Shown in pieces: positions 1 to 64,000 of a stretch of 64,000 nucleotides of DNA (its first letter is position 1; each line of letters starts with the position of its first letter). Source of the DNA: Balneola sp. EhC07 (GTDB taxonomy: Bacteria > Bacteroidota > Rhodothermia > Balneolales > Balneolaceae); NCBI RefSeq assembly GCF_001650905.1, contig NZ_LXYG01000016.1:248001-312000 (forward strand). The letters run 5' to 3'. Made by a program: the position numbers and the translations under genes. Below the pieces are notes generated by a model. That model did not search any database and had not been told where the DNA came from. It worked only from the letters and a program-made list of their open reading frames with translations.

Positions 1-99
1 TTGTTACGGTAATGTTATGGCATGTCAAGTTAAAAGTTAAGGATTCCCGATATTTTTTTTAAATTACTGGTGCACAATCATTTATAAGCTTTTCATGAT

Positions 100-108
100 T
101 GTGGATAA
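100..108 (-). promoter_or_regulatory. DnaA box upstream of dnaA
   Basis: On the minus strand this reads TTATCCACA, the consensus DnaA box. A second perfect copy lies at 199-207 in the same orientation. Two perfect boxes in the AT-rich leader of dnaA fit autoregulation or part of the replication origin. The window begins here, so further boxes to the left cannot be seen. Confidence 0.75.
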
Positions 109-198
109 CTTTTAAAAAATAGCATTTATTGCGTTTGACTTGAGGTAAATAATTCTTCATTTTCAATTCAAGATTTAAACAAGTCAGCATATTTTAGC

Positions 199-207
199 TG
201 TGGATAA
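199..207 (-). promoter_or_regulatory. DnaA box next to the dnaA start
   Basis: Second perfect TTATCCACA on the minus strand, about 50 nt before the likely dnaA start. Its position between the upstream AT-rich DNA and the gene suggests that DnaA represses its own promoter or loads here at oriC. No promoter elements were identified with confidence. Confidence 0.75.
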
Positions 208-258
208 CTAGCCTTGCATTTAGGGTTGAAAGGCAAAAATTTTTTAGGAGTTTTAGAA

Positions 259-1707
259 TTGAGGATGATATCTGCTGAGGAAGCATGGAACGAGTGCTTA
301 GACATTATTAAGGATAACATAAGCTATCAGAAATTTAAGTCTTGGTTTGAGCCAATCAAACCAATTTCACTCGCAGATAACACATTGACTATCCAGGTTC
401 CAAGTCAGTTTTGGTATGAGTGGCTTGAAGAACATTACTACTCAATGCTCCGATCCACGCTCGCAAAAGTTTTAGGACCCGAAGGCAAGTTGGAATATTC
501 TATTGTGATGGAGAAATCTGAGCACTTTGAACACAACAGATCTATACGTCTTCCGCAACGACCAATGGGACCGGTTGAACCTCAGGAAATGAATGGCGGG
601 TACAAAGATTATTACCCGGAAAGAATAGAGAATCCGTTTGTGATTCCGGGTATCAAAAAGACCAAAGTAGATTCGAATTTAAACAGCTCTTACGTTTTTG
701 ATCGATTCATTGAAGGGGATTGCAATCGTTTGGCGCGTTCTGCGGCAATGGCAATAGCTGATAACCCGGGAAGCAATTCATTTAACCCGCTCTTTATCTA
801 TGGGCCTACAGGATTAGGCAAAACTCATTTGGCTCAAAGTATTGGCAACAAGATCAAGCAGAAGTTCGGTGATGAAAAGTCTGTGCTCTATATCTCTTCA
901 GAATCATTTACTAATGAATTTGTACACGCGATCCGAAATAACAGAGCAAGTGAATTTTCAATGTTCTACAGAAATATTGATGTACTTATAGTTGATGACA
1001 TTCAGTTTTTTAGCGGTAAAGAAAAAACTCAGGAAGAGTTCTTTCATATCTTTAATGCTCTTCATCAGGATGGGAAGCAAATTATTTTAAGCAGTGACAG
1101 AGCTCCAAAAGATGTCCCGGATATTGAGGAAAGATTGATCTCAAGATTTGGATGGGGACTAAGTGCTGACTTACAAATGCCTGAATACGAGACCAGATAT
1201 GCAATTTTGGAACGCAAAGCGCAGGATAATGGAATAGAAATTGATTCCGAGATCATCGAATTCATTGCTCATAATTTCAAGTCGAATGTTAGAGATCTGG
1301 AAGGAGCTATCATAAAATTACTCGCACACGCTTCTCTTCAGAATATTGATGATATCGACCTTGCAATGGCGAAAAGAGTTTTGAAAGACATGGTGAAAGA
1401 GTCAAACACTCAGATCTCCATTGAATCTATTCAGAATTATGTGTGTGATTATTTCGGAATTGATACTAACAAAGTTCGCGAAAAAACCAGAAAGCAAGAG
1501 ATCGTTGAAGCTCGCCAGATTGCAATGTATTTTTCTAAGAAGTACACTAAGTCGAGCTTGAAAACAATTGGACTTCATTTTGGAGGAAGAGATCACTCAA
1601 CAGTAATTCACGCTATTTCAACGGTAGAAGAAAGGGTTACAACCAGCCATAAGCATAAAAAGATGCTTGATGAATTGCAGCAACGCATCGAAGTAGCAAG
1701 TCTTTAA
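259..1707 (+). CDS. dnaA: chromosomal replication initiator protein DnaA
   Basis: DnaA binds DnaA boxes as an ATP-bound AAA+ protein, opens oriC and loads the helicase. Visible in order: an N-terminal domain I (EEAW start, then WFEPIKP), a variable linker, the AAA+ core with Walker A GPTGLGKT (about residue 182-189) and Walker B VLIVDDIQF (about 242-250), and the C-terminal helix-turn-helix with the DnaA signature GGRDHSTV. Length of about 480 is normal. Start: AGGAG at 246-250 stands 8 nt before TTG at 259, whereas ATG at 265 is 14 nt away, so TTG 259 is preferred; starting at ATG 265 would remove only two residues. A TTG at 214 has no ribosome site. folB follows after 3 nt. Confidence 0.97.
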   Translation: MRMISAEEAWNECLDIIKDNISYQKFKSWFEPIKPISLADNTLTIQVPSQFWYEWLEEHYYSMLRSTLAKVLGPEGKLEYSIVMEKSEHFEHNRSIRLPQRPMGPVEPQEMNGGYKDYYPERIENPFVIPGIKKTKVDSNLNSSYVFDRFIEGDCNRLARSAAMAIADNPGSNSFNPLFIYGPTGLGKTHLAQSIGNKIKQKFGDEKSVLYISSESFTNEFVHAIRNNRASEFSMFYRNIDVLIVDDIQFFSGKEKTQEEFFHIFNALHQDGKQIILSSDRAPKDVPDIEERLISRFGWGLSADLQMPEYETRYAILERKAQDNGIEIDSEIIEFIAHNFKSNVRDLEGAIIKLLAHASLQNIDDIDLAMAKRVLKDMVKESNTQISIESIQNYVCDYFGIDTNKVREKTRKQEIVEARQIAMYFSKKYTKSSLKTIGLHFGGRDHSTVIHAISTVEERVTTSHKHKKMLDELQQRIEVASL

Positions 1708-1710
1708 GCT

Positions 1711-2067
1711 ATGGATAAGCTCGTTATAAAAGGGCTGAAATTTCATGGGCTTCACGGTGTTTTTGAGCAAGAAAAGATCATAGGGAATATTTTTGAAGTT
1801 GACTTAGCCTTTGGTCTTTCACTTCAAAAAGCCGGTGAAACAGATAACCTGGATCATACTATCGATTATGCAAAAGTTCGATTGATGGTGGAAGAGATCA
1901 TGGAGAGTCATTCTCTCAATTTGATTGAAACATTGACACTAAAAATTGGGAACAAGCTCTTTAAAGAGTTCGATTTGATTGATCTGGAAGTGAAAGTAAG
2001 AAAACTGAACCCGCCCATGGAGGGAGAAACTGAATACTCTGAAGTCACAATGCAATGGCCCAGGTAG
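1711..2067 (+). CDS. folB: dihydroneopterin aldolase
   Basis: Converts 7,8-dihydroneopterin to 6-hydroxymethyl-dihydropterin and glycolaldehyde in tetrahydrofolate synthesis. The 118 residues match the family: GLHGVFEQEK near residues 13-22 with Glu21, TIDYAKV at 50-56, the Glu73 region (LIET) and catalytic Lys98 in VRKLNPP. ATG lies 3 nt after the dnaA stop, and the end overlaps folK by 13 nt, so the two folate enzymes are probably translationally coupled in one transcript with dnaA. Confidence 0.95.
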   Translation: MDKLVIKGLKFHGLHGVFEQEKIIGNIFEVDLAFGLSLQKAGETDNLDHTIDYAKVRLMVEEIMESHSLNLIETLTLKIGNKLFKEFDLIDLEVKVRKLNPPMEGETEYSEVTMQWPR

Positions 2068-2543
2068 TAATAGCTCTAGGTTCAAACCTGAATGATCCTC
2101 ATCAACAGCTGATAGATGCAAAAGAGTTTTTAAGGCAAATCAGTAATTCAGAAATTCTTTCTTCATCTATCTATAAGTCTGAACCGGTTGGGCCAAGTGA
2201 GGATGATTTTCTGAATGCAGTCATTAAGATTGATACCGATCTAAGCCCATCTCAGTTGTTCAATGAGCTCAAAAAACAAGAGAAAAAACAGGGCAGACCA
2301 TCCCGTTATCCAAAATGGACATCAAGAACCATAGATCTTGATATAATTGCATATGATAACTTGGTGCTTGAAACAGATACCCTTATTATTCCCCATGCAG
2401 AGTATAAATACAGAATGTTCGTTCTGTTGCCTTTAAAGGAAATTTTTCCGGATTGGAAGGATATAAAAAATGCTCTAGCCATAGAGGAGATGATAAAAAA
2501 AGCTCCTGAAATCAGAATAGAAAAAACAAAGTTAGCCTGGTAG
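2055..2543 (+). CDS. folK: 6-hydroxymethyl-dihydropterin pyrophosphokinase (HPPK)
   Basis: Transfers pyrophosphate from ATP to 6-hydroxymethyl-7,8-dihydropterin, the step after FolB. The HPPK signature is clear: RYPKWTSRTIDLDII (residues 84-98) with Arg91 and the metal-binding pair Asp94 and Asp96; IALGSNLNDP at the N-terminus is also typical. Length of 162 is normal. It overlaps folB by 13 nt and its stop abuts the next start, so it sits in a compact operon. No folP is seen nearby. Confidence 0.95.
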   Translation: MAQVVIALGSNLNDPHQQLIDAKEFLRQISNSEILSSSIYKSEPVGPSEDDFLNAVIKIDTDLSPSQLFNELKKQEKKQGRPSRYPKWTSRTIDLDIIAYDNLVLETDTLIIPHAEYKYRMFVLLPLKEIFPDWKDIKNALAIEEMIKKAPEIRIEKTKLAW

Positions 2544-3185
2544 ATGTCGAACCATTTTGATTTTATTGCTATTGAAGGTGTTATCGGAGCCGGGAAAACA
2601 TCGCTGGCACATTTGCTGGCTGAACGGAAAAACGCCAGAATTGTACTGGAGGAATTTGAAGACAATCCGTTTCTGCCAAAATTTTATGAAGACAGAGAGC
2701 GGTATGCATTTCAAACACAGTTGGCTTTTTTAGCGAGCAGGTTTAAGCAGCAACAGAACATGATGAGCCAGGACCTGTTTAGTCAGGTAACGATCTCAGA
2801 TTATATTTTTGATAAGGACAGAATTTTTGCTCGGTTGAATCTGGATCAGGATGAAATGGCACTGTATGACAATATCTTTAACATCATGCAGGGCATTGCA
2901 CCTCAGCCTGACCTAATTATTTTTATACAATCGTCGGTAGATCGTTTGATGGAAAACATTGACAGACGGGGAAGGGATTACGAACAACATATTACCAGAG
3001 ATTATTTAAAGGAACTGAACGACGCCTACAACCATTTTTTCTATCACTACAACAGATCTCCTTTGATCACAATAAACGCGTCGGAAATTGATTTTGTTAA
3101 TAATGAAGAGCATTTGAATTATATAGAACAGCAAATATTCGAAATGCCTTTACATTCAAAAACTCATATTCATATAGCACCGTAA
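2544..3185 (+). CDS. deoxynucleoside kinase
   Basis: Phosphorylates deoxynucleosides with ATP in nucleotide salvage. Visible: P-loop GVIGAGKT (residues 12-19), the EEF.DNPFL..FY segment typical of the dNK/dGK/dCK family, a DKDRIFARLNL stretch in place of the usual DRS motif, and the arginine-rich lid RRGRDYEQHI. Length of 213 fits bacterial deoxyguanosine/deoxyadenosine kinases, but substrate choice cannot be read from sequence. The ATG directly follows the folK stop, placing it in the dnaA-folB-folK operon. Confidence 0.92.
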   Translation: MSNHFDFIAIEGVIGAGKTSLAHLLAERKNARIVLEEFEDNPFLPKFYEDRERYAFQTQLAFLASRFKQQQNMMSQDLFSQVTISDYIFDKDRIFARLNLDQDEMALYDNIFNIMQGIAPQPDLIIFIQSSVDRLMENIDRRGRDYEQHITRDYLKELNDAYNHFFYHYNRSPLITINASEIDFVNNEEHLNYIEQQIFEMPLHSKTHIHIAP

Positions 3186-3187
3186 CT

Positions 3188-3397
3188 ATGCTTTGGAAGC
3201 TTTTACTAATTATAGGTTTTATACTTTTTTTAAGATACGTGAACAGAATGTTCTTACCTTCCAAGAAGAAAAATAGTCAATTCAATCCGTTTCAGGGATT
3301 TGGAAACACGCGGTCGACCGGGAGCAATAACAAGAGAAAAAATATCGACCAGATTGAAGACGCTGACTACGAAGATATAACCAATAAAGAAAATTAA
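3188..3397 (+). CDS. small membrane-anchored protein, DUF4834-like
   Basis: A 69-residue protein with one N-terminal membrane helix (about residues 3-20), then a polar, Lys/Asn-rich linker and an acidic end (DADYEDI). This layout matches the small DUF4834-type proteins found beside folate and kinase genes in Bacteroidota; that family call is from memory of the pattern. No function is known. It starts 2 nt after the kinase stop and is followed after 4 nt by the TPR gene, so it is clearly part of the operon. Confidence 0.7.
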   Translation: MLWKLLLIIGFILFLRYVNRMFLPSKKKNSQFNPFQGFGNTRSTGSNNKRKNIDQIEDADYEDITNKEN

Positions 3398-3401
3398 ACC
3401 C

Positions 3402-3947
3402 ATGAATTTCGAAGAGAAATTAAATCACGGTTTCGAACTACTGAAAGATAAAGATATTGATCATGCTTTAGATATAGCTCGGGAGCTTCAAAAAGAAAAC
3501 GAAGACTCTCACGAAGCATATTATCTGGAAGCACTGATATTTCAACAGCTGGAACAATTTGATCTGAGTTTAAAGAACATTGACAAAGCGATCGAATTGG
3601 ATAATGAGCAGGCTGCTTATTTTAATTTGCGAGGAAATATTCGCATGAATAAAGAAGAGTTGAAGGAAGCCGAAGAAGATTTTGATAAAGCAATTGAACT
3701 TGATGACTTTGCAGGTGCTCACCGAAGCAAAGTAATGTTGATGTTGATGACAGAACGTGGAGCGGAAGCTATTCCCTATACCATTGACCGCATTAAAAAA
3801 TCTCCGCAAGACCCCGAGAATTGGATCCTAATGGGAGATATGATCAAGCGCGGAGGTCAAGCCGATAAAGCAGCTACTTACTACGAGCAGGCGCTTAAGA
3901 TCGACCCTGAGAATGATTACGCACGCAGACAGCTCGAAGAAGAGTAA
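3402..3947 (+). CDS. tetratricopeptide repeat protein
   Basis: A 181-residue soluble protein built of about five TPR units (for example AYYLEALIFQQLEQFDLSLK, AYFNLRGNIRMNKEELKEAE, and a last unit ADKAATYYEQALKIDPENDY). There is no signal peptide or membrane helix, so it is probably cytoplasmic and binds partner proteins. Last gene of the dnaA operon; a palindromic spacer follows directly. No specific partner can be named. Confidence 0.85.
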   Translation: MNFEEKLNHGFELLKDKDIDHALDIARELQKENEDSHEAYYLEALIFQQLEQFDLSLKNIDKAIELDNEQAAYFNLRGNIRMNKEELKEAEEDFDKAIELDDFAGAHRSKVMLMLMTERGAEAIPYTIDRIKKSPQDPENWILMGDMIKRGGQADKAATYYEQALKIDPENDYARRQLEEE

Positions 3948-3957
3948 GAAATAAAGG

Positions 3958-3984
3958 AATATTGAATAATAAATATTCAATATT
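3958..3984. repeat. intergenic A/T-rich inverted repeat
   Basis: AATATTGAATA (3958-3968) is perfectly complementary to TATTCAATATT (3974-3984) with a 5-nt loop. It starts 10 nt after the stop of the TPR gene and has no T-run, so it is not a classical terminator. Closely similar words recur after the gene that ends at 19832. Confidence 0.7.
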
Positions 3985-3994
3985 GAATCTAGAT

Positions 3995-4122
3995 TTTAAA
4001 CTTCAGGAGCAACTGAATCGTCTTAAGTTTACATTAAGAGATTCGCCTACGCCTGAAGTGCTGTTCGCAAAATAGCATGGAGCGTTAAAGCCTGCTTTGA
4101 TTTTTTCAAGGCGGGCTTTTTT
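3995..4122 (+). ncRNA. candidate structured RNA of about 125 nt
   Basis: A compound hairpin is visible: ACTTCAGG (4000-4007) pairs with CCTGAAGT (4052-4059), then a 7/7 internal loop, then GAATC-TCTTAA (4015-4026, one bulged G) pairs with TTAAGAGATTC (4034-4044) around a 7-nt loop. A strong Rho-independent terminator ends it (4087-4122). There is no reading frame. It does not match the conserved parts of SRP RNA, tmRNA or RNase P that I know; a 6S-like RNA or a long operon 3' UTR remain possible. The 5' end is a guess. Confidence 0.45.
4087..4122 (+). terminator. Rho-independent terminator
   Basis: A 12-bp stem (AAAGCCTGCTTT with AAGGCGGGCTTT, two G-T pairs) around a 9-nt loop is followed by a T-run. 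It ends transcription from the dnaA operon and/or the candidate RNA before the tRNA. Confidence 0.85.
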
Positions 4123-4273
4123 GTTTAAGAAGTATAAAGATGTTGAAGTATACTTAAGGTGTGATGGTGTTAGGGTGAAAATTTCTAAAGAAATACCCTA
4201 ACACTATAACACCATGACGCTAATTATCTAATGCTTTTTTATGAATGTAATAGTATCTTTGACACCCTACTTA

Positions 4274-4357
4274 GCTCACGTGGCGGAATTGGTAGACGCG
4301 CACGCTTGAGGGGCGTGTGACTTAACGGTCGTGGAAGTTCGACTCTTCTCGTGAGCA
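4274..4357 (+). tRNA. tRNA-Leu (anticodon GAG)
   Basis: Cloverleaf with acceptor GCTCACG/CGTGAGC, D arm with TGGCGGAATTGGTAGACGCG, anticodon stem CACGC/GCGTG with loop TTGAGGG giving anticodon GAG at 4308-4310, a long variable arm as expected of tRNA-Leu, and T arm GTTCGACTC. The 3' CCA is not encoded. Confidence 0.96.
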
Positions 4358-4364
4358 CTTTAAG

Positions 4365-4398
4365 AAAGCCTGTTTCAATTTTGAAGCAGGCTTTTTTT
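4365..4398 (+). terminator. Terminator of tRNA-Leu
   Basis: A 13-bp hairpin, AAAGCCTGTTTCA with TGAAGCAGGCTTT and a 4-nt loop, followed by seven T residues, begins 7 nt after the tRNA. Confidence 0.9.
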
Positions 4399-4476
4399 GT
4401 TTAACTATGTAATTGGGGTTATTTGTTTTTTAGAATAAATTATTCATCAACTTTAATTCCAACCAATCGCTAATTA

Positions 4477-4812
4477 ATGAAGCCTATTTATTTTATTGCT
4501 TTAATTTCATGTGTTTTTTTTACTTGCAACGAAGCTAAGTATGAATGTAAAATTGAAAATTTTTCTAAAGTTCAAAAAATAATTCTTAAGCCAAAAGCTT
4601 TTGGGTCTTATACCACATATAGTGTCTCTATTACTGGTACTGTGAATGATACTTCGATTGTCCGAATTTATGATGGGTTCCCAAATTATTTGTCTGGAGA
4701 AGTAAACTTTAGAACTAGAGGGGACTATTATGGCGAGGTGCCATTTATTGTTAATTTTGAACCTCATAAAGCAACATCAGGTAATTTGAAAATAGAAACT
4801 TCAATTTTTTAA
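4477..4812 (+). CDS. hypothetical secreted protein, possible lipoprotein
   Basis: A 111-residue protein not recognised. A hydrophobic N-terminus with Cys at about residue 17 (FFTC) could be a weak lipoprotein signal. The rest is polar with beta-strand-like alternation (TYSVSITGTVNDTSIVRIYDG). It is clearly more AT-rich than its neighbours and stands alone between the tRNA-Leu terminator and a convergent gene, the usual place for acquired DNA next to a tRNA. No strong ribosome site is seen. It may not be expressed. Confidence 0.45.
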   Translation: MKPIYFIALISCVFFTCNEAKYECKIENFSKVQKIILKPKAFGSYTTYSVSITGTVNDTSIVRIYDGFPNYLSGEVNFRTRGDYYGEVPFIVNFEPHKATSGNLKIETSIF

Positions 4813-4858
4813 TTTTTCTACAAAGGATCAGCAAATTATAGCTGTATCAAAAAGGTTC

Positions 4859-6109
4859 TTAATTGTTAATGGTAAGCTTTCTAATCTGAAGCAGCCGCCA
4901 TTCATCTAATTTCGGGTTATTCTCTTCATCATAAAATGCCCACGGACTATTTGCTATGAAATAAAGGATTCCGCTTTTGATGACGCCAAGTGTCGGTTCG
5001 TTTAATTCCGGAACAGCTCTGTCTACAATTTCCATAGATGAATTGCTGATATTAACTTTGGCAACCTGAAAAGGTCTGGTGCCATTCTGCATCAAATACA
5101 GCTGACCGTTAGAAAAGTAAAGCCCATCAGTTCCGCGTGTTAATTGATTTCCTGAAATTACTGGAGTTGTCTTTTTTGAGGAGAGGTCTACAGAATACAC
5201 TCCGGTTATATAATCAGAAATGTAAAGCGTGTTTTCTTCTCCCAATGCCAATCCCTGAAGATTAAATAATCCCTCAGGCTTTAAGAATTCTTCGGGTTTA
5301 TCAGCCTGCTTTGTAATTTTGTATACGATCGGCTCAGAGGAATCAGAAATATATACCGTGCCGGTTTCAGTAGTTACCAAGTCACCAAATGCATGATGAC
5401 CTTCCACAGAATAAGATCGGATTAGCTGTTTTTTCTTTAAATCAATTTTAAGTACTGCAGATTTCCCATCCAGAGAATCAGAATATTCACAGTAGTTAGG
5501 AAGAGCTGAAGTACTAACCCAAAGCATGTTGGGATCCTGCTTATCAAAGGCCATTCCCATTGCACCCCAGTATCCAAATTTTTTTAAATCCAGGATGGGT
5601 TTGTGCTCCGATCCGTCTCTCTTGAATGAAGAAATAAGTCCGCACCGGACATCAGAAACCAGAAAATTACCAGATTCAGGATGAATCGCTATGCCTTCCG
5701 GATGAAAACCTTTTTTCTCAAATTCAAAATGAAGAGAGCTGTTGAGAATCGGTTTATTCTGTTCATCAATCTGAGAAAGAAGTTGCTGATATTGCGGCAA
5801 TGACTTTAGTGGAGCTAATTTTTCATCTTGGTCAAAATCATTTAATGCATAAAAAGAAGAGCGATATTTCAGAATTTCAATCGCTTTGTAATGTTGATCA
5901 TTTAAAGTATAGGCTAAAGCAAGATTGTAAAGAATAGTTCTGTGATTAGGTCTTAATTCATTGGCTTTTTCCAAATGTGAAAGAAATGCAGAGAAATTAT
6001 TTTCTTCATATGCTTTGTTTGCTGCTTGATAAAATTCTCCCGCAGTTGACTGAGCCTGTAAGAAAGGAGAGAACAAAATCAGAACGGATAAAAAGATTGA
6101 AAATCGCAT
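4859..6109 (-). CDS. secreted TPR / six-bladed beta-propeller protein
   Basis: About 416 residues from the ATG at 6109, chosen because MRFSIFLSVLILFSPFLQAQ is a good signal peptide; the frame is open 12 codons further. After the signal come two TPR-like units (to about residue 110), then repeats with HPEGIAIHPESGNFLVSDV, GLALGEENTLYISDY and GTDGLYFSNGQLYLMQN, typical of SMP-30/NHL-type propellers. Probably periplasmic; no enzyme activity can be assigned. It follows the ECF42 sigma gene by 59 nt in the same direction and may be co-transcribed or a target. Confidence 0.7.
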   Translation of the reverse strand: MRFSIFLSVLILFSPFLQAQSTAGEFYQAANKAYEENNFSAFLSHLEKANELRPNHRTILYNLALAYTLNDQHYKAIEILKYRSSFYALNDFDQDEKLAPLKSLPQYQQLLSQIDEQNKPILNSSLHFEFEKKGFHPEGIAIHPESGNFLVSDVRCGLISSFKRDGSEHKPILDLKKFGYWGAMGMAFDKQDPNMLWVSTSALPNYCEYSDSLDGKSAVLKIDLKKKQLIRSYSVEGHHAFGDLVTTETGTVYISDSSEPIVYKITKQADKPEEFLKPEGLFNLQGLALGEENTLYISDYITGVYSVDLSSKKTTPVISGNQLTRGTDGLYFSNGQLYLMQNGTRPFQVAKVNISNSSMEIVDRAVPELNEPTLGVIKSGILYFIANSPWAFYDEENNPKLDEWRLLQIRKLTINN

Positions 6110-6168
6110 AATGTAATTGAGATGATTATGCAGAATAATAACCAAATGAAAAGCGGAAATGAAAATAG

Positions 6169-7449
6169 TTAATTCATATTCAATCCTTCTCTATCACACA
6201 ATTGGATTTTCTTTGACAAAAATTTCTTATCCATGTCATGTTTTGAAAGATCATAAGCGACCTGATAATAGGACTTAGCAATTCCATATTGTTTATCATC
6301 AAAAAGCATGGCTCCTTTTGCGGCATAATATAAATGTTTGATGGGCTTTGAGATGTTTTCTTCTATCTTTTCCAGCTTTTTGAGACCACTTTCTGAGCCT
6401 TTCCATTTACTTAACGCAATTGCATAATTTATTTGGGCAACCGGATTATCATCGATAGTTGTCAATTTTTGATAACACATAGTTATGCTTTCCCAATCTG
6501 TAGCTTCAAAACTTTTTGCCATACAGTGGATGGAAGAAATAGTAGCTTCAAGATGAAAAGCTGAGATGCTTTTTGTATTTCGTGATTTGGCAAGGAATGA
6601 GGTGGCGGCATGGATCATTTCTCTATCCCACAAAGAACGATCCTGAGTTTCCAGTTCTATCATCTCTCCATTTGTATTTACTCTGGCCGGGAATCGTGCC
6701 ATGGAAAAGTAAATAAGTGCCAGTAATGCATAACTCTGAGGTTGGTGATCACCATCGATACTTGAAACCAGAACTGCAAGACGGGAGGCTTCGAAACACA
6801 GATCCTCATTGATCACCGAATTACCTGAGGTCTGTTTATAACCTTCATTAAAGATCAGATAAATGATGGTATGAACGGTGTCAATTCGTTCCTTTATTTC
6901 GTGAATAAAAGGAGCGTTCAGGTCAACATCCTGTTCCTGAAGAGATTTTTTTGCTCGGTATATTGCTTTCTTGACAGCTTCTGAGCTACTTAGCAGTGCG
7001 TTTGCAATTTCGGAATTATTGAAGCCTGATAAGATCTTAAGGGTCAGCATGATCTGTTCTTTCTTATTCAAAAAAGGATTACAGCATGCAAAAAGGGCTC
7101 GCAGTTGACTGTCTTTGATCTCTTTATCCAAAAAAAGTTCATCAACTTTTTCTTCCAGTTTCTCGCCTGCAAATTGTTCATTCAGACGGGTTCGGTTACT
7201 TCGTTTTTTAAGCTCGTTGATGAGTTTATTCTTGGAAACCTGCATCAGCCAGGCTTCAGGTTGTTCGGGAACGCCTTTTATGCTCCAGGTTTTCATGGCA
7301 GCCAGAAAGGTTTCCTGAATAATGTCTTCGATTAAGCTGGAATTATCAAAGCCAAACAAGCGAATCAGAATAGAAAACATCTTTCCCGACTGCTGTCGAA
7401 AAAGATGTTCAATGTTTTTTGAATCAGAATATGTGAGTTTGGTATTCAC
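6169..7449 (-). CDS. ECF42-type RNA polymerase sigma factor with C-terminal extension
   Basis: Sigma region 2 (about residues 12-80, with DIIQETFLAAMKTW and PEAWLMQVSKNKLIN) and region 4 (about 115-168, with LFACCNPFL, LTLKILSGFNNSEIA and AIYRAKKSL) are followed by about 250 residues rich in TPR-like helices. This layout, with a DGPF protein next door, is that of the ECF42 group (COG4941), which has no anti-sigma factor and is thought to be controlled through its own C-terminus. The GTG start directly follows the TAG stop of the DGPF gene, which implies translational coupling. Its target genes are unknown. Confidence 0.9.
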   Translation of the reverse strand: MNTKLTYSDSKNIEHLFRQQSGKMFSILIRLFGFDNSSLIEDIIQETFLAAMKTWSIKGVPEQPEAWLMQVSKNKLINELKKRSNRTRLNEQFAGEKLEEKVDELFLDKEIKDSQLRALFACCNPFLNKKEQIMLTLKILSGFNNSEIANALLSSSEAVKKAIYRAKKSLQEQDVDLNAPFIHEIKERIDTVHTIIYLIFNEGYKQTSGNSVINEDLCFEASRLAVLVSSIDGDHQPQSYALLALIYFSMARFPARVNTNGEMIELETQDRSLWDREMIHAATSFLAKSRNTKSISAFHLEATISSIHCMAKSFEATDWESITMCYQKLTTIDDNPVAQINYAIALSKWKGSESGLKKLEKIEENISKPIKHLYYAAKGAMLFDDKQYGIAKSYYQVAYDLSKHDMDKKFLSKKIQLCDREGLNMN

Positions 7450-7785
7450 CTACATTTTCATTACTTCCCGAACTTCAACACTACCGCCCAATCCCAAAGT
7501 CGGACATCCTTTAGCTAGTTCAGTTGCTTCTTCCAAGCTATTTGCATTAATAATGTAGAAGCCGCCTAGCAGCTCTTTCGATTCTATAAATGGTCCATCA
7601 GTTACTACTTTATTTTTCCCTGTTATAGTTTTAGCATCGGGAAGCAACGGCTCGCCGGAATCATAATGATCTCCAAGATTCTCTATCCAACTCATATGTT
7701 GTCCAATTTCTTTCTGCATGTCTTCGGGCGACATTTCATTAAAAGCCTCTTCCCGGTCAAATAATAATAGCATGTATTTATTCAT
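7450..7785 (-). CDS. DGPF-domain (YCII-related) protein, partner of the ECF42 sigma factor
   Basis: A 111-residue YCII-like ferredoxin-fold protein carrying the TDGPF motif at residues 62-66, followed by ESKELLGGFYIINA. DGPF proteins are the usual neighbours and targets of ECF42 sigma factors and often precede them in one transcript, as here, where the stop touches the sigma start codon. The biochemical role is not established; a small dehydratase- or reductase-like activity is sometimes suggested. Normal length, cytoplasmic. Confidence 0.88.
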   Translation of the reverse strand: MNKYMLLLFDREEAFNEMSPEDMQKEIGQHMSWIENLGDHYDSGEPLLPDAKTITGKNKVVTDGPFIESKELLGGFYIINANSLEEATELAKGCPTLGLGGSVEVREVMKM

Positions 7786-7859
7786 GTTCTTTCAATTTTT
7801 TAAAGTTGATGTTCACTCTGATAACAAATCAGAATTGAAAACGGGGACATAATTCAGAA

Positions 7860-9908
7860 TCAATTCCTTGCTTTAAATCGAACGGCCATGCCTCCACCTC
7901 GAGCCATATTTATTTTTAAGGTAGAAACCGAGTTTACGATCTGTCCATATTTGATCAATAACAGAGGTCTAACTTCATAGTCTGCGGCCGGACCATCAGA
8001 ATAAATAATGGCCTCATATTCTTTTCCATCATCCAGAAAACTCAGATCCACAACATATTCCCGTGCATTTTCATCTGTTACAGCGCCCAGATACCAATCA
8101 TCAGAATTTCGGTCTTTTCTTACAACAGTAACATGTTTCCCAATTTCACCAGCAAGCACTTTTGTGTATTCCCAATCGGTAGGGACATCTTTTATAAACT
8201 GAAATGGGATAGGATAATTTTCATAATTATGGATCAAGTCAGCAGCCATATGAAGCGGACTGTAAATGACTACATAAACAGCCAGTTCACCCGCCAGAGT
8301 AGAGTGAACTCTGTTCTTTGGTCGACCTTCTTCATTATCTTTCAATAAAAGATCGAGAACTCCGGGTGTATAGTCGAACGGACCGGAAAGCATTCGGGTA
8401 AACAAAATGGTTGGTACATAATTGGGTGGATTTCCTCCGTCTCCACTCCATGCATTGTATTCTTGTCCACGGGCTCCTTCTCTGGTCATCATGTTTGGCC
8501 ATGTTCGACGAATTCCTGTGTCTTTGATCGGCTCGTGAACATCCAGCATAATTCCGTGCTCAGCAGCTTTTTCAACTACTTTACGGTAATGACGAACCAT
8601 ATACTGTCCATGATGCCATTGCCCGTTTGCTATCATATCACCCACATAGCCTGATTTTATGGTGTTGATTCCCAATTGCTGGTAATAATCAAAAGCATCA
8701 TCAATCTGAGATTCGTAGTTTTCGATTCCGGTTGAAGTTTCATTATGCATGATAATATTGGTGCCTTTGGATTGAGCATAATCAACCACTTCTTCAAGGT
8801 CATAGTCCGGATAAGATTCAGTAAAACTGAATTGATCGGCATTTTTTGTCCAGTCGCCGTCCCATGTTTCGTTCCAGCCTTCAACCAACACTCCGTTGAA
8901 GCCGTGTTTTGCAGCGAAGTCGATCCATTCTTTAGTGTATTCAGTAGTGGCTCCGTGCTTGTCGCCGGAGTGCCAGGTCTTTCGGTTCAGATGCATATCC
9001 CACCAAATGCCGACGTATTTCCCGGGCTCGATCCACGAGGTATCTTCAATTTTAGAAGGCTCATTCAGATTCAGTTCAATGTAATTGTTCACTAAACCAT
9101 CCAGATCTTCATTTACTTTGATGGTTCTCCATGGAGACACAAAAGGAGTTTTCGCCCGAACTTTATGTCCGGTTCCATCCATCCAGGGAAAAAGCGTAGC
9201 CTGTAGTTTGTTTTCTCCACGGTTGATCAGCGACATCGAAGAATAATCCGTTAAAGCAGCTTCATGAAAACTCAGATATAATCCGTTATCTGTTTTCATA
9301 GTTAGCGGAGTTGCTGCGGTATCAATTTCTGATGCTTTTGAAGCAATGTTTAAATGCTCGTATCTGTTCGGGATGTATGCTTGCAGCCACCAGGAATCAT
9401 GATCATCAGCTAATACGAATTCTGTCTTTTCTTCCATGATCACAAATTCATTCATAGCTTCCTGATCCGGCCATTCATAGCGAATTCCAAGACCGGTATC
9501 ATACAATCTGAAAATGACATTCATCCTTTTACCGGAATCATGTTTCAGATAAACAGCTAATTCCTGATGATTGTCTACTATTTCTTTTACCTCACCCCAG
9601 GGTTGTGTCCATGTGCTGGAAGAATCCCGTTTTCCATAACCGATTATTTCGAAATTTTTGCTAAGATCTTCATCCTCCAATACCACACCCAGATCAGAAG
9701 AAAGAATTACAAACTCGGGACCTTTATTTAATCGGTAAGTAGGAACACCGCTCTTTAGCTCAAATATCAGTTGAAGTTGGCCTGATGGAGAATCCAGTAA
9801 TTGAACAGGAGAAGTAGCTTTTTTCGCCATTCTGTCAATTTTGGTGTTCAGGCAGGATGTAAAACCAATTAATAAAAAGATCGATACAAATCTGAAAAGG
9901 GTAGACAT
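7860..9908 (-). CDS. glycoside hydrolase family 97 alpha-glucosidase-type lipoprotein
   Basis: A 682-residue GH97 enzyme that removes alpha-linked sugars from oligosaccharides. Lipoprotein signal with GFTSC (Cys19), N-terminal beta-sandwich, then the barrel. Glu390 (MHNE), Glu459 (HEP) and Glu483 (GARGQE) are spaced exactly as Glu439, Glu508 and Glu532 of Bacteroides SusB, the inverting branch; the segment that carries the Asp nucleophile in retaining GH97s reads SGYVGD here. So an inverting alpha-glucosidase is most likely. It stands alone: no SusCD pair or other glycosidase is adjacent. The cell location is probably periplasmic, facing membrane. Confidence 0.9.
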   Translation of the reverse strand: MSTLFRFVSIFLLIGFTSCLNTKIDRMAKKATSPVQLLDSPSGQLQLIFELKSGVPTYRLNKGPEFVILSSDLGVVLEDEDLSKNFEIIGYGKRDSSSTWTQPWGEVKEIVDNHQELAVYLKHDSGKRMNVIFRLYDTGLGIRYEWPDQEAMNEFVIMEEKTEFVLADDHDSWWLQAYIPNRYEHLNIASKASEIDTAATPLTMKTDNGLYLSFHEAALTDYSSMSLINRGENKLQATLFPWMDGTGHKVRAKTPFVSPWRTIKVNEDLDGLVNNYIELNLNEPSKIEDTSWIEPGKYVGIWWDMHLNRKTWHSGDKHGATTEYTKEWIDFAAKHGFNGVLVEGWNETWDGDWTKNADQFSFTESYPDYDLEEVVDYAQSKGTNIIMHNETSTGIENYESQIDDAFDYYQQLGINTIKSGYVGDMIANGQWHHGQYMVRHYRKVVEKAAEHGIMLDVHEPIKDTGIRRTWPNMMTREGARGQEYNAWSGDGGNPPNYVPTILFTRMLSGPFDYTPGVLDLLLKDNEEGRPKNRVHSTLAGELAVYVVIYSPLHMAADLIHNYENYPIPFQFIKDVPTDWEYTKVLAGEIGKHVTVVRKDRNSDDWYLGAVTDENAREYVVDLSFLDDGKEYEAIIYSDGPAADYEVRPLLLIKYGQIVNSVSTLKINMARGGGMAVRFKARN

Positions 9909-10050
9909 TTCGTATTATATATGTGAGTGATAAAATGGAAGGTACTAAATGAAGTTATTACTTAGAAAATGAAATGGAATTAGCGGTTATATATGTTAAC
10001 CATTTGTGATATAACTCTACGGCTAAATCTGTTACTTATAGAAAACAAGA

Positions 10051-10692
10051 ATGAACATGAGAAACACTATGTTTAAGAAATTAATATTTACAGGGCTGTT
10101 TTTGAGCCTTACATCTTTAGCTTTTGCACAAGACAAGAAAATGGAAAAGAAACTCGAGAAAGCGACTTTTGGTGCCGGATGTTTCTGGTGTGTGGAAGCT
10201 GTATATGAGCTTGTAGAAGGTGTGGAATATGTAGAATCCGGTTATTCCGGGGGACATGCTGAAGACCCTTCATACAAGCAAGTAGTAAGAGGAAATACCG
10301 GTCATGTGGAAGTGGCCAGAGTTCACTACGATCCTTCGGTAATTTCTTACGAACAATTATTGGAAATTCACTGGCACTCGCATGATCCAACTACTTTAAA
10401 CAGGCAAGGAAATGATGTTGGCGAGCACTACCGTTCGGTGATCTTTTTTCATAATGAAGAACAGAAAAAAGTTGCTGAGGCTTCATTAAAGAAAACGGAT
10501 AAATCCGGTTTATGGGATGATCCGATTGTGACAACCATTGAGTCTCTCAAAAACTATTATGTGGCTGAAAATTACCACCAGAATTACTTCAAGAATAATC
10601 CTAATGCAGGATACTGTTCTTATGTAATTGCTCCGAAGATCAAGAAATTCAAAAAAGAGTTTAAGCATTTACTGAAGAAGACTTCTTCATAA
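10051..10692 (+). CDS. msrA: peptide-methionine (S)-S-oxide reductase, exported
   Basis: Reduces methionine-S-sulfoxide in oxidised proteins. The catalytic GCFWC motif lies near residues 43-47, with the GYSGG and GHVEV blocks and DPTTLNRQGNDVG typical of MsrA. An N-terminal signal peptide (KKLIFTGLFLSLTSLAFA) indicates export to the periplasm. Starts at 10051, 10057 or 10069 would all keep the signal; 10051 is given. Single gene closed by a terminator at 10714-10746. No msrB is fused or adjacent. Confidence 0.95.
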   Translation: MNMRNTMFKKLIFTGLFLSLTSLAFAQDKKMEKKLEKATFGAGCFWCVEAVYELVEGVEYVESGYSGGHAEDPSYKQVVRGNTGHVEVARVHYDPSVISYEQLLEIHWHSHDPTTLNRQGNDVGEHYRSVIFFHNEEQKKVAEASLKKTDKSGLWDDPIVTTIESLKNYYVAENYHQNYFKNNPNAGYCSYVIAPKIKKFKKEFKHLLKKTSS

Positions 10693-10713
10693 TGAAAGGT
10701 AGTATTTGATTTT

Positions 10714-10746
10714 AAAGCTCGTTTCTGAAAAGAAACGGGCTTTTTT
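10714..10746 (+). terminator. Terminator of msrA
   Basis: AAAGCTCGTTTC pairs with GAAACGGGCTTT around a 6-nt loop, followed by a T-run, 22 nt after the msrA stop. Confidence 0.88.
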
Positions 10747-10753
10747 ATTACCA

Positions 10754-10786
10754 ATAAAAAAAGCCCTCCGAAATTCGAAGGGCTTT
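10754..10786 (-). terminator. Terminator of the gene at 10837-11406
   Basis: On the minus strand AAGCCCTTCGAA pairs with TTCGGAGGGCTT and is followed by seven T residues. It comes directly after the conserved 31-nt block at 10785-10815. Confidence 0.85.
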
Positions 10787-10815
10787 ATAAATGCAAGTAG
10801 TGAAGACCTTAGTCC
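10785..10815 (-). repeat. conserved 31-nt 3' UTR block, copy 1
   Basis: Identical over 31 nt to 11495-11525, with similarity continuing to the stop-codon side (CGTT and GTTT blocks shared). On the transcribed strand it includes AAGGTCTTCACTACTTGC. Each copy lies between a stop codon and that gene's own terminator, and the two terminator stems differ in sequence. Confidence 0.85.
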
Positions 10816-10836
10816 ACGTTTGTTTGATTAGTACTC

Positions 10837-11406
10837 TTAAGGATTTATATAATAGGTAATTTCTTTTACCTGGTTGGTAGATGCATCAAAATAAATGAGC
10901 ATTCCATCCCATTCATTTACCTCCATATCAAATATCAAAATGTAATCAGGCGCTCGAAGCGTAGAAGGCTTTATTTTGAGATCACTTCCAAATTTCTGTT
11001 TCATCAAATCAAAAGAATCCTCCACTCTAATTGATTCCCCTAAAACTTTTACGGTTAGCGCAGAACGAGAAGTAGCTGTAATACCAGAGATATATGGATC
11101 CTCTACCTGGGCATAATAGCCTAAATCAAGACCAGTGAATTTATAATTAATACTTCCAAAACTGGAAACATTTTTTGAAGTGGGGCTTCCAAAAATATCA
11201 TATAACAACTCTTCGTCGTTTGCAATAGAGTTTAGCTGAGCCATGGTATAACCATTGTACTTAATCTGTTGGTATTGAGAATCTGAGATTATATTTATTC
11301 CATGGGGCTGTGTATCGAGAGGGAGTTTTATTATTTCCTGAGCATGCAAATTTATGCTAAGGGTAAGAGATAATATAAAGGCAAAGTAGGGCAGAAGTAG
11401 TTTCAT
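10837..11406 (-). CDS. hypothetical secreted protein
   Basis: A 189-residue protein, not recognised. Signal peptide MKLLLPYFAFILSLTLSINLHAQ, then a soluble domain with mixed strands and helices and no cysteines, so probably periplasmic. No domain could be named. It stands alone with its own terminator. Its 3' UTR carries the same 31-nt block as mdh, which lies just upstream in the same direction. Confidence 0.7.
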   Translation of the reverse strand: MKLLLPYFAFILSLTLSINLHAQEIIKLPLDTQPHGINIISDSQYQQIKYNGYTMAQLNSIANDEELLYDIFGSPTSKNVSSFGSINYKFTGLDLGYYAQVEDPYISGITATSRSALTVKVLGESIRVEDSFDLMKQKFGSDLKIKPSTLRAPDYILIFDMEVNEWDGMLIYFDASTNQVKEITYYINP

Positions 11407-11460
11407 AATATTGTTGTTCTTGAACGTACACTAATTGATGTCTACCTAAAGTAAGCATAT

Positions 11461-11495
11461 AAAAAAATCCCTCACAAGAAATTCTTGAGAGGGAT
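11461..11495 (-). terminator. Terminator of mdh
   Basis: On the minus strand AATCCCTCTCAAGAA and TTCTTGTGAGGGATT form a long stem, followed by T residues. It lies directly after the second copy of the 31-nt block. Confidence 0.88.
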
Positions 11496-11525
11496 TATAA
11501 ATGCAAGTAGTGAAGACCTTAGTCC
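11495..11525 (-). repeat. conserved 31-nt 3' UTR block, copy 2
   Basis: Second identical copy of the block at 10785-10815, here between the mdh stop (11534) and the mdh terminator. Confidence 0.85.
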
Positions 11526-11533
11526 TCGTTAGT

Positions 11534-12490
11534 TTACTTATTCATTAGTTTTTTAAAGTCGTTGAGTGTGCCACGCACAGCATCAGCCGACTGATGCATA
11601 AGATCGGTTTCTTCTTTGGTTAATTCAACCTCAATTACTTCTTTGATTCCGCCTTTGCCTAATTTCACGGGAACGCCGATGTAAAGATCATCAACACCGT
11701 ACTGGCCATCAATATGAGCGCAAACCGGGAAAATTCTGTTTTGGTCAAGAAGTATTGCTTCCACCATTTGAGCAGCAGCAGCACCTGGAGCATACCAAGC
11801 TGATGTTCCCATCAAACCAACAATTTCTCCACCACCTTTTTTAGCACGGTTTACAATTTCTTCCAGTCTTTCATCAGAAATGAAGTGTGTAATCGGCATT
11901 CCGGCAAGTGTAGTAAATCTTGGAAGCGGAACCATAGTATCACCATGTCCACCCATCAACAATGCTTGAATGTCTTTAGGAGAAACGTCCAGCTCTTCAG
12001 CGATGAACGCACGGTAACGAGCAGTGTCTAAGATTCCAGCCATTCCCATTACTTTCTCGTACGGAAGTCCTGAAGCATCTTTTGCAACCTGCACCATTAC
12101 ATCTAAAGGATTAGAAACCACAATAATGATCGTATCAGGAGAGTGCTTTACCAATTGCTCAGTTACGCTTCTAACAATATTTGCGTTGATCTCTAAAAGA
12201 TCGTCACGACTCATTCCCGGTCTTCTCGGAACACCGGCTGTAATCACACAAACATCTGAATTTGCAGTATCTGCATAATCAGTAGTTCCTTTAACTCTTG
12301 TATCGAACAAGTGAATCGGTGATGCTTCCCACTGATCTAAAGCTCTTCCCTTTGAGGGGTAAAATGTTTTATCGTCTTCTTTGCGTTCCAGATCAACGGC
12401 GATCACTTCTTTGGCGAAGTCTCTTTGAGCAACGCTTAATGCTACGGTCGAACCAACATTTCCACCTGCTCCTACAACTGTTACTTTCAT
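11534..12490 (-). CDS. mdh: malate dehydrogenase
   Basis: Interconverts malate and oxaloacetate with NAD in the citric acid cycle. The 318 residues show the LDH-like MDH layout: Rossmann motif GAGGNVGSTVA at the N-terminus, the substrate loop RRPGMSRDDLL with its arginines, NPLDVM, and the catalytic His in GGHGDTMVPL. The arginine in RRPG fits malate rather than lactate as substrate. It is a single gene with a terminator; upstream lies an A/T-rich hairpin. Confidence 0.96.
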   Translation of the reverse strand: MKVTVVGAGGNVGSTVALSVAQRDFAKEVIAVDLERKEDDKTFYPSKGRALDQWEASPIHLFDTRVKGTTDYADTANSDVCVITAGVPRRPGMSRDDLLEINANIVRSVTEQLVKHSPDTIIIVVSNPLDVMVQVAKDASGLPYEKVMGMAGILDTARYRAFIAEELDVSPKDIQALLMGGHGDTMVPLPRFTTLAGMPITHFISDERLEEIVNRAKKGGGEIVGLMGTSAWYAPGAAAAQMVEAILLDQNRIFPVCAHIDGQYGVDDLYIGVPVKLGKGGIKEVIEVELTKEETDLMHQSADAVRGTLNDFKKLMNK

Positions 12491-12558
12491 TAGATTGTTT
12501 GTTTGTGATTAAGTTTTATAAAAATCCCTTTCAGACTCTAAAATTATGAATTATAAAT

Positions 12559-12608
12559 GATGAATGTTGAATTAATTCGATTTCAAAAATCATAATTCAG
12601 CATTCATC
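12559..12608. repeat. intergenic A/T-rich inverted repeat
   Basis: GATGAATGTTGAATTA (12559-12574) pairs with TAATTCAGCATTCATC (12593-12608), 15 of 16 Watson-Crick plus one G-T. It covers the stop codon of the next upstream gene and lacks a T-run. It uses the same TGTTGAAT-type words as the spacers at 3958 and 19843. Confidence 0.7.
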
Positions 12609-12963
12609 TTTTTCTAACTTTCCCAAGAATATTCTCAGAAGATAACAATCCTGCAACAAGCCAAGTTATCGAAATCCACGCATCATTTCCTATCCACAAA
12701 ATCAAAAGGCAAATACAAAATGCTACCAGTCCATATATAAAAAAAGAAGATGGAACCTCATTGGTATCAAAATCAATCGGATAGCAAATAGCGGGGACCA
12801 AAGTAAAGCCAAAGCATAAAATTAGAAGAAGACTAATTTTGAACCAAAAATTAGAAATTAAAATCCAAGAAGTAAAAATTTCATATGCAGCCCAAGACAT
12901 CATTATTATTACTGAGCAACCAAAAAGAATTAATTTTAACCATCTAAAGAATTCAAAATTCAT
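12604..12963 (-). CDS. hypothetical integral membrane protein
   Basis: A 119-residue protein with about four membrane helices (roughly residues 8-30, 40-60, 73-92 and 94-108) and a basic C-terminus (KVRKR). It is not recognised. Its ATG overlaps the nadK stop (ATGA), so it is translated with nadK, although it contains nothing that links it to NADP synthesis. Confidence 0.65.
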   Translation of the reverse strand: MNFEFFRWLKLILFGCSVIIMMSWAAYEIFTSWILISNFWFKISLLLILCFGFTLVPAICYPIDFDTNEVPSSFFIYGLVAFCICLLILWIGNDAWISITWLVAGLLSSENILGKVRKR

Positions 12964-13859
12964 AATTCTTCATTCCTAATTCGTCTTGAGTCTTTCCCCC
13001 ACATCAATTTATTCCGGAGTGTTTCAAAGTAATCCTGACCGGGTAATCTTATTAAGTTAAAGGCCAGATCAGAAGCTATGATCTCTACTTCCAGCGGCAG
13101 CGTATCCACTTTATAATGCACACCATCGTATGAAAACGAAACATCACTTTCCTGTTCTTCTACTCGGATCTTCAGCGGTTTGTCAGAACGAACTACCAGA
13201 GGTCGTGTAGTTAACGTGTGTGGATTGATAGGTGTAACCAGCATAACTCCAGATCCGGGAACAACGATCGGTCCTCCTGAGGATAAATTATATGCAGTTG
13301 AGCCGGTGGATGAAGCAACAATTAATCCATCCGCCCAATACGTATTGATCAAACTGCCGTCATATTCAGCCGTTATATTGATCATGGCTGTAGAATCTTT
13401 ACGGGCGAATAGAAATTCATTCAAAGCAAAGTATTCATTTCCGGTAGAATCTACGGCTTTAAGAAAATGACGTTTGTCAATGGTGTAGTTTCCGCTTTTT
13501 ACTTTTTGAAGTGCTTCTTTAAGATCTTCAAATTTGGTGTCGGTCATAAAACCCAAACGCCCACCATTTACTCCTAAAATTGGTTTGGAAGAATGAGATG
13601 AAATTCTGGCCGTATATAAAATCGTGCCATCCCCGCCAATTACTATAACTAGATCGCATTCATCAATGGCTTGCTTATCAGAATTGGTTTTTTGAATTAC
13701 GTCAGGGTTATGGAAGCCGGTTAGCTTACAAGTTTCTTCAGAGATCAAAAGTGAAACAGAATTCTCTCCCGCCCAATCAATTGTTTCCTTAAGAACCTTT
13801 TTTACTTCAAACTTATTGGGATTGGCAACTACGGCAAATTTCATATTAATTTGATTCAT
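12960..13859 (-). CDS. nadK: NAD kinase
   Basis: Phosphorylates NAD to NADP. GGDGT at residues 75-79 (VIGGDGTILYTAR), the NEFLF segment and the glycine-rich STGSTAYNLSSGGPIV are the family's defining blocks; 299 residues is normal. It overlaps the upstream lipoprotein gene by 14 nt and the downstream membrane protein by 4 nt, so ddl, the binding protein, nadK and the membrane protein form one operon. Confidence 0.96.
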   Translation of the reverse strand: MNQINMKFAVVANPNKFEVKKVLKETIDWAGENSVSLLISEETCKLTGFHNPDVIQKTNSDKQAIDECDLVIVIGGDGTILYTARISSHSSKPILGVNGGRLGFMTDTKFEDLKEALQKVKSGNYTIDKRHFLKAVDSTGNEYFALNEFLFARKDSTAMINITAEYDGSLINTYWADGLIVASSTGSTAYNLSSGGPIVVPGSGVMLVTPINPHTLTTRPLVVRSDKPLKIRVEEQESDVSFSYDGVHYKVDTLPLEVEIIASDLAFNLIRLPGQDYFETLRNKLMWGKDSRRIRNEEL

Positions 13860-15270
13860 TAATAGTTACCCCATCAAAAGAGATATTCCAAGGATATTTG
13901 GAGATGGTGATTCCTGAAACGTTTGGTTGAGTTAAAACCAGAACAGGCATCTTCCAACTAACAGTTTTTTGTGCACCCGGGAACCTGATAGTGGAAAATG
14001 AAATATCATCGGTGATTGCGTAGGATGAATTTAGTACGATGGTAGCGCCGGTGCCCGATAATTTTTCTGCGATAGCATCAATCAGGAACACTTCAGCAGG
14101 ATTGCCTGTGTAGGAAATATAAGCTGTTTGCTTTCTCAGACTGTCCGAAAAAGGGCGTTTATTTTTGATCTCGACAGAGCCAAGCGTTTTTTCAAAGCTA
14201 AGGAAATCATTGTTCTGAGATACTAAATAAGAGAATAGTGATGTATTTCCGGATGCCTGATTGTAATAAAAGTTGATCTCATTATTAACAGGTGGATTGT
14301 AAAGAGAAAAAGAGGGCTCAAATTTCAAATCTCCGGATCCCGTAGTATCCGTAACTTCCTGTATAGTATTCGGACCGAGTTCAACTAAAGCGTCCAGATT
14401 GCCATTAGTAAAATCCTGATAGAGATCAGATTCTGTTTTTCCATGTGTAATATCTAATCTGGTTGGAACTTTTTGATCCTGAAAGTATTCATCATTGGAC
14501 GCCAGAATTAAAAGGTTGTTTTTTTTCTGAGCCAGATAATAACTGCCGGTACCGATAGGGTCTGTGATGGGATTGTTATTGTTGGGAATACTTTCTTTTG
14601 GATAAACGGAAGCCAATGGGTGAGCTAGTTTTTCAAGTAATTCTGAATCTTTCTTTGCAAGCTGAATGACCAGAGTTGAGTCGTTAGAGGAATAAATTCC
14701 CTCAATGGATTTGATCGTCCTGTTAGCAGGGATTTTTATAAAAGTTTGCTCTGTATGGTATGCATTAAATCCTTTAACGGACTTAAACATGTCTGCAGCA
14801 TTATCGGGTACAAGTATAGACGCCATACGTTCAAAGTTAAGAACAATGTCTTCCGGAGTAACTAGTCTTCCAATACCACTTGTAAATCTGGAATCATCGT
14901 GATAGTACAAATTGTCACGCAGAGTAAATGTGTATCTAAGAGAGTCCCTGGTTATGGTCCATTTTTTAGCAATAGCCGGTTTCACATCTCCATTAGCATC
15001 AATTTGAGTCAAGCCATCATAGATCAGAGCATTGATTCTGAACTCACTACTTGTAGTTGCAAAAAGAGGGTCTAAAGTTTGAATGCTGTTCAATTCTCCG
15101 ATCTTCAGATTTGTAAAATCATCCTGAACCTCGGCTCTTTTTGTAGTATCGCTGGTTTTATCAGAGGGAAACATCCCACTTGAATCATCAACAATGGTTA
15201 TTTCAGTGCTTTTCCCGCAAGAAATAATCAGAAAAAGTAAACATAGTATGCTTATCGCTTTAAATCTCAT
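13846..15270 (-). CDS. peptide/oligopeptide-type ABC substrate-binding lipoprotein (family 5)
   Basis: A 474-residue protein with lipobox LLFLIISC, then the start of a family 5 binding protein (SIQTLDPLFA, YDGLTQIDANGDVKPAIAKKW, YTFTLRDNLYYHD, EDIVLNFERM). The family delivers oligopeptides or similar ligands to ABC permeases. No permease or ATPase gene is beside it. It lies 3 nt after ddl and overlaps nadK by 14 nt. The second half is divergent, so ligand and role remain open. Confidence 0.85.
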   Translation of the reverse strand: MRFKAISILCLLFLIISCGKSTEITIVDDSSGMFPSDKTSDTTKRAEVQDDFTNLKIGELNSIQTLDPLFATTSSEFRINALIYDGLTQIDANGDVKPAIAKKWTITRDSLRYTFTLRDNLYYHDDSRFTSGIGRLVTPEDIVLNFERMASILVPDNAADMFKSVKGFNAYHTEQTFIKIPANRTIKSIEGIYSSNDSTLVIQLAKKDSELLEKLAHPLASVYPKESIPNNNNPITDPIGTGSYYLAQKKNNLLILASNDEYFQDQKVPTRLDITHGKTESDLYQDFTNGNLDALVELGPNTIQEVTDTTGSGDLKFEPSFSLYNPPVNNEINFYYNQASGNTSLFSYLVSQNNDFLSFEKTLGSVEIKNKRPFSDSLRKQTAYISYTGNPAEVFLIDAIAEKLSGTGATIVLNSSYAITDDISFSTIRFPGAQKTVSWKMPVLVLTQPNVSGITISKYPWNISFDGVTINESN

Positions 15271-15273
15271 AAA

Positions 15274-16467
15274 CTAGTTTTTTATACCTTTTAGTCCTTT
15301 AATGCCTTTTACTGCTTTTTCATTCAATAGGTTAGTCTCATAACTCTGAACACGCCCATTTTTTTGCTGATGATTTTGGATAGCAATTTCTATCAATTCA
15401 TCAATGAGCTGTTTAAATGAGATATCAGACTTATCCCATAAATAGAATGAGAAAGAACCCGGAATAGTATTGATCTCATTGAAATAAACTTGTTCAGTTT
15501 CAGCATTTACCAAAAAGTCTAACCGTGCAACCCCACTTGCACCGAAAGTCTTAAAAGTTCGGATCGCCAGTTCTCTGATTTCTTCGGTAAGTTCAGAAGA
15601 GATGTCAGCGGGAATAACACGATCTGCAGAAGCCATTCCTTTATCCGCACCTTCTCCGCTTTGATATTTATCTTTAAAAGAAAGTGTTTCTGTGGTTCCC
15701 AAAGGTTTTTCGCAAACACTGGCTCGGCATTCCTGCGCGGTACCTAAAACCGAACAATTTATTTCCATCAACGGATGAACAGCTTCTTCGATCAATAAGT
15801 GAGCGTCGTATCGGAAAGCCATTTCAACGGCGTTGATCAACTCATCTTTTGAAGTAGCTTTAGCCACACCAATACTGCTTCCTAAACTGCATGGCTTAAC
15901 TATCAATGGATATCCAAGAATTTCAGCTTCTTTGATTATTGTTTCCTGATCTGTTTCCCAATTTGATTCATAGAAATCCAGACTGTCTGTTACCGGTATA
16001 TCATTGGCAACACAAACTTGCTTGGCTTTTACTTTATCCATCCCTAAAGAAGAAGCCAAAACATCGCTTCCTGTATAAGGCACATTAAAGAAATCACAAA
16101 TTCCCTGAAACGCACCGTTTTCTCCTCCACTGCCATGAAAAGCGCAAACTACTGCATAAACTGGATAAGATTTCGGCTTTGAAAATAATCCGGAAGAGTT
16201 TTGTTGTTTAAGATGCGTTCTTCCGATGTCATCTTTAACAAAAGCGCATTGAAGAGCATTTTCTTCCAGCAATGACAGATCCTTGTAAGTTTCTAATTCT
16301 AAAAGCTGGTTGCCTGTAAACCATTTTCCGGACTTACTTATATACAACGGAACGAGGTTATACTGAGAGTTTTCCATACTGGAAATAGCTTGTATTGCCG
16401 AAAGCACAGAAACTTCGTGTTCAGGAGAAACGCCGCCGAAGGCAATTATCAAATTCTTAGTAGACAT
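15274..16467 (-). CDS. ddl: D-alanine--D-alanine ligase
   Basis: Makes the D-Ala-D-Ala dipeptide for peptidoglycan with ATP. IAFGGVSPEHEVSVLSA at the N-terminus, the ATP-grasp region (PLIVKPCSLGSSIGVAKA) and FNEINTIPGSFSFYLWD are clear. At 397 residues it is a little long: the last 15 residues are a repeat of Lys-Gly-hydrophobic units (AVKGIKGLKGIKN) made by a 9-bp DNA repeat next to the stop codon. First gene of the nadK operon. Confidence 0.95.
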   Translation of the reverse strand: MSTKNLIIAFGGVSPEHEVSVLSAIQAISSMENSQYNLVPLYISKSGKWFTGNQLLELETYKDLSLLEENALQCAFVKDDIGRTHLKQQNSSGLFSKPKSYPVYAVVCAFHGSGGENGAFQGICDFFNVPYTGSDVLASSLGMDKVKAKQVCVANDIPVTDSLDFYESNWETDQETIIKEAEILGYPLIVKPCSLGSSIGVAKATSKDELINAVEMAFRYDAHLLIEEAVHPLMEINCSVLGTAQECRASVCEKPLGTTETLSFKDKYQSGEGADKGMASADRVIPADISSELTEEIRELAIRTFKTFGASGVARLDFLVNAETEQVYFNEINTIPGSFSFYLWDKSDISFKQLIDELIEIAIQNHQQKNGRVQSYETNLLNEKAVKGIKGLKGIKN

Positions 16468-16605
16468 AGAGATAATGAAATTTTTTTATTGATGGAAAAT
16501 AGGGAATTGTTTGTGCTTTTCATTAACAATTAAACTCTTTCAAATTTGTTCCGACACAAGTTTTTTATGATCTTCAATGTCCTGTCAAATCTTCAAAATA
16601 CATAC

Positions 16606-17502
16606 ATGAAAAAAGTAATTTCGACCATAAATGAACTGGATTTTACAATAGCTGATCTGAAGCCGATGCCGGCTCCTAAAAAAGTGTTGTTAGTAAAACC
16701 AACCCATTTCGCCGTTGAGTATGTAATTAATCCGCATATGCAAGGTCATGTGGGACAAATTGATAAAATGGCTGCGATGGATGAGTGGGAGCATCTGAAA
16801 AACGGCTACGAAGAATTAGGATTTGATACCCATGTACTTGAAGGCGTTCGTGGATTGCCGGATATGGTTTTTTGCGCAAATCAGAGTCTTCCATATATAG
16901 ATGAGAATGGGAATAAAAAAGTTTTGATGAGCGTGATGCATGCCGACCAACGCAAAGGGGAAGTGCCGCACATTCAGCAAATGTATGAAGACAGCAGTTA
17001 TCAGGTATTTCATTTAGATGAAGATAAGTTTGAAGATTTTGAGGGAATGGGCGATGCACTTTGGCACTACAAAACAGGTTTGATCTGGGGTGGGTACGGG
17101 TTCCGTTCCTCTCAAGAAGTGTACGATTTGATAGCTGATATGTATGATGTGCCGGTAATTAGATTAGAGCTTTTGAACGAAAAATTCTATCACTTAGATA
17201 CTTGTTTATGTATTCTGGATCAAAAAACGGCGCTGATCTATCCGAAAGCATTTACCAAAAATGGACTGGATCTGATCCATGCTTTATTCGACAATGTTAT
17301 TGAAGCATCTAAATATGAAGCAGAGGAACTTTTTGCCTGTAACGCAACATCTCCTGACGGCAAAAATGTGTTTATTCAGCAAGGTTGCACGGATGTAAAC
17401 CAGAAATTAAGAGATCACGATTTTAATGTGCATGAATTCAGTACTGCTGAATATCTGAAAAGCGGCGGCAGTGTATTCTGTATGAAGATGATGTTGTGGT
17501 AA
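16606..17502 (+). CDS. guanidino-group-modifying enzyme (DDAH / arginine dihydrolase-like)
   Basis: About 298 residues of the amidinotransferase superfamily. VLLVKPTHFAVEYVINPHM, GLPDMVFCANQSLPY, the His-Asp area YHLDTCLCIL and the C-terminal catalytic Cys in GGSVFCMKMML (about residue 292) are the family's landmarks. Members hydrolyse methylated arginine or arginine to citrulline, or arginine to ornithine plus ammonia (cyanobacterial ArgZ/AgrE). Which one cannot be decided. The ATG at 16606 is chosen because the family homology starts just after it; a TTG at 16546 would add 20 unlikely residues. pruA, 3.5 kb away, could take over products of arginine breakdown. Confidence 0.85.
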   Translation: MKKVISTINELDFTIADLKPMPAPKKVLLVKPTHFAVEYVINPHMQGHVGQIDKMAAMDEWEHLKNGYEELGFDTHVLEGVRGLPDMVFCANQSLPYIDENGNKKVLMSVMHADQRKGEVPHIQQMYEDSSYQVFHLDEDKFEDFEGMGDALWHYKTGLIWGGYGFRSSQEVYDLIADMYDVPVIRLELLNEKFYHLDTCLCILDQKTALIYPKAFTKNGLDLIHALFDNVIEASKYEAEELFACNATSPDGKNVFIQQGCTDVNQKLRDHDFNVHEFSTAEYLKSGGSVFCMKMMLW

Positions 17503-17507
17503 CTTTT

Positions 17508-17556
17508 AAGTGAAAAGTGAAAAGTGAAAAGTGAAAAGTGAAAAGTGAAAAGTGAA
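17508..17556. repeat. 7-bp tandem repeat, seven perfect copies
   Basis: Seven head-to-tail copies of AAGTGAA with no mismatch, beginning 6 nt after the stop codon of the preceding gene. Perfect short repeats of this kind change copy number by slippage. It may affect mRNA ends; no function is evident. Confidence 0.95.
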
Positions 17557-17657
17557 ATTCTAGTTTCTTTCTGTAAATCCTTTTAAATCCCGGTGTTCTT
17601 TTTTCTTTTCTTACCGGCTCTGCCTACTTTCACAGCAATAACTAACTAAACTTTGCT

Positions 17658-19832
17658 ATGAAAAAGCTTTTCCTTCCTGTATTTGCACTTTTGTTTTTTT
17701 TTGGGGCATGTGATCCTGAACTAAATCGTCTGAAACAACAAGCTGATAACATCACCATAATGCGTGACGATTTCGGAGTTCCTCATGTGTATGGCAAGAC
17801 GGATGCAGATGCTGTTTTTGGATTGATGTATGCTCAGGCTGAAGATGACTTTCCCCGAATTGAAAGAAACTACGTGTGGGCTATTGGCCGGCTTGCAGAA
17901 GTAGAAGGTGAGGATGCTCTTTACAGCGATCTTCGTGCTCGGTTATTCATGACCAAAGAAGAAGCTATTCAAAATTATAACAACGCTCCGGATTGGCTTA
18001 AAGAATTGTGCGACGCCTGGGCCGATGGATTGAATTATTATCTGGCTACTCATCCTGAAGTTGAACCAATGCTGTTAGAAAAATTTGAACCGTGGATGCC
18101 GATGTACTTCAGCGAAGGTTCTATTGGTGGAGATATTGAACGCGTTTCAACCAGAAGAATTAAAGCCTTTTACGAAGACAAAGCTTCTCTTTCGTTGAAC
18201 GAGTTCGGAAACGGTTTAACTGTTGTTGATCCGTATGAAGAACCAAAAGGATCAAACGGGATTGCAATTTCGGGTGAACTTACCGAATCCGGAAATGCCA
18301 TGTTGCTGATCAATCCTCATACATCTTTTTATTTCCGTGGAGAAGTTCATGCGGTTAGTGAAGAAGGGTTGAATGCATATGGTGCAGTAACCTGGGGACA
18401 GTTTTTTATCTATCAGGGATTTAATGAGAATACCGGTTGGATGCACACTTCTACTTACACAGATGTGATCGATGAATTCAAAGAAACTATCGAAGAGCGT
18501 GATGGAAATCTCATGTACAAATATGGGGAAGAGTGGAGAGAAGTTGAGACAGATTCAGTCACTTTGAAATATCAGGAAGACGGCAAGATGCTGGAGAAAA
18601 TTTTTCCGATGTATCGAACACACCACGGACCGATCACACACATGATAGATGATCAATGGGTAGCAACGGCAATGATGTGGGAACCGGTTAAAGCATTGGA
18701 ACAATCTTATACCAGAACAAAGAAAGCGAATCATGCAGAATTCAATGAGATGATGGAGATCAAAACCAATTCATCAAACAACACTGTATTCGCTGATTCA
18801 GAAGGAAATATCGCTTACTATCACGGGAATTTTATACCGATTCGTGATACTCAATTCGATTATACCCAGCCTGTAGATGGAAGCGATCCTGCAACCGATT
18901 GGCAGGGACTTCATCCGGTAGACGAAGCAATCACTTTGCTGAACCCAGGTAATGGCTGGATCCAAAATGCGAACTCGACTCCTTTTACAGCTGCAGCGGA
19001 ATTCAGTCCAAAGAAAGAAGATTATCCGAATTACATGTCTCGAATTCCTGAAAACTTCAGAGGTGTACATGCTCAGGATCTTTTAGCAGAAGCAGAGAAT
19101 TTAACATTAGACGGATTGATTGATCTCGCTTACTCACCCAGAGTTCCCGCTTTTGAAGAGTTGATTCCCGGAGTAGTTCGTGCTTATGATCGCTCTAACA
19201 ATAAATACGGAGTTCCTGAAGAAGCGATCGATGTACTAAGAAATTGGAACTTTGAAACAAACGCAGAATCAGTTGCCATGACCATCGCTCATTTTTATGG
19301 GATCAATTACATGAGAAACGGTGAGGCTCCTGATGGATTGAACTTCATGGAGCGATTTTCTTATTACGGAACTAAAGCTCCTTTTAAAGAGCGATTGGAA
19401 ATTCTGAAAGCCACTTTAGATCAGCTTGATGAAGATTTCGGAAGCTGGAACACGGCGTGGGGAGAAGTAAACCGATTCCAAAGACTAAATGGAAATATTG
19501 CTCCTAACTTTGATGATGATCAACCTAGTTTACCCGTCGGTTTTGCCTCCGGCAGATGGGGAGCGTTAGCTTCTTATGGGGCTCGAACCTACGACACCAA
19601 AAAGATCTACGGAACTTCAGGAAACAGCTTTGTGGCTGTTGTAGAATTTGGAGATAGTTTAAAAGCGAAAAGTATCCTCGCCGGTGGACAAAGTGGAGAT
19701 CCTGATTCGCCTCACTTCTTTGATCAGGCAGAACCTTATATCAATGCCAATTTCAAAGATGTAGCCTATTACAGAGAAGATGTAGAAGCCAGAGCGGAAG
19801 AGACGTATAAACCGGGGAAGAGAAAAAACTAA
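17658..19832 (+). CDS. penicillin acylase family lipoprotein (Ntn hydrolase)
   Basis: A 724-residue Ntn-hydrolase precursor that cleaves amide bonds such as those of acyl-homoserine lactones, acylated peptides or beta-lactams; the substrate here is unknown. Lipoprotein signal FFFGAC (Cys18), alpha-chain starting ITIMRDDFGVPHVYGKTDADA, and the autocleavage site before Ser199 in GSNGIAIS, which becomes the catalytic N-terminal Ser of the beta chain. The C-terminus carries YGTSGNSFVAVVEFGD and SGDPDSPHFFDQ, typical of the family. Single gene, probably attached to a membrane facing the periplasm. Confidence 0.93.
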   Translation: MKKLFLPVFALLFFFGACDPELNRLKQQADNITIMRDDFGVPHVYGKTDADAVFGLMYAQAEDDFPRIERNYVWAIGRLAEVEGEDALYSDLRARLFMTKEEAIQNYNNAPDWLKELCDAWADGLNYYLATHPEVEPMLLEKFEPWMPMYFSEGSIGGDIERVSTRRIKAFYEDKASLSLNEFGNGLTVVDPYEEPKGSNGIAISGELTESGNAMLLINPHTSFYFRGEVHAVSEEGLNAYGAVTWGQFFIYQGFNENTGWMHTSTYTDVIDEFKETIEERDGNLMYKYGEEWREVETDSVTLKYQEDGKMLEKIFPMYRTHHGPITHMIDDQWVATAMMWEPVKALEQSYTRTKKANHAEFNEMMEIKTNSSNNTVFADSEGNIAYYHGNFIPIRDTQFDYTQPVDGSDPATDWQGLHPVDEAITLLNPGNGWIQNANSTPFTAAAEFSPKKEDYPNYMSRIPENFRGVHAQDLLAEAENLTLDGLIDLAYSPRVPAFEELIPGVVRAYDRSNNKYGVPEEAIDVLRNWNFETNAESVAMTIAHFYGINYMRNGEAPDGLNFMERFSYYGTKAPFKERLEILKATLDQLDEDFGSWNTAWGEVNRFQRLNGNIAPNFDDDQPSLPVGFASGRWGALASYGARTYDTKKIYGTSGNSFVAVVEFGDSLKAKSILAGGQSGDPDSPHFFDQAEPYINANFKDVAYYREDVEARAEETYKPGKRKN

Positions 19833-19842
19833 AGAATATTCA

Positions 19843-19871
19843 ACAAGGAATATTCAATGTTGAATAGTTCG
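19843..19871. repeat. intergenic A/T-rich inverted repeat
   Basis: TATTCAACA pairs with TGTTGAATA just after the stop codon of the acylase gene, with an inner GAATATTCAA word. The same words occur at 3958-3989 after another plus-strand gene. Confidence 0.6.
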
Positions 19872-19908
19872 TCATCCTGATTCCGAAGTTTCGGAACGAA
19901 GGATCTTA
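19871..19908. repeat. degenerate copy of the TCATCCTGA...CAGGATCTT palindrome
   Basis: GTCATCCTGA and GGATCTTA bracket a palindromic core (TTCCGAAGTTTCGGAA). The ends match the 29-bp inverted repeats at 51068-51096 and 51253-51281, so this looks like a diverged member of that dispersed family. Confidence 0.55.
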
Positions 19909-19931
19909 CAGGATTCCAAACAAGTTTTTCT

Positions 19932-20042
19932 GACCCACTCTTTTTCTCTCCCTATCAATAGGGAGAGAGACTCTTTTACTCAGCTATAATTTCGTTAACA
20001 AGTCCTCTTCCCTTGGCGAAGGGAAGAGACAGAGATGGGTTC
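19932..20042. repeat. dispersed two-hairpin element, copy A
   Basis: About 110 bp with ends ACCCA and TGGGT. It holds CTCTCCCTATCAATAGGGAGAG (perfect 10-bp stem), then GACTCTTTTA, then CTTCCCTTGGCGAAGGGAAG (second stem). The order hairpin, GAC-TTT, spacer, hairpin is shared with 24273-24376 and the first half with 41207-41286. No gene is inside; likely a REP- or MITE-like repeat. Confidence 0.6.
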
Positions 20043-20114
20043 GCAAATACAGGCTGTCCCATTTCTGCTCACTACAGATTTGGGATTAAGCCCTGAATGA
20101 CTTTGAAAGAAAAA

Positions 20115-20218
20115 AATCTCCCTTCGAAGGGAGATGATTATCCAAACAGTTCTTTGGATAATCCGAGGGAAGTGTGAAGTTTATTAATTTCTAAACCTCA
20201 CACATCCTCCATCTTTTG
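20115..20218. repeat. cluster of nested palindromes
   Basis: CTCCCTTCGAAGGGAG, ATTATCCAAA...TTTGGATAAT and GTGTGAAGTTT...AAACCTCACAC lie one after another. Together with copy A this fills most of the 400-bp gap between the acylase gene and the convergent gene that ends at 20231. No reading frame is apparent in the gap. Confidence 0.6.
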
Positions 20219-20230
20219 AGAATGCATTAT

Positions 20231-20902
20231 CTAATCATCCAAAAACTCAGTTGTATAATTAATAACAAAATCTTTTAGAAAGTCATCTAAGAATTTATCA
20301 TCATAATTTGGATCATCTTTTTTTATTGATTCGCGTAAATCTTTGTATCCTTGTGTCTTTTTGAATTTATCAAATTGCCTTTTCTTGAACTGTGCAAATT
20401 TTTTGTAATTATAGTTTCTTGCTTCAGTAAGAACACCATTTTTTATTTCGAGAAGCCAATATTTACTATAAGTTGATGCAAACCCCATATGCACGTAATT
20501 TCGCAATTTACCATATGGCAATATCAGTATACCGTTGTACCAGTCGAGTTTAACTTTTGATGCTTCAGGGAAAACTTCTTTAAAAACGGATTTTTGCTTG
20601 TAAGGATATGAATCATGTTCTTTGTCACTAACTGTGATTTCTATATCTGTTACATAAAATTCATTTTCTAAAATTTCAAACTTAGCAACATAGCCTCTCC
20701 AGTTAGCAGATGAAATAATATCTGTCTTTGGTTTTTTCTCAGGATACCTTTCAAAGAAGGTTTCAAGAGGAGTAGAATTGAGATCGAATTTCTTTCCGTT
20801 ATAGATTATTTCATCAGGTACTTGAGCAGTTCTATTTTTGAAATCTGACCCAATACTACCAATCAAGAATAGAGTAAGTAATAGTATAAGATAGTTATGC
20901 AT
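20231..20902 (-). CDS. hypothetical secreted protein
   Basis: A 223-residue, AT-rich, lysine-rich protein that I do not recognise. The first 19 residues (YLILLLTLFLIGSIGS) form a signal peptide or anchor. The middle has alternating strands (YVAKFEILENEFYVTDIEITV) and the C-terminus is charged helix (KKFAQFKKRQFDKFKKTQG). Base composition differs from neighbouring pruA, and it is bordered by repeats, so acquisition by transfer is possible. Confidence 0.6.
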   Translation of the reverse strand: MHNYLILLLTLFLIGSIGSDFKNRTAQVPDEIIYNGKKFDLNSTPLETFFERYPEKKPKTDIISSANWRGYVAKFEILENEFYVTDIEITVSDKEHDSYPYKQKSVFKEVFPEASKVKLDWYNGILILPYGKLRNYVHMGFASTYSKYWLLEIKNGVLTEARNYNYKKFAQFKKRQFDKFKKTQGYKDLRESIKKDDPNYDDKFLDDFLKDFVINYTTEFLDD

Positions 20903-20946
20903 ATATCATTAACTATTTATCGTGAAAGAAATTATTCATTGAAATC

Positions 20947-20978
20947 AAAAAGCCCCACATTAAAAAATGCGAGGCTTT
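20947..20978 (-). terminator. Terminator of pruA
   Basis: On the minus strand AAAGCCTCGCATT pairs with AATGTGGGGCTTT (one mismatch), followed by T residues, about 35 nt after the pruA stop. Confidence 0.8.
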
Positions 20979-21010
20979 CAAATCAATTAATCACTGATTA
21001 AAGTCAGCGA

Positions 21011-22642
21011 CTATTCTTCACCCAAAAACGGATATCTATAATCCGTTGGGGTTACAAAAGTTTCCTTGATCGTTCTTGGAGAAACCCAACGTAACAAGTT
21101 GATCATAGATCCCGCTTTGTCGTTAGTTCCTGAGCCTCTTGCTCCACCAAATGGCTGCTGACCAACAACGGCGCCGGTCGGCTTATCATTGATGTAGAAG
21201 TTTCCGGCAGATTGCTCCAACCGCTTGGTTGCAAGCTCGATCATGTATCTGTCCTGACTGAAAATAGAGCCTGTCAATGCATAAGGAGAAGTGTTATCCA
21301 CCAACTCAAGTGTTTCTTCGAATTTGTCTTCGTCGTACACATAAATGGTAATAACCGGTCCAAAGATCTCTTCGCACATTGTGGTGTATTTTGGATCTTT
21401 AGAAAGCAGAACAGTCGGCTCTACGAAATATCCTTTCGACTTATCGTAGTTACCACCTGCGATCACTTCCACATCGTCACTTGCTTTTGCATTGTCGATG
21501 TAGCTGGCGATGTTATCGAATGACTTCTCATCAATAACAGCATTTATGAAATTACTGAAATCTTCCGTGCCACCCATTTTGAATGACTTAAGATCTTCGA
21601 TCACATAATTCTTCACATCTTCCCAAAGGTTAGAAGGAATATATGCTCTGGAAGCCGCGGAACATTTTTGTCCCTGGAATTCAAAAGCACCACGGGTAAT
21701 TGCGGTTGCGACTTGTTTTGCTCTGGATGATTTGTGAACCATGATGAAATCTTTTCCGCCGGTTTCACCTACAATTCTTGGGTAAGACTTATATTTTTTG
21801 ATGTTCTCACCAATAGTTCTCCAAATATGCTGGAATACTCCGGTACTTCCTGTAAAGTGAATTCCACCAAATTCTTCGTGTGAGAAAATTACATCTCCGG
21901 TTGTTGGTCCGTCCACGTAGATCAAATTGATCACGCCATCAGGAACACCGGCTTCGCGGAACACTTCCATCAATACATTTGCAGAATAGATCTGCGTAAA
22001 AGCAGGCTTCCAAACAATGGTGTTACCCATCATCGCTGCAGAAGTTGGTAAGTTACCTGCAATTGCAGTGAAATTGAATGGAGTAAGTGCAAATACGAAT
22101 CCTTCCAACGGACGTTGTTCCAATCTGTTCCAAACGCCATCTGATGATTCCGGTTGCTGAGAATAAATTTGAGTCATGTACTCAACATTGAATCTTAAGA
22201 AATCGATGATCTCACATGCAGAATCAATTTCAGCTTGAAATGCATTTTTAGATTGCCCTAACATTGTAGCGGCATTTAATTTTGCACGATATGGACCAGC
22301 GATCAATTCAGCAGCTTTCAGGAAAATGCTGGCTCTGTGTTCCCAACCCATATTTGCCCAATCTGCTTTAGCTTCCATAGCGGCATCAATGGCCTGCTTA
22401 ACATGAGAAGCATCACCTTCAGAAAAATGACCTAAAATATGCTTGTGGTCATGTGGTGGAGACATTGGCTTTTTGTTATCGGTAGTAACTAATTCACTTC
22501 CGATATACATTGGAACGTCAATTTCTTTTGATCGAGCTTCTTTAAGTGCAGCCTGAAGTTCTTCTTTTTCAGGAGAACCCGGAGCGTAGCTCAAGATAGG
22601 TTCGTTGATTGCCGGTGGAACGTTAAAAAATCCTGTTGCCAT
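21011..22642 (-). CDS. pruA: L-glutamate gamma-semialdehyde dehydrogenase (P5C dehydrogenase)
   Basis: Oxidises glutamate semialdehyde to glutamate with NAD, the last step of proline and ornithine breakdown. The 543 residues are the long single-enzyme form: ALTPFNFTAIAGNLPTSAAM, VGETGGKDFIMV with the general base Glu, and the catalytic Cys in GQKCSAASRAYIP. No proline dehydrogenase is fused or adjacent. Single gene with its own terminator; an A/T-rich hairpin stands upstream at 22733-22773. Confidence 0.96.
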   Translation of the reverse strand: MATGFFNVPPAINEPILSYAPGSPEKEELQAALKEARSKEIDVPMYIGSELVTTDNKKPMSPPHDHKHILGHFSEGDASHVKQAIDAAMEAKADWANMGWEHRASIFLKAAELIAGPYRAKLNAATMLGQSKNAFQAEIDSACEIIDFLRFNVEYMTQIYSQQPESSDGVWNRLEQRPLEGFVFALTPFNFTAIAGNLPTSAAMMGNTIVWKPAFTQIYSANVLMEVFREAGVPDGVINLIYVDGPTTGDVIFSHEEFGGIHFTGSTGVFQHIWRTIGENIKKYKSYPRIVGETGGKDFIMVHKSSRAKQVATAITRGAFEFQGQKCSAASRAYIPSNLWEDVKNYVIEDLKSFKMGGTEDFSNFINAVIDEKSFDNIASYIDNAKASDDVEVIAGGNYDKSKGYFVEPTVLLSKDPKYTTMCEEIFGPVITIYVYDEDKFEETLELVDNTSPYALTGSIFSQDRYMIELATKRLEQSAGNFYINDKPTGAVVGQQPFGGARGSGTNDKAGSMINLLRWVSPRTIKETFVTPTDYRYPFLGEE

Positions 22643-22732
22643 GGTTTCTGCTTTCCGTTTTGAAATTCAAATTTTTAGAGAGTTAAATATACGGTTTTCC
22701 CGATGGATTATGAAGGAAGGTTAGTTAAAGGT

Positions 22733-22773
22733 TATTAGTTATTGGGAGAAGTACTAATAACCAATAACTAATA
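22733..22773. repeat. intergenic A/T-rich inverted repeat
   Basis: TATTAGTTATTGG (22733-22745) is perfectly complementary to CCAATAACTAATA (22761-22773). It lies between the pruA start and the stop of the next upstream gene. GTACTAATAACC inside the loop repeats the same words. Confidence 0.75.
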
Positions 22774-22784
22774 TCCAGCTACAT

Positions 22785-24263
22785 TCACAGCTTCTCCAAA
22801 AACTCTTCCGCTGTATCCAAGCGACTCTGTAAAGTCTCTTCATCCATCTTGTCCAAATTACTTAGCAGCATATTCAATCTTGGATTTCCTTCAAAGAAAT
22901 CACGATGCATATGCATGAATCTCCAGAATAACGCATCCCAAGTTTCATTCCAATCTGCTTTTCCGTAATCACTCATTTTTTTAATGTAATTACTGCTGCT
23001 GATGTACGGTTTAGTTGCCATTAGTCCTCCATCCGCAAATTGACTCATTCCATAGACATTTGGAACCATCACCCAGTCGTAAGCATCTATATACATTTCC
23101 ATAAACCATTTGTACACTTCATCGGGATGAATTTCACAGAGCAACATAAAATTACCAAGGATCATCAGTCGTTCGATGTGATGATTATATCCGGTTTTAA
23201 GTACTTTTTTGATGGCATCATCAACAGGTTCAATTCCAGTTGATCCATCGTAGAAAGAGTCAGGTATTTTACGATCAAATCCCCAGAAATTTTCGGTTCG
23301 CTCCTGAGTTCCTTTCTTCTCGTACAATCCTCGCATAAATTCACGCCAACCTATGATCTGTCTAACAAATCCTTCTAAGGAGTTAATTCTTACATCATGT
23401 TTTTCCGCATATTTCAGTGCTTCATCAATCACAAATTGTGGGGTTAGTAAACCCACATTCATCATAGGAGTTAGCACACTGTGATTCAGAATTCGTTTGT
23501 CAGAAACAACGGCATCTTCATAAGGACCAAATTCATCAAACCGTTGCTCAAGAAACTGTTGCAACCACTTTTCTGAGCTTTTGAAATCGGTGGGATAAAG
23601 TTGAATCTCTACCAATTCTCCGTAATTATATGAAAAATGTTCTTCTACATATTCACGAGCTTCTTTGTAGAAGTCGGTTTCTTCAGGGAATTCTACATTC
23701 GGCGGAGTTTTCTTCTTTGGGTATTTCTTTCGGTTGTCCTTATCGTAAGTCCAGTCGCCACCCACAGGATTATCATCTCCTTCGATCAAAATCCCGCGTT
23801 TTTTACGTTCTTCTTTATACCATGAAGTCTGAAAGAATTTCTTTTCTTTAGAGCCAAACCAATCTTGTAGATCATCTCGGGTATTCAGGAACAACTGATT
23901 TTCATATTCTTCTATTTCGGTATCATTTTTATTAACAGAATCAGTGATTCGTTTCTCCAGCCAATTATCTGTAGGATTTAAAAAGCAGATCTTTTCAATG
24001 CCTTCCTCCGCAAGAAAAGAAATCAGTTTTCTGACATCACATTTTTCATCCTGTGCTTCAACATATTCAACATCTCGATCCTGATCCTTTAACCAAGATT
24101 CGTAGAACTTCATAGTCGCCCGATGAAAAGCGATCTTCTGTTTATGAAATTTATACTGCTTGAAGAATAGTTCTTCCTCTATCAAATAAATTGAAAAGCC
24201 ATTGTCCAAAAGTGGGCTCTTTTCAAAAAGCTGATGCGGAAATATCAGGTTTACAGATTTCAT
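22785..24263 (-). CDS. cryptochrome/photolyase-related protein of the FeS-BCP type, lacking the Fe-S cysteines
   Basis: A 492-residue flavoprotein of the bacterial cryptochrome/(6-4) photolyase branch (PhrB-like). N-terminal antenna-type domain (VNLIFPHQL to about residue 130), then the FAD domain with LEGFVRQIIGWREFMRG, GYNHHIERLMILGNFMLL and WFMEMYIDAYDWVMVPNVYGMSQFADGG. In Fe-S members four Cys bind a [4Fe-4S] cluster; here only the Cys of LLCEIHP remains, and the region after YISSSNYIKKMSDY reads GKADWNETWDALFW with no Cys and is shorter. Follows DUF2256 and the second photolyase-like gene; a dispersed repeat lies between. Confidence 0.88.
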   Translation of the reverse strand: MKSVNLIFPHQLFEKSPLLDNGFSIYLIEEELFFKQYKFHKQKIAFHRATMKFYESWLKDQDRDVEYVEAQDEKCDVRKLISFLAEEGIEKICFLNPTDNWLEKRITDSVNKNDTEIEEYENQLFLNTRDDLQDWFGSKEKKFFQTSWYKEERKKRGILIEGDDNPVGGDWTYDKDNRKKYPKKKTPPNVEFPEETDFYKEAREYVEEHFSYNYGELVEIQLYPTDFKSSEKWLQQFLEQRFDEFGPYEDAVVSDKRILNHSVLTPMMNVGLLTPQFVIDEALKYAEKHDVRINSLEGFVRQIIGWREFMRGLYEKKGTQERTENFWGFDRKIPDSFYDGSTGIEPVDDAIKKVLKTGYNHHIERLMILGNFMLLCEIHPDEVYKWFMEMYIDAYDWVMVPNVYGMSQFADGGLMATKPYISSSNYIKKMSDYGKADWNETWDALFWRFMHMHRDFFEGNPRLNMLLSNLDKMDEETLQSRLDTAEEFLEKL

Positions 24264-24272
24264 AGTAAATTT

Positions 24273-24376
24273 TACCCTCTCCTTTGTTTCCTCCCCAAGT
24301 GGAGGAAGACTTTTTAAATTAGTATGGATCTAATTTAAATAGCTTCCCCTCCTTGGAGGGGATTGAGGGGAGGGTC
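24273..24376. repeat. dispersed two-hairpin element, copy B
   Basis: Starts TTTTACCCTCTCC and ends GGGGAGGGT. Contains CCTCCCCAAGTGGAGG then GAAGACTTTTTAAA, the perfect stem TTTAAATTAG...CTAATTTAAA, and CCCCTCCTTGGAGGGG. It occupies nearly all DNA between the DUF2256 stop and the start of the cryptochrome gene. Its first half aligns with 41207-41286. Confidence 0.7.
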
Positions 24377-24377
24377 A

Positions 24378-24530
24378 TTATTTAGTAGTTTTCATTTTTT
24401 TATTCCTCCTGCACCGCTCACTACAGTACTTCACATTATCCCAATCCTTCTCCCATTTCTTCCTCCAAGTGAATGGAAGTCCACAAACAGGACAAATTTT
24501 TTCAGGGAGGTGTTCTTTTTTATGCGCCAT
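24378..24530 (-). CDS. DUF2256 zinc-ribbon-like small protein
   Basis: A 50-residue protein: M-A-H then [16 protein letters not shown] and [11 protein letters not shown]. Cys13, Cys16, Cys36 and Cys40 form a CxxC/CxxxC metal site, and the PFTWRKKW...[12 protein letters not shown] pattern is that of DUF2256. The ATG at 24530 overlaps the end of the permuted photolyase gene by 11 nt, which suggests translational coupling. The family is known to lie beside photolyase genes, but its role is not established; zinc or nucleic acid binding is an inference. Confidence 0.9.
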
Positions 24531-25635
24531 CAAACAGATCTTTTGGCCGCGTGAGCTCTTTCTTAGCTTTATTCCAGAACTTGAAAAACGACTGATAATA
24601 TCCCTTTACAGAAAACATCCAGTCTCTGGGGTGTTCATTTCCGGAGTAATTATTCAAAGGATGTTCTTTGTAATAAATATCTTCTTCATTTAATGAAAAC
24701 TCGTTCTTTAAGTAATCAAATTCTCCAACGTAGGTCTGAAGATTCGGGATATTCTCACCCAGATCTAACATGAACTTAATTGAATCTTCCGACACCGGAT
24801 ATTTCTGAAAAACGGAAGGTTCGATCAATAGAATTCGATTTGCATCCTCGCCCTCTCTCCAAGTGGGATCCATATTGTAGAAATTATAGATCAAAGTGGG
24901 TTTATCAGAATTTATATTCAATTCATCTGATTCAGGAAGAGGTGTTTTTAGATTCGGTGAGGTCAGATCCCTTAGAATATCTGGAATCTTCATGGAATCG
25001 AAAGCTTCATAAGGTACATCCAAAAAAGTGTCTTTTTGATCGGTATAGCAATATTTGTTGATGTTATTCTGATTAGCAACGTAGGTTTTATTACTGTTTG
25101 ATCCTGCCACCCACTGCCAGCTAAGTGCGTTGCTTGCCCAATCTCCATCTTTTAAATGATAGTACATCCATTGCGCAGGCACTTTCCAGTGACTTCCTCC
25201 GATTGAACAGCAAATTGCTGCGATATACATTCGAACATGATTGTGGAGATATCCGGTTTCGTAGAACTCTTGAATGGCATCATCAATAGCTCTGATCCCA
25301 GTATTCGCTTCAACAATCACTTTTGGCATTTGATGGTTGTCAACATCCGGCTGCATTCTTCTGAGATCGGAATTGATCTCATTACCTTTCTCAACCCAAA
25401 TTAGCTGCCAGTAATCTCGCCATGCTAATTCCTGTAGCCACTTTTTTATGTCATCAGGATCGAAGCCACGATCCAAAGTTCGCTTCATTACTTGTTTGGT
25501 GGTAATAACACCTCGTGAAATATAGGGCGATAACTTACTTACATTGCCGTCAATAAAATTTCGTGTATTGCCATAACTGACAGGATCAACCTGATCAATT
25601 TGCTCTAAAATATCTTCGTACTTGGTTGTAAACAT
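24520..25635 (-). CDS. photolyase/cryptochrome-like FAD protein with permuted domains
   Basis: A 371-residue protein that begins directly with the FAD-binding domain: [19 protein letters not shown] (residues 33-51), [40 protein letters not shown] and [23 protein letters not shown], ending near residue 230. The usual N-terminal antenna domain is missing. After it come about 110 residues ([42 protein letters not shown]) that look like an alpha/beta domain resembling the antenna domain, placed at the C-terminus. Chromophore, substrate and repair activity are unknown. It is coupled to DUF2256. Confidence 0.85.
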
Positions 25636-25685
25636 ACTGATTTAACAGCTGGAAGAGAGAAATAATTTCAGTGTATAAAACAAGC

Positions 25686-26045
25686 TTAATTTATCAAATC
25701 AAGAAATTTGGAAGCTCTTTTCGAAACTGACTTTCTATTATCTTTACTCAGTTTTTCCAAATGAGGAAGAAGCCATTTTCTTAAATCCTCATCTTCTTTG
25801 GACCATTGAAAAAGAGTTTCCATTGAGGTATTCAGAACAATCCAGTCGTTGTGATTAGCCAGATTATTCTTAATGATTTCTTTTGCTTTCCGTTTTTGTG
25901 ATTCCGACAAATCGCTTTCAAGCAACAGGAAAAGCTGAGCTAAAGTCCATTGAGTTGAAGCTTGGTCTATATCAGCGATTTCATTTAAAAAGCGATCCAG
26001 ATATGGAATGAGCAATTCAGGTTGTTCCTTACAAACTCTTTTCAT
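25686..26045 (-). CDS. HEAT-repeat-like protein, probably 5'-truncated or using a rare start
   Basis: The 119 residues from ATG 26045 are helical repeats (PELLIPYLDRFLNEIAD, WTLAQLFLLLESDLSESQKRKA, WLLPHLEKLSKDNRKSVSKRASKFL) as in small HEAT/ARM proteins. The frame stays open upstream to 26198 and the extra 50 residues also look coding (NPIEIVDEVLADSSKFDELF, YFSDDEVVRLRVSNAM), completing the first repeat, yet this part has no ATG, GTG or TTG. So either a short form starts at 26045, an ATT-type start is used, or the gene has lost its beginning. It lies 50 bp before the photolyase cluster in the same direction. Confidence 0.6.
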   Translation of the reverse strand: MKRVCKEQPELLIPYLDRFLNEIADIDQASTQWTLAQLFLLLESDLSESQKRKAKEIIKNNLANHNDWIVLNTSMETLFQWSKEDEDLRKWLLPHLEKLSKDNRKSVSKRASKFLDLIN

Positions 26046-26198
26046 GGCATTTGAAACCCTTAATCGGACTACTTCATCATCACTGAAATAACAGTTAAAT
26101 AATTCATCAAATTTAGATGAATCTGCTAAAACTTCGTCTACAATTTCTATGGGATTTCCGAGAGTAATACAAATGTGCTCTCTACTACTTTCTATTTT

Positions 26199-26690
26199 CT
26201 ATAAAATGCTACGTAAAATGGCATTAATACAGGCTTAATATGAAATAAAGAGAATTAAAGAGAAATAGATGATACAAAACTTGTACAAATAATAGAGTCG
26301 AATGATTATCTCTTACGCATTGCAAAAAAAGTGTATAGCAATAACAATTAGTTGTTATTATTAATGATGAAGCAATGGAAAAATTTATGCATGTCAAAAA
26401 AAAGAACCTCGTTTTTTTAAAAGTAAGGTATGAGTACTGAGCAAACTGTTTGAGAGAGAAAGAAAAAACGGAAAGATAAATTAGAAAAAAGGCAGAATTC
26501 TATTTTTCTCTAATATCAGTTATTATTGTCGTAATTTTTTGTCTTTTAAACAAGTTGTTGCATACATTTACAAAATGGACATGTAGACATTGGCTATACT
26601 AATAGGGTTATTCTTTCCGATAGTTTGTTGTGATTAGCCAGAGACGTAGAAACAACTCCAGCGGGCTTGCGATAGGATCATAATTTTCTG
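26199..26690. other. AT-rich non-coding gap
   Basis: About 490 bp without a plausible reading frame on either strand. It includes a small palindrome AATAACAATTAGTTGTTATT near 26340-26360 and many A and T runs. No promoter, RNA or repeat could be named with confidence. It sits at the edge of a decayed region. Confidence 0.5.
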
Positions 26691-27704
26691 TTAATTACAT
26701 TTTCTAATGTTGTTCGATTGAGTTGAGATATCAAATACAAATGTACTACCGTGTTTAGTAATAGCGGTTGAGGAAATAGAGCTTCTAAAGCCATTATCCT
26801 CTGTATCTTGATCTGGGTGATAAAAAACGTAGCCTCTAAAATGACCCTCACCATTTACATATAGTTTGAAATCTAAGGGACCACCGTGAGATAGTGTTCT
26901 AATGGGGTATGGAAGCTCTTTATCTTTTTGTTTTGGAACTTCAAAAGATTTATTTCTAACCAAAACATAGGGTTCATTGCAATTCACATTAGTCTTAATT
27001 ATATAACTTAGAGTTATTTCATTTTCAGGGGTCCTGGGGATGTTTTTAAAAGGTTGGAGATATATTTTATAATCTTCAGAATATTCTCCATAGGTGTAGT
27101 TCACGATTAGTTTAGCTGGACGATTGCTGACTTTTCGTTTAAAGGAAAAGTGATGAATTCCCCTATTTAAACTATCATCAATGCTTTCATTGATAAAAGT
27201 AATATTGGTTTGCTCCTTAACTTTTATAATCAATTTATCACTAGTCAATTGATTTCTATAGAATACAGCCAAATCGAAGTCATTTGAGCCCTCTTCTGTT
27301 ACTATAAACTTCGCGCTAAACTGCTGTTCTCCAGTAACACAAGTTAGCCACTTTTCAGATTGATCATCTGTAAGCCCCATGAATGCGTATTGATCTCTAT
27401 AGCTTTTGGCTTCAGAAAGATTAAAAGTACTTCTAGCCCTTTTTGAAAATTCTTTTTTTTGATAATAAGAAGCATCGGCGCTGAAATATCCTTGTGGTGA
27501 TATAGATTCAAAGAAACCACTAGCATCAATTGTCTTATCATTATCAATAGCTTCTACTATTTCATTTAAAATAACTAGCTTTGAATGGTAGCTTTTATCT
27601 GAAATAACCTTAGTAGGTATCAATATGTCATCACAAGAGTACGACTGAGCTAAAGATAAGGTGGGTATAGTCAGTGCAAAAAGTAATATAAAGAAGCGCT
27701 TCAT
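26691..27704 (-). CDS. hypothetical secreted protein
   Basis: A 337-residue protein, not recognised. Signal peptide MKRFFILLFALTIPTLSLAQ, a possible helical region to about residue 115, then a mostly beta part (FDLAVFYRNQLTSDKLIIKV, GHFRGYVFYHPDQD). Five cysteines are present, so disulfides in the periplasm or outside are possible. AT-rich, with no neighbours that hint at a role. Confidence 0.65.
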   Translation of the reverse strand: MKRFFILLFALTIPTLSLAQSYSCDDILIPTKVISDKSYHSKLVILNEIVEAIDNDKTIDASGFFESISPQGYFSADASYYQKKEFSKRARSTFNLSEAKSYRDQYAFMGLTDDQSEKWLTCVTGEQQFSAKFIVTEEGSNDFDLAVFYRNQLTSDKLIIKVKEQTNITFINESIDDSLNRGIHHFSFKRKVSNRPAKLIVNYTYGEYSEDYKIYLQPFKNIPRTPENEITLSYIIKTNVNCNEPYVLVRNKSFEVPKQKDKELPYPIRTLSHGGPLDFKLYVNGEGHFRGYVFYHPDQDTEDNGFRSSISSTAITKHGSTFVFDISTQSNNIRKCN

Positions 27705-27823
27705 ACCTGATAAATTAGTTTAAAATAACTATAAGTAATTGCGTAAATTTAACTTATTTTTAAGTCAAAGTCATTTAAATGGTATTTTTTGTTTGGACGG
27801 CAAATAGGATATAATTAAGTATT

Positions 27824-28098
27824 ATGCTTTTGATAAAGGCTAATGAAGTTGCTGACTATTTAAAAGACTATCCTAATCCATCTACGAATATTTCTTATGA
27901 GATTTCGAAGACTCAGGACGTCAAGTTGTTTGTATATGACATCATTGGTAGAAAAGTTTCTGAGTTAGTAAACAAGACACAGACTTCAGGTTTTTATACA
28001 GTCAATTTTGATGTGAGTCATTTAGCAAGTGGGTATACATTTATCAGTTGCAAACGCAAGATTTATCGACTAGTAAAAGAATGGTGTTGATTAAGTAA
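27824..28098 (+). pseudogene. remnant of a T9SS C-terminal sorting domain, frameshifted
   Basis: Reads DYPNPSTNISYEI, VKLFVYDIIGRKVSELVN and VNFDVSHLASG, the pattern of a type A T9SS sorting domain. After LASG (near 28035) the frame runs off into KRKIYRLVKEWC and stops at 28090, but one frame over it continues VYIYQLQTQDLSTSKRMVLIK and a stop at 28096-28098, the normal end of such domains. So one base is missing, probably a G in the GGG run. There is no signal peptide or cargo domain upstream. Confidence 0.8.
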
Positions 28099-28442
28099 TT
28101 ATTTGAGTTCTAAAATTAATTGTTCAAAAATACCTTGATCATACTTTGGATGCGGTAAGCTTTGAAAGTTATCCGAATTGAATTCTTCTAGTTTAGGATC
28201 AGATTTTAAAAGAGCTCTTATTTCATCAATTGAATATTTTTTAGAGAGTAAAAAAATTTTATTAAGTAATCTTACTTCCCATTCATCATGTACACTTGTG
28301 TTAGTATAATTTTGTGAACTTCAGGGTGAACTAAAATTAGATTGGAATCATCATTGTTATTATGATTCCAATCCATATGATGGATATGCCATCCTTTAAA
28401 TTCGTTTTTTTGAAGCTTTTTAAGTCGAATCAATTTAGACAC
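28099..28442 (-). pseudogene. HNH-motif protein, frameshifted
   Basis: On the minus strand from a possible GTG at 28442: LIRLKKLQKNEFKGWHIHHM, DWNHNNNDDSNLILVHPEVH, an HNH-nuclease-like core (His-His...Asn...His), then the frame ends early. A shift at about 28305-28325 restores coding sequence (TSVHDEWEVRLLNKIFLLSK, YSIDEIRALLKSDPKLEEF) to a stop at 28099-28101. It is convergent with and touches the broken T9SS fragment. Both together suggest a decayed accessory segment. Confidence 0.7.
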
Positions 28443-28462
28443 AATTCACAATTAAAGAATTC

Positions 28463-29944
28463 TTAGCTACTCTTATTTATCAAATCCTGAGCGATAATAC
28501 TGGATGAAAGAACGCCGGGAAGTCCTGCACCGGGGTGAGTTCCTGCTCCAACGAAATACAGATCATCCACATCTTCTGATTTATTATGAGGACGAAACCA
28601 TGCTGATTGAGTCAAAATCGGTTCCACAGAAAATGCAGATCCTTTATGGCTGTTTAAAACATCTCTGAAATGGATCGGATCGATATAGTGCTCAGCTACT
28701 AAATTTTCTTGCAGATCGGGAAGGTAATTCTCTTCCAAGAAATTCATAATAGCATCACGATATTTAGGAGCAAACTCATTCCAATCAGTGCCACTGTCTA
28801 GATGAGGAACAGGAGAGAGCACATAAAAGCCTTCGTGTCCTTCAGGAGCAATACTTGAATCTGTTATTGTTGGCATGTGCAGATACAAAGAGAAATCATC
28901 GGCTACGTGTTTCTTATGGAAGATATCATCCAGTAAACCTTTGTAGCGCTTACCAAGAATGATGTTGTGATGTGCTAAGCCAGAATCCAAATATCGTTTT
29001 TTAGTCCCAAAGTAGATCACAAAAAGAGACATGCTGTACTTAGTACGATCGACCTTTTTATCAGTATATTTTTTTCTGTGCTTGGAGTCGATCATATTCT
29101 TATAAGTGAATCCAACATCAGCATTCGAAACTACAATGTCTGCCTCAAGAATCTCACCATCTTTTAAACGTACTCCGTTTGCTTTGCCGTTCTTAACCAG
29201 AATCTCATCTACCTCTGTTTGCAGATGGAATTTGCCTCCCTGTTCGGTAATCAATTTTTCAAATGCATTCACGATCGCTCCGGTGCCGCCCATTGCATAA
29301 TGAACGCCCCATTCTCTTTCCAAGTAATGGATCATTGCATAAATGGAAGTAGTATCAAAAGGATTACCTCCTACTAATAATGGATGAAATGAAAAGCATT
29401 GACGTAAAAAATCATCTTTTATAAACTTAGAAACATATTTATAAACGGTTTTATAGGATTGTAGCTTGATGAGATCAGGAGCAACTTTCATCATATCCAT
29501 AAACTTCAAAAAAGGCTGATCTGCAAGCTCCACAAATCCTTTTTGAAAAATGGCTTTAGTAGTTTTTAAGAACTTTTCGTAACCGGCTACATCACCCGGA
29601 CTTCTTTTCTCAATTTCTTTGATCGTAAATTCATGATCATTGTTATAATCAAATTTTTCGCCATTATGGTCGAATATTCTGTAGAAAGGATCACATGGAA
29701 CAAATTCTACATAATCAGATCTTTTTTTACCGGCAGCTTCCCAGATATCATCAAACATAAATGGAGCAGTAATTACTGTAGGACCTCCATCAAATTTAAA
29801 TCCGTTTTTCTCATAAACATAAGCACGTCCCCCAAGTTTATCTCTCTTTTCTAAAACGGTAACATCATGTCCGGCAGATAGCAAACGAGAAGCCGCTCCT
29901 AATCCTCCGAAACCACTTCCAATAACAATGATCTTTTTTTTCAT
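28463..29944 (-). CDS. crtI: phytoene desaturase
   Basis: Desaturates phytoene towards lycopene in carotenoid synthesis. The FAD-binding motif [20 protein letters not shown] at the N-terminus, [20 protein letters not shown], and the C-terminal bacterial phytoene dehydrogenase signature ([20 protein letters not shown]) are clear; 493 residues is normal. The number of desaturations cannot be told. No crtB or other carotenoid gene is adjacent, which is unusual, since these genes commonly cluster. Confidence 0.93.
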
Positions 29945-30006
29945 GCTGAATTTTTATTCGGTTCAATCGCTAAACCGAAAAACACACGGAATCAATCCCG
30001 GGTTAA

Positions 30007-30705
30007 TTAATCGTTTTCGATTTGTTTTATAAAACCGTTAAATCCTTGTCTTTTAAGGCTCCGCATATCTTTTTCAGCTTTACTACGGTCTTTATAAAGT
30101 CCGTAGTAGATTCTGTATACCGTTCCCGAGTTTAGATTCAGAGTTTCAACTCGGCTGCCTTTTATTTTGTTGGATTGTGTTTGAGCCGGTGCGAGGTCAT
30201 TATAAGAGCCTAGCTGAACAGTGTAGGTAGGAACTTTAAGATCAGTGACTCTTGAGTTCTTGAGGTCGCCTTTAACAAGATAAAGTTTAACATTGGCGGT
30301 TCCGGGACCTATCATATCAACAGCCTGAGCAGCTCCTTTTGATAAGTCAATGATCCTGTCTTTAGCAAAAGGACCCCGATCATTAATTCTTACACGGATT
30401 GATTTTCCATTGTCCTCATTTACTACAATAACTTCTGAATTGAACGGAAGTGTGCGATGGGCAGCAGAGATTCCATTCATATCAAAGGTTTCTCCATTAG
30501 CCGTTAAACGACCATTAAAATTGGGGCCGTACCAACTTGCGACTCCTGTTTCAATTAACCGCCCTTTTTTAGTGGGTAATGAGGATGTAGATGTAGTTAC
30601 AGTGCTATTCGCATCTCCTGTATTAGATGTCCGCCGTGTTGCGCCACAAGACATAAGAAACATGAGTGTTACTACACACAGAAGCACATGTTTTAATAAT
30701 CGCAT
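30007..30705 (-). CDS. rlpA: RlpA-family septal ring lytic transglycosylase with SPOR domain
   Basis: Lipoprotein that cleaves peptidoglycan lacking stem peptides at the division site. Start ATG 30705 gives lipobox MFLMSC; an upstream start would add 12 residues before the signal. The double-psi barrel has GVASWYGPNFNGRLTANGE, AAHRTLPF and INDRGPF; the SPOR domain (YTVQLGSYNDLAPAQTQSNK to the end, about 70 residues) binds denuded septal glycan. Both domains are complete. Confidence 0.92.
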   Translation of the reverse strand: MRLLKHVLLCVVTLMFLMSCGATRRTSNTGDANSTVTTSTSSLPTKKGRLIETGVASWYGPNFNGRLTANGETFDMNGISAAHRTLPFNSEVIVVNEDNGKSIRVRINDRGPFAKDRIIDLSKGAAQAVDMIGPGTANVKLYLVKGDLKNSRVTDLKVPTYTVQLGSYNDLAPAQTQSNKIKGSRVETLNLNSGTVYRIYYGLYKDRSKAEKDMRSLKRQGFNGFIKQIEND

Positions 30706-30823
30706 AGATAGATGATGAGTTTTCACTGTGAAGATAAACAATTCATATACCTAAATACCACCCAAATGGGTAGTGAAAAAATAGATGCATTAGAGTACGT
30801 TAGCGACAACCAAATTGAATATT

Positions 30824-31333
30824 ATGAATTATAAGTCTTGTTTTTATATAGTTTGCCTAATCGTATTAATGCCAATAAGTGTATTTTCTCAAAGTGGGAT
30901 TTTGCCGGCTTCAGGATTTGTATCCAATAATAACGTATCTCTGGTCTTTTCAGCCGGAGAAACAATTGTTGGCGAGTTTGGGAATGAGTCAATGAGCCTG
31001 ATCGTGGTTTCTATTCCGGATCTTCCTGTTATCCCAACTTCTATTGATGAACAGGGAGACTTACCTAAAGAGTTTGGCTTAAGTCAGAATTATCCAAATC
31101 CTTTTAACCCTTCTACAACTATAAATTATGCTTTACCAAAAGCCTCAGATGTCTCAATAGATGTATTCAATATTCTGGGAAAGAAGGTTGCTTCATTGGT
31201 GAATCAAAGAAAAACAGCGGGTAATCATTCCGTACAGTTTCAAGCCGCTAACCTTTCGAGTGGAGTGTATTTCTACACACTTCGTGTTGGCGGAAGAGTG
31301 CTCAAATCACAAAGAATGTTATTAATCAAATAA
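30824..31333 (+). CDS. small secreted protein with T9SS C-terminal sorting domain
   Basis: About 169 residues. Signal peptide ending ISVFSQS, a short 55-residue stretch (FVSNNNVSLVFSAGETIVGEFG), then a full type A sorting domain: FGLSQNYPNPFNPSTTINYA, VSIDVFNILGKKVASLVN, SSGVYFYTL, QRMLLIK. The cargo part is tiny; GETIVGEFG resembles sequences ahead of structural proteins of this type. It lies 10 nt before the S74-type gene, so the pair is probably co-expressed. ATG 30824 is preferred to a TTG at 30815. Confidence 0.88.
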   Translation: MNYKSCFYIVCLIVLMPISVFSQSGILPASGFVSNNNVSLVFSAGETIVGEFGNESMSLIVVSIPDLPVIPTSIDEQGDLPKEFGLSQNYPNPFNPSTTINYALPKASDVSIDVFNILGKKVASLVNQRKTAGNHSVQFQAANLSSGVYFYTLRVGGRVLKSQRMLLIK

Positions 31334-31343
31334 ATAAAAAGTC

Positions 31344-33674
31344 ATGAAATCAATTCTACAAAAGATAGTATTTAGTTTTATCGTAGTTCTTGTGACAGCA
31401 GTCAGTGCTTACGCACAGGTTCCACAAGGCTTCAATTTTCAGGCGGTTGCTCGGGGAGCAACAGGAGATATTTTAGCTGAACAAGCTTTAGGGGTACAAG
31501 TTTCTATCATTAAAGGAACAGAAGACGGGAATCCCGTTTATGAAGAAGCGCATACTGTGACAACGAATCCTTTGGGACTAATCCAGATCGTAATTGGAGA
31601 AGGAACTGCATCTGAAGGAAACGATTTTTCAGCGATTGATTTCGGAAACGATAATTATTTCGTGAAACTAGCTATAGATCCTGCCGGAGGTACTGAATAT
31701 GAGGATCTGGGGACTACAAGATTACTTTCTGTTCCTTATGCACTAGTTGCTCAAAAAGCGGTTGAGGGAAGTAGCACAGGTACAGAGATACCATTGAATA
31801 TAGATTTAAATACCGAAAATGCAGACTCCTCATTGATTATCAGTATAGAGGGTGATAAGACAGCAAAACCATTTCAGGTATTTAGTAGATCTAGTGGATT
31901 TAACGGTGCTATTTGGGGAGAAGCAATAAGTGATGCATCTAATTCGAATAACCAAAGAGGGACTTACGGAATGGCAAATGGCTCAGGAACCGGAGACCAT
32001 TTTGGTCTATTTGGAGGCGCTGTAAATTTTGATGCTACCGGAGGTGTTAGAAGAGGAGTTCATGGACAAGCAGCTTCTAAAGCTAAATATAACTACGGCG
32101 TTTTTGGACTTGCTGCAGGAGATGGAAATGGTGAGTCTGATACAGATCCAGAAAACGGAGATTTTGGTTCCTTTAACTTAGGTGGATACTTCCAGGCTTA
32201 TGGAAACTTAAATGGTAACACTGGTGCCCAAGGAATTTCTGCCGGAGAAAACGGTAGCCTCAGAAATTTTGGATTGATTGGTACTTCAAGAACCAGTGCT
32301 GAAGGAAGAAATATTGGGTTACGTGCAGAGGCATTTAATTCGCTCACAGAGAATACGGGAGCAGAAGTTGTTGCAACAGGAGCTAATAATAATATTGGTT
32401 TACGTGCACAAGCTTTTAATGGAACATCAAACATTGCAATTATTGCTGAAGGTGATACAGCTGCTATCTTGAACGGTCACTCAATAATTAATGGAGACCT
32501 TACCGTTAACGGAAATATTTTTGGTTCTGTTGGAAGCGGAAGTGCAAACGGGCAAACTCTGGATTCATTATTCATTTCAGCTCAACCTGAAGCAGAGTAT
32601 CAGAGGAGTACAGCTTTCTATCCGGGATTTCTTCGTAACACTGATCAGGATGGAAATTTTGTAACTCTGTCAAGAAGAGCCTTGCAATATGGTGATGTTG
32701 ACTCAGAAGGGACGGGATTCGTATATAATTGGTTCAATAAAGGAGGTGCACAGGTTGCAAATGCAGACTATGCAAATGGAGAACGGGCTACAGGAATGAA
32801 TGGCGGCTATTTCTACATGGATATTTATAAGAACGAAAATTTCTATGTACCACTCCAGTTTGGAATTCAGAATGCTGCAGAAGGTGGCAGATCATGGTTT
32901 GAAATGAGCTCACTAGCCAGACAAGAAAGTGGATTGGGAGCTTTATTAAATATCCATATTTCGAATGACCCAGCCGGCAATGACCCTTCTGGTGAATCTT
33001 CACAGGTAACGATGTTTGGAGACACAAGCCCGAATTTCCAATACGGAGGTCAGTCTTGGGAGAATAATGATCTGGCATTCTTAAACATTTTCGGAAGTAC
33101 CCCTAGTGGAGATGGATGGTATCTCACAAATGCAGAGATTCATGTAGCTTCAGATGGTACGGATGAATGGGGAGCTGTGAGTCTGAAGAAGACGAATATT
33201 GTTGGACAAACAAGTCAGGAAACCATCTTATTAGACGGCGGAAACGGAAATATCAATATTTCAGGAACATTGAATCAGTCTTCTGATGAACGATTGAAAA
33301 AAGACATCAGAACTTTAGATAATGCTCTTGAGAAAACTATGGAAATGCGTGGAGTTTCATACACGTGGAAGACAGATGTATCTAACGAAGATCCACAAAT
33401 TGGTGTGATTGCACAGGAAGTAGAGAAAATCTATCCTGAGTTTGTACGGACTGATGAAAACGGCATGAAATCCGTGAATTATGCACAAATGACAGCGGTG
33501 CTGATCGAAGCCGTAAAAGCTTTGAATCTTGAACTGCAGGAATTAAAAAATGATAATGCCACACTTCAGGCTAAAGTTGACAAACAGCAAGAACTTGAGA
33601 TTAGATTATCACGAATCGAAAAATTGTTGAGTTCCGGTAATGGAAATACAACCTACTCTTTAACTGAAGATTAA
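31344..33674 (+). CDS. secreted repeat protein with S74 endosialidase chaperone domain
   Basis: A 776-residue protein. Signal peptide to YAQ, then VPQGFNFQAVARGATGDILA, typical of Bacteroidota surface proteins, glycine-rich repeat-like middle with YGMANGSGTGDHFGLFGGA and GLRAEAFNS/GLRAQAFNG units, and a C-terminal chaperone domain (SSDERLKKDIRTLDNALEK, YAQMTAVLIEAVKALN) followed by a coiled coil. In phage tail spikes this domain makes trimers and then cuts itself off. There is no phage context here. It follows the T9SS protein by 10 nt. Confidence 0.88.
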   Translation: MKSILQKIVFSFIVVLVTAVSAYAQVPQGFNFQAVARGATGDILAEQALGVQVSIIKGTEDGNPVYEEAHTVTTNPLGLIQIVIGEGTASEGNDFSAIDFGNDNYFVKLAIDPAGGTEYEDLGTTRLLSVPYALVAQKAVEGSSTGTEIPLNIDLNTENADSSLIISIEGDKTAKPFQVFSRSSGFNGAIWGEAISDASNSNNQRGTYGMANGSGTGDHFGLFGGAVNFDATGGVRRGVHGQAASKAKYNYGVFGLAAGDGNGESDTDPENGDFGSFNLGGYFQAYGNLNGNTGAQGISAGENGSLRNFGLIGTSRTSAEGRNIGLRAEAFNSLTENTGAEVVATGANNNIGLRAQAFNGTSNIAIIAEGDTAAILNGHSIINGDLTVNGNIFGSVGSGSANGQTLDSLFISAQPEAEYQRSTAFYPGFLRNTDQDGNFVTLSRRALQYGDVDSEGTGFVYNWFNKGGAQVANADYANGERATGMNGGYFYMDIYKNENFYVPLQFGIQNAAEGGRSWFEMSSLARQESGLGALLNIHISNDPAGNDPSGESSQVTMFGDTSPNFQYGGQSWENNDLAFLNIFGSTPSGDGWYLTNAEIHVASDGTDEWGAVSLKKTNIVGQTSQETILLDGGNGNINISGTLNQSSDERLKKDIRTLDNALEKTMEMRGVSYTWKTDVSNEDPQIGVIAQEVEKIYPEFVRTDENGMKSVNYAQMTAVLIEAVKALNLELQELKNDNATLQAKVDKQQELEIRLSRIEKLLSSGNGNTTYSLTED

Positions 33675-33679
33675 AATTA

Positions 33680-33742
33680 ACAGCAGTAATAAACACCTGA
33701 AGGTTTGGTGAGGGACCAACCAAAGGGTGTTTACTCTGCTGT
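33680..33742 (+). other. long non-terminator hairpin in the 3' UTR
   Basis: ACAGCAG pairs with CTGCTGT, TAAACACC with GGTGTTTA, and GGTT/TGGT with ACCA/ACC around a 5-nt loop, giving a 63-nt rod with small internal loops. It starts 5 nt after the stop codon and has no T-run; a true terminator follows at 33792-33823. It could stabilise the mRNA end or be a small structured element. Confidence 0.65.
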
Positions 33743-33791
33743 AGATCCGAAATAGTTGTTGTAGCTTAGTTAAATTGTTCAGGTTGTAGGT

Positions 33792-33823
33792 AAGCCCGCT
33801 TGATTTCTATCAAGCGGGTTTTT
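33792..33823 (+). terminator. Terminator after the S74-type gene
   Basis: CCCGCTTGA pairs with TCAAGCGGG around a 6-nt loop, followed by TTTTT. Confidence 0.88.
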
Positions 33824-33885
33824 GTTTTAATTTTGGTCAGGATTATAAGGGCTGTATCTTCTTGTTAATCTAATTTATCTACAGA

Positions 33886-34479
33886 ATGTATATTACTTAT
33901 TATCTGATTGCAGCCAATGCGATTGTTTCTCTTGTTGGGTTATTTATGAATCCAAAAGTAATTGAAGTTGGGATGATGATGCCTTACCGGACCATCAGGA
34001 ACAAGTCTTGGTACGAGTTGATAACATCCGGCTTCGTTCATGGAAGCGTATCTCATTTGTTATTTAATATGATAACGCTCTTTTTCTTTGGGCCTGTTTT
34101 AGAAATGCAGATTGGAGAGGTTCAGTTTCTGGGACTCTATTTTACCGGTTTGATCGCATCCTCAATTCCGTCTTTAATAAAACATAAAGACAATCCACAG
34201 TATGCAACACTGGGTGCTTCGGGAGCAGTTGAAGCTGTTCTGTTTGGCTTTATTCTCTTATTCCCATTTGAGCCTCTTTACCTGATGTTAATTCCTATAG
34301 AAATTCCGGCGCTGTTATTTGGAGTAGCCTTTATCGGATACAGCATTTACGCGAGCAAAAAGGAAGGAACTATTAATCATGAAGCTCATATTGCAGGCGC
34401 TGCATGGGGAGTGATTTACATGCTGGCTTTTGTTCCCTTTGCACTCGATCACGTATTATCGATGTTGGGACTAAATTAG
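33886..34479 (+). CDS. rhomboid family intramembrane serine protease
   Basis: A 197-residue membrane protease with about six helices. The catalytic pair is Ser112 in GASGAV and His168 in HEAHIAGAAWG; the HGSVSHLLFN block (His52, His57, Asn61) fits the oxyanion region. It cuts membrane helices; the substrate is unknown. Single gene that converges with serC over a 15-bp perfect hairpin. Confidence 0.92.
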   Translation: MYITYYLIAANAIVSLVGLFMNPKVIEVGMMMPYRTIRNKSWYELITSGFVHGSVSHLLFNMITLFFFGPVLEMQIGEVQFLGLYFTGLIASSIPSLIKHKDNPQYATLGASGAVEAVLFGFILLFPFEPLYLMLIPIEIPALLFGVAFIGYSIYASKKEGTINHEAHIAGAAWGVIYMLAFVPFALDHVLSMLGLN

Positions 34480-34492
34480 TAACTAGTATTGT

Positions 34493-34536
34493 GTACTTAG
34501 ATGTTAGGCTGTTTATACGTTCTAACATCTAAGTAC
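34493..34536. repeat. intergenic inverted repeat between convergent genes
   Basis: GTACTTAGATGTTAG (34493-34507) is perfectly complementary to CTAACATCTAAGTAC (34522-34536). No T-run follows on either strand. It may terminate or shield both convergent transcripts. It belongs to the group of word-based A/T-rich hairpins of this window. Confidence 0.75.
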
Positions 34537-34548
34537 TAATTACTAAAT

Positions 34549-35628
34549 TTATCCATTCTTGCTTCTGAAATCTTTCATGAAATCAGTCAAAGCTTTTACA
34601 CTACTCAACTCACAAGCATTGTAAATACTGGCTCTGATACCACCCACACTTCTGTGTCCTTTAAGAGCAACAAGATCGTGAGTTTTTGCTTCTGATAAGA
34701 ATTGTTGTTCCAGATCTTCAGAAGGTAAACGGAAGGTTACGTTCATTTTTGATCGGGATTCAAGCTCAGCAGTTCCGCGATAAAAATCATCCGAATCGAT
34801 AGTGCTGTAAAGAAGTTCAGCTTTTTCGGTGTTCACTTTTTCAAAATGCTTAAGGCCACCTTTATTCTCCAGCCACTTAAGAACTAAGCTTACCAAATAA
34901 ATAGTAAATGTTGGCGGAGTATGAAACAACTTGGCAGTGTGTGTTCGGTAATCAAGCATAGTTGGAATATCAGATTTGCTGATCTTAGCCAAAAAATCTT
35001 TTCTGATAATAACTACAGCAACACCGGATGGCCCCAGATTCTTTTGTGCACCTGCATAGATTAATCCATACTTATCAATGTTGATAGGGCGGGAAAGAAA
35101 ATCTGAAGAAGCATCACAAATTAAAGGCACACCGTTGGTTTCAGGTTCAGAAGGGAACTGCGTACCAAAAATTGTATTATTGGAAGTATAATGAACAAAA
35201 TTGGCATCAGGAGTTAAATTCAGATCTCCGGAAGTTGGTACTCTGCTAAAGTTAGAATCCTCACTGCTGAAAGCAATATTTACGTTTCCGAATCTCTTTG
35301 CTTCTTTAATTGCTTTCTGGGACCACGCACCTGTATTGATGTAATCAGCTGTATCACCTTCATTTAGAAAGTTCATCGCAAGTTGAAGAAATTGTAAACT
35401 TGCACCACCCTGAAGGAATACAACCTCAAAATCATCTCCAAGACCAAGGATGTTTTTAAGGCTTTCGGTAGCATCTGTATTTACTTTGGTGTAGTCCGGC
35501 CCACGATGACTCATTTCCATTATAGAAGAGCCGGTTCCGTTGTAGTTTAATAGTTCAGATTGAGCTTGTTCTAAAACTTCCAGTGGTAAAGCAGCTGGAC
35601 CTGCACTAAAATTATGAGCGCGTTTCAT
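34549..35628 (-). CDS. serC: phosphoserine aminotransferase
   Basis: PLP enzyme that makes 3-phosphoserine from phosphohydroxypyruvate and glutamate (serine and pyridoxal phosphate synthesis). HNFSAGPAALPLEVLEQAQ at the start, GGASLQFLQLAMNF, and the PLP lysine in YAGAQKNLGPSGV are diagnostic; 359 residues is normal. It lies 18 nt after the DUF1015 gene. No serA is present. Confidence 0.96.
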   Translation of the reverse strand: MKRAHNFSAGPAALPLEVLEQAQSELLNYNGTGSSIMEMSHRGPDYTKVNTDATESLKNILGLGDDFEVVFLQGGASLQFLQLAMNFLNEGDTADYINTGAWSQKAIKEAKRFGNVNIAFSSEDSNFSRVPTSGDLNLTPDANFVHYTSNNTIFGTQFPSEPETNGVPLICDASSDFLSRPINIDKYGLIYAGAQKNLGPSGVAVVIIRKDFLAKISKSDIPTMLDYRTHTAKLFHTPPTFTIYLVSLVLKWLENKGGLKHFEKVNTEKAELLYSTIDSDDFYRGTAELESRSKMNVTFRLPSEDLEQQFLSEAKTHDLVALKGHRSVGGIRASIYNACELSSVKALTDFMKDFRSKNG

Positions 35629-35646
35629 GTAATAAGTGAGTGTGAG

Positions 35647-36852
35647 TTAAAAAGTATGAATTAAAAATCCGGATCGTAACTTAGGTTCGAACCAGGTTGA
35701 TTTAGGAGGCATCAGTAATCCTGCATCAGAAACATCAACCAGCTCACGAATGTTGGTCGGATACATGCTGATTGCCATATCAGCTTTGCCGGAATTAACA
35801 AGCTTCTCCAGTTCGTTGGTGCCCCTGATTCCCCCAACAAAAAATAGATTTTTATCCGTGCGTTGATCCGAAATACCAAGTAATGGTTCAAGTAAATGTT
35901 CCTGCAGTCTGGCTACATCTAATGAAGATGCAACATCAGATCTATTACTCTCAGGAAGTGATAGCGAGTACCAGCTTCCATCCAGATAAACACATATATC
36001 GCCTTTGTTTTCCGGTTCAGAATTTGTTGTTTGCGTCAGTTCAAATTTATCCTTCAATACAGAAAGAAAATTATCCGGAGTAGAATAAACAATTCGGTTA
36101 TAGGAAAGTATTTCCATTTGTTGCATCGGAAAAACTACGGCCGGAAAGTAGTTATACTCTTCCTCTCCTGTATGATTCGGATTCTGCTTCTTCATTTGTG
36201 CAGCTGTTCTTGAAGCACTTGCGCAACGGTGATGTCCGTCAGCTATGTAAAGATTTTTAATTTTTGAAAATGCACTATCGAATTCTGCGCTGTTATCAAC
36301 TTTCCAAATCAGGTGTTCTACATCTTCAATTGTGATCTGGTACAGAGGCTTACCTTTACTTACTGACTCCATCATTTCAGAAATTCCGGCAGTATCATCA
36401 AAAGTTATCATAACCGGTTCAGCATGTGCTTGCTGAGTAATTATGTGTTTTGTCCGGTCATCCTCTTTATCCGGTCTGGTTAGCTCATGCTTCAAAATAA
36501 TTTCATTGTCATATTCAGCCACACTTACACAACCAAAGATTCCTGATTGAGAACGTCCTCTCCAGTTCAGTTTATAAACGTAAAGAGCGTCTTTTTCTTC
36601 CTGAACAAAATGTTCAGAATCTAATAGTTTGGATAGGTTTTCAGCTCCTTTTTGGTAGACCTCTTCGGCATGAATATCCATACTCTCAGGAAGATCGATC
36701 TCAGGGCGAATAACATGTAAGAAGCTATCAGGCTTATTTCGGGCTAATTCTCTGGCTTCATCAGTGTTGATCACATCGTATGGAACACTAATTATGTTTT
36801 TTGCAGATTCAGGTTTTGGTCGCCATGCCTTAAAGGATTTTACTACTGCCAT
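35647..36852 (-). CDS. DUF1015 family protein
   Basis: A 401-residue soluble protein. SVPYDVINTDEARELARNKP near the N-terminus and IADGHHRCASASRTAAQMKK in the middle are the DUF1015 hallmarks; the DGHHR block looks like an active-site or phosphate-binding motif. The function is not established. In many genomes it is next to serine-synthesis genes, as here with serC, so a link to serine or phosphoserine use is an inference. Confidence 0.9.
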   Translation of the reverse strand: MAVVKSFKAWRPKPESAKNIISVPYDVINTDEARELARNKPDSFLHVIRPEIDLPESMDIHAEEVYQKGAENLSKLLDSEHFVQEEKDALYVYKLNWRGRSQSGIFGCVSVAEYDNEIILKHELTRPDKEDDRTKHIITQQAHAEPVMITFDDTAGISEMMESVSKGKPLYQITIEDVEHLIWKVDNSAEFDSAFSKIKNLYIADGHHRCASASRTAAQMKKQNPNHTGEEEYNYFPAVVFPMQQMEILSYNRIVYSTPDNFLSVLKDKFELTQTTNSEPENKGDICVYLDGSWYSLSLPESNRSDVASSLDVARLQEHLLEPLLGISDQRTDKNLFFVGGIRGTNELEKLVNSGKADMAISMYPTNIRELVDVSDAGLLMPPKSTWFEPKLRSGFLIHTF

Positions 36853-36964
36853 ACGTGATATTAATTTTGGATTTGGTGTATAAATAAAGGTAATTAAAAA
36901 TCATCTTTATTTATGTGAAAACACCTTATTTTTATAAAAACTACTAAACGAAATAAATCGATAG

Positions 36965-37282
36965 ATGAATACTGATAATTTAAATCCTGAACAACAAGAC
37001 CAGTTACTGTGTATGATGTTAATTCAACAGCATCAGCAAATTGCTATGATGGGACTGGGTAAGCTTCAAAACCCGGCAACCGGAGAAATGGAGAAAGATC
37101 TTTCTTCAGCTAAATATGCCATCGATACTTTGAATATGTTGGATAAATACACAAAAGGTAATCTTCCTCAAGAACTGAAAGGATTTCTGGATCAAACACT
37201 CACCACTCTTCGTTTAAATTATGCCGACGAAAAAAAGAAAGGCGAAAGCACGTCTTCAGAAGAGTCAAAGAGTGAAGAATAA
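36965..37282 (+). CDS. DUF1844 domain protein
   Basis: A 105-residue mostly helical protein. MMLIQQHQQIAMMGLGKLQN, DLSSAKYAIDTLNMLDKYT and LDQTLTTLRLNYA fit DUF1844. There is no signal or membrane segment. Function unknown. The 3' end overlaps the NUDIX gene, so the two are co-translated. Confidence 0.88.
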   Translation: MNTDNLNPEQQDQLLCMMLIQQHQQIAMMGLGKLQNPATGEMEKDLSSAKYAIDTLNMLDKYTKGNLPQELKGFLDQTLTTLRLNYADEKKKGESTSSEESKSEE

Positions 37283-37712
37283 AAAAATAGAAGCAGCCGG
37301 CGGGATTGTCTTTAGAAGAACAGAGAAAAACCAAACTGAAGTTTTAATGATCTTCAGAAACGGTTTTTGGGATATTCCTAAAGGTAAAAGAGAGAAAGGT
37401 GAAACCATTGAAATGTGCGCAAGAAGAGAAGTGATGGAAGAGGTTGGCGCAGATTCGTTGCCATTGATTTCTAACGAACTGGTTTCTTCAAAGCATTCGT
37501 ACGATCAAAAAGGTAAAATATACCACAAGACCACCTATTGGTTTGCCATGAGTTTTGAGAACCCGCAATCTTTTACTCCTGAAACTTCAGAAGGGATCGA
37601 ATTGGTAGAGTGGGTAGAGCTTGATAAAGCGATAGGGAAGGTCGGATTTCAAAATCTTGTGCCCGTTCTGGAGGATTTCAAAGTAAAACTACCGGACATA
37701 AAAAAGGCGTGA
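37221..37712 (+). CDS. NUDIX hydrolase
   Basis: Hydrolyses a nucleoside diphosphate linked to another group. The Nudix box GKREKGETIEMCARREVMEEVG is complete except for the 20-residue display here, with Glu-Glu-Val-Gly at its end. Length is 163 from ATG 37221, which overlaps DUF1844 by 62 nt; a GTG at 37272 would give 146 residues, an 11-nt overlap and a start just before IEAAGGIVFRR, and may be the true start. Substrate unknown; dinucleoside polyphosphate or an 8-oxo nucleotide is possible. The stop lies inside a two-way terminator. Confidence 0.9.
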   Translation: MPTKKRKAKARLQKSQRVKNKKIEAAGGIVFRRTEKNQTEVLMIFRNGFWDIPKGKREKGETIEMCARREVMEEVGADSLPLISNELVSSKHSYDQKGKIYHKTTYWFAMSFENPQSFTPETSEGIELVEWVELDKAIGKVGFQNLVPVLEDFKVKLPDIKKA

Positions 37713-37734
37713 ATGTTGCCAATCACGCCTTTTA
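37702..37734. terminator. Two-way terminator between convergent genes
   Basis: AAAAGGCGTGA pairs with TCACGCCTTTT around a 10-nt loop. It overlaps the NUDIX stop codon and serves both that gene and the TonB gene that ends at 37753. Confidence 0.85.
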
Positions 37735-37752
37735 ATTTGATCTGAAAATGTA

Positions 37753-38406
37753 TCAGTTACTGAGTTTGAATAAAATCGGTAAACTCATCTGAACTTGTAC
37801 AGGTCTACCTCGTTGCATTCCAGGTGAGAACTGAGCAGTTTTTACAACTCTTAGTGCTTCTTCATCACAGCCACCGCCAATTCCACGAATAACACGTGGG
37901 TTCTGAACGTTACCGTTTTCATCAACTACAAACTGCACAGTAACACGGCCTTCTATACCGGCTCTGATTGCAACCTGAGGATACTTCACTCGTTTTTGAA
38001 GACCAGCTTGTCCACCTTTAAGTTCCGGCATATTTTCCACAACTATAAAGATTTCCTCTTCTTCATCATCTGGCGGAGGAGGAGGTGGTGGTAAATCCAT
38101 TGGTCCGTCCAAATCGAACTCGGCTATATCCAAAATCTCATCCTCAATGATCTCGTCATTAGGAACCTCTACAGGGACCGGTGGACGCGGAGGTGGTGGT
38201 GGAGTTTCAATTTGTTTCGTTTGAATTGCCTCTTCCATTACAACTTCTTCCTGCTCATCGATCGGAGGAGGAGTTGGGGGAGGACTGTATAAGTTAATTC
38301 GTACAGCTGCAATTATAAAAAGTAATGCTACAATTAAACCTACTTCGAGGTAAACATTGTAAGATCGCTTTAAATCAGCCTTCGAATCTTTTCTTCTGTT
38401 AATCAT
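37753..38406 (-). CDS. TonB family energy transducer, paralogue 1
   Basis: A 217-residue protein with one N-terminal membrane helix (VYLEVGLIVALLFIIAAV), a Pro/Glu-rich stalk with runs of Pro (PPTPPP, PPPPPRPP, PPPPPPP), and a C-terminal TonB domain (LQKRVKYPQVAIRAGIEGRV, TVQFVVDENGNVQNPRVIRG, ALRVVKTAQFSPGMQ). It couples proton motive force to outer-membrane receptors. No exbB or exbD is adjacent. It lies 125 bp after its paralogue, in the same direction. Confidence 0.93.
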   Translation of the reverse strand: MINRRKDSKADLKRSYNVYLEVGLIVALLFIIAAVRINLYSPPPTPPPIDEQEEVVMEEAIQTKQIETPPPPPRPPVPVEVPNDEIIEDEILDIAEFDLDGPMDLPPPPPPPDDEEEEIFIVVENMPELKGGQAGLQKRVKYPQVAIRAGIEGRVTVQFVVDENGNVQNPRVIRGIGGGCDEEALRVVKTAQFSPGMQRGRPVQVQMSLPILFKLSN

Positions 38407-38531
38407 AATGAATGCCTTTTTTCATGAACTTTAAAGAAAATGATATTTCAGTTTGACTGCAAGTTATATTTTAATCTTTATGTAAAAAAAACGTGTTTTT
38501 TGGATAATTATTCTGTTTGAGTATTCAAATA

Positions 38532-39173
38532 CTATCTTTTTAGTTTGAAGTTGACAGATTGTACCATCTTTACTTTTACCAAGGTGCCGTTTTGAACTCC
38601 CGGTGAGAACCGAACAAGTTTAATAACTCTCAAAACTTCTGCGTCAAGGTCAGGGTGAACTCCTCTGATAATTTCGGGATCAATAACTTTTCCTTGTTTA
38701 TCTATAATGAACTGAACATGTACCCGGCCTTCAATGCCAATATTTTGAGCGATTTTTGGATACTTAATTTTAGAGTACAAAGCTTCTTGTCCTCCAATAA
38801 TGGTAGGCATTATTGGTAAAAATTCAACAATATCATCATCATCGGTAGTCTCAGCTTTAGGAGGAACAGGTAATCTATCAGTAAAATCGCCAAAGTCAGG
38901 GAAATCCGGAATATCGATATCCAATGGGGTATCATTTGGTTTGGGAGTAAATATCATTGGTCTTTGGGGAGCAACTTTTTCGGGAGGGGTGACCGGAGGC
39001 AGGTCAATAATTTTTTCCGGGTCTACAGAAGTTTGATCTAAAATACCGGAATCATTTTCAGATCCAATATTAACATTTGTAGCAGCGATCAAAAATAAAA
39101 GCGAACAAATAATTCCTATTTCAGAAAGTATAAAGTGATTTTTCTTTAAGTCGAAGTAACGATTCTTTTTCAT
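38532..39173 (-). CDS. TonB family energy transducer, paralogue 2
   Basis: A 213-residue relative of the next gene: N-terminal KKNHFILSEIGIICSLLFLI helix, a Pro/Asp-rich stalk with fewer long Pro runs (VTPPEKVAPQRPMIF, LPVPPKAET), and a TonB domain (LYSKIKYPKIAQNIGIEGRV, EVLRVIKLVRFSPGVQNGTL). The two share the domain layout but differ in stalk. This suggests an old tandem duplication with different reach or receptor choice. Confidence 0.92.
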   Translation of the reverse strand: MKKNRYFDLKKNHFILSEIGIICSLLFLIAATNVNIGSENDSGILDQTSVDPEKIIDLPPVTPPEKVAPQRPMIFTPKPNDTPLDIDIPDFPDFGDFTDRLPVPPKAETTDDDDIVEFLPIMPTIIGGQEALYSKIKYPKIAQNIGIEGRVHVQFIIDKQGKVIDPEIIRGVHPDLDAEVLRVIKLVRFSPGVQNGTLVKVKMVQSVNFKLKR

Positions 39174-39243
39174 AGTGCAAGAGATTTGTTAGTGGTGTGC
39201 TCTGGTAATAAATCTCTTTTTGAAAGATGTTAGTATAACATAA

Positions 39244-39579
39244 TCATGCAGTATGAGCCTTTTCAGATGGGAACATAGATTTGAATAAGAAATGAAGTAC
39301 AAAAATTGCAAACAAAGCGCCTAATGCATCGGCAACAAAATCTAAAGCTTCCGGGCTTCTGTTGGTTGGAACTACATATTGTAGAAACTCGATAAGTAGT
39401 CCATAAAAACACCCAAGAGAAAATACTTTCCAAAGACGGGGTTTTCTTTTCGTGCTACTTACTCTGAAAAGTCCAATAAGAAAAGTCCAACCTGCAAACA
39501 TGATAAAGTGTCCAATTTTATCATAATCCCAGATGTTCAGAGAGAGTGATGTTTTAGATGGATAGAGGGTGGCAACCAA
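39244..39579 (-). CDS. VanZ family membrane protein, start uncertain
   Basis: YDKIGHFIMFAGWTFLIGLF and LIEFLQYVVPTNRSPEALDFVADALGA are VanZ-like. The usual starts give only a TTG at 39579, within the first membrane helix. The frame is open upstream to 39663, and the extra part (FKYKRLFGILVAFTTITIL) supplies the missing first half of that helix, but contains no ATG, GTG or TTG. An ATC or ATT near 39634-39645, preceded by an AGGAA, is the best candidate for a rare start. Its upstream neighbour nnr ends at 39659. Function of this family outside teicoplanin resistance is unknown. Confidence 0.75.
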   Translation of the reverse strand: MVATLYPSKTSLSLNIWDYDKIGHFIMFAGWTFLIGLFRVSSTKRKPRLWKVFSLGCFYGLLIEFLQYVVPTNRSPEALDFVADALGALFAIFVLHFLFKSMFPSEKAHTA

Positions 39580-39658
39580 TATAGTTATGGTTGTGAAAGC
39601 TACAAGAATGCCAAAGAGCCGTTTATATTTAAAAATAATATCGATGGGTGATTCCTGT

Positions 39659-41161
39659 CTATATTAAATGAACTGGCTCTAGTTCAGAGTTTAAATTGTT
39701 AAAATGAATACCTGCTTTTTGTTTGCCATCAATTAGAGCCTTGATGCATGTTGAATCAGATACTTTTAAAGACAACAGGAACCCGCTGACTTTACCGGCT
39801 AGTATATCTCCGAAACCCGCCCGTGAAAAGATTCGGGTATCATATCCCGTTAAATAAGCATCGCCCGAAGTTGTTCCCAAAATACAGGGAAATCCTTTTG
39901 ACAAAATAGTAACATTTTTTTCTTTAGCAGTTTTAGAAACTTGAATTAACCGGTCAAACCCATCTTGAATTTCTGAAGCCAGTAAATTTTTTAGCTCGCC
40001 CGGGTGTGGAGTTAAAATCCAGTTGGCATTATCAGGTTTTTTCCAACCATCAGATTCAGAAAGAGCAAAGAGAGCGTCGGCATCGATGACAACGTTTCCG
40101 TTAAAATAAGAAAGTATCTTTTGAACAAACTTTATGGTTTCAGGATCTCTGCCAAGGCCGGGGCCGATCAATAGCGATCCCGGCTTTTCATTTAAGATCG
40201 ATTGAACCTGCTCAAAATGAGAAGTTGAGAAACAAGTATCTGTATCAGTGCCAACAGGCTTTTTAATGATTTGAGTCAGGTTCTTTTCATAAATATTGAG
40301 CAATCCTTTTGGTGTGATCAGAACCACAGCTCCAACCCCGGTACCCCATGCACTTTGTGCTGCTAAAACTGCCGCTCCGGTCAAGCCTTCTGAACCCGCT
40401 ATTATATAAAGAACTCCTCCATCATATTTGTGTTCGCGTTGTGTTTGATTGATGCTTGATTCTGTAAACCAATCTTCATGAATCAGATAAGCAGACTTCT
40501 CTTTAAAATGATTCGGAAAAGGAAGTTCGCACAGTACGATTTCTCCGGAATGTTCGAACCCCTCATTCAGATAGAAACCTGTTTTTAGTGCTCCGAACGT
40601 AATCGTAAAATCGGCAAGTACAGCGTTTCCCATTTTTCTGCCGGTATCAGCGTGCAATCCTGAGGGAAGATCCAATGAAAAGACAGTTTTGTCAGACTGA
40701 TTTACTCCATTTATCACATCATGATAAGGAGCTTTGACTTCGGAACTTAATCCGGTGCCAAAAATGCCGTCCACAACAAAATCGTATTCTCTAAAATCGA
40801 AATCAGAGTCCCATTCAATAAAAGTGATGTTTCCTTTCAATTTTTTGAGTAGTTCGAAATTCTTAGAAGTGTCTTTACTTAAAGAATCAGTTCCTCCAAC
40901 AAAACAGATCGTAACCGGATGATTCTTCTCAGAAAGAATTCGCGCTACAACTAAAGCATCTCCGGCGTTGTTTCCTTTCCCGCATATAAACAAACCATGA
41001 GATCTATAATCGATTTCAGATAGAATAAATTCAGCAGCTTTAGTACCTGCTATCTCCATTAAAGTGAATCCATCAATCCCAAATTCATTGATGGTGCGCT
41101 CGTCCATTCTCCGGCACTGTTCCGCAGAACAAAGATGATATGGATATGGAGGAATGTTCAT
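39659..41161 (-). CDS. nnr: bifunctional NAD(P)H-hydrate epimerase / ADP-dependent dehydratase
   Basis: Repairs hydrated NADH and NADPH. The N-terminal half is the epimerase (SAEQCRRMDERTINEFGI, CGKGNNAGDALVVARIL, LPSGLHADTGR); the C-terminal half is the dehydratase (HKYDGGVLYIIAGSEGLTGA, LLIGPGLGRD, VIDADAL, LTPHPGELKNLL and the catalytic Asp in AGFGDILAG). 500 residues is normal for the fusion. Together with nadK and sthA elsewhere in this window, it adds to NAD(P) upkeep. Confidence 0.95.
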   Translation of the reverse strand: MNIPPYPYHLCSAEQCRRMDERTINEFGIDGFTLMEIAGTKAAEFILSEIDYRSHGLFICGKGNNAGDALVVARILSEKNHPVTICFVGGTDSLSKDTSKNFELLKKLKGNITFIEWDSDFDFREYDFVVDGIFGTGLSSEVKAPYHDVINGVNQSDKTVFSLDLPSGLHADTGRKMGNAVLADFTITFGALKTGFYLNEGFEHSGEIVLCELPFPNHFKEKSAYLIHEDWFTESSINQTQREHKYDGGVLYIIAGSEGLTGAAVLAAQSAWGTGVGAVVLITPKGLLNIYEKNLTQIIKKPVGTDTDTCFSTSHFEQVQSILNEKPGSLLIGPGLGRDPETIKFVQKILSYFNGNVVIDADALFALSESDGWKKPDNANWILTPHPGELKNLLASEIQDGFDRLIQVSKTAKEKNVTILSKGFPCILGTTSGDAYLTGYDTRIFSRAGFGDILAGKVSGFLLSLKVSDSTCIKALIDGKQKAGIHFNNLNSELEPVHLI

Positions 41162-41206
41162 TTGTTTAAATAGAAACTATGTTTGTAACAAGATTATACT
41201 CAAAAT

Positions 41207-41286
41207 TTTACCCCCTCTTTTGTTTTCTCCCCCGAGGGAGAAAGACTTTCTAACTTAAACCGGTTTAGTTAAAAAGAGTTGGGTAA
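41207..41286. repeat. dispersed two-hairpin element, copy C
   Basis: Starts TTTTACCCCCTC and continues TTTTGTTTTCTCCCCCGAG and GGAGAAAGACTTTCTAA, which aligns with the first half of 24273-24376. The end, GAGTTGGGTAAAG, pairs in part with the start. An inner TAACTTAAACCGGTTTAGTTA is palindromic. It fills most of the gap between the proS stop and the nnr start. Confidence 0.65.
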
Positions 41287-41291
41287 AGAGA

Positions 41292-42761
41292 TCAATAAGA
41301 CCTAGCAAACAACACTTTCTGTTTCGAAGGCTTTCCTGTAACCATACAATTACCTTCCTTCCCATCAGTTTTTAAAGGAATACAACGGATGGTTGCTTTG
41401 GTTTCATTCTTAACAAGCTCTTCGGTTTCTTCAGTTCCATCCCAGTGAGCGTAAATAAATCCGCCTTTTTCTTCCAGAACTTTTTTGAACTCACCGTAAG
41501 TTTCTACTTCTGAAGTAGCTTCTTCTCTTCGTTTCTTAGCAGCTTCAAACAGATCAACCTGAATAGTTTCCAGTAATTCCTTAACCATAACGCCAATTCC
41601 TTCTCTGGATTCAAACGACTTGCTCAAAGTATCTCTTCGCGCTAACTCTACATTTCCTTTTTGAACATCTCTTGGTCCTACCGCAATTCTCAATGGAATT
41701 CCCTGAGCTTCATGCTCCGCAAATTTGAAGCCCGGCTTGTAATTATCTCTGTCGTCCAGTTTTACCCTGACTCCAAGATCTTTAAGCTCGTTGTAAATGG
41801 AATCACCATATTCAAGAACAGTTTCTCGTTCTTCATCACTTCTGTAAATCGGAACGATCACAACCTGAGTCGGAGCTAATCTTGGAGGAATAACCAAACC
41901 CTGATCATCCGAATGCGTCATGATCAGTCCACCGATCAATCGGGTTGAAACGCCCCAGCTTGTTGCCCAAACCAGTTTGTGATCGCCATCACTATCCTGA
42001 AATTTTACATCAAAAGCTTTGGCAAAATTTTGTCCTAAAAAGTGAGACGTTCCTGCTTGCAATGCTTTGCCATCCTGCATTAATGCTTCAATACAGTAAG
42101 TATCCACGGCGCCTGCAAACCGTTCGCTTGCAGTTTTCACACCTGTGATAACCGGCATGGCCATATAATCTTCGGCAAAAGTCCGATACACTTCCAACAT
42201 TTGGAGCGTCTCATCGACTGCTTCTTGTTCAGTTGCATGTGCAGTATGGCCTTCTTGCCACAAAAACTCCATTGTTCTCAGGAATAACCGAGTTCTCATT
42301 TCCCAACGCACAACATTTGCCCATTGATTCACTAAGATCGGAAGATCACGATAAGATTGAATCCAGCCTCTGTATGTATCCCAGATTATGGTCTCTGAAG
42401 TTGGTCGGACAATAAGCTCTTCTTCTAATTTGGATTCAGGATCAACTTCCACTCCGCCATCTACAGCTTTTAATCTGCTGTGAGTGATAACGGCACACTC
42501 TTTCGCAAAGCCCTCTACGTGTTGAGCTTCTTTAGAAAGAAAAGATTTCGGAATAAAAAGAGGGAAGTAAGCATTTTCGTGTCCGGTATCTTTGAACATT
42601 TTGTCGAGGCCTTGCTGCATGTTTTCCCACAGAGCCATTCCTGTAGGACGGATAACCATACATCCACGCACCGGAGAATGCTCAGCGAGTTTGGCTTCCT
42701 TTACAACATCCAAGTACCATTGTGAATAATCTTTTTCTCTTTTTGTGATCTTCTGCGCCAT
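41292..42761 (-). CDS. proS: prolyl-tRNA synthetase, archaeal/eukaryote type (ProS type 3)
   Basis: Attaches proline to tRNA-Pro. The 489 residues start with [20 protein letters not shown] and [19 protein letters not shown], have motif 2-like [15 protein letters not shown] and no inserted editing domain, and end in a C-terminal extension ([20 protein letters not shown], ending ARSY) typical of type 3 ProS. Single gene; the palindromes at 42771-42838 stand upstream. Confidence 0.95.
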
Positions 42762-42770
42762 AATTTTCTG

Positions 42771-42838
42771 TGCAACCCTGACAGGGTTTCTGCAATTTTT
42801 TATTCGTGGATAATATCTCTAAACCCTGACAGGGTTTA
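42771..42838. repeat. two copies of an AACCCTGACAGGGTT palindrome
   Basis: One copy lies at 42771-42794 (flanked by TGCA and TGCA) and a second, TAAACCCTGACAGGGTTTA, at 42820-42838. They lie between the proS start and tRNA-Met. I recall the same short palindrome from intergenic DNA of other Bacteroidota, so it is probably a widespread dispersed element; that cannot be checked here. Confidence 0.7.
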
Positions 42839-43021
42839 GAAAAACCAAAGGTAACAAACTTAGAAGTGAGTTATAGCAGATTTCCCCGAAAAATTGTTTA
42901 CGGTTGATGTTGGAAGTCCTTATATTTGGAGTTCTTTGAAAAAAAGAAAAGCCACGAAAGCTCTAAATCACAAATTGACATTTGGAATTTGAGTTTTGAA
43001 GCTTTCAATTTATTGACAAAT

Positions 43022-43095
43022 GGCGTGGTAGCTCAGATGGTTAGAGCGCACGACTCATAATCGTGAGGTCGACGGTTCAATTCCGTCCCACGCTA
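43022..43095 (+). tRNA. tRNA-Met (anticodon CAT)
   Basis: Cloverleaf with acceptor GGCGTGG/CCACGCT (one G-T pair at the end), D arm GCTCAGATGGTTAGAGC, anticodon stem CACGA/TCGTG with loop CTCATAA and anticodon CAT at 43056-43058, T arm GACGGTTCAATTCCGTC. Probably elongator Met; a lysidine-modified tRNA-Ile with the same anticodon cannot be ruled out. CCA is not encoded. Confidence 0.94.
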
Positions 43096-43101
43096 CATTA
43101 C

Positions 43102-43136
43102 AAAAAGCTCAGCTTGGAAACAGGTTGAGCTTTTTT
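43102..43136 (+). terminator. Terminator of tRNA-Met
   Basis: AAAAGCTCA pairs with TTGAGCTTTT (inner GC/GG pairing weak), followed by T residues, 6 nt after the tRNA. Confidence 0.8.
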
Positions 43137-43200
43137 AATGATGATTTTGATCTTCCCTTCTACTATAATTGATAACTAACAGAAAAGCTGATCAAAGAAC

Positions 43201-44535
43201 ATGGACTTATCTAAGTTAAAAGAAAGTAAAACTATAGAGTTTAAAGAATCATTTAAAGATGATTCCTTGAAAACACTCTGTGCTTTTGCTAATACCAGTG
43301 GAGGTTCCCTTTTTGTAGGCGTAAAAGATGATAGTACACTTCTTGGTGGTGAAATTACAGATAAAGCCCAGCAAAGAATTGTAAATCAGATTGAGAGTGG
43401 ATTAGGAATTCAACCAAATATGCTCGTTCATAAAAATGGGAACGATGAATTTCTTGAAATCAGGGTTGTTCAAAGCAAAGCACCTGTGGATTTGAGAGGA
43501 AGATTTTATAAACGAGTTGGGAATACAACAAGAGAAATTGACCGAGAAGGATTGAAATATTTGTTATTAAAAGATATACCATGGGACTCTAAAACACGGG
43601 AAGATGTAACTCAATTTAATTTGAATCACGCACACATTTTACCTTTTGCTATGCGTGCAAAAGAGAGAATAGTTGAAGTTACACCGAGCCAGTTTGACAC
43701 TCAAGATTTTTTAAACCAGACTGGTCTAATTGTTAAGGACAAAATTACTAACGCAGCACTATTATTATTTGGCAATAGTGAAAGAGCTGAATTTCCGTAT
43801 GCCAAAATTCGTATAGCTCGTTTAAAGGGGGAAACTACAATTGTAGCTGATCACATTATTCAAGGGAATCTCACTAACCAGATTCAAGAATCAGAGCGGG
43901 TCATTAAAACTCTTTTAAATAAAAGATATAATATAACCAGTGAATCATTCAAGCGTGAAGAAGTATGGGAATATCCACTGGAAGCAATTAGAGAAGCTCT
44001 TTTGAATGCTTTAGTTCACCGAAGCTACCATATTAAAAATTCAATTATTGAAGTTAAAATATATAATGATCACATCCTTTTTTCTAATCCAGGCAAACTT
44101 CCCGATGGAATTAGTCTTAATCAACTGAAGAGAGCTCATCCTTCTATCCGTAGAAATCCTTTGATAGCTGAGGCGTTGTTTAGAGCGGGGTATATAGAAC
44201 AATTTGGCACTGGAACTTTACGAATGAAAGAAACACTAAAAGCAGCTGGGCATCCAGAGCCAGAGTTTAGCGAGGAAGAATCTGGTTTTGTTGTTCGCTT
44301 TGATGCTGTCAACGAACCAGTGGACATTAGCAATCTTGACTTAAATGAACGACAACTTAGAGCGATTGAACTGGCTTTTGAAACAGAAATTCAGGCATCT
44401 GATCTTCAGGTACATTTTCCCAATGTAAGTCGAAAAACCATTACCCGCGATTTAACTGAATTAGTTGATCTGGAAGTGTTCGAAAAAACTGGAAGGGGGA
44501 GAGGTACACGTTATTATTCAAAGTTTAAAGGTTAA
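43201..44535 (+). CDS. AlbA_2 (Schlafen-like) domain ATP-binding regulator
   Basis: A 444-residue protein: AlbA_2 domain at the N-terminus (ESKTIEFKESFKDDSLKTLC, AFANTSGGSLFVGVKDD), a middle region, a GHKL-like ATPase domain (EALLNALVHRSYH, FGTGTLRMKETLKAAGHPEP), and a C-terminal winged helix (LQVHFPNVSRKTITRDLTEL, ending GRGRGTRYY). This is the COG2865-type layout, usually taken as a DNA-binding regulator; some relatives are linked to phage or toxin functions. It stands right after a tRNA gene, a common site for acquired genes. Target unknown. Confidence 0.88.
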   Translation: MDLSKLKESKTIEFKESFKDDSLKTLCAFANTSGGSLFVGVKDDSTLLGGEITDKAQQRIVNQIESGLGIQPNMLVHKNGNDEFLEIRVVQSKAPVDLRGRFYKRVGNTTREIDREGLKYLLLKDIPWDSKTREDVTQFNLNHAHILPFAMRAKERIVEVTPSQFDTQDFLNQTGLIVKDKITNAALLLFGNSERAEFPYAKIRIARLKGETTIVADHIIQGNLTNQIQESERVIKTLLNKRYNITSESFKREEVWEYPLEAIREALLNALVHRSYHIKNSIIEVKIYNDHILFSNPGKLPDGISLNQLKRAHPSIRRNPLIAEALFRAGYIEQFGTGTLRMKETLKAAGHPEPEFSEEESGFVVRFDAVNEPVDISNLDLNERQLRAIELAFETEIQASDLQVHFPNVSRKTITRDLTELVDLEVFEKTGRGRGTRYYSKFKG

Positions 44536-44538
44536 AAT

Positions 44539-44677
44539 TTATGGGACGTTTTATGGGACATTTTTCGGAAGTTTCAAAACAATTACAAGATTTAAATGAA
44601 ACCAAAACATGTCACAACCACTAATGGAGTCCATTTTTTGATTCCAAAATAGGAATCGAATTATGGGACATTTTATG
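44539..44677. repeat. three TTATGGGACRTTTT motifs and a small palindrome
   Basis: TTATGGGACGTTTTATG at 44539, TTATGGGACATTTT at 44551 and TTATGGGACATTTTATG at 44661, with GATTCC/GGAATC (44639-44657) between. They lie in the 300-bp gap after the AlbA_2 gene, which otherwise holds no gene. They could be operators for that protein or remains of a repetitive tail lost from its C-terminus. Confidence 0.6.
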
Positions 44678-44836
44678 CCTTATAAATTACTTATTAAATC
44701 TTTGAGCTTTTTTATATAAAACCCCATCCGGTATATTTATTCGGCTAGGTTTTCTTAACCGCGTAACATATTTTCGAAATACGGGTATCAGTTAACCGGA
44801 TTTTATTCGGTTCTTTAAAAAACAAACTAACATCAC

Positions 44837-45493
44837 GTGAACAGGTCGGATCAGCTCGAACTCATTTATATTGCTCAAAATGTATTTCTGAAAGCGTACG
44901 AGAAGTACGAAGAAGTTGTGCAGGATCTGTCCGATGAGGAAAAAGAGCAGTCTAATCTGATCACTTCTATTCACGATTCACTCCAGAACCTGAACCGAAA
45001 GATCAAAGCTCATCTGAATGGTAAAATTGATATCAATAAACTACTGGATGAGTTTAATTTTGAAAAAGGAATTCTTGAAGGGGAATTGGAACTGGCTCAG
45101 AATGCCAATCCGAGAGTAAAGAGGTTAACGAAGAGAATACTGGTAAGTATCGACGAATTTCTGGAAAAAGCGGGAACCGGAAAGAAGTCACTGATTCCCA
45201 AAAGGTTTAAAGACCCAAGTCAGTTCAAATCAAAAAAGATCGCTTATCTGTTATGGTTGATTGGTTTTTTTGGAACACTTGGCTTTCAACGTTTTTATCT
45301 GGAGAAATATGGTACGGGACTTGGTTGGTTTGCCTCAGGTGGTGTGTTTGGATTAGGCGCAGCTTATGATCTATTTACTTTGGGCAAACAAGTAAAGGAA
45401 CACAACAACATCGTGGAAATGAAATTCCATGAGTTAAGGCAATCCGAGAAAAAGCATCAGATTTCCGGCAGAACAGATGATTTTTATCCATAA
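44837..45493 (+). CDS. TM2 domain protein with N-terminal coiled region
   Basis: A 218-residue protein. The first 130 residues are highly charged and helical (EKYEEVVQDLSDEEKEQSNL, LDEFNFEKGILEGELELAQN). Then comes a TM2 domain: KKIAYLLWLIGFFGTLGFQR, FYLEKYGTGLGWFASGG, ending in AAYDLFTLGKQVKEHN, two membrane helices joined by a short turn. Start is GTG 44837; no ATG is nearby. The role is unknown. It is convergent with the TonB-dependent receptor. Confidence 0.82.
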   Translation: MNRSDQLELIYIAQNVFLKAYEKYEEVVQDLSDEEKEQSNLITSIHDSLQNLNRKIKAHLNGKIDINKLLDEFNFEKGILEGELELAQNANPRVKRLTKRILVSIDEFLEKAGTGKKSLIPKRFKDPSQFKSKKIAYLLWLIGFFGTLGFQRFYLEKYGTGLGWFASGGVFGLGAAYDLFTLGKQVKEHNNIVEMKFHELRQSEKKHQISGRTDDFYP

Positions 45494-45551
45494 AAGATCC
45501 GTTAGATCGTTCAAATGCAGATTTCCTAACCCAGCAATCGGCTCCGGATTT

Positions 45552-47942
45552 TTACTTTCCTCCAAAGTTGTAGCGCAAGTTTAAACGAAAGGCTCTGCTT
45601 GACCAGCTGTACTTACTGTTTGTATATGAAAATGGTTGAATAATTTCACGATCGCTATTCCTTGAATTAAACAGATCTCTGATATTCAAAGAAATGTTTG
45701 CTTTGTCATCCAAAAAATCTTTTGACAGTCCCGTGCCTACAAAAGACCGACCGGCTCGTGTACCTTGTGTGGTTTGTTGGGCTCCACGATAAGTTATATA
45801 TGACTGAAAGTTCCAGCCGTCCAGGAACTGCCACCGAACTCTCACACGACTGGTAAAAGTTTCCGATTCACTTTGATAAACCTGATTTTGAAAACTGCCT
45901 TCTCTGTTGGATTGGTAAATATTTAAACTTCCCGAAAGTTGAAGTCCGGTAAAAAGCTTTTGGTCAGCTGAAAACTCAACTCCCCAGGCATCTTCTGTAG
46001 CCAGGTTGATCGGAGTTTCTGTAGTTATCCCATTATCAATGGTAGATACATCTTCAATAACGTCTGTTCTGTGGCGGTAATAAAAACTGGTAAGTACGGA
46101 GCCGGTTTCCCAATAGCGTAAATAACCTGCTTCATAAGAGTTGCTGAATTCCGGTTTCAGGTCCGGGTTTCCAACTTCCCGGTTTCTGTCATTTTCGATT
46201 TCCACAAATGGTAATAACTGTCCTGACCAAGGTCTGGAAATTCTGCGACTATAGCTTAATTGTACCGAGTTCAGCTCATTGATGGTATAGGATAGAAAAG
46301 CGCTTGGGAAAAAGTTTGTGTAATCCTGAGAGCTGGAAGTGCCTGATTCATCTAATCGGGAACTGATTCTCGTATTTTCGACTCGCAAACCTATCTGATA
46401 AGTAAATGGTTTAATTTCGCCTGAGTAGATTCCATACAGTGCATTAATATTTTCAGAATAAATAAAATTATCAGCAGGTCCGATATCCTGACCGGAACGT
46501 ACCCATGTCCCGTTTTGAAATTCCTCTACCAGATAATCATTATCCTGCCATTCATAATCATAACGCAGCCCCGCTTCAAGTTTTCCTGATTCGCCCAGAG
46601 GTTGCTCATAATCAACATCAAAACGAGCTTCCCGGTATACTTCACCTGCATTGGTTCGTTGCTGAACTGCAGTTCCGCTCCCTTGTTGTACGATCTGATC
46701 AAAGTTTATTTTTCCGTTTTCCTGTCCGAATTCGAAATCAAGATCTGCCACTAATCTGTGATCCCGGTTTTTATTGAATTTCTTTTCGTACTGAACTCTG
46801 ACATCAAAATCATTTTCAGTTTCATCTTCCAGTACTTCGCGTTCTGTTTCCTGAATAATACCCCAGTTTTCATTTGCTGATTGGTACACCTGATCGTTAT
46901 CAGGATTATAATCGATATAATTTACATTTCGGTCCTCGGTTTGATTTTCCAGATTAATTCTGGATGAAATGGTAACAATTTGATCGTTATCCAGAAAGAT
47001 ATCTGCTCCGAGATTAAAACTAACTTCTTTTTCCGTTTCGTCTGTTTCTGAGGATTCGCTGTAAGCATAAGTGGTATCATTGCTGAAGCTTTGAAAAGTA
47101 TTGCCGGTTTCGGGTTCACTTTCATACTCTACCTGGGCGTCAGCAAACCAATTTATTCGTTTCTTTTGATAATTTACATTAGTTCCAAGGCTGTAATCTT
47201 GTGGATAGCCTGCATTTGCACGAACCGTTCCGTTAAATCCCAGTTCTGCTCCATCCACCAAAATTATATCAATAATACCGCCGGTTCCATTTGCGGCATA
47301 ACGGGCAGAAGGATTAGTGATGATCTTTACTTCTTCTATCAATCCGGAAGGGATACTGCTTAAGGCATCGGTTCCATTCCTAACAAGATTAGAAGGTCGA
47401 CCATTAATTAAAATTTGAACACCTTGATTTCCGCGCAAGCTCACGTTTCCTTCAAAATCGGTTGAAATGGAAGGAACATTATCCAGCACATCAAGAGCGG
47501 AACCGCCGAGGCTTGTAATATCATCCTGAACATTAAAAGAGCGGCTATCAAAATTCATTTCCATATAGGAGCGCTCTCCGCGGACTTCTACCTCATCTAA
47601 CTCCGCTTCCGTTGGTTGAAGTGTGATGGCACCCAGATCGAGTCTTTCACCTGACTTTATGGTTATTTGTCTTCTGACATCAGCAAAAGCCAGAAAAGTA
47701 ATTTCAATGGAATAAGATCCGGGATCGAGTTGAAGCGAGAAACTTCCTTGTGTATCAGTGACGGTACCGGTCAGTAGCGAATCATTTTTATAAACCGCAA
47801 CAGTAGCATTGATCAAAGGTTCGCCTTCATCGTCAAAAACGTTACCTGTGAGATTGCCGGATGTAGCAGAATTCTGAGCCGTTAAGCTCACCGATAAGAG
47901 TAAGAATAAAAAGGTTAAAACTAGCAATCTCAGATCAAACAT
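45552..47942 (-). CDS. TonB-dependent outer-membrane receptor
   Basis: A 796-residue protein. Signal peptide, a carboxypeptidase-regulatory-like beta-sandwich (NLTGNVFDDEGEPLINATV to about residue 110), the plug (DVLDNVPSISTDFEGNVSLR, GVQILINGRPSNLV, SARYAANGTGGIIDIIL), and a barrel of the OMP_b-brl type ending RAFRLNLRYNFGGK. It lacks an obvious TonB box. Substrate unknown. It is followed by no SusD-like gene, so carbohydrate uptake by a SusCD pair is unlikely. A two-component pair lies directly upstream in the same direction and may control it. Confidence 0.93.
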   Translation of the reverse strand: MFDLRLLVLTFLFLLLSVSLTAQNSATSGNLTGNVFDDEGEPLINATVAVYKNDSLLTGTVTDTQGSFSLQLDPGSYSIEITFLAFADVRRQITIKSGERLDLGAITLQPTEAELDEVEVRGERSYMEMNFDSRSFNVQDDITSLGGSALDVLDNVPSISTDFEGNVSLRGNQGVQILINGRPSNLVRNGTDALSSIPSGLIEEVKIITNPSARYAANGTGGIIDIILVDGAELGFNGTVRANAGYPQDYSLGTNVNYQKKRINWFADAQVEYESEPETGNTFQSFSNDTTYAYSESSETDETEKEVSFNLGADIFLDNDQIVTISSRINLENQTEDRNVNYIDYNPDNDQVYQSANENWGIIQETEREVLEDETENDFDVRVQYEKKFNKNRDHRLVADLDFEFGQENGKINFDQIVQQGSGTAVQQRTNAGEVYREARFDVDYEQPLGESGKLEAGLRYDYEWQDNDYLVEEFQNGTWVRSGQDIGPADNFIYSENINALYGIYSGEIKPFTYQIGLRVENTRISSRLDESGTSSSQDYTNFFPSAFLSYTINELNSVQLSYSRRISRPWSGQLLPFVEIENDRNREVGNPDLKPEFSNSYEAGYLRYWETGSVLTSFYYRHRTDVIEDVSTIDNGITTETPINLATEDAWGVEFSADQKLFTGLQLSGSLNIYQSNREGSFQNQVYQSESETFTSRVRVRWQFLDGWNFQSYITYRGAQQTTQGTRAGRSFVGTGLSKDFLDDKANISLNIRDLFNSRNSDREIIQPFSYTNSKYSWSSRAFRLNLRYNFGGK

Positions 47943-48035
47943 TCACTTTCGTCTATTGAGTTAGTTGATTATACAATCAAAGTTAACCTGCAACCTTGCG
48001 TTGATTCTGTAGCAAAACTGAATCAATTTTGAAGT

Positions 48036-49313
48036 TTAGTCTGTTTTTACACTCTTTAAACTAATTCGAACAGTGTGCCAGTTTTTTTCTGTGGTATAAG
48101 AGATGGGCATTGCGTTTTGATCAACTATCCTTTTTACGATGGAAAGACCCAGGCCAATAGAATCAGAATTTTGTTCGCCTTTTTTAAATCTTTCAAACAG
48201 GACAGAAGGTTCAGTATTCAATTCTTTTCCTGTATTTGAAATTTCAAGATAGTCACTGTTTAGTTTAATATTAATTTCACCATTCTGAATGTTATGGTTT
48301 ACAGCATTTCGGAATAGGTTTGACCACAAAATCTCAGCAAGTGAAGGATGGATTTTTAGTATTACAGAATCACTGATATCAGTAGCTAATTTTAGGTTAT
48401 TGAGGCTTAATAACTCCTGAAAAGCATCAATTCCATCTTTAATTATCGTACTTATATTTACCGTTTCGTTTGTGGAAAATTCATGGTTTTCGATTTTTGT
48501 TAACAATGCCAAAGAATCATTTAATCGCGAAAGTTTATTCAGTGTTGTTTCCAGTTTTTCTACATAGCTGTATTGTTGCTCATTCAGGTTGGTTTCAGTA
48601 AGAAGTTCTAATTTGCCTTTAGCGATAGCAACGGGAGTCTGAAGTTCGTGAGAGGCATTTTCGGCAAATTCCTTCAAATTATTGAAATCAGAAACAGCTT
48701 TTTTTGTCATTTCTTCAACAAAGATGTTCAAATCTCTGAACTCTTTTACATTGGTTGGTTCAGCTTTCAGATATTTTTTTTCGTTAATTTGAAAATTTTG
48801 AATTCTGTTAAGGGTATTTCGAAATGGTTTAAAAAGAGGACCTGAAACAACAAATCCTATTCCGACAGCACCAAGCACCTGTAAACCCAGAATCCAAAGC
48901 AGAATAGAAATAACAGCCTCTCTCACATCGTTAGATTCGATCATATTTCCATAGGTAGAAATAAAGTAAGTTGTATCGTTGATGTTTCTGAAAGCAGAAA
49001 CTTTCACATTTTTTTCTTCTCTCTCAAGACGGTCGTCCCAAATCAATGTGTCAGATACTTGTGTATTATTTTCTTTAAAGGTACTTAAAGGAGTAATAAT
49101 CAGATTTTCATCCTGATCGAGCTCTCTGAATTTGGCAAAGGTTTTTCCTTGCTCTAGCAAGTAAGTAACTCTGTCAATTCTATCAAGAAACTCGAACTTC
49201 AATTCACGGTCTATTTCATCTTTAATGATGTGATAGGATATAATACCGCCTATACCAAGTACAACAACACTTACGGCAAGATAAATGAGTAGAAACTTAG
49301 TGAATAACTTCAC
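48036..49313 (-). CDS. sensor histidine kinase
   Basis: A 425-residue inner-membrane kinase. TM1 at about 6-28, a 100-residue periplasmic part, TM2 at about 136-158, a linker, then the dimerisation helix with phospho-acceptor His222 (FAENASHELQTPVAIAKGKL), the N box FRNAVNHNIQNG and G box GLGLSIVKRIV. The signal is unknown. Its start overlaps the response regulator by 4 nt, so the pair is co-translated. The TonB-dependent receptor 93 bp downstream may be its target. Confidence 0.94.
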   Translation of the reverse strand: MKLFTKFLLIYLAVSVVVLGIGGIISYHIIKDEIDRELKFEFLDRIDRVTYLLEQGKTFAKFRELDQDENLIITPLSTFKENNTQVSDTLIWDDRLEREEKNVKVSAFRNINDTTYFISTYGNMIESNDVREAVISILLWILGLQVLGAVGIGFVVSGPLFKPFRNTLNRIQNFQINEKKYLKAEPTNVKEFRDLNIFVEEMTKKAVSDFNNLKEFAENASHELQTPVAIAKGKLELLTETNLNEQQYSYVEKLETTLNKLSRLNDSLALLTKIENHEFSTNETVNISTIIKDGIDAFQELLSLNNLKLATDISDSVILKIHPSLAEILWSNLFRNAVNHNIQNGEINIKLNSDYLEISNTGKELNTEPSVLFERFKKGEQNSDSIGLGLSIVKRIVDQNAMPISYTTEKNWHTVRISLKSVKTD

Positions 49314-49999
49314 GAGGATCTCCTGTTAGCATTGAATTTGTAACCAATGCTGTAAATACTCTCGATGTAATCATTTGCCCCTGCCTGAATAAGTTTTTTC
49401 CTCAGGTTTTTAATATGCTGATAAACAAAATCCAGATTATCGAGATGCCCCACATAATCACCCCATAAATGTTCAGCGATGGTTTGCTTGGAAAGCACAT
49501 GATTTTTATTGGAAGAAAAATAGAGCAATAGGTCGTACTCTTTGGGAGTAAGATCCACTACCGTTTCGTTTACTTTCGTTTCCATCTTTTTTGTATGAAT
49601 AGCAATTTCATTGATCTGAACAACATCATCTCCATTAAGATTATTTCTTCGGTAAACAGCTTTAATGCGAGCATGAAGTTCAGCAAGTTGAAACGGCTTA
49701 GTCAGATAATCATCGGCACCGATTTCCAAACCTGTGACTTTGTCGTCCAGAGAGTTTTTTGCAGAAATTATAATTGTTCCGGTTTGGGGGCGGGCAGACT
49801 TTAACTCTCTCAAAATCTGAAGACCACTGCCCCCCGGAATCATCAGGTCAATGAGAACTATATCATAAGTGAAAGACATGATCTTGTTGAATGCGGTATC
49901 GTAATCGGGAGCAGTTTCACAACGATTTCCTCCCCGTTTCAGGTAAGTGAGAATATTTTCCAAGAGATCCTGATTGTCTTCGATAACTAATATTTTCAT
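49310..49999 (-). CDS. OmpR/PhoB-type response regulator
   Basis: A 229-residue regulator. Receiver domain with phospho-acceptor Asp51 (IVLIDLMIPGGSG) and Lys101 (DDYLTKPFQL), followed by a winged-helix DNA-binding domain (VDLTPKEYDLLLYFSSNKNH, DFVYQHIKNLRKKLIQAG, IYSIGYKF). First gene of the pair with the kinase. No binding repeats were recognised. Confidence 0.95.
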   Translation of the reverse strand: MKILVIEDNQDLLENILTYLKRGGNRCETAPDYDTAFNKIMSFTYDIVLIDLMIPGGSGLQILRELKSARPQTGTIIISAKNSLDDKVTGLEIGADDYLTKPFQLAELHARIKAVYRRNNLNGDDVVQINEIAIHTKKMETKVNETVVDLTPKEYDLLLYFSSNKNHVLSKQTIAEHLWGDYVGHLDNLDFVYQHIKNLRKKLIQAGANDYIESIYSIGYKFNANRRSS

Positions 50000-50322
50000 A
50001 GCAATGATAAGATAACTCTAAACTTTGAAGGAAAACTGAAGAGAACATTGAATAAAGAGGAGCCTATCCAATTGCCGTATTTTTTATTCCATAATGAGTT
50101 GAAGATCTGAAATTTGATACAAAAAAAAGCCGACCCCAAATCAATGTAGGTCGGCTAATATCATCTACAGACGGCTATTACCCCATTTGCAATTAAAACA
50201 TAAGTCTAACACTCAACACGCTCAATAGTGAGATTTACGTAATTTGTATACGTGTTTTTATGTAGACATTGCGTAAAAGCAAAATCTCAAATTACAATTA
50301 ACAGTTGCAGTAAGTAAAAAAG
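50000..50322. other. intergenic region with hairpins downstream of the NarL-type gene
   Basis: No reading frame. On the minus strand, after the regulator that ends at 50323, there is a possible stem TGAGATTT/AAATCTCA (about 50226-50290) and then a terminator at 50121-50156. The 165-nt distance from stop codon to terminator is unusually long and may hold a structured 3' UTR or small RNA. Confidence 0.5.
50121..50156 (-). terminator. Terminator on the minus strand
   Basis: AGCCGACC pairs with GGTCGGCT around a 13-nt loop and is followed by eight T residues on the minus strand. It probably ends the transcript of the NarL-type regulator. Confidence 0.85.
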
Positions 50323-50961
50323 CTATGCTACATCGTTACTTAGAGCGTAGCGGACAAGGCTAGCTGTATTTTTCAAACCTAGTTTCTTGAGGAGGTTGGT
50401 GCGGTGTTTATCTACCGTTCGGGGACTAATAAATAACTTCTCTCCGATCTCAGAGCTGGTTAAGCCTTTTACGATATAGGAAAGTACTTCCTGTTCTCTG
50501 GGTGTAATGGAAGTTCGTTTTCCTTTTTTTAATCGGGATAATCTGAGGTATTCCCGGGTCATCATTTTCGAGAATTGCTTACCGAGATGAGTTTCTCCAT
50601 CAGAGATCTTTTTGGCTGCTTCCACAAGTTCGATCTTATCGGCTGACTTGAGCAGCAATCCGTTTGCACCGGAATCCAGAAATTCGTTCAGCGTTTTTTC
50701 TGATGCATTATCTGTCAGAATTAAGATCTTAGCGTTAGGGAATTTGTCAGAGATCTTATTGGCTAATTGAATTCCACTTATTTCAGGCATATCAAATGAA
50801 ATTACACACAGCTCCGGCAACACGTTTTCGTACGCTGTTAAAATGAGCGCACCATTATCTATTTCGCTGAGGATCTCAAAGTCTGCCTCACGAAGAATGG
50901 AGATTAATCCATGCCTGAATATTTCGTTGCCGTCTGCAACAATTGTGGTAATAGTACCCAT
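50323..50961 (-). CDS. NarL/FixJ-type response regulator (LuxR helix-turn-helix)
   Basis: A 212-residue regulator. Receiver domain with phospho-acceptor Asp57 (CVISFDMPEISG) and LLLKSADK near residue 105; LuxR-type DNA-binding domain at the end (TPREQEVLSYIVKGLTSSEI, FISPRTVDKHRTNLLKKLG). No cognate kinase lies beside it, so it is an orphan. A GGGAGG-type ribosome site precedes the start. Confidence 0.93.
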   Translation of the reverse strand: MGTITTIVADGNEIFRHGLISILREADFEILSEIDNGALILTAYENVLPELCVISFDMPEISGIQLANKISDKFPNAKILILTDNASEKTLNEFLDSGANGLLLKSADKIELVEAAKKISDGETHLGKQFSKMMTREYLRLSRLKKGKRTSITPREQEVLSYIVKGLTSSEIGEKLFISPRTVDKHRTNLLKKLGLKNTASLVRYALSNDVA

Positions 50962-51067
50962 GAGACCTCCCCAGGCTCATTGGTTTACAAATGGACAGCT
51001 AATTTAATTAAAATAGTTGGTTAGGCAAGAATTATTTTTCTTGATGTTATGAATCAATACATATAAT

Positions 51068-51281
51068 GGGTCATCCTGAACTTGTTTCAGGATCTTACGG
51101 AATGGCTTAGTTTAAATATCCGAGCATCAATTATTTTAATGTATCATACCAATCCCATTATAAACGTATTGCTAGCTTATCCGAAGTTGGTCAAAAATAT
51201 AGATAGGCTTTGTTTTAAGTCATTAATAAAGATTCAAGATGTGTTCCTTACAAAGATCCTGAAACAAGTTCAGGATGACCC
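51068..51281. repeat. possible MITE-like element with 29-bp perfect inverted ends
   Basis: 51068-51096 (GGGTCATCCTGAACTTGT...) is the exact reverse complement of 51253-51281, 29 of 29. Each arm is itself a small palindrome (CCTGAA/TTCAGG). The 156-bp interior is AT-rich with no credible gene. No clear target-site duplication flanks it. The DNA on both sides up to 50962 and 51311 shows nothing else. Confidence 0.7.
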
Positions 51282-51311
51282 CACTTATTTGCGACCATTT
51301 TTGCCAGAATA

Positions 51312-51740
51312 TTAAAGACCCATTAGAACCCACAAGCTCAATCCGCTTTTAATACTCCAAAGCACCGTCCTGAACCAATTTGTTTTTACCAATCCATCGA
51401 TCAGTGAATCCACTTTGCCGTGTTTTAACGCATTATGCTTTGGCACGGAAAGAAAAAATGTAGAAAGCCAGATCAATATCACCAGATAAAAGCCAAAAGC
51501 GTTGAGAGTTGTCCAGCCTTCCATCCATGCAAGAACGCCAGAAGTTGAAAGTTCAATACTCATGACGGGCATCACAATAATTCCGGTTCTCACAGAGTGA
51601 TGCTTATGGAATTTTGCGAAATTCTCTTCATTTAAAAAGCGAAAAGAAGGATAATGAACTAACTGCACGTACCATATCAAGCCGGTCATAAAAAAAGTGC
51701 AGAAAGTATTTATCAAAAAAATGGTTTCAAGCGACATCAA
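51312..51740 (-). CDS. conserved hypothetical membrane protein
   Basis: A 142-residue protein with four membrane helices (about 5-27, 53-70, 78-100 and 122-140). The conserved-looking part is WYVQLVHYPSFRFL followed by FAKFHKHHSVRTG and a Glu in the second helix (VMSIELSTSG); the clustered His residues could bind a metal or haem. Family not identified with certainty. Divergent from aspS, 81 bp apart. Confidence 0.7.
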   Translation of the reverse strand: MMSLETIFLINTFCTFFMTGLIWYVQLVHYPSFRFLNEENFAKFHKHHSVRTGIIVMPVMSIELSTSGVLAWMEGWTTLNAFGFYLVILIWLSTFFLSVPKHNALKHGKVDSLIDGLVKTNWFRTVLWSIKSGLSLWVLMGL

Positions 51741-51821
51741 ACAAGCTATTCGTTATTGTATTCCTTATTTTTGGCGATCTTATAACCAAAGTTTTCATTC
51801 TACGATTCACTTTACCTAAAA

Positions 51822-53594
51822 ATGACTTTAAAAAGAACACATACCTGCGGAGAATTAACAGCCGAGAATATCGGAGACGAAGTAATATTAAACGGTTGGG
51901 TTGGTCCACGTCGTGATCTTGGCGGTGTGATCTTTATTGATCTGCGCGATCGCTATGGAATTACTCAGGTTGTTTTCACTGAAACCGATGAAAAATTACA
52001 TGCTAAAGCAGAAGAGCTACGCGCTGAATATGTTGTAGGCGTGAAAGGAAAAGTGATTACGCGTGGCGATGAAAATGTGAATGCGAATTTGGTTACCGGT
52101 GAAATCGAAGTCGAAGCTACAGATCTGATCTTTTATTCAGAAGCAGAAACTCCTCCGTTTGAAATTAAAGACGGTATTGCTACAAATGAAGAAGTTCGTT
52201 TGAAATATCGTTATCTGGATCTTCGTCGCGCTGAGATGCAGGAAAAAATGATGCTTCGTTCAAAAGCATACCATGCAATTCGGTCTTATTATCATAAGAA
52301 TGACTTCGTTGAAGTTGAAACACCTGTATTGATGCGAAGTACACCCGAAGGCGCGCGCGATTATTTGGTTCCGAGTAGAGTAAATGAAGGGAAATTCTTT
52401 GCGCTTCCACAAAGTCCTCAGACCTACAAGCAGCTATTGATGGTTTCAGGGTTCGACAGGTATTTTCAGATAGTGAAATGTTTCCGTGATGAAGACCTGA
52501 GAGCTGATCGTCAGCCGGAATTTACACAGGTAGATGTGGAGATGAGTTTCGTAAATGAAGATGACATTTACACCTATCACGAAGGTTTGATGAAAATGAT
52601 CTTCAAGGAAACGATCAATGTTGATATTGAAACTCCGTTTCCTCGAATGACTTATGATGATGCCATGAATACATATGGTTCTGACAAACCGGACACTCGT
52701 TTTGGAATGGAGTTCAAAGATTTCTCTGATATTGTTAAAGATGCGGAATTCAAAGTGTTTTCAGGGACGGTTGCAAATGGTGGTGGAGTAATAGGAATTA
52801 CGGTTCCCGGACAAGGAGAAATGGGTCGCGGTGCTATTGACCGTTTAACAGACCGTGTTAAAAAAGAAACCGGAGCAGGCGGACTTATCTACATCAAAAT
52901 GCAGGAAGACGGACCAATGTGTAGCGTTGGTAAATTCCTGACTGAAGAGATCGTTTCTGAAATGGTAGAAGCTTCCGGTGCAGAAAAAGGAGATCTGGTA
53001 TTGATTCTGGCAGGACCAAAACCTGATGTCTTAAACCAACTTGGTCAGCTTAGATTAATGATGGGTAAAGATCTTGGGTTGATCGATAACTCGAAATTCA
53101 ATCTTTTATGGGTTACTGACTTTCCGTTGTTGGATTGGGATGAAGAAACCAGAAGATATCATGCCATGCACCATCCGTTTACTTCACCAAAAGAAGAAGA
53201 CATGGAATTAATTGATACGGATCCTGCTGCTGTTAAAGCCAGAGCTTATGACTTGGTATTAAACGGAAGTGAAATTGGTGGTGGTTCGATCAGAATTCAT
53301 AACAGAAAAGTACAGCAAAGAATGTTCGAGCTTCTCGGAATCGGAGAAGAAGAAGCAGAAGAAAAATTCGGTTTTCTACTTTCAGCATTCAAATACGGAG
53401 CTCCTCCACACGGTGGTATCGCTCTTGGTTTGGACAGAATTGTGATGTTGCTGACAGGAGCAAAAAGCTTGCGGGATGTTATAGCTTTCCCAAAAAATCA
53501 AAAAGCTCAAAGCATTATGGACAACAGCCCGGATGTGGTAGATAAACACCAATTAGATGAATTGCATATTCAGATAAAAAAGAAATTGAGCTGA
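51822..53594 (+). CDS. aspS: aspartyl-tRNA synthetase
   Basis: Attaches aspartate to tRNA-Asp. N-terminal OB fold (LNGWVGPRRDLGGVIFIDLR), class II motif 2 (FRDEDLRADRQPEFTQVDVE), the bacterial GAD insertion in the middle, and motif 3 (GIALGLDRIVMLL). 590 residues is normal for the bacterial type. The stop TGA shares one base with the next ATG, so the DUF429 gene is co-translated. Confidence 0.97.
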   Translation: MTLKRTHTCGELTAENIGDEVILNGWVGPRRDLGGVIFIDLRDRYGITQVVFTETDEKLHAKAEELRAEYVVGVKGKVITRGDENVNANLVTGEIEVEATDLIFYSEAETPPFEIKDGIATNEEVRLKYRYLDLRRAEMQEKMMLRSKAYHAIRSYYHKNDFVEVETPVLMRSTPEGARDYLVPSRVNEGKFFALPQSPQTYKQLLMVSGFDRYFQIVKCFRDEDLRADRQPEFTQVDVEMSFVNEDDIYTYHEGLMKMIFKETINVDIETPFPRMTYDDAMNTYGSDKPDTRFGMEFKDFSDIVKDAEFKVFSGTVANGGGVIGITVPGQGEMGRGAIDRLTDRVKKETGAGGLIYIKMQEDGPMCSVGKFLTEEIVSEMVEASGAEKGDLVLILAGPKPDVLNQLGQLRLMMGKDLGLIDNSKFNLLWVTDFPLLDWDEETRRYHAMHHPFTSPKEEDMELIDTDPAAVKARAYDLVLNGSEIGGGSIRIHNRKVQQRMFELLGIGEEEAEEKFGFLLSAFKYGAPPHGGIALGLDRIVMLLTGAKSLRDVIAFPKNQKAQSIMDNSPDVVDKHQLDELHIQIKKKLS

Positions 53595-54301
53595 TGAAAA
53601 CAGGCGGCATTGACGGGTGCAAAATCGGATGGCTATTTATTTCTTTTGATAAAGGAAACGAAAGATGGGAAGTGCTTGAAACCAAGGAGCAGTTAGAAGA
53701 AAAGTTTCTTGAGACGGATCGCGTGTTTCTTGATATGCCCATTGGTTTAGAAGACGAAGAATATACTCGTGAATGCGATGCTTTAATGAGAAAAGAAGTA
53801 GGCGGAAGTTATTCTTCCAGCGTTTTTTCTCCGCCAATTCGTCCGGCGTTGGCCGCTCCAAGTTATGTTGAAGCTAATATGATCAGCTACGAATACACAG
53901 AGAAGAAGCTGTCTCTTCAATCCTGGAACATCACACCAAAGATTCAAATGGTGGATGATCTGCTTACAACTCATAAAGGTCTCGAAGAAAAAGTGCTGGA
54001 AAGTCACCCTGAACATTTATTTCAGATATTGAATGAGGGTGAGATCTTTCAAAAAAAGAATTTAAAAAAAGGGATCAAGCATCGCCTTAAATTGATCGAA
54101 GAGGAAGAGCCAGTTGTCGACGATTTCTTTCGTGATATCAAAGAAGAATACAGACGAAGCGAAATTGCTGAAGACGATATAGTAGATGCGATGGTGTTGG
54201 CTCTGTTTGCCAAATGGTCAAAAGAAAAACCTCTGAAAACTATCCCTGCTGAAGTAGAAAAAGATGCTATGGGATTACCAAAGGCCTATCACTTTATTTA
54301 A
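53594..54301 (+). CDS. DUF429 family protein
   Basis: A 235-residue soluble protein. MKTGGIDGCKIGWLFISFD at the start, VFLDMPIGLE with its acidic residue, and SYSSSVFSPPIRPALAAPSY are features of DUF429, a predicted RNase H-fold nuclease-like family. Function unproven. It overlaps the aspS stop by one base. A strong A/T-rich hairpin follows. Confidence 0.9.
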   Translation: MKTGGIDGCKIGWLFISFDKGNERWEVLETKEQLEEKFLETDRVFLDMPIGLEDEEYTRECDALMRKEVGGSYSSSVFSPPIRPALAAPSYVEANMISYEYTEKKLSLQSWNITPKIQMVDDLLTTHKGLEEKVLESHPEHLFQILNEGEIFQKKNLKKGIKHRLKLIEEEEPVVDDFFRDIKEEYRRSEIAEDDIVDAMVLALFAKWSKEKPLKTIPAEVEKDAMGLPKAYHFI

Positions 54302-54310
54302 CTGATTTTG

Positions 54311-54355
54311 AGTTTTTAGTGTTGAGTTATGAGTGGTAACTCAACTCTAAAAACT
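54311..54355. repeat. intergenic inverted repeat between convergent genes
   Basis: AGTTTTTAGTGTTGAGTTA (54311-54329) pairs with TAACTCAACTCTAAAAACT (54337-54355) at 18 of 19 positions around a 7-nt loop, with no clear T-run. It fills the gap between DUF429 and sthA. Confidence 0.75.
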
Positions 54356-54368
54356 AACCACTTAAAAC

Positions 54369-55826
54369 TCATTTAAGTATTTTCTTGTACTTCACTCCTG
54401 CTTTGTGAACATAATTTATTCCATTGAAAGCTGCTATTCTGTAAGCTTCACTATAGGTAGGGTAATTCAGCACATGATCGATAAAGTAACGGATATCGCC
54501 ACCTAAATTCATTACTGCTTGTCCCAAATGAATGAGATCGCTGGCTCGTTCGCCGATAATATGAATACCGAGAATTTTAAAAGTCTCCTGATCAAAAACA
54601 ATCTTAAGTAATCCTGTTTGTTGATTACTTACATCACCTTGAGTAATGTTTTTATAATATGCGCGCCCAACAGCTACATTAAACCCTTTATCAATTGCTT
54701 CTTGTTGCGTAAGACCAATATTTGAAATTTCGGGAATAGAATAGATAGCAAATGGAATTTGGTCGGGCATTTCCAGCGAGTTGTTTTCTCTAAACATTTC
54801 ACAAGATGCAATTCTACCCTGAGAAAATGATGCAGAGGCCAATCGCGGGAAGCCGGAAGCATCACCTGCAGCAAAAATATTATCTACCGAAGTTCGGAAA
54901 GTGCCATTTGTTTTAACAAACCCTTCTTCGTCGAGATCAACTCCTACATCTTCTAATCCAACACCATTTGTATTAGGGAGTTTCTTTCCCAAATAAAGCA
55001 CATGTTCAGTTTCCAGGACATATTTTCGTCCCTTTTCTTTATCTCCTTTAAGAGTATGCATTACTTCTACTGAACCCCGAAGATCATTAACACTGATAGA
55101 AAGGTCTCTGACTCTTTTGATTACTTCAATGGAATGATCCTTTAAAACAATCCCAAGCTCTTTTTGTATATCCTCGTCAAGGAAGGGAAGGAATTCCGAA
55201 GTATAACTGAGAATAGTGACTCTAGTCCCAAGAGATGAAAATGTAGTTGCATATTCAAGAGCATTGATACCACTTCCAATGATCACCATTCTTCGGGGAA
55301 TATGAGTTAATGAAAGAACGGAATTATCATCTAAGACCAGATCATGATCAACCTTAAAACCATCAGGTTCTTTATTGTGACTTCCGGTTGCAAGCAAAAT
55401 ATATTCAGCAGTAAATTCCTTTTTTTCACCCTCCCAATTTTTTACTTCAATAGTGTGATTATCTTTTAAAGTCCCGTAGCCTCTGTAGGTATCTACTTCA
55501 TTTTTTAAAAGATCATTTTCAACCTTTTTGTTCTTGCTTTCCAGAATCTGATCTTTGTAAGAGAGTAAGTCACCCATTAGATATTTTGAATAGGGCTTTT
55601 CTTTAGCCTCTTCAGGGAATTGATTCTGATAGCGCTGAATAATCCGTGAAGTTTCACGGAGAGCTTTACTCGGAACTGTTCCGGAATTTATCCATGCTCC
55701 ACCTAAATGGTCTTGATTGGCTTCAATAACCAGAACTTTCTTATCAAATTTTGAGCTTTGCATAGCACAAGAAAACCCTGCAGGGCCGCTACCAAGGATA
55801 ATTACGTCGTAATCGTACTTTTTCAT
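54369..55826 (-). CDS. sthA: soluble (Si-specific) NAD(P)(+) transhydrogenase
   Basis: Flavoprotein that passes hydride between NADPH and NAD. FAD motif VIILGSGPAGFSCA, second Rossmann motif MVIIGSGINALEYA, and GDASGFPRLASASFSQGRIA. The usual disulfide of the lipoamide dehydrogenase family is absent: the segment reads GGAWINSGTVPSKALRE, as in SthA, where the Cys pair is replaced. 485 residues is normal. Single gene. Confidence 0.92.
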   Translation of the reverse strand: MKKYDYDVIILGSGPAGFSCAMQSSKFDKKVLVIEANQDHLGGAWINSGTVPSKALRETSRIIQRYQNQFPEEAKEKPYSKYLMGDLLSYKDQILESKNKKVENDLLKNEVDTYRGYGTLKDNHTIEVKNWEGEKKEFTAEYILLATGSHNKEPDGFKVDHDLVLDDNSVLSLTHIPRRMVIIGSGINALEYATTFSSLGTRVTILSYTSEFLPFLDEDIQKELGIVLKDHSIEVIKRVRDLSISVNDLRGSVEVMHTLKGDKEKGRKYVLETEHVLYLGKKLPNTNGVGLEDVGVDLDEEGFVKTNGTFRTSVDNIFAAGDASGFPRLASASFSQGRIASCEMFRENNSLEMPDQIPFAIYSIPEISNIGLTQQEAIDKGFNVAVGRAYYKNITQGDVSNQQTGLLKIVFDQETFKILGIHIIGERASDLIHLGQAVMNLGGDIRYFIDHVLNYPTYSEAYRIAAFNGINYVHKAGVKYKKILK

Positions 55827-55962
55827 AGTTAGTATAGTGAGTGTGAGCTTGAAAGATAGCCCATTTTTAACCCTAAATCAGATATAGAATCAGCTAATAG
55901 TGTAAACAAATCGAAAAGATAGACACTTTATATAGTCACAGGAACGAATTTAACAATGTCAT

Positions 55963-55980
55963 TGCTTATTTTAATAAGCA
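55963..55980. promoter_or_regulatory. operator-like palindrome upstream of sod
   Basis: TGCTTATT-TT-AATAAGCA is a perfect 8-2-8 palindrome, 63 nt before the sod start and about where a promoter would be. It could be the site of a redox or metal regulator (Fur/PerR-like or another dimer); the regulator is not identified. Confidence 0.5.
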
Positions 55981-56043
55981 GAAAAAGTGGCATCAAATTT
56001 GTAGATGCTTGAGAATAGAAATTTAAATTAACAAAGAGGAACC

Positions 56044-56652
56044 ATGGCTTACGAATTACCGGAACTACCATATGCTTACGATGCATTAGAACCTCATTTT
56101 GATGCAAAAACGATGGAGATCCATCACACTAAGCATCATCAGGGATATACAAATAAAGTAAACGCAGCTCTTGAAGGACATGCTTTTGCAGATCTGGATA
56201 TTGAGGAAGTGCTAACCAGAATTAATGAAGTGCCTGATTCAGTGAAGCAGGGAGTCATCAATAACGGTGGTGGTTATGCAAACCATAAATTATTTTGGAC
56301 CATTCTTTCACCAAACGGTGGCGGAAATCCTGATGGAGATATAGCAGAGGCTATCAATGAAGCTTTTGGAAGCTTTGATAAATTCAAAGAAGAATTCAGT
56401 AATGCTGCAGGCACTCGCTTTGGTTCAGGATGGGCATGGTTATCAGTAGATGGTAGCGGAAATCTGAAAGTTCATTCAACAGCAAATCAAGATAGTCCTT
56501 TAATGGATGGATTAACTCCGGTTCTTGGATTGGACGTTTGGGAGCATGCGTACTATTTAAATTATCAAAACCGACGTCCTGACTATATTTCAGCATTCTG
56601 GAATGTTATCAATTGGGATCAGGTAAATAAAAACTATAAAGACGCGAAGTAA
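56044..56652 (+). CDS. sodA: superoxide dismutase (Mn/Fe family, Mn-like)
   Basis: Converts superoxide to oxygen and peroxide in the cytoplasm. Metal ligands His27, His81, Asp164 and His168 are all present ([35 protein letters not shown]). STANQDSPL with Gln149 is the manganese-type pattern, so Mn is the likely metal, though cambialistic use cannot be excluded. Good ribosome site AGAGGA. The bacilliredoxin gene follows after 48 nt. Confidence 0.95.
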
Positions 56653-56700
56653 TCTTTTTACAGAGATTCGTATCTTAACTCCAATTTAAAAGGAGAAATT

Positions 56701-57147
56701 ATGCAATTTGGATTTGGAATAGGTCCTGATACGTCCTGGATGAGAGAAGAACTCACACAATTTGGTGTGGAAGAACTCAAAACTCCGGAAGATGTAGACC
56801 GTGCAATGAAAGAGTACAAAGGCACAATGCTGATGGCGATAAATTCGGTATGCGGCTGTGCTGCCGGAAATGCCCGACCGGGCTTGGGAATTGCTTTAGA
56901 AAATTCTGAAGCGAAACCTGATCATATGGTTACTGTATTTGCCGGACAGGATAAAGAAGCAACTGCTCATGCACGAGCTTACTTCAGCGAGTATCCACCA
57001 TCATCACCTGCATTTGCATATTTTGTAGATGGGGAAATTAAAGCAATGATTCCCCGTCACAGAATAGAAGGCAGAACAAGTGAAGATGTAGCTAATGATC
57101 TTAAAATGGTTTTCGAAGCCTTTGGAAAAGAAAAGGATGAAAAGTAA
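56701..57147 (+). CDS. BrxA/BrxB family bacilliredoxin
   Basis: A 148-residue thioredoxin-fold protein with the CGC active site at residues 51-53 (INSVCGCAAGNARPGLGIAL). It removes thiol adducts from oxidised protein cysteines; the partner low-molecular thiol in this organism is unknown (bacillithiol in firmicutes and in some Bacteroidota). AAGGAG ribosome site. Together with sod upstream this looks like an oxidative-stress unit, closed by a terminator. Confidence 0.92.
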   Translation: MQFGFGIGPDTSWMREELTQFGVEELKTPEDVDRAMKEYKGTMLMAINSVCGCAAGNARPGLGIALENSEAKPDHMVTVFAGQDKEATAHARAYFSEYPPSSPAFAYFVDGEIKAMIPRHRIEGRTSEDVANDLKMVFEAFGKEKDEK

Positions 57148-57174
57148 AAACCTTTAAATGATCATCATTTATTT

Positions 57175-57207
57175 AAACCCTGAGTATTAAAGTACTCAGG
57201 GTTTTTT
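57175..57207 (+). terminator. Terminator of the sod-bacilliredoxin unit
   Basis: AAACCCTGAGTA pairs perfectly with TACTCAGGGTTT around a 6-nt loop, followed by T residues. Confidence 0.93.
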
Positions 57208-57266
57208 ATTTTAGTAAAATTAATAAGTGTCGATAACACTGTTTGTACTAAAATTTTGGGAACTGA

Positions 57267-57641
57267 ATGAAAAAAGCGATTATCGTTGAAGATAATTTAT
57301 TGATAGCAGTTGTTTACAGGCATTACCTCGAGAAAATGAATTACAAGATCATTAAGGAAGTAACAACGGGGGAGATGGCCATTGAGGTTTTGGCTAGCGA
57401 AAAAGTCGATATTATTATAATGGATATTATGCTGAATGGTGTAATAGATGGTATTGATGCTATGGTTGAGATCAGAAAACAGACGAACAGCCCTGTAGTT
57501 TTTGCCAGCGGCAACTCTGATGCATTAAATATGAGCAGAGCTTCGGAGGTTTCAAATTCAATGTTTTTGATAAAACCTGTTACTGAAGATGACTTTACAA
57601 CAGCAGTTTATAAAATGACAGGAACAAAAAAGCCGGTCTGA
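57267..57641 (+). CDS. stand-alone receiver domain protein (CheY-like)
   Basis: A 124-residue receiver domain without output domain. Acidic pair in VEDN, phospho-acceptor Asp53 (IIIMDIMLNGVIDG), Ser/Thr position in FASGNSD and Lys in FLIKPVTEDD. NGVIDG is the loop of regulators found with histidine kinases of the HWE or PAS type. No kinase lies beside it. It ends exactly where the convergent mscS gene ends, with no spacer. Confidence 0.9.
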   Translation: MKKAIIVEDNLLIAVVYRHYLEKMNYKIIKEVTTGEMAIEVLASEKVDIIIMDIMLNGVIDGIDAMVEIRKQTNSPVVFASGNSDALNMSRASEVSNSMFLIKPVTEDDFTTAVYKMTGTKKPV

Positions 57642-59324
57642 TTACTTCCCACTCCCAAAATCCACTTCTTTACCATCTTTGAAGATCCGTAATCCATCGG
57701 GATTACTTTTTGAGCCGTTTGGTCCATATTCAGTAACGCTAGCCGCCAACTCTTCTTCAGTTCTGGGTTCACCAACTTGTCTGGGTTCATCTTTGTGAAA
57801 GGAATCTACATGTAGTGTCTGAGTCGGGAACGCAAATTCAACACCAACTTCTTTGGCAAGTTTCAGAACTTCGAGAAAGAAATTATGCTTTTGTTGTAAT
57901 TCGGTACTCCAATCAGGCACTTTAAAGAATACATATACCATCACATCTAAAGAGTGTGCTCCAAAAGCATTGAAGTGGACTTCATAAAAATCCTGACGAA
58001 AATGAGAATTTGATTTTACAATCGCTTTAATGCCTTCCACAAAAGCTTCCATCTGTTCAGGAGAGGTTGAATAGGTTAGATTAAGAGTAGTCAATAAACG
58101 ACGATATTCGCGGAGTCCTAAATTATCAACTTCATTATTGGAAATGTTTGAGTTTGGAACGCTCACCAGTGAATTATAAAAAGTTCTTATTCTGGTAGAT
58201 CTGAATCCCACTTCTTCAACAGTTCCTTCTACTCCTGCAACTTTTATCCAATCACCAATCCTGAAAGGCTTATCAACAAAGATGGTTACGGAGCCGAAGA
58301 AATTAGCTAAAGTATCACGTGCGGCAAGGGCTACTGCAAGTCCACCAATACCGAGACCTGCAATTAAAGAAGCAACATTATATCCGTTGTTTTGGAGGAT
58401 TAGAATTACCCCCATCACAAGAACAAAAAAGCGAAGTGTTTTACGAATCAAGGGGACGAGTTGGTCATCCAGTTTGGTTTCGGTTTTTGAAGTGAGGACT
58501 CCTAAATACTTAGAAAATACATCTGAAAGGTTATAGAACAGCCATATAAATCCTACAGAGACAGCTATTTCAAGAATCAGCGAGAGGTAGTGATTAACCG
58601 TAACAGATAGTTGAAGGTTGGTAAAAGTTGCCAGCCAGAAAAACATCATAAAAATAAAACCGGATGGCTTATCTATTCCGTCAATCAGATCGTCATCCCA
58701 GGTAAACGCTGTCTTTTTGGCTAATTTATGGATGTAATTTTCTAGAATAAATTCGAATACCTTTCGGAAGATCAATCCGAGTAAAAGCCAGCAAAAAACA
58801 GCTATGTACTGCCAGATTTGTATTCCAAACCAATCTTGTTTTAAAGAAGCGGGTAATTCTCCAACTACAGCTTCCACTAAGGAAGAAAAAGTATCTCTAT
58901 ATAATTCAGGAATTTGCTCAATGGTAGCTTTTGAAAATACCCATTCATCATTTGTCTTGGTAAGGTAGATCTCAGGAAGCTCATCAAATAAAATATACTG
59001 TTGCAAACCGGAGAGGCTATCTACATAATTTCTTGTATTTGGAACGTTCTCATATTCAACTAATAAGCCTCTGGCATCAAGAACTTTTTTTAATTCGGTA
59101 GCAAGTTCAATACGTTCTTCATCAGTTCCTTCAAGCATCTTCATTGTTAAAGCCGCTTTGCTCAAATCCAAGTGACCTGTTTGTTGCCAGTGCAAAAAAG
59201 TATGCAACGACTTCTTAGGAGTAGATAACAGTTCTGACTGTGCATTTTGAAAAGCCAGTGCTGATCCCGACAATAAAAACAGTAGACAAATAAACCCTGA
59301 TGTGAAAAAACGTTTTAAACTCAT
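57642..59324 (-). CDS. mechanosensitive channel, MscS family
   Basis: A 560-residue inner-membrane channel that opens on osmotic down-shock. Signal peptide, about 130 residues in the periplasm, several membrane helices between about 160 and 330, then the MscS pore and beta domain (LGIGGLAVALAARDTLANFF, DKPFRIGDWIKVAGVEGTVE, SVPNSNISNNEVDNLG). A Gly/Ala-rich TM3 is present. C-terminal tail is polar. Convergent with the receiver gene and touching it. Confidence 0.92.
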   Translation of the reverse strand: MSLKRFFTSGFICLLFLLSGSALAFQNAQSELLSTPKKSLHTFLHWQQTGHLDLSKAALTMKMLEGTDEERIELATELKKVLDARGLLVEYENVPNTRNYVDSLSGLQQYILFDELPEIYLTKTNDEWVFSKATIEQIPELYRDTFSSLVEAVVGELPASLKQDWFGIQIWQYIAVFCWLLLGLIFRKVFEFILENYIHKLAKKTAFTWDDDLIDGIDKPSGFIFMMFFWLATFTNLQLSVTVNHYLSLILEIAVSVGFIWLFYNLSDVFSKYLGVLTSKTETKLDDQLVPLIRKTLRFFVLVMGVILILQNNGYNVASLIAGLGIGGLAVALAARDTLANFFGSVTIFVDKPFRIGDWIKVAGVEGTVEEVGFRSTRIRTFYNSLVSVPNSNISNNEVDNLGLREYRRLLTTLNLTYSTSPEQMEAFVEGIKAIVKSNSHFRQDFYEVHFNAFGAHSLDVMVYVFFKVPDWSTELQQKHNFFLEVLKLAKEVGVEFAFPTQTLHVDSFHKDEPRQVGEPRTEEELAASVTEYGPNGSKSNPDGLRIFKDGKEVDFGSGK

Positions 59325-59474
59325 AAATAAATCCAGTTAATTGATTGCAAATAAAATAAAGAATGTTTCGGAGGCATTAAAAGATGAATAATAAAAGAAA
59401 ACGGGTAACAAAAAACAGAAAAAGCCGTAGCTTCATGAACGCAAAATTTAAATAGACTAAAGGGCAGATTAAGA

Positions 59475-62009
59475 GTGATCAACAGAAACTCTTACATATT
59501 AATATTGCTGGGGATTTTGGGATTTACCGGGTTTGTGTTCCTGAGGCCTTATACAGATTTCTATGCCGGAGAGCCAATTTCTGAAAGCAGAAATGAAGTA
59601 GAATCAAAAGTAGCTCAGTTGTCTCAGGCATTTGGTTTTTCGACTGATAGCCTGGAAATTTTTACGTCAAGAAAGCAGCACGTTCGATATTTTGATGCCA
59701 TTAATGACACTCTTAATGGCGAATTTTCCGCCTATGAATTAAATCAAAGAGAAAGAAATCTTCAATCATGGGTTAGTGAAATTGGTAAAAAAGGTGCTGT
59801 AAATGAAACTATTATCAATCCCGGGGCACTTTTCGAATCTTATGGAAGATTTAAAATGCGATTTTCCAATTCAGGAAAGATAACGAGACTTTCTTCTAAC
59901 GAATTTGCACCTAATCCGACGTTTCTGAAGGGTAGTTCTCCTATTGAGATCGCTGAAACGGTGGTTGGTAATATTCTGGGTTACGATCTTAGTATGTATA
60001 AATTTCTAAGTTCAGATGAAGATACCAGCTCCATTGATCAGGAAGAGCTAAATCCGGAAACACCAAATCAGGTCTCAAATAGTTCGTTTAGTTCGGGATT
60101 GGTATTTAACTGGATCAGGAAAGGGGATAATTTCGAGCTTCCTAATACACTGTCCCTAAATTTGGAATCAGTAATTAAGGAATACGAAGATGAAAATACT
60201 TTTAGTACCGAATTCGGATACCAGATCAATTCATTTATAGCAAAGAATGAACTTGAGCCTGAGAATTTTGATGCTGTCGTAACCCGACAAGCCAGTACTT
60301 TTACGTTTGTGTTTTTCGGCTGTTTGATCTTGATCGTAGCATGTGCTTTTACGGTAGGAATTAAAAATATCTTCAGAGGAAAAGTTGAGTGGCGCAGGGC
60401 TTTATTCATGTTTGCCACAGTGGGTTTAGGAGTTTATGGGTGGCAGGCAATGTATGCGATGAGTTCATTTATGCCCTTTTATGAGAACACCGTTTTACTT
60501 GGAGCAGCAATAAACAGCTTGGTTTTTGGGTTAGCGGTTGGTTTGTATATGGCCTTAGCTTATGTAGCATGGGAAGCATTGGCAAGATCTCAAAAGCATG
60601 CTCAACTTGATGTTATCGACGCTCTTTGGCAAAGAAAGTTTTTTGTGAGAGAAACCGGATCCGGTCTTATGCATGGTTTTGCTCTTAGTGGAATTATCAT
60701 TGGACTTTTCAGTCTGATGGTTTCTGTACTCGATTTGTACTTCCTTCAAGCGGATAGCCAGTTTGGATTTACAGAGCCAAGTAATGAGCTTCAGTTGTTG
60801 ACAATGAACATGAGTAGCTGGACTACCACCTGGTTAGTTGTTTTTGTACAGATCGGTTTTGTTTATGGATTGGTTCATCATTGGGTCCGAAATAAATGGT
60901 TTGCCTTAATTATAAGTATTTTATCAAGTGCCCTGTTCATATCTGTTTTAGGAAGATTGATCGCTACAAATGGAGAATTTTTTCAAGATTATATAATCTT
61001 TCTGGTTGTTTCTGTAGTAACAATAATTGGATACCGGGTTTATGGAATTCTTACTGTATTAACAGCATGGTGGGTTTTTGCGGTTGTGTATATGATCACG
61101 CCGTACTGGAGTTCTCCCAGTATTGAAGTTGCTTACATTTCCTGGGCTCAGGCAGGAATAATATTAGTAACCCTTATTTACGGTTTAATTTCATACCGAC
61201 TTGGAACCCCACTTTCCGAAATAGGAGATTACGTTCCTGAATACGAAGAAAAGATATCACAACACTTAAGAGTAGAAAGAGAAATAGAAATTGCGCGGGA
61301 AAGTCAGTACAAATTAATGCCCGTAAAGCCACCACAAGCTGAAGGGTTTGATGTTCATGGATTTTTCCTTCCTTCTTTTGAAGTAGGTGGAGATTATTTC
61401 GACTATGTTTTAAGCGAAAACGGAGATGGTTCTGCAAAGGCGCTCACAATGGTTGTTGTGGATGTTTCCGGGAAAGCTATGAGGGCGGCTATGCCTGCAA
61501 TTTTCACCAGTGGATTGCTTCTCTCTAGAATGAAAGAAGACTCTCCGGCCGAGATCTTGTCAGAAGTGTGTGAGCCTATTTATAGTCGTACAGATAAAAG
61601 AACTTTTATTACCTGTGCGATGGCAAGATATGATCTTGCTTCAAAAATGCTCAGTGTTGCGAATGCAGGACATTGTAAGCCCATTTTAAAGCGAAACGGA
61701 AAAGCTGATTTTATTCAAACACCCGATCCAAAATTACCATTAGGTATTAAGCCGGATGTGAAATACCAAAACCTTGAATTCAAACTTAAGAAAGGTGACT
61801 TTTTCTTGTTATACTCTGATGGGTTACCGGAAGCGGCTAACGAGAAAGGTGAATGGTTTGGTTTTGATGAAGTTCCGGCTCTTGTGGAACGTATTGACAC
61901 AGATAACCTTTCTGCTAATGAGATAGCTCAAGAAATTAAAAGAACAGTGCAAAAATTCAGTAATTATCAGCTAGCTGATGATACAACTGTAATTTGCTTA
62001 AAAGTATAA
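59475..62009 (+). CDS. membrane-bound SpoIIE/RsbU-type protein phosphatase
   Basis: An 844-residue protein. One N-terminal helix, about 240 extracytoplasmic residues, then about nine membrane helices (about 275-600), a short coiled linker (HLRVEREIEIARESQYKLMP) and a PP2C-like phosphatase domain of the SpoIIE class (SFEVGGDYFDYV, MVVVDVSGKAMRAAMPAIFT, LLYSDGLPEAANEKGEWFG, DDTTVICLK). It should dephosphorylate an anti-anti-sigma-type partner, but no STAS or anti-sigma gene is close. GTG start. Possibly in one unit with hflKC, 22 nt downstream. Confidence 0.88.
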   Translation: MINRNSYILILLGILGFTGFVFLRPYTDFYAGEPISESRNEVESKVAQLSQAFGFSTDSLEIFTSRKQHVRYFDAINDTLNGEFSAYELNQRERNLQSWVSEIGKKGAVNETIINPGALFESYGRFKMRFSNSGKITRLSSNEFAPNPTFLKGSSPIEIAETVVGNILGYDLSMYKFLSSDEDTSSIDQEELNPETPNQVSNSSFSSGLVFNWIRKGDNFELPNTLSLNLESVIKEYEDENTFSTEFGYQINSFIAKNELEPENFDAVVTRQASTFTFVFFGCLILIVACAFTVGIKNIFRGKVEWRRALFMFATVGLGVYGWQAMYAMSSFMPFYENTVLLGAAINSLVFGLAVGLYMALAYVAWEALARSQKHAQLDVIDALWQRKFFVRETGSGLMHGFALSGIIIGLFSLMVSVLDLYFLQADSQFGFTEPSNELQLLTMNMSSWTTTWLVVFVQIGFVYGLVHHWVRNKWFALIISILSSALFISVLGRLIATNGEFFQDYIIFLVVSVVTIIGYRVYGILTVLTAWWVFAVVYMITPYWSSPSIEVAYISWAQAGIILVTLIYGLISYRLGTPLSEIGDYVPEYEEKISQHLRVEREIEIARESQYKLMPVKPPQAEGFDVHGFFLPSFEVGGDYFDYVLSENGDGSAKALTMVVVDVSGKAMRAAMPAIFTSGLLLSRMKEDSPAEILSEVCEPIYSRTDKRTFITCAMARYDLASKMLSVANAGHCKPILKRNGKADFIQTPDPKLPLGIKPDVKYQNLEFKLKKGDFFLLYSDGLPEAANEKGEWFGFDEVPALVERIDTDNLSANEIAQEIKRTVQKFSNYQLADDTTVICLKV

Positions 62010-62031
62010 CTAATAATTAAGGCCTAACACT

Positions 62032-63039
62032 ATGGCTCAAGAAACAGATTTCTCATTCAACGTACCGCCGGAGTTTGAGAAAATTACAAAGAATATTAAA
62101 TCGATTGCTATCGGTTTAGTAGCGGTATTGGTGATATTCTCATCTTTTTATACAGTAGAAACAGAAGAGGTTGGAGTTATAACCAGATTTGGAAAATATG
62201 TTTCCAAAGCACAACCGGGTTTAAATTTTAAAGTTCCTTTCATTGATCAAGTGCAATATGTACCTGTTCGAAGACAGCTTAAAGATGAGTTCGGTTACAG
62301 AACAGCATCTGCAGGAGTGAATTCAACGTACAGAAAAGCAGGTTATGGAGGAGAGTCTTTAATGCTTACAGGAGATTTAAATCTTGCTGATGTAGAATGG
62401 GTAGTTCAATATAGAATTGATGATCCTTACAATTATTTGTTTAAGGTCAGAAACCCGGATGAAACACTACGCGATATTTCAGAAACCGCAATGCGCCAGA
62501 TCGTTGGTGACAGAACGGTAGATGAAGTTATCACTATTGGTAGAGCCGAAGTTGCATCAGAAGCAGAGTTGATCATTCAACAGATCTGCGATGAATACGA
62601 ATTGGGAATTAAGATCGAGCAATTGGTACTACAAGATGTGAATCCACCGGATCCAGTAAAGCCTTCTTTTAACGGAGTAAATCAGGCTCAACAGCAAAGA
62701 GAAACTTTGATCAACCAAGCTCGCGCTGATTACAACCGTGTAATTCCTCGTGCCGCAGGTGAAGCTGACCAAACGATTCAACAGGCTGAAGGTTATGCAC
62801 TTGATCGTGTGAATACTTCAGAAGGTGAGGTTTCCAGATTTAATGATCTGTATTCAGAATATATCAAAGCTCCTGAAGTAACAAAGACGCGTATATTCCT
62901 TGAAACGATGGAAGATATCCTTCCAAAGATGGGACAAAAGATCATCACGGATGACAAGGGAAACAGTGTAATACCATTGCTGCAATTACAGATGAATGGA
63001 GCTAAGGTGAAAGCAAATAATGATGGAGGAACACCATGA
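62032..63039 (+). CDS. hflK: HflK, SPFH-domain membrane protein
   Basis: A 335-residue partner of HflC that encloses and regulates the FtsH protease. N-terminal helix (IKSIAIGLVAVLVIFSSFYT), SPFH domain (TEEVGVITRFGKYVSKAQPG, YRIDDPYNYLF, LRDISETAMRQIVGDRTVDE), then a long coiled part (INQARADYNRVIPRAAGEAD). No N-terminal Gly/Pro-rich extension as in gamma-proteobacteria. Its last 4 bases overlap the hflC start (ATGA). Confidence 0.95.
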   Translation: MAQETDFSFNVPPEFEKITKNIKSIAIGLVAVLVIFSSFYTVETEEVGVITRFGKYVSKAQPGLNFKVPFIDQVQYVPVRRQLKDEFGYRTASAGVNSTYRKAGYGGESLMLTGDLNLADVEWVVQYRIDDPYNYLFKVRNPDETLRDISETAMRQIVGDRTVDEVITIGRAEVASEAELIIQQICDEYELGIKIEQLVLQDVNPPDPVKPSFNGVNQAQQQRETLINQARADYNRVIPRAAGEADQTIQQAEGYALDRVNTSEGEVSRFNDLYSEYIKAPEVTKTRIFLETMEDILPKMGQKIITDDKGNSVIPLLQLQMNGAKVKANNDGGTP

Positions 63040-63980
63040 AGAATGTAAAAGGAATAGGTTTACTGATAGTACTTGGAGTTATAGGTTTAGTAGCATCGCA
63101 AGCACTATTTATCGTATCAGAAAAAGAGCAAGTAATTATAACCCAATTTGGTGAACCAATAGGCGAAGCCATTACAGAGCCTGGCTTAAATGTTAAAATT
63201 CCATTTCTGCACAAGGCTAATTTCTTTGAAAGAAGATATTTGGAATGGGATGGTGACCCGAATCAGGTTCCAACGAAAGATAAAGTATTTATTTTTGTGG
63301 ATACATACGCCAGATGGCAGATAACGGATCCTCTTAAGTATTTCGAGACTCTTGGTGATGAAGACGGTGCTCAATCACGACTTGATGATATTTTGGATGG
63401 GGAAACCAGAAATGCAGTTGCTGCTAACGATCTGGTTGAACTTATTCGTAGCACGAATCGTGAACCCGCTCAACCGGATGAGATAGCAGATATTGTTAGT
63501 GATTCTCTGCAAGCCATTAATGTTGGGCGCGACGAAATTCAGGAGGAAATTCAGAAACTGGCTAACGAAAGAGCTAAAGACTTAGGTATTGCGGTTCTGG
63601 ATTTCCGGTTCAAGCGAATCAACTATGCTGAAGAAGTACGTCGTACAGTTTATGATCGTATGATCTCTGAGAGAAACAGAATTGCGGATAAATTCCGGTC
63701 TGAAGGTCAGGGTGAAGCATCTAAGATCAATGGTGAAAAAGAACGTGAGTTGAAAAGAATTCAATCAGAAGCTTTCCGTGAAGCAGAAACCATTCGTGGT
63801 AGAGCCGATGCAGAAGCAGCAGCTATCTATAACGATGCTTATAATAAAACCAGACAAGCAAGAGAATTATATGCATTTGTTAAAAGTATGGAAGCTTACG
63901 GCAGAACAATTGACAAGGAAACTTCACTTATCATATCTACGGATAGTGAGTTTTACAGATATCTGAATTCTATCGACTAA
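63036..63980 (+). CDS. hflC: HflC, SPFH-domain membrane protein
   Basis: A 314-residue partner of HflK. N-terminal helix, SPFH domain (SEKEQVIITQFGEPIGEAIT, EPGLNVKIPFLHKANFFER, TYARWQITDPLKYFETL) and coiled end (FRSEGQGEASKINGEKEREL, AEAAAIYNDAYNKTRQAREL). EGQGEA is a strong HflC mark. It is complete at its C-terminus; the window ends 20 nt later. Confidence 0.95.
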   Translation: MKNVKGIGLLIVLGVIGLVASQALFIVSEKEQVIITQFGEPIGEAITEPGLNVKIPFLHKANFFERRYLEWDGDPNQVPTKDKVFIFVDTYARWQITDPLKYFETLGDEDGAQSRLDDILDGETRNAVAANDLVELIRSTNREPAQPDEIADIVSDSLQAINVGRDEIQEEIQKLANERAKDLGIAVLDFRFKRINYAEEVRRTVYDRMISERNRIADKFRSEGQGEASKINGEKERELKRIQSEAFREAETIRGRADAEAAAIYNDAYNKTRQARELYAFVKSMEAYGRTIDKETSLIISTDSEFYRYLNSID

Positions 63981-64000
63981 TAGTTCGGATGATTAATTTT

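Follow-up and report, generated by a model that had tools for sequence, protein, structure and literature searches.

Why should an identical block of 31 nt stand behind two unrelated neighbouring genes, each time just before a terminator? In Balneola sp. EhC07, the genes in question are mdh and a gene for a secreted protein, both located in the window, the 64,000-nt stretch of DNA that was analysed here (Table 1). The original prediction had read the block as a functional 3' UTR element, with a 3'-derived small RNA among its examples. Comparison of the two copies within the window bore out the underlying observations: both lie on the minus strand, where they read GGACTAAGGTCTTCACTACTTGCATTTATAA, they agree in 31 of 31 positions, and the match goes on towards the stop codons, reaching about 40 nt at the cost of two mismatches (AACAAACGTGGACTAAGG... 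versus AACTAACGAGGACTAAGG...), on the side where conserved bits had been seen. Each copy is bordered by a stop codon on one side and by its own, different intrinsic terminator on the other, and copy 1 starts at most 10 nt from the mdh stop codon.

The idea of a motif repeated across the genome did not hold. Searching the 3.62-Mb genome for the 18-nt core, with as many as two mismatches allowed, returned exactly two sites, both of them here, and the 9-mer was not enriched. A finding of only two copies had been named as the sign of a local duplication, and this holds for the duplication itself; the mdh copy is nonetheless conserved far beyond this genome. The evidence of function therefore comes from the mdh copy, its orthologues and the copies linked to aconitase described below, and not from the repeat itself. 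What stands is a functional-looking element with a fixed position before a terminator; its repetition over many genes was not found. The only other direct repeat of at least 25 nt in the window is a tandem repeat of the 7-mer AAGTGAA (17508-17560). The window also holds an inverted repeat of about 29 nt (GGGTCATCCTGAACTTGTTTCAGGATCTT; 51068-51281) with arms about 165 nt apart.

Table 1. Features around the two copies of the 31-nt block (positions in the window).
Feature	Position	Strand	Basis
31-nt block copy 1, mdh 3' UTR	11495..11525	-	exact repeat; orthologues at 86/86 readable mdh 3' ends
Hairpin GAGGAC-UAAG-GUCUUC, copy 1	11512..11527	-	predicted fold; covariation, 63 distinct sequences
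Near-invariant core CACUACUUGC, copy 1, candidate seed or protein site	11503..11512	-	98-100% per column, 63 distinct sequences
Intrinsic terminator of mdh/copy 1 (AUCCCUC...GAGGGAU + U run)	11461..11495	-	sequence and fold
mdh, malate dehydrogenase, host of copy 1	11534..12490	-	ORF; Pfam Ldh_1_N + Ldh_1_C
31-nt block copy 2, after secreted gene	10785..10815	-	exact repeat; extra copy only in G000, G004, G007
Hairpin region of copy 2 (GUGGAC-UAAG-GUCUUC, one stem mismatch)	10802..10817	-	sequence; weaker fold than copy 1
Intrinsic terminator after copy 2 (AAAGCCCUUCGAA...GGGCUUU + U run)	10756..10786	-	sequence and fold
Secreted protein gene, 189 aa, between the two copies	10837..11406	-	ORF

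Behind mdh, the element consists of a short hairpin, followed by (U)CACUACUUGC and an intrinsic terminator. All 33 family members that were read first (G000-G021, G023-G033) carry it between the mdh stop codon and the terminator. For a wider survey we used a covariance model built from 25 family elements (44 positions, 6 pairs), which leaves out the terminator because its stems could not be aligned. The model matched the element in 86 of 92 family genomes, and the element is present at all 86 readable mdh 3' ends of this Balneolaceae-type family, one per genome. In 85 genomes, the element ends 37-107 nt beyond the last codon of mdh; in G085, mdh and the element lie on different contigs, and the contig with the element (L141) opens with the end of mdh. 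The only other mdh that was found, in G081, is cut by a contig end. Thus, no intact mdh 3' end in the family is without the element. Of the eight further model matches, three are the second copies in G000, G004 and G007, two are degenerate copies in G023, and three are weak matches in G099, G101 and G108. The weak matches (G099-C6, G101-C12, G108-C46, and likewise one in G296) lie in or beside coding sequence and are probably due to chance. The nearest named genomes were metagenome assemblies of Balneola sp.

Using one uniform rule, a terminator was found directly 3' of the element in all 33 mdh 3' UTRs tested. Such regularity is what one would expect if the element merely aided termination or the release of RNA polymerase at highly expressed genes, as part of an extended terminator. 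However, a genome has about one copy and its other terminators are without it, and the element is far better conserved than the terminator stems, so that we regard this explanation as very unlikely. Terminator stems, spacers and hairpin loops vary freely among the genomes, and the core is near-invariant: over 63 distinct sequences, ACUACUUG is invariant with its final C at 98%, and each column of ACUACUUGC is 98-100% conserved amid variable flanks and terminators. According to a review, the seed of a 3'-derived small RNA can be revealed by sequence conservation in the interval from stop codon to terminator (PMC9438474). Two features by which such RNAs are recognised are found here, namely 8-10 strongly conserved bases amid variable sequence, in the form of ACUACUUGC, and a sense-strand position between stop codon and intrinsic terminator.

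The hairpin 5' of the core (GARGA...UCYUC) is retained with changes across the same 63 sequences. At its third pair we counted A-U 36 times, G-U 14 times and G-C 11 times, and 15 cells showed changes on both sides compared to 7.6 in shuffles (0 of 500 shuffles reached this value), with slid structures scoring worse. This covariation supports the hairpin, in an alignment that was fitted to the model and is thus biased towards the structure; when 25 sequences were aligned independently with MAFFT, the support was weaker and pointed the same way. The loop ranges from 3 nt to more than 20 nt. A coding function of the element is ruled out, since these loop lengths shift out of frame. Predicted folds consist of hairpin, core and terminator, with z-scores of -3.5 to -7.0 that are partly owing to the terminators. 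The core is predicted to be unpaired in the mdh copy of the window's genome (G000). In many other lineages it is predicted to pair partly with 5' sequence, through weak extra outer pairing of its 3' part (GCAA/UUGC or AAGUA/UACUU), and is thus not simply an open seed. In family f4, a different hairpin (GUAGUG/CACUAC) absorbs half of the core. The core sequence is constant while its partner strand is not, which suggests a constraint that comes from outside the RNA molecule.

The link to mdh ends at the border of the family. In the sister families f3, f4 and f5, none of the 16 genomes read has the element behind mdh. The only credible model matches outside the family, in G038 and G040, lie directly behind aconitase, and reading of aconitase 3' ends placed the element there in 11 genomes of these three families. 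Two further aconitase 3' ends from sister families have a degenerate CCTACTTGC, and no credible copy was found in several f3 genomes and in genus g31 of f4. In G375, the element lies 3' of a SusD-like gene, the one host outside the TCA cycle; the hosts are mainly two TCA enzymes. In G035 (family f2), it lies 217 nt past the aconitase stop codon, beyond the terminator of aconitase and with a terminator of its own, an arrangement that resembles a free small-RNA gene. That core and terminator are kept while the host gene changes is expected of an RNA that is independent of its host mRNA.

The same distribution has to be weighed against an action in cis, in which the hairpin and CACUACUUGC would be bound by a protein and set the stability or 3'-end processing of their own mRNA. 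The protein could, for instance, be apo-aconitase or another metabolic enzyme, or one that blocks nucleases. There is precedent in the 3' UTR of acnB in Escherichia coli, which is bound by apo-aconitase B and the mRNA thereby protected (PMC4150767), and the sister families likewise have their element in the aconitase 3' UTR. A position always in the 3' UTR of the host, hosts that are mostly two TCA enzymes and a core that is predicted to be partly structured in some lineages are all in line with such a role. In contrast to acnB, the element is located on mdh in the family of the window, and protein binding is putative. The location on aconitase mRNA that an aconitase-bound element should have is found in the sister families, but no element was detected behind aconitase in the two genomes of the genus Balneola that were examined (G000, G003). 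Moreover, the single copy, the change of host and the separate position in G035 have no obvious reason under cis action, and the invariant 9-10 nt are long for a typical protein site. We therefore consider cis action unlikely, with roughly a one-in-five standing in our judgement.

A local event appears to account for the second copy. G001 and G002 carry the element only once, and its terminator directly behind mdh is of the type that stands behind the second copy in the three close Balneola genomes G000, G004 and G007; in these three, the terminator after the mdh copy is of the type found in more distant relatives. The copies form direct repeats around DNA that G001 and G002 lack, 0.7 kb in G000 and G007 and 2.7 kb in G004, where it includes two secreted-gene paralogues besides a peptidase-like gene. 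In the window, the secreted ORF is the sole ORF between the copies. Its product matched no significant family in a Pfam search and has strong matches only in G000, G004 and G007, besides one weak match in G035. The hairpin of copy 2 contains one mismatch in G000 and G007. This layout fits a history in which DNA was inserted or duplicated at the element, with or without a later loss by recombination between the repeats; the mdh tree is compatible with both courses. The copy behind the secreted gene looks like the product of such a local event.

Insertions at this site were also observed elsewhere. In G023 (contig C52, L132, 1-7900), the mdh 3' end is duplicated twice together with element and terminator, in repeats of about 3 kb that carry a tyrosine-recombinase-like ORF. 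The duplicates show ACTACGTGC and a compensatory change in an inner stem; as there is a run of N in the contig, the second of these repeats could be an artefact of assembly. Duplication of the mdh 3' end beside a recombinase-like ORF indicates that the site was used more than once for insertions. In G001, a PIN/VapC-like ORF lies immediately past the mdh terminator (L143, 1274-1705), and the interval between mdh and msrA differs among close Balneola genomes.

Does the element then serve as a site of attachment or recombination at the 3' end of mdh, with the two copies as the ends of an inserted cassette? The flanking of DNA missing from G001 and G002 and the duplication beside a recombinase-like ORF in G023 would agree with this. 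Yet no recombinase lies between the copies in the window, and the proposal accounts for the second copy but not for conservation in genomes free of insertions. It also sits badly with the occurrence behind other genes in the sister families and with loops of such different length that show base-pair covariation. As the reason for the conservation, an attachment site is strongly disfavoured, and as a whole we hold this explanation to be highly improbable. Loop variability and covariation lead us to reject the view that the element is conserved for a role as a recombination site, be it dif-like or of another kind.

We consider it probable that the element is a trans-acting, 3'-end-derived small RNA in the mdh 3' UTR, with a second copy derived from a cassette. 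Of the readings offered by the original prediction, this one is best supported, by the mdh orthologues and the aconitase-linked copies, as it explains the conserved core, the terminator, the single copy and the change of carrier together. The RNA would be released from the mdh mRNA or transcribed with it, with the hairpin and (U)CACUACUUGC as its 5' and middle part, followed by the terminator. A seed in or overlapping ACUACUUGC could act in trans by base pairing or by binding a protein, and the expression of other transcripts would thereby be coupled to that of a TCA-cycle gene. In the sister families, aconitase mRNA would serve as carrier of the same RNA. Copy 2 would stem from insertion or duplication of the cassette with the secreted gene at the element, and may be passive or provide a second dose.

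Putative targets did not stand out in the genome of the window. The exact complement of the 9-nt core occurs 31 times compared to 42 times for a reversed control, which is no enrichment, and among the sites read none is near a start codon. One of the 31 sites is helix 40 of 16S rRNA (GCAAGUAGUGA), and the RNA might pair with it and affect ribosome assembly or activity. The core is exactly complementary over 11 nt to UCACUACUUGC in 15 of 15 genomes of the order in which 16S rRNA was read, and shuffled 14-mers match as well in 0.25% of trials (P ~0.0025), for a match that was noticed after the fact and is thus a lead only. Helix 40 is a stably folded hairpin in mature ribosomes, however; the same helix is found in sister genomes where no element was found, and the 16S sequence is invariant here, which leaves no room for a covariation test. 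We give this proposal hardly any credence, the lowest of all those considered. In the 16S rRNA genes of L212-L231, helix 40 reads GCAAGTAGTGA and is exactly complementary to the core over 11 nt.

A search for Hfq (PF17209) gave no hit in ten genomes of the order, while five control genomes were positive. With no Hfq found, a small RNA would need another chaperone or none. The closest architectural parallel, the enterobacterial SdhX (PMC6393394, PMC9438474), likewise has a short conserved sequence at the very 3' end of an mRNA of the TCA cycle, and beyond its short seed the sequence varies strongly (PMC9438474). It differs from the element in that no homology was found, that the host here is mdh or aconitase depending on the family, and that no Hfq was found; the element is known here from its sequence, and its transcript and targets are putative. 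The FopS/GibS RNAs of Bacteroides thetaiotaomicron are small RNAs from the Bacteroidota that function independently of Hfq, one FopS member being derived from a 3' UTR (PMC11697453). FopS has 14 paralogues and acts on polysaccharide-utilisation loci, whereas the element occurs about once per genome and is mostly linked to the TCA cycle. The Rfam model of FopS gave only a noise score near the region and not at the element. Neither SdhX, FopS nor any other Rfam family reached its gathering score at the element, and Rfam 15 returned no family at its cut-off for this region of the window or six related loci.

Outside the order, 29 sites with the 13-mer were read, 27 of which have no terminator after them and lie in or antisense to open frames. 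In L248 and L251 (1501-1513 in both), from Bacteroidota of other classes, TTCACTACTTGCA is immediately followed by an intrinsic terminator; in L248 it comes after a lysine aminotransferase gene, and in L251 it is apparently free-standing. As relatives of the element, these two sites are suggestive only (P 0.013 versus background). Eight matches outside the Balneolales in the scan of named genomes are probably due to chance, seven of them being in or antisense to long open frames.

Our literature search found nothing that joins Balneolaceae with a small RNA and nothing on a small RNA derived from an mdh 3' UTR, which is not proof of absence. It is possible, at somewhat less than even chance, that the element represents an undescribed small-RNA family of the Balneolales, and maybe of the wider Bacteroidota: a Hfq-free, carrier-switching unit with a near-invariant 10-nt core that possibly touches the ribosome via helix 40. 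If true, a little-studied bacterial order in which no Hfq was found would have a regulatory RNA that is nearly universal among its members and tied to the TCA cycle. With its fixed core and changing carrier, this RNA would offer a direct test of whether 3' UTR small RNAs evolve independently of their host mRNAs.
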